IMG/VR virus record: IMGVR_UViG_3300031565_011003
Span: 1-22,444 of that record
Origin: a virus
Direction: 5' to 3' (one strand)
DNA length: 22,444 nucleotides
The position numbers and the translations under genes were made by a program. Shown one piece after another: positions 1 to 22,444 of the stretch. Each line of letters opens with the position of its first letter. The first letter of the stretch is position 1. The notes beneath the pieces were generated by a model. That model was not told the origin of the DNA. It ran no database searches and was given only the letters and a program-made list of their open reading frames with translations.

Positions 1-2
1 AG

Positions 3-503
3 GTGGAACCGCCCAACGTGATCGTGGAGGTAGGTGTGCTGCGCGGGCAGGGCGTCTGCTGCCTCGGGTGCGGATCGAAGCGAGGCCACCAGGTGCCGGT
101 CATCGGCGTCGACCTGTTCGGCCTGCGGCCCAGCGGTCAGGGGCCGACCTATGACGATCCGCGGAACGAGAAGGTGAGCCGGGTGTACGCGGACCGGTTC
201 GGGCTGGCAGATCTGGTGACGCTCATTCGCTCTGCGAGCTTGGATGCGGCCGCGGGCTTCACTCAGCCGATCGGACTGCTCGCGATCGACGCCGGACACG
301 AATACGAGGATGTGGCGGCAGACGTGAAAGCCTGGCTGCCGCACGTCGTACCCGGCGGCTTGCTGATGATGCACGATGCCAGGAGCCCGGCCTGGCCGGG
401 AGTCGACAGGGTGATCGCGGAGCAGATCATGGCGAGCGGCGAGTGGGAGGAGTTGGACTTCGTCAAACCATTCTCCGCATGGTTCAGGAGGGTGAGCAGG
501 TGA
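3..503 (+). CDS. Class I SAM-dependent methyltransferase, Methyltransf_24-like (5' partial)
   Basis: Predicted small-molecule or sugar methyltransferase of the Methyltransf_24 type, a family often found in surface-polysaccharide and natural-product loci. The visible 166 residues open directly on the SAM-binding motif I (VEVGVLRGQG). They continue to the conserved AIDAGHEYED motif near residue 95 and to the GGLLMMHDA motif after it. The next gene has about 45 residues before its own motif I, so the true start almost certainly lies upstream of the window; the GTG at base 3 is only the first possible codon. The stop overlaps the next start (GTGA, 500-503), so the two methyltransferases are translationally coupled. 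DNA methylation is unlikely because no DPPY/NPPF-type motif is present. The family assignment comes from motifs; the substrate is unknown. Confidence 0.75.
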   Translation: MEPPNVIVEVGVLRGQGVCCLGCGSKRGHQVPVIGVDLFGLRPSGQGPTYDDPRNEKVSRVYADRFGLADLVTLIRSASLDAAAGFTQPIGLLAIDAGHEYEDVAADVKAWLPHVVPGGLLMMHDARSPAWPGVDRVIAEQIMASGEWEELDFVKPFSAWFRRVSR

Positions 504-1099
504 GCATGGTCGGTATACAGAGCGTGCTGTCGGATGAGATGCAGCGGCGCTGCGCCGAGGTGCACGGGCAGATATTGCCCGAGGAGGGTCTGCTGCTGGC
601 CGAACTTGCCGCGAAGGTGCCCAGCGAGCAAATCATCGTTGAGATCGGCGCCTACAAGGGCAAGTCGAGCTGCTACCTAGCAGCCGGCGCGAAGGCCGGC
701 GGCGGGGCTCTCGTCTACGCGGTCGATCTGTGGGACCGAGCGCCCTGGCCTGAGTATGCCGACCCGGAGGTCTGCATCGCCTGGGCGGCCAACGTCGGGA
801 ATCTCGGTTTGGTCGGGCGGGTCGTGGCGGTGCAGGCCGATACGGAAGTGGCAGCACGGGAGATCGACGGCGAGGTCGGGCTGCTCTTCGTGGACTCCGA
901 TCACAGTTACGAGGGGATTTGCCGGGACATCGGAGCGTGGGCCCCGCGGGTCACCCCGGATGGTGTCATGGCATTCCACGACGCGAACACCGAGCACTGG
1001 GGCGTCGCCAAGGCGATCCGGGATCGGCTACTGGCGACGGCGCGGTACACCTATCAGATCAAGCACGGGTTGGCAATCCTGAGGAGGCGGCCCCCATGA
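500..1099 (+). CDS. Class I SAM-dependent methyltransferase, Methyltransf_24-like, second copy
   Basis: Complete 199-residue paralogue-like companion of the preceding gene. Motif I is VEIGAYKGKSS (residues 47-57). The acidic motif VDSDHSYEG lies at 131-139 and FHDA at 159-162, the usual spacing of Methyltransf_24 proteins. I chose the GTG at 500 because AGGAGG (486-491) sits 8 nt upstream and because it gives a 4-nt GTGA overlap with the upstream stop; an in-frame codon at 443 would overlap the previous gene by 61 nt and lacks such a site. The stop overlaps the start of the glycosyltransferase (ATGA, 1096-1099). This makes a three-gene coupled set consistent with sugar modification. The two methyltransferases differ clearly, so they are more likely two activities than a recent duplication. 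The acceptor is unknown. Confidence 0.8.
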   Translation: MSMVGIQSVLSDEMQRRCAEVHGQILPEEGLLLAELAAKVPSEQIIVEIGAYKGKSSCYLAAGAKAGGGALVYAVDLWDRAPWPEYADPEVCIAWAANVGNLGLVGRVVAVQADTEVAAREIDGEVGLLFVDSDHSYEGICRDIGAWAPRVTPDGVMAFHDANTEHWGVAKAIRDRLLATARYTYQIKHGLAILRRRPP

Positions 1100-2481
1100 G
1101 GATTCTCGGTCATATGTACCACCTCGGCTGGGGCTGGGGCGGCGGCGTGGTGACGATGGTGCTGACCCTGGACGCCCTGCGCGAGCGCGGCCACAGCGTC
1201 GGGCTGATGCTTCAGCGGGGCAACCTGGAGTCGACGCGCAGCCACGGGGCGCGGCAGTTCGGCATAAAAGACGTGTATTCGGCCCCGCTGCCCGCGGCGA
1301 AGAGGCGGCGGTACCATGAAGCCGACTTCGTGATTACGCAGGGAGAGGCCACTCCAGAGGCCTTGGCCCTGTGCCGCGCCTACAGCAAGCCGCTCGCCCA
1401 TCTCATCCACGACGAGGGCCAGCTCGACCACTACAAGGCGAAACCCTCACAGGTCCAGTTGGCCATTTACAATGCCCAATGGGTCCAGGATGCGGCCGAA
1501 AAGAAGGGGCGCACAGACAATGCCATGGTGGTGTACCCGATCGTCGAGCCCGCAGACTACCGGGTCGAGCGAACGGGCGACGCCATTGTGCTGGTGAACA
1601 TCTGCGAGGAGAAGGGCGGCAAGGTCTTCTGGGAGCTGGCGCGGCGGATGCCGGAGCACAAGTTTCTGGGCGTGCACGGCGGCTGGGGTGGGCAGATCGT
1701 GCCCAAGCCGCTCCCGCCGAACGCCGAAGTGATGGAGCATTGCCTGGACCCGCGGGAGATATACCGCAAGGCGCGCATCATCCTCATGCCGTCTCAGGAC
1801 CTCGGGACGCCTGGCACCAAGTACTGGACGGAGAGCTACGGGCGGATCGGCATCGAGGCTGCGGCCAGCGGGATCCCCACAATCGCGCACCCGACGCCAG
1901 GCCTGGTGGAGTCGCTGGGGGATGCTGGCATTTTCTGCGACAGGTATGAACAGAGCCAGTGGATGGAGGCGATACGGGAGTTGGACGACGAGGAGGCCTA
2001 TGCCGAAGCGTCGGCGGCCGCGCTGAAGAGATCGGGGGAACTAGAGCCGACCTCGCAGGTGGCCGCGCTGGAAGCAGAGCTCGAGCGGATCTGCGCCGAG
2101 TGGCGAGCCGAAGAGCGATATATTGACCGACCAGGCGACGCTGCGGTCGGGGCCATAAAGGAGGATGGACCGGTGATAGTACGAGCGTTGCGAAGACTGG
2201 CTGGGCGAGCGAGGCGGGGCGATGTGATCGAGCTTCCGCCGGCGATCGCAAAGGATCTGCTACGCCGAGGCCTCGTCGAAGTCGTGGAGGACGATACACC
2301 GAGGGGCCTCGAGCCAGCGGAGACCCAGGAGAGGGATCCGCAGGAGACCCAGGAGAGCGGCGGGCCCGAGGAGCAGAAGCAGGGCGTGACGATGCGCTAC
2401 CGCATCGACGGGGGGCCGTCCTTTCCCACCCGCGAAGAGGCTGAAGAGCATCATCTCGGCACGGCCGGCAAGGTTGAGTGA
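1096..2481 (+). CDS. GT4-type glycosyltransferase with extra C-terminal phage-like tail
   Basis: Predicted GT-B fold retaining glycosyltransferase of 461 residues. The N-terminus has a Gly-rich nucleotide-sugar glycosyltransferase entry (residues 11-19, GWGWGGGVV). The catalytic EX7E motif is visible as E246...E254 in ESYGRIGIE, followed by ASGIPTIAH, typical of GT4. The start at 1096 has GAGGAGG 8 nt upstream and overlaps the upstream stop (ATGA). The glycosyltransferase part seems to end near residue 345. Residues 360-400 (IVRALRR...RGDVIELP...LLRRGLVEVV) look instead like the short 'R-GDVIELP-A--L-RGLVE' proteins seen among phage head genes, followed by a Glu/Gln-rich linker and an FPTREEAEEH tail. 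It is therefore either a fusion or a glycosyltransferase with a nested gene (see 2173-2481). It likely acts with the two methyltransferases. Confidence 0.8.
   Translation: MRILGHMYHLGWGWGGGVVTMVLTLDALRERGHSVGLMLQRGNLESTRSHGARQFGIKDVYSAPLPAAKRRRYHEADFVITQGEATPEALALCRAYSKPLAHLIHDEGQLDHYKAKPSQVQLAIYNAQWVQDAAEKKGRTDNAMVVYPIVEPADYRVERTGDAIVLVNICEEKGGKVFWELARRMPEHKFLGVHGGWGGQIVPKPLPPNAEVMEHCLDPREIYRKARIILMPSQDLGTPGTKYWTESYGRIGIEAAASGIPTIAHPTPGLVESLGDAGIFCDRYEQSQWMEAIRELDDEEAYAEASAAALKRSGELEPTSQVAALEAELERICAEWRAEERYIDRPGDAAVGAIKEDGPVIVRALRRLAGRARRGDVIELPPAIAKDLLRRGLVEVVEDDTPRGLEPAETQERDPQETQESGGPEEQKQGVTMRYRIDGGPSFPTREEAEEHHLGTAGKVE
2173..2481 (+). CDS. Possible nested small phage protein inside the 3' end of the glycosyltransferase gene
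   Basis: In-frame internal start candidate. GTG at 2173 is preceded by AAAGGAGGA (2157-2165) at 7 nt, a stronger ribosome site than that of most genes in the window. Starting here gives a 102-residue hydrophilic protein covering only the non-glycosyltransferase tail. Its first 40 residues carry the RGDVIELP...LLRRGLVEVVE pattern of small phage proteins commonly found near capsid and connector genes. The same codons are also translated as the end of the glycosyltransferase. I infer a former separate gene that was joined in frame or that still makes its own product. It is reported separately so the internal site is not lost. Confidence 0.4.
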   Translation: MIVRALRRLAGRARRGDVIELPPAIAKDLLRRGLVEVVEDDTPRGLEPAETQERDPQETQESGGPEEQKQGVTMRYRIDGGPSFPTREEAEEHHLGTAGKVE

Positions 2482-3161
2482 TGGGCGCATGCGTTGACAG
2501 GCTTGACCTGCGGATAGGCAGCGGGAGCGACGCCGGCACTGAGCTCGACGCGGTGAAGGCATTCCTGCGGGTCGAGCATGATGCCGACGATGATCTTATT
2601 ACGGGCCTGATCGCCGTGGCGAAGCAGCGGGCAGACGACTTCCTGAACAATTCGTTCGAGGTCATGCGGGCCGTGATCTTCGTGAGCGGCGCCGCGGTGG
2701 GCAACTCGGTGGGCGTGGACGGGATGACGTTCAGGGTGGCCGCGGAAGCGCCGGCGACGCGAACTCAGGACGTGGTGCTCCAGGACTTTGCCATTGGGGC
2801 GAACGACGAGGAGACGGCGGAGAATCTGGCCGAGATCATAAACGATGAGATGTACGGGGCGTTGAACGTGCTCGCGACGCAGGACGGAACGGAGATCGCG
2901 CTGACCTGGCGGACGGGCCGAAAGGAACCGGTAAGGGCGAGTGAGGTTGTGAGCACGCTCTCGGTCCGAGGCAGACGGACGGCCAAGCCCATTCCGGATG
3001 TGGTGCGGGAGGGCGTGTTCCGCACGATCGCCGCACTGTACGACCAGCGCCAGGACGGGATCGCGGCCCAGGCGATCAGCGGACAGGGCGCGACCACGTA
3101 CGGCGCACCGGCGGAGGCCGAAAAGCTGTGGTGGCCCCACCGGAAAATGCCGGGGACATAG
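2481..3161 (+). CDS. Phage gp6-like head-tail connector with an inserted domain
   Basis: Predicted head-tail connector (adaptor) that sits under the portal. The N-terminal stretch ELDAVKAFLRVEHDADDD followed by LITGLIAVAKQRADDFL is the hallmark of gp6/gp15-type connectors. The end (PDVVREGVFRTIAALYDQR...EKLWWPHR) matches the connector's C-terminal helix and its L-PYR-like end. Between them, about residues 55-160 (GVDGMTFRVAAEAPATRTQ...DEETAENLAEIIND...) look like the 'VNGVTFTAV...TATNLAAAIN' beta-domain common in phage structural proteins. The protein is 226 residues where plain gp6 connectors are usually about 100-200. Start: ATG at 2481 overlaps the upstream TGA by 1 nt; the adjacent GTG at 2478 is possible but only 4 nt from the weak AAGG. 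Confidence 0.75.
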   Translation: MGACVDRLDLRIGSGSDAGTELDAVKAFLRVEHDADDDLITGLIAVAKQRADDFLNNSFEVMRAVIFVSGAAVGNSVGVDGMTFRVAAEAPATRTQDVVLQDFAIGANDEETAENLAEIINDEMYGALNVLATQDGTEIALTWRTGRKEPVRASEVVSTLSVRGRRTAKPIPDVVREGVFRTIAALYDQRQDGIAAQAISGQGATTYGAPAEAEKLWWPHRKMPGT

Positions 3162-3170
3162 GAGCGCCTG

Positions 3171-3455
3171 ATGCAGGACGGGCAGTCATTCATATGCGGG
3201 ATCGAAATAAGCAAGTTCCAGCATCTGGTCTCTGGCCTGCCGCTGGAAAGCACCCCCAGACAGCTCTGCATCACGCACTCGCCGAGGTGCCCGACGGCGC
3301 ATGGCGGCACCTGCGATTGCGCACCGACCATGGCGCTCCGACCAGCGCGCCGAGGGCGGCGCCCGAAGAAGAGGAAGCCCCGCCGACCGGCAGAGCGCCA
3401 GGTAGCGCCGGGGCCGCGGGAGACGAAGGCGAGAACTGGAGGCACTGCCCGATGA
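3171..3455 (+). CDS. Small Cys-rich, basic-tailed protein of unknown function
   Basis: A 94-residue protein that I do not recognise. Cysteines at 9, 33, 40, 48 and 50 with His36 and His44 form a compact cluster (LCITHSPRC, then HGGTCDC) that could bind zinc. The last third is strongly basic (RPARRGRRPKKRKPRRP), suggesting nucleic-acid contact. The start is supported by AGGAG (3160-3164) 6 nt before the ATG. The stop overlaps the next start by ATGA (3452-3455). An overlapping frame is open from 3128 through 3889 but has no ribosome site at 3128, so I prefer two genes. Its place between connector and joining protein suggests a head-tail-region accessory role. The zinc role is inference. Confidence 0.55.
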   Translation: MQDGQSFICGIEISKFQHLVSGLPLESTPRQLCITHSPRCPTAHGGTCDCAPTMALRPARRGRRPKKRKPRRPAERQVAPGPRETKARTGGTAR

Positions 3456-3889
3456 ACGGCAAGCAGGCTGTCGAAGCGGGCTGCCTTACTGACGAGAGGA
3501 TCACACGGCTGATCGCGACGGGTTACCACGTCGACGCCTTCGACAAGAGGGCTCAGGGCGAGATTACAGAGGTGGGGATCAACGGAGAGCCTTACGTCAT
3601 CGGACCCTACCGCAGGGATCGGCCGCGCGGGCCGCGCGGGCCGAATCAGGTACCGCGCCGCAAGCGAGAAGCGGGCGTGCCGAGGCTGGTAACGACACGC
3701 CTTGACCCATACGAACTGGAACTGCCGCATGCCCGGCGGTCGGTGGTACGGGCGACGCAGGCCGCCTTCTACAGGGGAGATACCTCCACGCGCATCCGGG
3801 TTTGCATCTGCAAGCACTGTGGCAGCCGGGTCGGCGAGACTGAGATCCTGCGCCACCTGCGCGATGCACACGGGATAGTCAGGACATGA
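3452..3889 (+). CDS. Small protein with C-terminal C2H2-like zinc finger
   Basis: A 145-residue protein, otherwise unrecognised. The C-terminus holds a clear zinc-finger-like pattern: C120-x2-C123 (CKHC), then H135 and H140 in LRHLRDAH. The middle carries a Pro-Arg-Gly repeat (RPRGPRGP) followed by basic residues. The N-terminal 20 residues (KQAVEAGCLTDERITRLIAT) look like a short helical module. The start at 3452 has GGAGG at 3438-3442 (9 nt) and a 4-nt overlap with the upstream stop; its own stop overlaps the next start (ATGA, 3886-3889). Together with its Cys-rich neighbour it makes a pair of possible zinc proteins inside the head-tail genes. A role in DNA end or portal contact is a guess. 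Confidence 0.65.
   Translation: MNGKQAVEAGCLTDERITRLIATGYHVDAFDKRAQGEITEVGINGEPYVIGPYRRDRPRGPRGPNQVPRRKREAGVPRLVTTRLDPYELELPHARRSVVRATQAAFYRGDTSTRIRVCICKHCGSRVGETEILRHLRDAHGIVRT
3621..3643 (+). repeat. Short GC-only tandem repeat
   Basis: The 9-mer GGCCGCGCG occurs twice in tandem plus a partial third copy (GGCCG). It lies inside the zinc-finger-like gene and encodes the RPRGPRGP stretch. It is probably only a low-complexity coding repeat. Confidence 0.8.
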
Positions 3890-4218
3890 TGGAAGCTGGC
3901 TCCTACCGAGACCGAGTAGAGATACAGACCAGGACCGCGACCAGCGGGACGTTCGGCAGCACTGTTTCGGACTGGGCGACCACCGAGACGCGGTGGTGCC
4001 GGCGGGCACCGGTCTCGGCGCAGTACGCGATGGTGCTGGCGCAGCGCGGACACACGGAGCGAGTGGAGCGGCTGATCTTCCGGGGCGAGCTTGAGATAGA
4101 GATAGCTGATACGCGGTTCGCGCTTGGCAGCCGCTACTACCGGGCCATCGAGCCGCCGGAGGTTGATACGCAGAAGCGCACGAGCACGGTGCTGATAGCG
4201 CAGGAAGTGCCTCGATAA
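3886..4218 (+). CDS. Phage head-tail joining protein (SPP1 gp16-like)
   Basis: Predicted head completion/stopper protein that seals the portal and docks the tail (Phage_H_T_join type). The 110-residue length is typical. The opening GSYRDRVEIQTRT with a following DWATTETRWCRRAPVSA is the family's start ('lrdrV.iq......G....w.....vwA.v'). The late YYRAIEPPEVDTQKRTSTVLIAQ matches the usual 'y.I.gv......r....ll...' ending. Gene order, between a gp6-like connector and an HK97 gp10-like gene, supports the call. The start overlaps the upstream stop (ATGA); the ATG one codon later is also possible. The stop overlaps the next ATG by one base (TAATG). Confidence 0.85.
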   Translation: MMEAGSYRDRVEIQTRTATSGTFGSTVSDWATTETRWCRRAPVSAQYAMVLAQRGHTERVERLIFRGELEIEIADTRFALGSRYYRAIEPPEVDTQKRTSTVLIAQEVPR

Positions 4219-4766
4219 TGCCGACCATCACAGCATTCGGGCCGGGCGGAAACGTGAAGCTGACCTCCTTCCTCGGCGAGGTGGCCAAGCGCCTGGAGGA
4301 TGAGGCGCGCGAGCGCACCTTCGCGGCGGCCAACGTGGTGAAGCAGGACTGGCTGAAGCAGCTCAGCGGGGCGCGCACTGGGCGGTTCTACCGAATCCCA
4401 GGCACGCACCGAGCGCGGCGCAGCGGAGCGGCCCGCAGGGTCAGGGCGCAGTTCAAGAAGGGCCAGTCCGCGACCTCGACGGGAGCAGCCAGCCTGTTGG
4501 CGACGGCGGGCAGAAGCGGTTTCTACCGCGCATCGGCGCCGGGCGAGGCGCCGGCCGTGGCGCTCGGAGACCTGCGGCGGTCGGTCAAGGCGGTATCTCG
4601 GCGCGGTGCGGATGGCAACTGGGAGGCGTTGGTGGGCTCGGACATGGAGAAGGCACCCTGGCTTGAGTTCGGGACCCGCAATATGGCGCCGCGGCCGTCG
4701 CTGCGGCCCGCGCTCGAGCATACGCGTGGTGCCGTCCACGGCATCCTCGGCAGGCGAATCATATGA
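4218..4766 (+). CDS. HK97 gp10-like tail completion / head-tail protein
   Basis: Predicted HK97 gp10-like minor structural protein of the neck. The signature is near the end: WLEFGTRNMAPRPSLRPALE, the family's EFGT...M-PRP-LRPA motif. An N-terminal helical region (LTSFLGEVAKRLEDEARER...AAANVVKQDWLKQL) precedes it, as usual. At 182 residues it is a little long for the family because of an Arg/Ser-rich middle (about residues 55-115, with RARRSGAARRVRAQFKK). The start overlaps the upstream stop by 1 nt and the stop overlaps the next start by 4 nt (ATGA, 4763-4766). Its position directly before the tail terminator fits. Confidence 0.85.
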   Translation: MPTITAFGPGGNVKLTSFLGEVAKRLEDEARERTFAAANVVKQDWLKQLSGARTGRFYRIPGTHRARRSGAARRVRAQFKKGQSATSTGAASLLATAGRSGFYRASAPGEAPAVALGDLRRSVKAVSRRGADGNWEALVGSDMEKAPWLEFGTRNMAPRPSLRPALEHTRGAVHGILGRRII

Positions 4767-5221
4767 GCGACAGGGACACAGTCAAGGCCGTGATCGAAGA
4801 GGTTGGCGCGCTCCTGGCGGCCGACGACGACTTACTCGCTATTCTGAAGAACGCCGACGAGGTGGTCGGAGTGCTGCGCTATCACTACGTCTGGGCGCCG
4901 CCTGACCCCACGTTTCCGTATATGACAGTCGACGGGACGGTGCGGCCGCTCAGGACGGAGGACGCGTACCAGGAGCTCGAGCTGCGCCTCGACGTGTGGG
5001 ACTGCGACCCGTCGGCCGCGCGGTTATTCGAGATCCGCAAACGCGTGCAGGGCCTGTTGAACCGCCGCGTCGTGGAGTGCGATGAGTTCTATGGGCGGCT
5101 GTTCTTTGCAGGAGACTTCGACCTGAGCCAGCCGGAGGCCGAGGTGTGGAGGCGGTCGACGAGCTGGACGATGCGGCTGTACCCGAGCGCGGAAGTGGCG
5201 GACATGAAGGCGCGCGGATAG
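4763..5221 (+). CDS. Tail terminator / tail completion protein (gp17- or DUF3168-like)
   Basis: Predicted tail terminator that caps the tail tube and joins it to the head. It is 152 residues with the family layout: an N-terminal helix (VKAVIEEVGALLAADDDLLAIL), then FPYMTVDGTVRPLRTEDAYQ, then a beta strand ending in LRLDVWDCDPSAARLFEIRKRVQGLLN. That last stretch is the usual 'l.l.v.....s...a..i...v..ll..' motif. The assignment rests on this pattern plus position just before the major tail protein. The start overlaps the upstream stop (ATGA). It is the last gene before a 183-nt intergenic gap with a terminator, so it probably ends the head-tail transcription block. Confidence 0.75.
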   Translation: MSDRDTVKAVIEEVGALLAADDDLLAILKNADEVVGVLRYHYVWAPPDPTFPYMTVDGTVRPLRTEDAYQELELRLDVWDCDPSAARLFEIRKRVQGLLNRRVVECDEFYGRLFFAGDFDLSQPEAEVWRRSTSWTMRLYPSAEVADMKARG

Positions 5222-5289
5222 GCGCACACTGACAATGCATAACACGCCCGGATAGGTCGCCGGCAGGCGATCACATCTGCGGATTTTCA

Positions 5290-5327
5290 GAGCCCCGTTT
5301 CCCTGATCAGGGGGGACGGGGCTTTTC
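5290..5327 (+). terminator. Rho-independent terminator after the head-tail genes
   Basis: A perfect 8-bp stem AGCCCCGT (5291-5298) pairs with ACGGGGCT (5316-5323). Inner CCCTGATCAGGG can extend the structure, and TTTT follows. It lies in the 183-nt gap (5222-5404), the largest non-coding stretch in the window. The rest of the gap has a small hairpin (CGGGC-TAT-GCCCG, 5352-5364) and the SD for the next gene (AGAGGAG, 5390-5396). I see no convincing sigma70 promoter, although a separate promoter or partial read-through would be needed for the tail genes. Confidence 0.8.
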
Positions 5328-5404
5328 GCATTTCCGGGCGGATGGCTGTTCCGGGCTATGCCCGAGATCAATAGCGGCGAGAGTGCCGCAGAGGAGACAG
5401 AGAG

Positions 5405-5995
5405 ATGAGCCTGCCAGTAATGCCGGGCGACATTGGGCTAACCGGCCTCTCGGCCGACACGCCCACCAGAATCCTCATCGACTCCGGGGCCGTATTCGCG
5501 AACTTCACCGACGCGGACAATCCCGGAATCTGCATCGGCGCGACGCGCGGCGGTTGCACCTTCACCGTCGAGCGCGAGATCAGGGAGATCGAGGTCGACG
5601 GAGCCATCGGGCCGATCAAGGACATGCGCCGGCGTCGCCGCGTCGTGGCGACGATCGAGGCGAGCGCGCTGGAGGTGTTCCCCAACAACATCCGGCGGCT
5701 GATCGCCGGTGCGGACGTGGACGACAGCGACCCAGACTACACGGTGATCACGGGTGGGCCCGTCGAGACGGGCGACTACCTCGATAACGTGGCCCTCATC
5801 GGGACCGTCCACGGGAACGACCTGCCGTTCATCGGGCTCATCCTGAACGGCCTGCCGGAGTCACCGCTGACGATTCCGCTTGTGAGCGAGAACGAGGCGG
5901 TCATTCCTGCCAAGTGGACGGGTCATGCCGCGCTGACCGACCCGTACAACGAGCCGTGGGAGATCTGGCTGCCCAAGGATCTGAACGGATCGTAG
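5405..5995 (+). CDS. Major tail (tube) protein
   Basis: Predicted main subunit of the non-contractile tail tube, 196 residues. The diagnostic segment is IGATRGGCTFTVEREIREIEVDG followed by AIGPIKDMRRR, the siphophage tube pattern 'GatrGG.tf......r.ievDg..g.vkg...'. A helix (ALEVFPNNIRRLIAG) follows, then beta-rich sequence ending in GHAALTDPYNEPWEIWLP. The start has AGAGGAG 8 nt upstream. It stands alone between the terminator at 5290-5327 and a strong hairpin at 6008-6060, as expected for a highly expressed protein needing its own control. Position before the assembly chaperones supports the call. Confidence 0.85.
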   Translation: MSLPVMPGDIGLTGLSADTPTRILIDSGAVFANFTDADNPGICIGATRGGCTFTVEREIREIEVDGAIGPIKDMRRRRRVVATIEASALEVFPNNIRRLIAGADVDDSDPDYTVITGGPVETGDYLDNVALIGTVHGNDLPFIGLILNGLPESPLTIPLVSENEAVIPAKWTGHAALTDPYNEPWEIWLPKDLNGS

Positions 5996-6007
5996 GCTTG
6001 CATTGCG

Positions 6008-6060
6008 ACGCGGGGCCGGGCCTTCACAGAGACCCGCGCTGCTCCAGGCCCGCCCCGCGT
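6008..6060 (+). terminator. Long hairpin after the major tail gene (possible partial terminator or RNA stabiliser)
   Basis: The arm 6008-6023 (ACGCGGGGCCGGGCCT) pairs with 6046-6060 (AGGCCCGCCCCGCGT) over 15 bp with one bulged C and a 22-nt loop. There is no U-tract, so it is not a standard intrinsic terminator. It lies between the major tail gene and the chaperone genes. It could reduce downstream expression, block 3' exonuclease decay, or act in a factor-dependent stop. The fold is seen in the sequence; the role is inferred. Confidence 0.55.
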
Positions 6061-6089
6061 GCGCAGACCATAACGCGGGAGATTGAGAC

Positions 6090-6641
6090 ATGGTTGAAGA
6101 GAGAACGGACGAGAAAACAGAGCAGGGGCCGGACCGGGGCTCTGCCCCATTCGCGGCGCAGAAGCCGGTCTTCGAGGTCGAGGGCGTCGAGTATGAGATG
6201 CGGCGGTTGGGTTGGGATGACTGCTTCGCCTTACTCGCGCTGATCGGAGAGGTGCTGCGCGACGCAGGCGTCCAATCCAGCGCCGTGGCCAGCTTCGCCT
6301 CGGAGGGCAGTCTCGGCATGGCGGCCATTGGGGCCCTCATGTCTGCCGCCTCCACGAAGAGCGAGAAGCTGCTTGCCCTCGCCGGGGACACGCTGAGGCG
6401 GCGCCGCGCCGATGGCAAGACCGACCGGATAGATCTGGGCGAGTTCCGCGACCCAGACACGTTCCCGGCCTACTGGATGCCGCGGTGGCTGACAGCGCTG
6501 TCCACACACCCCGACTTCCTGCTTTTTTTAGCCGAACTGGAGAGCGGGAAGGACGCGTTCGCGGCGCTCGGGCGCAGACTGGCTTCGAGACTGCTGTCTA
6601 CCGACTCCAGCGCCAAACCGGATGGAAGGACCGTTATCTGA
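6090..6641 (+). CDS. Tail assembly chaperone, short form (gpG-like)
   Basis: Predicted tail assembly chaperone that coats the tape measure protein during tube assembly; not expected in the virion. It is 183 residues, with a charged N-terminus (MVEERTDEKTEQG), then FEVEGVEYEMRRLGWDDCFALLALI, a helical Ala-rich core and WLTALSTHPDFLLFLAELESGKDAF. I recognise it mainly by place (between the major tail and tape measure genes) and by the frameshift arrangement with an overlapping -1 frame open to 7000. This is the classic G/GT layout. The slippery heptamer lies at 6524-6530, inside FLLFLAE. The SD before the ATG is GCGGGAG, about 8 nt away. Confidence 0.8.
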   Translation: MVEERTDEKTEQGPDRGSAPFAAQKPVFEVEGVEYEMRRLGWDDCFALLALIGEVLRDAGVQSSAVASFASEGSLGMAAIGALMSAASTKSEKLLALAGDTLRRRRADGKTDRIDLGEFRDPDTFPAYWMPRWLTALSTHPDFLLFLAELESGKDAFAALGRRLASRLLSTDSSAKPDGRTVI

Positions 6642-7000
6642 AGCGCGGGATCTGCTTCGTCCGCCTGAGCCAGCTCGTGCGGTTGGCGGCTGAAGCGGAG
6701 GCAGAGGAGCAGCGGAACCGTCTCCGGGACGCGGCCTTGATCGGCTGGCAGTTGGGCGCCGGTGGCAAAGGCAAGAGCCACCTCGAGTATCTGAGGTCGC
6801 TCGGACTCGGATTTGACGACGACGGAAAAAAGCCGCTCGATCGGGCGGTGAGCAAGGATGAGTCGATGGCGAGCGCAGAGCGCGCCCTGGCCTACTTCAG
6901 GACCCATCCGAAACGGGTCGAGGGCCGGGGCAAGCAGATAGCTGAGCGCGAGAAGCGCAGGGCGCGACGACACGCAAGGAGAGCGCGCAGTGGGCGCTGA
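6090..7000 (+). CDS. Tail assembly chaperone, frameshifted long form (gpGT-like)
   Basis: Fusion product join(6090..6530, 6530..7000) made by -1 slippage at T TTT TTA, predicted at 303 residues. The first 147 residues are shared with the short chaperone. The added 156 residues begin SRTGEREG and include WKDRYLKRGICFVRLSQLV, an Ala/Glu-rich helix, and a very basic end (KQIAEREKRRARRHARRARSGR). The -1 frame has no convincing start of its own: the first possible codon is a GTG at 6485 without an SD, inside the overlap. That supports expression only as a fusion. In lambda, gpGT bridges the tape measure and the tube subunits; the same role is inferred here. Its 3' end overlaps the tape measure start by 11 nt. 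Confidence 0.8.
6524..6530 (+). promoter_or_regulatory. -1 programmed ribosomal frameshift slippery site T TTT TTA
   Basis: In the chaperone frame the codons are CTT TTT TTA, so the X-XXY-YYZ heptamer is T|TTT|TTA, a strong known slippery class. A -1 slip leaves both tRNAs paired (TTT, TTT) and continues as AGC CGA ACT (SRTGERE...) to the stop at 7000. A 7-T run is exceptional in this GC-rich window. A small GCGC/GCGC hairpin at 6564-6575 lies about 33 nt downstream; whether it stimulates slipping is unclear. Confidence 0.85.
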
Positions 7001-10000
7001 GATTTTCACGCTATTCGGCCGGATCGTCACGAACGCCTCGCAGGTCATGGGCGAGCTGGGCAAGGTGGACTCGGCCGCGGCGCGGACCGGCGCGAGTATG
7101 TCGCTGAGCTTCGCCAAGGCGAACGCGGCGATCCAGCAAAATGCCGGGGCGATCCGGGCGGCGGGCGTCGCCATGACCGCCGGTGGTGCGGCGATCGCCG
7201 CTAGCCTCTTCGGCGCGGTGCGGACGGCCGCCGACTTCGAGACACAGATGCGCAACGTGGACAGCATCATGAAGCTGTCGACGGCGCAGTTCAAGTCCAC
7301 ATCCGCGGCAGTCATCGCGCTCTCGCTCCGCCTCCCGCAGTCCGCCGCCACGCTGGCGGCCGGCCTCTATGACATCGCCTCGTCGGGGTTTGAGGGCGCG
7401 GAAGGCTTGACGGTCCTAGAGGCCTCGGCGATGGCTGCCTCTGCCGGGATATCTGACACCGCTACCGCCGCCAGGGCTATCGCGGGCGCGATCAATGCCT
7501 ATGGCATGAGTGCGGCGGATGCCGGGCACATCTCCGATGTGCTGTTCAAGACTGTGGACCGCGGTGTTATCAGCTTCCCCGAGCTGGCCGGAGGTATCGG
7601 AGAAGTGCTCGCTTCGGCCGCGGCGGTAGGCGTTCCCCTTGAAGAGGTCGGAGCAGCGATCGCGACCATGACGAAGGCGGGCGTGCCGGCGGCCCAGACG
7701 ATGACATCGCTGAACCGCATCATGGTGACGTTCCTCAATCCGCCGAAAGAACTCGCCAAGGCACTCAAAACTGTGACCGATGAGTCCGCCTTGCAGATCA
7801 TCCAAACGAAGGGCTTGGCGGGCGCGGTCGAGATCCTGAACAAGGTGACCGGCGACAGCCCGGAACTGCTTGCCGCCGTGGGGCTCGAGCAGAGGTCTCT
7901 GCGGGCCGCCATGAGCTTGACTCGAGAAGGCGGCGCGATCTATCGGCATGAGTTGGAGTTACAGGCCAACGCTGCCGGCGCCACGCAGGCGGCCCTCGAG
8001 CGCCAGGCAGAGGGCTTCAACTACCAGTTCGGTCTGATGAAGAACCAGATGAGCGCGGCCGCTATAGGGATAGGTGGACAGCTCATGCCGGCACTCCGCC
8101 CTCTCGTGGCTCTGGTGGGACGGATCGCCAAGGGCGTGGCCGCATGGATGAAGGAACACCCCGGACTCACTCGAGCGCTGGTTGTGAGTGCCGCGGCCGT
8201 CGCCGGGCTTATGCTGGCGCTCGGGCCCCTGCTGATCGCTCTGCCGAGCCTCATGTCTGTGATCGTGGCGATTGTTCTCGCGGGTGGCTTAGGGGCTGTC
8301 TCTGCCGGACTCACGGCGATCGGAGCGGCGGCCGCCGGGCTAGCAGCTCCCGTCGCCATAGCGATCGGCGTCATCGCCGCATTGGCGGCCGCGGTATGGG
8401 GCGGCAAGAAGGCATGGGATGCGTACTCAGGCGCGGTCAAGCCGATGACGGCAGAACAGCGGGCGCTGAATGCGCGGGTAAGTGATGCCTATGAGGTAGT
8501 GGAGGAGCTTGGCAAGAAGACGCACCTGACGGTGGAGGAGCACAAGCGGTACTACGCGGCGCTCCAGGAGCTTGCTCAAATCTACCCCGATGTCGTGAAG
8601 GGCTATGACGCGCAAGGCGAAGCCATCTTCGACCTCACCGAACTTGTGAAGAAGGCGCGGGCTGCGCATGAGGATTACATTCTGACGCTCAAGCGCGAGA
8701 TGAACCTGGAGCGGTTGAGCGGCATAGTTGAGTTGGTGAAGGTTCGGCAGCAGATTGCCGACCTGACGGAGAAGATTGAGCGGCAGAAGGGCGGCGCTCC
8801 CTGGTACCTCAAGTGGGCGGAGGATCCAGAGGGAGTGGCCAAGCTCAATGCTGAGTTGCGACAACTTGTTGCCCTAGAGACACATCTCACAGAACTGGAG
8901 AGGGCGCGCCGGGCCGGGGCGAAGGAACCGGAGGCCAAGCCGACACCGAAACCGACTGCGCCCACCGCGGCCGAGCTGGCGAAAGAACTCGCCCTCGCCC
9001 GCGAGATATTGGCTGGGAAGCTCGACGCCGCCACGACAGATACGGTCCGCATTGCCCTACAGAAGGAGCTGATCGCGCTGCTGACCCGATACGGACACGA
9101 GGCGGCCCTTGAGGAGTTGACGCGACTCCAATTGCTCCACGAAGCCCAGAATCTACAGCGGGATATGGGCAAGGAAGCGTTCGCGATTGCCGAAAGCGAA
9201 AACGCCCACAATATCAGGAAGGCGATGAGCTTCGCCGCGCTGGCAGAGGCGCTCGAAACGCAGAGTGACCTCTATCAGAAGATGGCGACTTCGGGCCGGC
9301 TGACCGATGCGGACCGCCAAGCGGCGGCCGACAAGATGCTGGACACGGAGAAGACGCTGCAATCGGCCAGGGCTGAATATGCGGCGTCCAATCTGTCGGT
9401 CGAAAAGGCGATGGTCGCCACTTATGAACAGGAACGCGCGGTCAGGGAACACGCAATCCGCATTCAAGAGAACCAACTCGCCACCGAGAGACTGACCGGA
9501 GACGAGGAACGGAAGCGCTTCGCCGACATCAAGGCGTTGCAGAAGGACCTCGCCGCGTTCGACGAGCAGCACCTCCAGAATGTCCATGCGATCAACCTCG
9601 CCGATGCCCAGACCTACGAGCAGCGGCGAGCACTCCTCAGCGTCGAACTGGCGCGTCAGCGGATGATAGAGGCCGAACCTGTCACCGCTGTCCTCGACGA
9701 GGCCGCCCACGAAGCCGCGCATGAGCGGGTGCGGGCAATTCGAGCGGCCATCGTCGCGCTCAACATCCAGGAGATCAACCAGCAAGTCGTCCTTCGGGCG
9801 CTGGCGGCTGGCAACCGGCAGGAGATCAACGCCTCTTTTGAGGAGCGCATCGCCTACCAGCAGTTGATCATCGACAACTGGAAGGAGATGGGTCTGTTTG
9901 AGGATGCAGCGGGTGCCGCCACAGAGGCGCGGCTGAACTTGGAGAGGGAACAGCGGCAGGCTCTTCTCGCATACGACCTGGCGTTGATAGACCGGGAGAT

Positions 10001-11093
10001 AGCCGCCACCGCTCAGGGCTATGAGAAGAAGAACGAGCTGCTGCAAGCGGCTGTCGCGGCAGAGATAGCGGCCGGCGGCAAGATTCTCGATCAGATAGAG
10101 CTGAGGGGGCAGATCGAGCAGAACGCTTACGCTGCCATCGCGGAGGCGCGGGGCGAACTCACGCGCTCAGGCGAGTGGGAACTGATGACACTCCAGGAGC
10201 AGGATGTCTGGCTCGGGCGGCAGTTAGAGAAGTGGACGGTGCTTGCGGACGAGGCTCTGCCCGACGTGCGCCACGAACTCGACGCGATGGACGCGGCGAT
10301 CCACGCGATGGAACCTACGTGGGCCGAGATGTTCCGCCAGGTCGCCAAGGGGTGGCAGACTGCGGGCGATTCCGGCAGGGCGATGATCTCGGACATCCTG
10401 AACGCGTTCCAAACGACGATCCGCGGCATGATGACGGGCGTCGCCACCTGGCGCGACTTCTTCCTCGCTGCCTGGAATGCCATCCTGGATTATATCTCGC
10501 GGTCCGCGATGGCAGACATCGTCAAGTGGGCCGAGGAGAAGCTCGGCAAGAAGCCCTCAGATGATAGCGGCAAGGCCGCGGCCAATACGAACCTGCTGGC
10601 CGGAACCGCGATGGGGATGGCTGCGGAATGGAACAAGGAGGCGGCCAGGGTCATGGGCCTCGCGGCGCTGGCGATGCAGCTCGCAGCGAATACGATGGCA
10701 GCGGCGGGAGCTGGTGGCGGCGCTGGCGGCGCTGGCGGCGGGATCTTCGGATTGCTGTCGGGGATGTTGGGGGGAGGCGGGGGAGGGGTAGACGCGGACG
10801 CGTACGGCCAGGCCTTCGAACTGATGGGCGCGATCCCCACGTTTGCGGCTGGCGGGATCGTCACGAAGCCGATGCTCGCGGTCGTGGGCGAGGTGCCCGA
10901 GCTTATTACGCCGCTCAGCCAGGTAGCGGCGGCCGGTGCCGGCGGGAGCGCGCCCATGACGGTCAACCTTAGCATTCAGGCCATCGACACGCAGAGCGGT
11001 ATCGACTTCCTGCTGCAGAACCAGCGCGCAATCGGGCAGGCATTGCACGCCGCCCTCAGCACGAACTCGCCGGTGGGGAGGAGGAACCGATGA
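6990..11093 (+). CDS. Tail tape measure protein (TP901-type)
   Basis: Sets tail length and is ejected with the DNA. It has 1367 residues and is the largest gene. About residues 80-270 are the TP901/PhageMin_Tail core (ADFETQMRNVDSIMKLS..., LYDIASSGFEGAEGL, NAYGMSAADA, VGVPLEEVGAAIATMTKAG). Residues ~397-470 hold hydrophobic, Ala/Gly-rich segments likely to enter the host membrane. Residues ~480-1130 are long charged helices or coiled coil. WRDFFLAAWNAILDYI at ~1155, a Gly-rich stretch (~1239-1267) and FAAGGIVTKPMLAVVGEVPEL near 1284 are the usual tape-measure C-terminal features. The GTG start at 6990 has AAGGAG at 6976-6981. By the known ~0.15 nm per residue, the tail would be about 200 nm. 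No lytic transglycosylase or peptidase domain is evident. Confidence 0.92.
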   Translation: MGAEIFTLFGRIVTNASQVMGELGKVDSAAARTGASMSLSFAKANAAIQQNAGAIRAAGVAMTAGGAAIAASLFGAVRTAADFETQMRNVDSIMKLSTAQFKSTSAAVIALSLRLPQSAATLAAGLYDIASSGFEGAEGLTVLEASAMAASAGISDTATAARAIAGAINAYGMSAADAGHISDVLFKTVDRGVISFPELAGGIGEVLASAAAVGVPLEEVGAAIATMTKAGVPAAQTMTSLNRIMVTFLNPPKELAKALKTVTDESALQIIQTKGLAGAVEILNKVTGDSPELLAAVGLEQRSLRAAMSLTREGGAIYRHELELQANAAGATQAALERQAEGFNYQFGLMKNQMSAAAIGIGGQLMPALRPLVALVGRIAKGVAAWMKEHPGLTRALVVSAAAVAGLMLALGPLLIALPSLMSVIVAIVLAGGLGAVSAGLTAIGAAAAGLAAPVAIAIGVIAALAAAVWGGKKAWDAYSGAVKPMTAEQRALNARVSDAYEVVEELGKKTHLTVEEHKRYYAALQELAQIYPDVVKGYDAQGEAIFDLTELVKKARAAHEDYILTLKREMNLERLSGIVELVKVRQQIADLTEKIERQKGGAPWYLKWAEDPEGVAKLNAELRQLVALETHLTELERARRAGAKEPEAKPTPKPTAPTAAELAKELALAREILAGKLDAATTDTVRIALQKELIALLTRYGHEAALEELTRLQLLHEAQNLQRDMGKEAFAIAESENAHNIRKAMSFAALAEALETQSDLYQKMATSGRLTDADRQAAADKMLDTEKTLQSARAEYAASNLSVEKAMVATYEQERAVREHAIRIQENQLATERLTGDEERKRFADIKALQKDLAAFDEQHLQNVHAINLADAQTYEQRRALLSVELARQRMIEAEPVTAVLDEAAHEAAHERVRAIRAAIVALNIQEINQQVVLRALAAGNRQEINASFEERIAYQQLIIDNWKEMGLFEDAAGAATEARLNLEREQRQALLAYDLALIDREIAATAQGYEKKNELLQAAVAAEIAAGGKILDQIELRGQIEQNAYAAIAEARGELTRSGEWELMTLQEQDVWLGRQLEKWTVLADEALPDVRHELDAMDAAIHAMEPTWAEMFRQVAKGWQTAGDSGRAMISDILNAFQTTIRGMMTGVATWRDFFLAAWNAILDYISRSAMADIVKWAEEKLGKKPSDDSGKAAANTNLLAGTAMGMAAEWNKEAARVMGLAALAMQLAANTMAAAGAGGGAGGAGGGIFGLLSGMLGGGGGGVDADAYGQAFELMGAIPTFAAGGIVTKPMLAVVGEVPELITPLSQVAAAGAGGSAPMTVNLSIQAIDTQSGIDFLLQNQRAIGQALHAALSTNSPVGRRNR

Positions 11094-12724
11094 GCGACGA
11101 GACCTACCCCATCGACTTCCTCGTCGGCGAGCTCTCGGCCCAGGGTCAATTCTCGACCGAGCAGGTCCGCTTCGAGACCGGCTACGTGCAGCGGAATGCT
11201 GTCTGGAACCATCCGCTGTGGCGCTTCACGATCCGGTACAGCTATCTCGATGCTGATTGGCTGGACGAGCTCCGCAACTTCTGGCTGCGCCACCGCGGGG
11301 CCGACGATACTTTCCGCTTCGACGACTACACGGATCCTACTCTGGTCGACAGAGTCTTCGGCGTCGGCGATGGCGAGACGCGCGTGTTCAAGCTCGGGCA
11401 CGACTACACCGACAACCCCACCATCGAGGCAGACGCGCAGGCGGTCACGGCTGTCTACGTGAGCCCCACGAACGGCAGGGTCGTGTTCGAGACGGCGCCG
11501 GTTGCGGGCGCAGTCCTTACCTACTCGGCAGACGCGGCGGGCTACCGGGTGCGCTTCTCCGATACCTTCGACTATGGGCGCTTGATGGAGGGTGCGTTCC
11601 AAAACCTGGAGGTGGTACTCGACCAGACATTGGACGACCAGGACCAGTACCCGATCCGGCAGGTGATGTTCGGTGGCATCATCACGACGCAGGAGCTCTC
11701 GGCCGTCGGCGACGCGGTGGCATTCAGCTTCGTGGCTCCCAAGGGGGTGACGGTCACCAGCATCAGCTACTATCTCGCCTCGATGACCGACCCGGGGGTC
11801 GTGCGGATCTCGGTGCGCGAGGACGATGACGGCGAACCCGGAGACATCGTCGCCTCGGGCAATGAGACGCCGGGGGCTGCCTCTACCTGGCGGACCGTGA
11901 ATGTCAGCACGCCTGCGGCAATCACCCGGGGCACTCGCTACTGGGTAGTGGTCGAGGCGCTGTCGGGCACCTGGGACGCCTCGCACAAGTGCGCGGTCAA
12001 GTTCACAGAGAGTGTCCCCAGCATCTCTCCCCTCGGCCTCCAGGACTCGATGCTCTGGGGCAGCTACCAGATCGCCGATTTGCGCTGTGATGGAACCCCG
12101 AACTCCTGGCTCGGGGTAGAGGGCAGCGAGGCCGGAGGCGACTGGTCGACGCATGACCGCGCCGGGCACGGGGCCTTCTTTCTCAACACCTCTGCCCTCA
12201 CGATCGTCGGCCACTGTCAGGCGCCCATGACGCAGGTGCTGGCCGGCGATGACCGGATCCGGCAGAAGATTGTCGTCGAGACCACGCACGACTTCACCAT
12301 CGACAGGATCGGTGCGGTGTTCTCGACCGGCACAGCCCCGGCAGACAGCCTGTACTACGCCATTGTCTTCGACAGCGATCCGCTCGTGATACAGCGGACC
12401 GGCACGCTGGCTACTCCCAGATCGACGGGCGGGGATCCAACCTACATCCAGACGCGGCTCGAACAGCCGCTGGACATCCCCACCGGCGAGACCGTTTACA
12501 TCGTCTTCTACTCGACGAGTTCGGTGGCCCCGGATGGCTGGACAGTCTACGGCCACTTCGACTCCTGGAGCGACTACGCGGCGGGCTGGAATGCGAACTG
12601 GGACTCGGTGCGGTGGGATGAGGACGAGAGCATGGCGCTGATCTCCCATGATGGGGGCCTAACCTATCCCATCGAGATTCGGGGCGCGTGGACGGTGCGG
12701 TGCCGCGGGAGGTGGGAGGCTTGA
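11090..12724 (+). CDS. DUF2460 distal tail protein with C-terminal beta-sandwich extension
   Basis: Predicted distal tail protein (RcGTA gp12-like) that joins the tube to the tip hub. Residues ~5-185 match the DUF2460 pattern: YPIDFLVGELS, a tryptophan-rich WNHPLWRFTIRY, FWLRHRGADDTFRFDDYTD, GVGDGETRVFKLGHDY, then VVFETAPVAGAVLTYS and YRVRFSDTFD. The usual family member is about 200 residues; this one is 544. The extra ~350 residues contain at least two beta-rich units, for example VRISVREDDDGEPGDIVAS with GTRYWVVVEA, and later FSTGTAPADSLYYAIVFD with GETVYIVFYS. These resemble carbohydrate-binding or anchor-type beta-sandwiches, so a host-surface or sugar contact is inferred. The ATG overlaps the tape measure stop (ATGA) and has GGGGAGGAGGAA just upstream. 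Confidence 0.8.
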   Translation: MSDETYPIDFLVGELSAQGQFSTEQVRFETGYVQRNAVWNHPLWRFTIRYSYLDADWLDELRNFWLRHRGADDTFRFDDYTDPTLVDRVFGVGDGETRVFKLGHDYTDNPTIEADAQAVTAVYVSPTNGRVVFETAPVAGAVLTYSADAAGYRVRFSDTFDYGRLMEGAFQNLEVVLDQTLDDQDQYPIRQVMFGGIITTQELSAVGDAVAFSFVAPKGVTVTSISYYLASMTDPGVVRISVREDDDGEPGDIVASGNETPGAASTWRTVNVSTPAAITRGTRYWVVVEALSGTWDASHKCAVKFTESVPSISPLGLQDSMLWGSYQIADLRCDGTPNSWLGVEGSEAGGDWSTHDRAGHGAFFLNTSALTIVGHCQAPMTQVLAGDDRIRQKIVVETTHDFTIDRIGAVFSTGTAPADSLYYAIVFDSDPLVIQRTGTLATPRSTGGDPTYIQTRLEQPLDIPTGETVYIVFYSTSSVAPDGWTVYGHFDSWSDYAAGWNANWDSVRWDEDESMALISHDGGLTYPIEIRGAWTVRCRGRWEA

Positions 12725-13620
12725 AGGATATAGACCCGCGCTTCGCCTCCGCCCTGTTCGACGAGCGCCGCGAGATCGCGGATGCCTTTGTCTGGCGCTT
12801 CGCCTATGCCGAGGCGGTGTTCCGCACGGTCGACATCAGTCCGGATCGGGGCAGCCTTACCCTCGACGTGGCGGATGGCGACGGCCCGCAGGTCTTCGAG
12901 CCGTTGCCGGTGCGGCGGTCACCCATGCAGACCGGCGGGGACCTCCAGGTTGACGAGATGACGCTGGAGCTGCCCAACGTCGAGATCCTGATCTCGGATG
13001 CCGGTGGGCCCGAGCAGACCTGCCTGGCCGACCTCTCGCTGAACAGAGTCTTCGACAACTGCGAGCTCTGGGTTTATCAGGTCAACCTGCGCAACCTCGG
13101 AGTAATGACGCACTCGCGCTGGGACGTGGTCGGCGCCCCGACTATCTCCCGGTCCGAGGTGTCATTGCAGCTGCACTCCGCATTCGGGCGCTGCGTGCGA
13201 AGGTGCCCCAACACTGTCATTCAGGCTGGCTGCAATAACGCCCTGTACGATGCCTTCTGCGGGCTGAACAGGGCGACCTACACGGTGACGAGCTCTGCCA
13301 TCACCGGCACGCGCACGACGCTGACCTCGGCGCTCGCACAGGCCGACAACTACTTCGACCTCGGGCAGATAGAGTTCACGAGCGGTCGCAATATCGGGGC
13401 GGTGATGACCGTCGGCAAGCACCTGAATGCCAGTGGGCGGTTGAGTTGGAACATCCCGGTCCGGCACGACGTGGCGCCCGGAGATCGCTTCACGGTCTGC
13501 GCGGGCTGCCCGAAGACGTGGGCGAAGTGCGCGGCCTTCGGGCCGCCGGGGTTCGAGGTCGATAACTCCGGACACTACCGCGGGTTTCCGAATATCCCCG
13601 TCCCGGAGAGCATACTGTGA
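12721..13620 (+). CDS. DUF2163-type tail tip hub protein, Cys-rich (GTA gp13-like)
   Basis: Predicted tail-tip hub protein of 299 residues. The start is most likely TTG at 12721: GGGAGG lies at 12707-12712 (8 nt), and TTGA overlaps the upstream stop by 4 nt. An in-frame GTG at 12688 has no comparable site. The N-terminal FVWRFAYAEAVFRTVDISPD and the C-terminal CPKTWAKCAAFG...HYRGFPNIPVPES match the DUF2163/BR0599 family. Cysteines at 158, 162, 171, 180, 260, 263 and 270 follow the family pattern (RCVRRC, C-x8-C, C-x2-C-x6-C). RcGTA gp13 and lambda gpL are reported to carry an Fe-S cluster, so a cluster here is plausible. The next gene overlaps by GTGA. Confidence 0.87.
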   Translation: MKDIDPRFASALFDERREIADAFVWRFAYAEAVFRTVDISPDRGSLTLDVADGDGPQVFEPLPVRRSPMQTGGDLQVDEMTLELPNVEILISDAGGPEQTCLADLSLNRVFDNCELWVYQVNLRNLGVMTHSRWDVVGAPTISRSEVSLQLHSAFGRCVRRCPNTVIQAGCNNALYDAFCGLNRATYTVTSSAITGTRTTLTSALAQADNYFDLGQIEFTSGRNIGAVMTVGKHLNASGRLSWNIPVRHDVAPGDRFTVCAGCPKTWAKCAAFGPPGFEVDNSGHYRGFPNIPVPESIL

Positions 13621-14045
13621 CCCCAGCACAGCGGGCCGCCGTCAAAGCCGAAGCATTCTCCTGGATCGGCACGAAGTTCAGGCATGGCGCTCGTATCAAG
13701 GGCGTGGGCGTGGACTGCGGCCAGCTCCTCGTCGCCGTCTTTTCCGCGGCGCATCTCATCGAGGCGTTTGCGCCGGAGAGCTACCCGCCAGACTGGTTCC
13801 TGCATCGTGATCGCGAGCGCTACCTGGAGGAGCTGACGAAATACGCGGATGCCGTGGAGCCTCTCTATGAGATCGGAGACATTCTGACCTACCGCTTCGG
13901 GCGGGCCGTGTCTCATGCCGGCATCTACGTCGGAGAGGGTTGGATCGTGCACGCAGACGGACGGGCGAAGATCGTGAATCGCTCGCAGATCAGCATGGCG
14001 GGATTGGCGCAGAGATTCGCCGGCGCCTACAGGCTGAGGGGCTGA
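13617..14045 (+). CDS. NlpC/P60 cell-wall peptidase of the tail tip (GTA gp14-like)
   Basis: Predicted peptidoglycan endopeptidase in the tail tip that opens the cell wall during DNA entry. At 142 residues it is the size of tail-associated NlpC/P60 enzymes. The catalytic Cys34 lies in GVDCGQLL, His100 in AVSHAGIYVG, and the third polar residue is His112 in WIVHADG. The N-terminus is AFSWIGTKFRHGARIKG, the usual 'a..w.GtPyr.ga...G.DC' lead-in. The GTG start overlaps the upstream stop (GTGA, 13617-13620); GGAGAG lies just before it. The stop overlaps the next ATG by 1 nt (TGATG). The gene order DUF2163, NlpC/P60, large hub is that of GTA gp13-gp15. Confidence 0.92.
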   Translation: MTPAQRAAVKAEAFSWIGTKFRHGARIKGVGVDCGQLLVAVFSAAHLIEAFAPESYPPDWFLHRDRERYLEELTKYADAVEPLYEIGDILTYRFGRAVSHAGIYVGEGWIVHADGRAKIVNRSQISMAGLAQRFAGAYRLRG

Positions 14046-15391
14046 TGGGCCAGCAGACTACGCTGTCAATCGTAGGAGCAGTCGTCGGGTTCGCGATTGC
14101 TGGACCGACAGGCGCCAAGTGGGGCTACATGGCGGGTTCCATGATCGGCAGCGCGCTGTACCCCCCCAAGGCGCAAGGCGGGCCCACGAGCCTCGGCCCG
14201 CTCGGCTTCACGGCCGCGCACCAGGGGCAGGTCCTGCCGGTGGTCTATGGGCGCACGCGGATACCCGGGACGATCCTCTGGTATGGCGACGTCGTGGCGG
14301 GGGAAGCTGGCAAGAAGGGGAGCGGAGGCGGCGGAAAAAAGAGCGGCGACAGCGCGAATTGGGGATTGGGAGTCGCGCTGTGCGAGGGAAGGGTCAGCAA
14401 CCTTTTCGCTGTCTGGGCGGGCGGCGACGAGGTGCCGTTGGGCGACATCGATTACAGCTTCTACACGGGGACTGGCGCGCAGACGGCGGATGCCTATATG
14501 GCTCTGTACCTCGGAGCCGGACAGGTCAGCGCGGCCTATCCATATGTCTGCTACATCGTGCTGGACAGCACGAGCCTCTCAAATCTCACGTTCGAGATAT
14601 TCCGCTCTACTGCCGACCTCGTGGCTGACAATCCCGCGCTTACCACTCTCGGGCTGAACGCGCACGTCGAGGACGCGAATGGCGACATGAATCCGGTCGT
14701 CTGTCTGGCCGATTTCCTGACTCACCCGCGGTATGGGCTCGGCTTCGCGGCATCGGACCTGGCGGCCGAATACTGGATTGAGGAGGCGCTCTACTGCGAG
14801 TTCAACGAGCTCTACGTTTCTCCGGTCCTCGACTCGGCGCAGGACGGGTTCGCCCATATCGAGCATCTGCTGAGCTATTTCGACGGGCTGTTGGTCTTCT
14901 CGCAGGGCAAGTTCAAGATCCACTCTCGCCGCTCGCCGGCGCGCGAGGCCCTGCCCTACCACAACCTGTACGAGACGGATTGGCTGGAGCATCCCCGGTT
15001 CTCGAGGTCGATCAGCGCGCAGGTCGCGAACACCATCGCTATCGAGTATCGGAACCGCGCCAACGACTACAACCAGGAGGTCGGCCCCCCGCTCGCCGAC
15101 GATTGGGATGTGGGCCAGCGCGGAGCCTATCGCCAACAGATCAGCCTCGGCGGGGTGACGACTGCGGTGGTCGCCGGGAAGATTGCGAGCAAGCTCCTAT
15201 GGAGCCGCGTCGCCTCACCCTTCAACGTGGAGCTGAAGCTGGGGCCGCAGGCGGCCTGCTATGAGGCGGGCGACATTCTGATGGCCTCGGGCTCCTCGGT
15301 GTACGCGGTGCAGGATCAGCATATCCGCATCATTGGGATCGAGGAGAACCCGGACGGGACATTCATGGTGACGGGGGTCGAGGAGAGATGA
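14045..15391 (+). CDS. Tail hub protein, N-terminal half (GTA gp15 / Phage-tail_3-like)
   Basis: Predicted N-terminal part of the large tail-tip hub, 448 residues. It starts with a Gly/Ala-rich hydrophobic segment (IVGAVVGFAIAGPTGAKWG), then HQGQVLPVVYGRTRIPGTILWYGD, the hallmark 'vpviYGr.Ri.G.iiW.gd' of gp15-like proteins. It continues with NWGLGVALCEGRVSNLFAVW and DFLTHPRYGLGF, and ends in a beta-rich Phage-tail_3-type region (ISLGGVTTAVVAGKIASKLL, YEAGDILMAS, IRIIGIEENPDGTFMVTG). It stops just where relatives continue into a C-terminal beta domain. That domain appears 5.1 kb downstream at 20523. The ATG at 14045 overlaps the upstream stop (TGATG) and has GAGGGG just before it; an ATG at 13940 would overlap the peptidase gene by 106 nt. 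Confidence 0.82.
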   Translation: MGQQTTLSIVGAVVGFAIAGPTGAKWGYMAGSMIGSALYPPKAQGGPTSLGPLGFTAAHQGQVLPVVYGRTRIPGTILWYGDVVAGEAGKKGSGGGGKKSGDSANWGLGVALCEGRVSNLFAVWAGGDEVPLGDIDYSFYTGTGAQTADAYMALYLGAGQVSAAYPYVCYIVLDSTSLSNLTFEIFRSTADLVADNPALTTLGLNAHVEDANGDMNPVVCLADFLTHPRYGLGFAASDLAAEYWIEEALYCEFNELYVSPVLDSAQDGFAHIEHLLSYFDGLLVFSQGKFKIHSRRSPAREALPYHNLYETDWLEHPRFSRSISAQVANTIAIEYRNRANDYNQEVGPPLADDWDVGQRGAYRQQISLGGVTTAVVAGKIASKLLWSRVASPFNVELKLGPQAACYEAGDILMASGSSVYAVQDQHIRIIGIEENPDGTFMVTGVEER

Positions 15392-15411
15392 TGGAGGCGA
15401 GGCTGCAGTGA
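15388..15411 (+). other. Seven-codon minicistron linking the hub stop to the next start
   Basis: ATG ATG GAG GCG AGG CTG CAG TGA (MMEARLQ) begins inside the hub stop (TGA 15389-15391, with ATGs at 15388 and 15391). Its own TGA (15409-15411) overlaps the GTG start of the next gene (15408). It holds GGAGG and GCGAGG, the ribosome site for that gene. It could carry terminating ribosomes into the island, or be a leftover of the split hub reading frame. The arrangement is seen; function is inferred. Confidence 0.35.
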
Positions 15412-18353
15412 ACGAGACGAGAACCGAAACCTACCCGACCGCCATCGGCCCGGTGGAGCTGACATCCAACTGGGAGGCGCTGCACCTGGTCTTCCGGCGG
15501 CGTTGCGGGGGCGAGCGGTTCCGAGAGAAGCCCATAGAGGTTACGGTCAGGCAGGTGCCCGTCGAGCAGATGCAGTCCGCTCCCGAGGGCGCACTGCTGA
15601 TCATGGATGCCACGGTGATCGCGGACGCCGATGGTATCTACGCCGAGGTGCCCGATCCGAGCTTCTGCGCTGGCGTGATTCTCGATTGGCTGTGGCTGGC
15701 CCTGGCGAAGTTCTGCAAACCCGAGGGTTGGGAGTTTCTGCACGCGGCGGCGGTGGCGGACCAGCAGGACGTGACCCTGATTGCCGGGGCATCGGGAAGC
15801 GGAAAGACGACGGCACTCCTGGCGATGATGGACGCGGGCGCGCAGTACCTCAGCGATGACGCCGTGCTGCTGGACCCCAAGACCGGCATGGTGTATGCGT
15901 GGACGCGGGACTTGCACCTGCTGCCCTCGCAGATGCAGGAGCGCTGGCCCGAACTCATAGGGGAGACGCTGGATTTCAACGGAAAAGTGCGTGTCAGTCC
16001 GCAGGCGCTGGGGCATGACGCGAGCATTGGCGGAAGGCTACGGCGGGCACTGGCGCTGGCGGGAGAAGGGGAGGGCCTGGAGCTCTCGCACAAGGGGGTC
16101 GGCCTCGAGGAGGCGATAGGCGCCGACGTGCTCGCTCCGTTCTGCCCGATTGAGTGGTGGGGTGCGAAGCCGGCGGATCTCGCGGAGAGAGTGGCGGCGC
16201 GGGCGCTGCCTGCCTGCCCTCCGTTGGCGGTCTGCACGCCGTTCTCGGGCAAGGCCTGGGCGCTCGGAGATTGGATCGCCTCCTTCCTGCGCCTCAATAT
16301 CCCCGGCGATGCGCATCTCCTCTGGCTCTGCAACTCAGACGACGATGAGTTTTGGCGGGCGCTGCAGGAGCAGGCGGCGTTGCTCGCCTCGAGTTACCCA
16401 CATATCCAGCTGTGGCGAGACACGCACAGGGTCGGCGTGAAAGACCGGCAGGTCGCCTACCTCTGGCAGCAGCTTAGGACGCGGATGCCCGACGGGGTTG
16501 AGCTTGTCATGTCTCTCGAGGACGACGTTCTCCCGGATGCAGGGGCGTTCGAGGCGCTACTGCGCGAGTGGAGCCGGCGCGAGGGTCGGGACATGGTCGG
16601 GGTGCCGGTCGCCCATACCTATATGCTGGGCGAGGTGACGGCGCTCGCCTGGGTCTACGAGACGGCCGGGCCCACTACCGATGCGCGATTCCTGATAGCG
16701 GACGGCGTGGCGGCGCGGGAGGCAATGCCCCGGCTCGGGCCCGCCCAGGTGAGCGGACTCTCCTTCTCCTGTGCGATGGTATCGCGTGACCTCTTCGACT
16801 CCGCTACCCTGGCGCCGGGTGGGGACGCGTACGTCGCCGGCGGCTACGATCACCAATTCTGCATGGATATCGCGGCCAAGGGCGCCTTGATCGTCGCCCA
16901 TTGGGGCATCGGCTCTGTGCACCTCAAGCAGACTGGCGGGGGCATCCAGCAGGTTCGCCTGAATGCCAAGGCAGTGCTTCTGGTGGGTACTGGCCCCGAT
17001 CCCGGAGACGGCACGCGCTACGAGGTGGCGGGTCGCGTGAGCCCAGACGAACTCATAAACCGCCTCGGAGATGCTGAATATGCGCTCTTCGTCTCGCCTG
17101 CACAGGCTGTGACCCCCGCTTACGTGGACGCGCTGGTCGACCACCTAACCTGGCACCCCCAGGTTGGCTCTGTCTGGGGCTACCAGAGGCGTTCGGACGG
17201 GAGGATGACTCCTGCGTCGGGGGCGGGCGTTCTCGTGCGCCTACAGGCGTGTAGGGGCGCCAGGACTGGCGAACTGGATGCCCTGCGAGCCTGGCTCTGC
17301 ACCGAGGGTTGGCATGAGCACCACAGTGACCGGGCTTGCCTGGATTATCTAGGATCAGAAGAGCCAGTCGCCTATAGCCCGCCGCGGGACAGACGACGCA
17401 TCGTGAGTCCATACCGAGTACTCATGCTGAACCGGGACCGCTGGCGAGGCACGTGGCCTGGCTTCGGCGGTGACTTTACGCAGATCGAGGGCTACCGCAA
17501 GGGCCTGCGGGCGCTGGGGGTCTATGCCGACCTGCGGAGCGGTGCTTTCTGGTGGCACGATGCCTATCAGATCATCCACCTGCACCACCACCAATACGAC
17601 TGGGCATGGGAGGCGGCCGAGACCTGCGATGGGTGGCGGCCAGTGGTGCTGTCGGCAATCACCCACGGCAAGCCCACCCGCGACATCATGGGTAGAGCAG
17701 TTGGGCTGGCGGATCTGATCGTCTGCTACTCAGAATCCGAGGCCGCCTTCATCGAGCACCGCTTCCCGGAGAAGAAGGGGCGGACGCGAGTCGTGCCCAT
17801 GGGCGTTGACTCAGCACTCTTCTCGGCGAACGGGAAAGTGGAAGCGGAGCGGTCTGTGCTGATGTGCGGGAAGATCTGCGACTACAAGAACCAGCTCGCC
17901 GTCCTCGAGGCCTGCAAACGCCTCGACGTGCCGGTGCGCTTCGCCGGCTTCAATGAGGATCCGATACACGATCCGTATCTCGACGAGTTCGCGGCCGCGG
18001 TCGCCGCCTATCCTAAGGCCGAGTTCCTCGGCTTCCTGCACGGCGAGGACCTGCGAGATGCGTACGATCGTGCGTGGGTTCACGCGAACGCCAGCCGCTT
18101 CGGACCTTTCGAGCAGGTGTCACTCGACGCGTTGGCCCGGCGCTGCAATGTCGTTCACACACAGAACTCCTGGGCCGCGGAGATGTTCGGGAAGGTCGGC
18201 AGCCTGTGCGATCCCGATGATGTGGACAGCATCGCCGAGGCGATCGACACCGAACTCAAGCGGCGACGCGGTTGGGCGAACTGTCGCCCGCCTACCTATG
18301 TAGAGGCGGCCCGCTCACTGATGGGGGTCTACGAGGAGGCATTGGCGCGATGA
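15408..18353 (+). CDS. HprK-like P-loop kinase / GT-A / GT4 glycosyltransferase fusion
   Basis: A 981-residue multidomain protein. (1) Residues ~105-240: HprK-related P-loop domain with FLHAAAV (111-117), Walker A GASGSGKTT (127-135) and LSDD (148-151); this is the arrangement of HprK C-terminal-like kinases, including lasso-peptide kinases. (2) ~270-515: GT2-like GT-A domain with a DXD-like SLEDDVLPD (EDDV at 371-374) and an acceptor-side GGYDHQFCMDIAAKG. (3) ~520-650: a weaker GT-A-like segment (YALFVSPAQAVTPAYVDALVDHL) that may be degenerate. (4) ~668-981: GT4 domain (LADLIVCYSESEAAFI, RVVPMGVDSALF, FGPFEQVSLDAL). No transmembrane segment or signal peptide is seen. The GTG start at 15408 overlaps a seven-codon minicistron. 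The stop overlaps the next gene (ATGA). The substrate is unknown; likely a nucleotide-sugar-dependent modification linked to a phosphorylation step. Confidence 0.8.
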   Translation: MNETRTETYPTAIGPVELTSNWEALHLVFRRRCGGERFREKPIEVTVRQVPVEQMQSAPEGALLIMDATVIADADGIYAEVPDPSFCAGVILDWLWLALAKFCKPEGWEFLHAAAVADQQDVTLIAGASGSGKTTALLAMMDAGAQYLSDDAVLLDPKTGMVYAWTRDLHLLPSQMQERWPELIGETLDFNGKVRVSPQALGHDASIGGRLRRALALAGEGEGLELSHKGVGLEEAIGADVLAPFCPIEWWGAKPADLAERVAARALPACPPLAVCTPFSGKAWALGDWIASFLRLNIPGDAHLLWLCNSDDDEFWRALQEQAALLASSYPHIQLWRDTHRVGVKDRQVAYLWQQLRTRMPDGVELVMSLEDDVLPDAGAFEALLREWSRREGRDMVGVPVAHTYMLGEVTALAWVYETAGPTTDARFLIADGVAAREAMPRLGPAQVSGLSFSCAMVSRDLFDSATLAPGGDAYVAGGYDHQFCMDIAAKGALIVAHWGIGSVHLKQTGGGIQQVRLNAKAVLLVGTGPDPGDGTRYEVAGRVSPDELINRLGDAEYALFVSPAQAVTPAYVDALVDHLTWHPQVGSVWGYQRRSDGRMTPASGAGVLVRLQACRGARTGELDALRAWLCTEGWHEHHSDRACLDYLGSEEPVAYSPPRDRRRIVSPYRVLMLNRDRWRGTWPGFGGDFTQIEGYRKGLRALGVYADLRSGAFWWHDAYQIIHLHHHQYDWAWEAAETCDGWRPVVLSAITHGKPTRDIMGRAVGLADLIVCYSESEAAFIEHRFPEKKGRTRVVPMGVDSALFSANGKVEAERSVLMCGKICDYKNQLAVLEACKRLDVPVRFAGFNEDPIHDPYLDEFAAAVAAYPKAEFLGFLHGEDLRDAYDRAWVHANASRFGPFEQVSLDALARRCNVVHTQNSWAAEMFGKVGSLCDPDDVDSIAEAIDTELKRRRGWANCRPPTYVEAARSLMGVYEEALAR

Positions 18354-19015
18354 TCGGACTGCCCACGAGGGTCCATATCGGTATCAGCTACGCGTGCAAT
18401 ATCCGCTGCCTGTCTTGTCTCCAGGGGGCGACGCCGGACGGACCGTTGATGCCGTGGGAGACTTTCAAGCGCGTGCTGCGGCTGGTGGGACCGGGATGCG
18501 AGACCTTGCTGTTCGGCCGGGGCGAACCCTTGTTGCACCCGCGGTTCCGCGACATGGTGGCGGCGGTGGCGGGGCGCGGCGGCGTGCCGAGCACCACCAC
18601 GAATGGGACGCTACTGAATGCAGACACGATACCTTCCCTTGTTGATGCGGGGCTTGCCGGCGTGTCCATCTCTATCCACGGCGCCGACGCGGCTACTCAC
18701 GAGCGCCTTCAGGTCGGCGTTGACAGCGAGGCGGTCTGGCGGGGTATCGCCGAGTGCCGGGCCGCTGGAATCGGCGTGATACTGGCGACGGTCGTAATGC
18801 AGTCCACCATGGAGCAATTGCTTCCGATCGCCGAGCGCGGGAAGATCCTAGGCGTGAAGGCCGTTGCTTGGCTGCGCATGATGCACGACGGCTCGCTGAA
18901 CGCCGAGGACCCGTTCCTACCCGACAGGGCGGCCGAGAGCTGGGCGCGGATCGAAGGGTTGCGGGGTCGACTGCCAGAGGGAGTGAGATACTATGACAAC
19001 CTCGGCACGCGCTGA
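18350..19015 (+). CDS. Radical SAM enzyme, core domain only
   Basis: Predicted radical SAM catalytic core of 221 residues. The 4Fe-4S/SAM motif is C16-x3-C20-x2-C23 (ACNIRCLSC) in the N-terminal IGISYACNIRC context. A GRGEP in LFGRGEPLLHPRF replaces the usual GGEP. TTTNGTLLN and VSISIHGADAATHERL follow, as in SPASM-type radical SAM enzymes. The start at 18350 has GAGGAGG at 18333-18339 and a 4-nt overlap with the upstream stop. The expected C-terminal SPASM domain is absent here but begins the next gene, which overlaps by 23 nt in a different frame. The two products therefore probably act as one enzyme. SPASM enzymes usually modify peptides or proteins, or oxidise sugar-type substrates; which applies is not known. 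Confidence 0.85.
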   Translation: MIGLPTRVHIGISYACNIRCLSCLQGATPDGPLMPWETFKRVLRLVGPGCETLLFGRGEPLLHPRFRDMVAAVAGRGGVPSTTTNGTLLNADTIPSLVDAGLAGVSISIHGADAATHERLQVGVDSEAVWRGIAECRAAGIGVILATVVMQSTMEQLLPIAERGKILGVKAVAWLRMMHDGSLNAEDPFLPDRAAESWARIEGLRGRLPEGVRYYDNLGTR

Positions 19016-20519
19016 AACCTACTGCACGATGCCCTTCGTGGGCATCTACGTCCAGGAGGACGGGACTATCTATCCGTGCTGTTTTGCGCCCGGGAACATG
19101 CCGCCCTTCGGCAATGCCAACACGGACGACGTCGAGCAGGTCTGGCAGCAGGGCATGGAGGGCCTCCGCCAGCGGATGCTCACTGGCGATATGCCGGGGC
19201 CCTGCCGGAACTGCACCATGTCGGCGAACTACCTCCAGCCGCTGCCGCAACCGGCGCCACCGGCCATAGCATCGCCCTCGGGTCCCGTTGATACGGGCAG
19301 GGAGTCCTGGGTCTTCCGTGTCCCCGAGCGGGAATTCCTCCGCCTCTGCGCGATGATTGACCCGGATTGGGCATCTATGCGGCAGATCGCCCGGACGGCG
19401 CTTGACTATGGCGTGCTTCGTCGAACCGCCCTCCTCCACCAGCTCGACGGCGTGGTGGCCTGGCGGTTGCTCGACGACCGCATGGACGGTATCGCGCCGA
19501 ACATCGTGCGTGATGACTGCCAGAGATACGTCGACCACCTTGCCGGCTACAATCGGCCCAGGTGGGAGGAATTCGCGAGATTCGAGGCGGCGGTCGAACG
19601 AGCAGGGCTGCCCCATGTGGTGAAGGGAGGGCCTGCCCAATATGCTCCATTGGGGATTAGTGGGTGGCCGCGCTCGTGGGCCGACTTCGATATGTACGGG
19701 ACGGCCGACTCAATTGCACCCATCCTGTCAATCGCTATCGAAGCGGGGGCCGAATCAACACAGTTCGAGCAATACGAATGGTTGCTCCGCCTGCCGGGAG
19801 GCGCGTGCATTGATCTTGAGGTTGATCTAATCGAACGCGATGAGTCCGCCTTTGGCATGGTGGAGAAGAGTCAAGTCTGTTCGATTCTCGGATGCGATAT
19901 TCGCATTCCTGCGCCGGAAGCCAACGTGGCTCTCATGGGGTACGCAACATGGAGCGCGCTGACTATATCGGCGGCACGACTGCCTTTATGGGGCCTGGCT
20001 CGTCTTGCGGCCTGGACAACGACGCCCAACTTCCAACGGTCTGTCCTTTCCAAGATGCTATGCCAGAGCATAGAGGGCTACCGAGGCGACCCCGACTGGC
20101 CGGAATCCTGGCGGCAGCAAGGTGTTCCGCAGAGGAATGCCGATGGCTACTATAGCCTGCAAACCCTGCTCATGGCTGACAGAGCGTATGGGCTTAACAT
20201 AGGCGACCTGGGCGACTTGGTCAGCCCACACCCCGTTGGGGACCCTCTCATATTGACGGCGGGGCCGTGTACCCTGCAAGACCGCGTGTCCGAACAACCA
20301 TTGCCCAACCGCCTCTATACCTGGGCGCGCGAGTTGGCAGACGAGGAACTTCTCTTCGATATGGTCGAGGGAATAGATGCCAGGGTGGCCGCGGGAATCT
20401 GGGTTGAAGTTGAGGGCATTGATCGCCTCCTCTTCAGATATGACCGCACTGCTGACCGGAACACAATAGAGATTGACGATAGCGCCCCGAGACTCAAGGG
20501 AACCCACAAGGGAACTTAA
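18993..20519 (+). CDS. SPASM domain fused to NTP_transf_5-like nucleotidyltransferase
   Basis: A 508-residue two-part protein. Residues ~9-80 form a SPASM auxiliary-cluster domain: YCTMPF (C11), then VQEDGTIYPCC (C29, C30), FGNANTDDVEQVW and GPCRNC (C71, C74). This is the part missing from the radical SAM gene upstream. Residues ~105-400 resemble the NTP_transf_5 family: a helical LRLCAMIDPDWASMRQIARTAL, then GLPHVVKGGPAQYAP (KGG 211-213), and SWADFDMYG with D231 and D233 in the 'K-G-P...R---DID' motif. The remainder (400-508) is beta-rich and unassigned. The ATG at 18993 has GAGGGAG 9 nt upstream and overlaps the upstream gene by 23 nt. Composition becomes less GC-rich after about 19640. The nucleotidyltransferase call is weaker than the SPASM call. 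Confidence 0.72.
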   Translation: MTTSARAETYCTMPFVGIYVQEDGTIYPCCFAPGNMPPFGNANTDDVEQVWQQGMEGLRQRMLTGDMPGPCRNCTMSANYLQPLPQPAPPAIASPSGPVDTGRESWVFRVPEREFLRLCAMIDPDWASMRQIARTALDYGVLRRTALLHQLDGVVAWRLLDDRMDGIAPNIVRDDCQRYVDHLAGYNRPRWEEFARFEAAVERAGLPHVVKGGPAQYAPLGISGWPRSWADFDMYGTADSIAPILSIAIEAGAESTQFEQYEWLLRLPGGACIDLEVDLIERDESAFGMVEKSQVCSILGCDIRIPAPEANVALMGYATWSALTISAARLPLWGLARLAAWTTTPNFQRSVLSKMLCQSIEGYRGDPDWPESWRQQGVPQRNADGYYSLQTLLMADRAYGLNIGDLGDLVSPHPVGDPLILTAGPCTLQDRVSEQPLPNRLYTWARELADEELLFDMVEGIDARVAAGIWVEVEGIDRLLFRYDRTADRNTIEIDDSAPRLKGTHKGT

Positions 20520-20522
20520 GCG

Positions 20523-22076
20523 ATGGCCGAGCGGATCTGGGAATACGAAATCCAAGGCTCTGCGCCCGGCGCGGGCCGCCCCGGCCTCTACTCCAGCGAT
20601 CCTGGCGACACGGTCGGCTGGCTCTGGGAGGAGCCCGCGGACATAGCGCAGGGGCACATTATCCTGCGGCTGATTCTCGGCAACCCGAACGCGAGCAACG
20701 CGCCGTGGGCGGGCTGTAACGTCTACCTCTCCTATGACGATCTGAGCTATGCCCTCTTCGCCTCCACGTCACAGCGTTCGATCATCGGCGAACTGAGCGC
20801 GGCGCTTCCGGCGGGCGCGGGAACCTGGCAACCGGCGGCGACCTGCGATGTGGACATAACGGTGTCGCCGGGGACCCTCGTGACGACCGACGCGGCCAGT
20901 TGCCAGGCGGGTGTGAATCTCTGCCTGATCGGGGACGAGGTCTGTTCCTTCGTCGATGCAACGTTGATCGGTGCGAACGAGTACCGGCTGACGGGGTTCC
21001 AGCGCGGATGGTTCGACACGGCGGTTGTCCTGCACCCCATAGGCGAACGGTTCGCCATGCTGAGTTCATTGCAGGCGCGGGTGAGCCTACCCATCCCGGC
21101 CAAGGGGCAGACCTGGCATGTCAAACTCGCCTCGCTGAACATCGGGCGCGTCGAGATGGCAATGGGCGCCGCGGCACACCTGACCTTCGACGGGAAGGGC
21201 CTCGGCGCGACGCTGAACAACACGGGGCTGCATCTGCTCGACACGAACGCTTCCCACGACCTCATCATCGCGCCGGGGTCGGACCTCACCGCCGACCGCA
21301 TCCTCACGCTGACGACGGGGGACGCGGCGCGGACCCTGACCTTCGAGGGCAACGCCATCCTCAACCAGGACTACTCGACCGACTCGGCGACGGTGCAATT
21401 CGCCACGGTGACGCTCACCACTGGATTGCTGACTCCCCAAGTGGGGCCGGCCGCCGACGCTGACCTGCTCGGGTTAGCGCCTGGTGTGCTGACGGTGAAT
21501 GGATATGTAGATGCAGGAACAAGCTATGCGTCCCTTGCAGTACACCTGGCAGGATATCTACTTGTTGGCCAAATAGGTTCAGCTAGAGGCACAGCAATAG
21601 TTTCATGCCCTAACTCTACTACTGCTCCGAGCATAAGAGCCTGTATGTATGGCAACAACCTGTATTACGATCTCTCGGTTGTCGCCGGGTCACACGTTGG
21701 TTATGCAAAGGAAAGTGCTGCCCTCGGAGCATCGGGCATAGTGATGACTGGCCCCAATGCGGCCAGTGGAACCTTCAATTTCATTACGGCCAATGACACC
21801 AACGATGATACATGGGTCGTGACAACGGCCATGACATTGTCCGCAACGGCAATGGTAGTCGCTGGAACCCTCACCGTCAACGGCAACCAGACCGGGGCGA
21901 CCGATCATGTGTTCGATGAGTACGACGACCTCGCCCTGCTGCACGCTTGGCGGGATGGCGGCAAGCTCCCGTTCGCGAGAGGGGACATCCTGAACCACGA
22001 CCGACTGCTCCGCGATACGATCCTGCAACTGGCGGCGCGGATAGAAACACTGGAGGCGCGACATGCCACTCACTGA
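20523..22076 (+). CDS. Tail hub C-terminal part fused to a tail fibre
   Basis: A 517-residue structural protein. Residues ~30-185 match the C-terminal domain of GTA gp15 (Rcc01698-like): WAGCNVYLSYDDLSYALFAS, then VSPGTLVTTDAASCQAGVNLCLIGDEVCSFVDATLI, then YRLTGFQRGWFDTAV...HPIGERFAML, the family's 'Y.L..LLRG..GT...H..Ge.f.ll'. Residues ~220-455 are Thr/Ser/Gly-rich beta repeats of fibre type (LTLTTGDAARTLTFEGNAILNQDY). Residues ~460-517 (EYDDLALLHAW...DRLLRDTILQLAARIETLEAR) are a coiled-coil C-terminus, probably for trimerisation. The ATG has AAGGGA 9 nt upstream. The first half of the same hub is at 14045-15391. Residues ~320-450 (about 21480-21870) are clearly less GC-rich, suggesting a swapped receptor-binding module. 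Confidence 0.75.
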   Translation: MAERIWEYEIQGSAPGAGRPGLYSSDPGDTVGWLWEEPADIAQGHIILRLILGNPNASNAPWAGCNVYLSYDDLSYALFASTSQRSIIGELSAALPAGAGTWQPAATCDVDITVSPGTLVTTDAASCQAGVNLCLIGDEVCSFVDATLIGANEYRLTGFQRGWFDTAVVLHPIGERFAMLSSLQARVSLPIPAKGQTWHVKLASLNIGRVEMAMGAAAHLTFDGKGLGATLNNTGLHLLDTNASHDLIIAPGSDLTADRILTLTTGDAARTLTFEGNAILNQDYSTDSATVQFATVTLTTGLLTPQVGPAADADLLGLAPGVLTVNGYVDAGTSYASLAVHLAGYLLVGQIGSARGTAIVSCPNSTTAPSIRACMYGNNLYYDLSVVAGSHVGYAKESAALGASGIVMTGPNAASGTFNFITANDTNDDTWVVTTAMTLSATAMVVAGTLTVNGNQTGATDHVFDEYDDLALLHAWRDGGKLPFARGDILNHDRLLRDTILQLAARIETLEARHATH

Positions 22077-22305
22077 CCCACAGCGAGCAATCCTGACGGA
22101 ACTCGACGAGGCGAAGCAGGTCGTGGAGGGGGCGGTCCACCAGTACAACCGACTGCTCCGCATGGTGCGGGATTGGGATGAGGGCAAGGCGAGCTTCCTC
22201 ATCGCTGACATGACGGACGCTCAAGTGATAGCGGCGGCGCGGGCCAAGCTGAACGCACAACGGCTTCTCGTCATAGCAGCCGCGAATGCAATACCGGAAG
22301 TATAG
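22063..22305 (+). CDS. Small helical phage protein of unknown function
   Basis: An 80-residue protein with no family I recognise. It is mostly predicted helix (PQRAILTELDEAKQVVEGAVHQYNRLLRMV, then TDAQVIAAARAKLNAQRLLVIAAANAI), with a short hydrophobic end that looks too short and interrupted for a clear membrane span. GGAGG (22052-22056) sits 6 nt before the ATG. The start overlaps the fibre gene by 14 nt, so it is translated with it. Small helical proteins after fibre genes may be assembly helpers or lysis-cassette neighbours; no choice can be made here. Confidence 0.7.
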   Translation: MPLTDPQRAILTELDEAKQVVEGAVHQYNRLLRMVRDWDEGKASFLIADMTDAQVIAAARAKLNAQRLLVIAAANAIPEV

Positions 22306-22315
22306 GAGGCGAATC

Positions 22316-22444
22316 GTGAGGAAGGACAAGCAATCACAGAAACCAGTCGTAACCGCCGAGGACGCAGAGCGGATGTACGCGCAGGCGTGGCCGGCGAAGC
22401 GCCAGGCGGTAGGGCGGGAGGCGCAGGCCGCGCTCGACGCAATC
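22316..22444 (+). CDS. Hydrophilic protein, 3' partial, unknown function
   Basis: A new reading frame that stays open for 43 codons to the window end. The GTG at 22316 has AGGAGGC (22304-22309) at 6 nt, 10 nt after the previous stop. The visible residues are charged and helical (RKDKQSQKPVVTAEDAERMYAQ, then AKRQAVGREAQAALDAI). No family is recognised. It may be another small late protein. Confidence 0.6.
   Translation, partial: MRKDKQSQKPVVTAEDAERMYAQAWPAKRQAVGREAQAALDAI

Follow-up and report, generated by a model that had tools for sequence, protein, structure and literature searches.

In mycobacteriophages, glycans occur on capsid and tail-tube subunits (PMC12619734, citing Freeman 2023), and a glycosyltransferase (GT) gene together with a methyltransferase (MT) gene is read as an indication that virions are glycosylated (PMC13313380, citing the same work; see also PMC12691614). 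In the passages of these papers that concern them, the mycobacteriophage systems are described with neither an HprK-like kinase, radical SAM/SPASM proteins or NTP_transf_5, nor a hub gene split by enzymes. The locus reported here shares with them GT and MT genes that adjoin virion genes (after the major capsid gene in a relative). For an HPr-kinase homologue paired with a nucleotidyltransferase, one studied example exists, pseudomycoidin K and N of a phosphoglycosylated lasso peptide, and it is on this lasso peptide that protein phosphoglycosylation has so far been demonstrated (PMC8498205). A similar pair is found here, although the kinase is fused to a glycosyltransferase and NTP_transf_5 to SPASM; moreover, our cassette lacks recognised precursor, B and C proteins in the searched sequence, and it lies in a phage structural operon.

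Two further systems combine HprK-like proteins with other tailoring functions. The HPr-rel-A system (TIGR04352) is the one whose profile the kinase domain described below matches best, yet at 33.8-46 bits the match stays far under the curated cut-off of 200 bits, and the PqqD-like partner of that system is missing here (there is no intergenic room for it, and no PqqD match among the proteins searched). In SynChlorMet (ScmC/ScmE/ScmF), an HprK-like protein adjoins radical SAM/SPASM proteins, as in our cassette, which nevertheless scores far under all of the cut-offs, lacks a PqqD-like ScmD, and adds GT and NTP_transf_5. On the phage side, the GTA-like, Rcc01698-type tail hub (PF13550, PF23666; phages Effie, 5W and Strzyga) has the same domain order and the same neighbourhood of tape measure, DUF2460, BR0599, NlpC/P60 and hub, but it is one undivided gene in each of the four relatives compared, while here it is two genes 5.1 kb apart. 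Finally, pelagimyophages likewise carry GTs and radical SAM genes close to their tail-fibre genes; according to the relevant sections of PMC7029224, these are T4-like phages whose cassettes are not inserted in a hub gene, with no HprK-like kinase reported.

The window analysed is the whole of a viral record of 22,444 bases (IMGVR_UViG_3300031565_011003). On its plus strand, the head side runs from two Methyltransf_24 genes through a GT4-type glycosyltransferase and a head-tail connector to head completion and further head-tail genes. The tail side runs from the tape measure through DUF2460-DUF4082, BR0599, NlpC/P60 and the N-terminal half of the hub to the cassette, followed by the C-terminal hub half with its fibre. 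A second viral contig, IMGVR_UViG_3300031707_004040 (32.6 kb, hereafter L002), carries the three cassette genes in the same order and at the same hub position. The features discussed below are as follows.

3-1099 (3-503 and about 506-1099), plus strand: two Methyltransf_24 genes
1096-2481 (ORF listed from 919), plus strand: GT4-type glycosyltransferase (EX7E motif present), preceding the head-tail connector
6990-11093, plus strand: tape measure protein
11090-12724, plus strand: DUF2460 tail protein with a DUF4082 extension, a candidate acceptor (Ser plus Thr 16.5%)
14045-15391, plus strand: N-terminal half of the hub, Phage-tail_3 (13940-15391 in the mechanical listing; the ATG at 14045 is the likely start)
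15408-18353, plus strand: P1, a 981-aa fusion of an HprK-like domain, a region GT-A-like by eye, a stretch without assignment and GT-B (68% identical homologue in L002)
18350-19015, plus strand: P2, a radical SAM core of 221 aa, by profile and motif (51% identical homologue in L002)
18993-20519, plus strand: P3, 508 aa, SPASM plus NTP_transf_5-like, by profiles (42% identical homologue in L002)
20523-22076, plus strand: C-terminal half of the hub (Rcc01698_C) plus a fibre-like C-terminus, with its own ATG

The cassette consists of three overlapping open reading frames. A sequence-only reading had placed it at 15408-20519 within a phage tail operon; the coordinates are exact and the cassette is real, the longest stop-free run in shuffled sequence of the same composition being 372 aa, compared with 981 and 508 aa in the cassette. 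The location in tail genes also holds, although it can be given more exactly: the cassette sits inside the tail-hub gene itself, with Phage-tail_3 (PF13550, 8e-14) before it and Rcc01698_C (PF23666, 8e-19) after it. Hence the "fibre" that the same reading saw downstream has a fibre-like C-terminus but is the C-terminal half of the hub plus fibre. The preceding protein matches the N-terminal part of the tail-hub families, and the following protein corresponds to a later region of those families. A single-gene hub directly follows the peptidase gene in four cultured phages: Acinetobacter phages Effie, 5W and MD-2021a, and Brevundimonas phage Strzyga. Aligned to these four hubs, the end of our N-terminal half leads straight into the start of our C-terminal half, with a gap of 0-3 residues. 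In a more distant viral contig (L003), the hub frame exceeds 1,080 aa and is cut off by the end of the contig; the available stretch is without a cassette.

In both the window and L002 the split falls at a domain boundary, and the hub is a single polypeptide in neither. Each half has its own start and its own stop codon; presumably, then, the hub is translated as two separate polypeptides, which would assemble. An intron or RNA element was considered as the cause of the split and dismissed, given these separate start and stop codons and the lack of any Rfam match. Repeats flanking the cassette, as marks of a mobile element, are short, imperfect and at chance level. The C-terminal half is the best-conserved tail segment between the two phages (78% identity over its first 277 residues, compared with about 53% for the N-terminal half).

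From one hub half to the other, consecutive gene ends overlap or almost touch: P1 and P2 overlap by 4 nt (ATGA) and P2 and P3 by 23 nt. The cassette thus appears to belong to the late structural operon. No promoter-like site was detected. The tail relatives are mostly proteobacterial phages, and the two phages here resemble proteobacterial phages with a GTA-like tail.

The first approximately 270 residues of P1 form an HprK-like P-loop kinase domain (LHAAA at 111, GASGSGKT at 127, SDD at 149). HprK_rel_A (1.8e-8) and HprK_rel_B (7.8e-7) both score under their curated cut-offs, and the TIGR04352 alignment pairs P1 residues 110-169 with model positions 98-157. The likeness to HprK is thus confined to the P-loop core, whose HprK-type residues (P-loop, upstream His and Asp pair) are present in both phages as GxSGSGKT, LHAAA and SDD. 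Residues ~270-520 appear GT-A-like by eye (EDD at 371, YDHQFC at 480), with no significant profile match, and residues ~520-665 are without domain assignment. Residues ~670-981 are a GT-B domain above the cut-off (Glyco_trans_1_4, 2.8e-11; Glycos_transf_1, 4.8e-9), scoring 44.3 bits with PF13692 in the window and 43.7 bits in L002 against a cut-off of 27. This GT-B lacks the canonical EX7E motif, the corresponding stretch being GPFEQVSLD (G..D) in the window and EPFGQVTLD (E..D) in L002.

P2 is a radical SAM protein (PF04055, 7.3e-19, above the cut-off; 1.7e-15 for its L002 counterpart), with a CX3CX2C motif starting at residue 16 (CNIRCLSC in the window, CNLHCLVC in L002). Its closest PDB match is BlsE, a cytosylglucuronate decarboxylase; the likeness is limited to the common core, and hints at a sugar substrate. 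A match to viperin (PADLOC pVip, 3.7e-11) was set aside, because higher scores go to MoaA and other radical SAM families, and P2 falls far short of the NCBIfam cut-off for viperin. The SPASM domain lies on P3 (PF13186, 1.6e-8; 35.1 bits in the window and 39.2 bits in L002, above the cut-off of 21.5), with its five cysteines (C11, C29, C30, C71 and C74) in register between the two phages. In both, therefore, the radical SAM core and SPASM are encoded by separate, overlapping genes and are not one polypeptide. The same overlap of ~23 nt in L002 rules out that P2 and P3 owe their separation to a frameshift or a sequencing error.

The remainder of P3 resembles NTP_transf_5 (PF14907) at 1.9e-4 in the window and 0.014 in L002, that is, 21.5 and 15.5 bits against a gathering cut-off of 31.2, sub-threshold in both. 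We take the consensus active-site pattern of this family to be K...DxD. The presumed site reads VKGG (210) and RSWADFD (227) in the window, and VHGG and RSWDAID in L002, in which K is replaced by H and the first D of DxD by A. Given this altered site, the nucleotidyltransferase step may not be conserved. With P1, P3 and their domains, PDB sequence searches gave no meaningful match (calpain matches were dismissed, being based on a short Trp-rich stretch), and AlphaFold2 with two-sequence alignments gave a mean pLDDT of 32 for P1 and 35 for P3, too low for use. Thus, from the domain set of the sequence-only reading, GT-B, radical SAM and SPASM are above cut-off, the HprK-like and NTP_transf_5-like domains are sub-threshold but, like the other three, regarded as genuine, and the first of its glycosyltransferases, the GT-A-like region, is without a profile match.

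The three-gene set, which that reading had proposed to look for elsewhere, was found again in L002, and the hub C-terminal half after it is 78% identical. L002 keeps the P1/P2 ATGA overlap, and its profiles repeat each domain assignment (HprK_rel_A, 2.8e-11). Over ~1,700 cassette codons, there is no stop or frameshift in either phage. The dN/dS values between the window and L002 are ~0.23 for P1, ~0.42 for P2 and ~0.31 for P3, within the range of the structural genes in this comparison of two genomes, both fragments. Synonymous divergence (pS) is 0.54-0.60 for P1, P2 (both ~0.57), both hub halves, the capsid-side GT, DUF2460 and the head-completion genes; P3 is higher, at 0.675, with synonymous sites near saturation. 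Since P1 and P2 resemble the structural genes in pS, the cassette has apparently been co-inherited with them; it was most likely already present in the common ancestor of both phages, and it is under purifying selection. Failed domain support and decayed active sites, which would have spoken against the sequence-only reading, apply only in part: the GT-A-like region has no profile match and the NTP_transf_5 site is altered in L002 as above, while the motif residues of the kinase core, radical SAM and SPASM are retained in both phages.

The two phages also differ in small features around the cassette. L002 has a 55-aa ORF (L002:11752-11919) that overlaps the stop of the N-terminal hub half (ATGA) and has no Pfam match; its window counterpart is merely a 7-codon ORF (MMEARLQ). 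Between P3 and the C-terminal hub half, L002 has ~340 bases not found in the window (L002:16964-17302), whose minus strand holds a potential small protein with a hydrophobic N-terminal stretch.

A search of 50,697 cultured-phage records recovered no relative for P1 or P3. IMG/VR motif scans found L002 alone, plus L003 for the hub, and GTDB genome scans with P1 and the C-terminal hub half found none; being driven by short conserved motifs, these scans overlook more distant ones. One plasmid gene, annotated as HprK-related kinase B, matches the P1 kinase core.

Glycan-type genes are also found beside other virion genes. The relative has an MT-MT-GT block directly after its major capsid protein, and the window begins within this block, upstream of the connector, with its own capsid gene outside the record. 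The two Methyltransf_24 genes of the window correspond to one fused ORF in the relative (L005:6932-8179, minus strand). Between its portal-MuF fusion and prohead protease, the relative encodes a Capsule_synth protein (PF05159, a Kdo-transferase-type family; L005:11421-12644, minus strand) with no match among cultured phages. A 614-aa protein with a Thr-rich start and no Pfam match lies between its capsid-side GT and connector (L005:3703-5547, minus strand), and is missing from the corresponding place in the window. Across the two phages, glycan-type genes thus adjoin genes of the head, the portal and the hub. Streptomyces phage TurkishDelight, too, has a GT homologue, which is flanked by capsid genes on one side and tail genes on the other.

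Our preferred explanation, which we consider about evenly poised between right and wrong, is that the cassette encodes a late-expressed phage modification that places a glycan on a virion protein, most likely one at the tail tip. It is favoured by the recurrence of the set in L002 with retained motif residues and purifying selection, the late-operon position, the overlapping genes, the glycan-type genes beside virion genes (also in TurkishDelight), and the mycobacteriophage and lasso-peptide precedents. The most likely acceptors at the tail tip would be the C-terminal hub half with its fibre or the DUF2460-DUF4082 protein, which has a long C-terminal part without assignment and is 51% conserved in the relative. 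The modification would be glycosylation, perhaps phosphoglycosylation. The HprK-like domain of P1 would phosphorylate a hydroxyl, either of Ser on a protein or of a sugar, and its GT-B domain, possibly with the GT-A-like region, would add a sugar. P2, working in trans together with the P3 SPASM domain, would alter the sugar or a peptide, while P3 would add or activate a further group. Lying between the Phage-tail_3 and Rcc01698_C codons of the hub, the enzymes would be co-translated with their presumed substrates. Counting against this explanation are the sub-threshold NTP_transf_5 matches of both phages, the altered site of L002, the non-canonical EX7E, the P-loop-limited likeness to HprK and the sample of two genomes. 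The sequence-only reading had already named a virion protein as one possible target, next to a surface modification in the infected cell, and is partly supported overall; it overlooked the split hub and the sugar- and methyl-transfer genes near capsid genes, the latter of which strengthen the case for virion modification.

In the main rival reading, the cassette would be a moron whose products change LPS, capsule or some other glycan on the host surface, and thereby block superinfection or re-adsorption of progeny to debris. Cargo genes are frequent in tail operons, and GT-B, HprK_rel_A, an EPS_EpsE-like similarity and the Capsule_synth of the relative all resemble polysaccharide-locus enzymes. 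Furthermore, the part of PMC7029224 on the pelagimyophage host-recognition cluster interprets GTs near tail genes as modifiers of host LPS. Nevertheless, the cassette seems to be expressed together with the overlapping genes of the late structural operon, which is late for exclusion; the window has no recognised flippase or polymerase gene; the glycan-type genes are dispersed beside several virion genes; and protein-kinase-like and SPASM domains are unusual for simple LPS decoration. On balance, we regard host-surface modification as somewhat unlikely. The enzymes might otherwise tailor a peptide encoded elsewhere, in the manner of phosphoglycosylated lasso peptides, SynChlorMet or HPr-rel-A. 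HprK-like proteins do pair in such systems with NTP_transf_5 (PMC8498205) and with radical SAM/SPASM, and the matches to NCBIfam ScmC/E/F and HprK_rel_A reflect this. Against such a peptide pathway, which is quite improbable, no PqqD-like protein, B or C lasso protein or precursor gene is recognised in the window or the searched parts of the relative (both incomplete genomes). The sequence-only reading had likewise seen no precursor or PqqD-like gene. The window cassette has no intergenic space for one, and the sole small ORF of L002 (55 aa) is without a Pfam match and missing in the window.

Sets of kinase, glycosyltransferase and radical SAM enzyme also occur in phage base-hypermodification pathways, and here could modify the phage's DNA bases ahead of packaging. 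Hypermodification of DNA by virus-encoded GTs is known, as cited in a passage of PMC12619734. Nonetheless, this is very improbable: the kinase is HprK-like, unlike a base kinase, the location is the tail tip and not replication, and no thymidylate-synthase-like, hydroxymethylase or similar gene was found among the proteins searched in the window and the contig of the relative, neither of which extends to the replication module of its phage. Lastly, a decaying or passenger insertion without selected function would accord with the altered NTP_transf_5 site in L002, the identity of just 42% for P3 and the non-canonical GT-B motif. It is already disfavoured by the intact ~1,700 codons in both phages, the dN/dS of 0.23-0.42 like that of structural genes and the retained motif residues of three domains, and is very improbable.

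Taken together, these phages offer a clear example of a core tail protein that tolerates being split between two domains by a cassette of 5 kb. A bolder form of virion modification, unlikely as it stands, is a tail hub split by its own modification enzymes and bearing a phosphate-linked, radical-SAM-tailored glycan, with phosphoglycosylation of the lasso-peptide type recruited to the virion. Should the cassette indeed act on the virion, such modification would extend past simple glycosyl- and methyl-transfer to kinase and radical chemistry that decorates the tail tip facing the receptor, and this decoration could tune adsorption or shield the particle.
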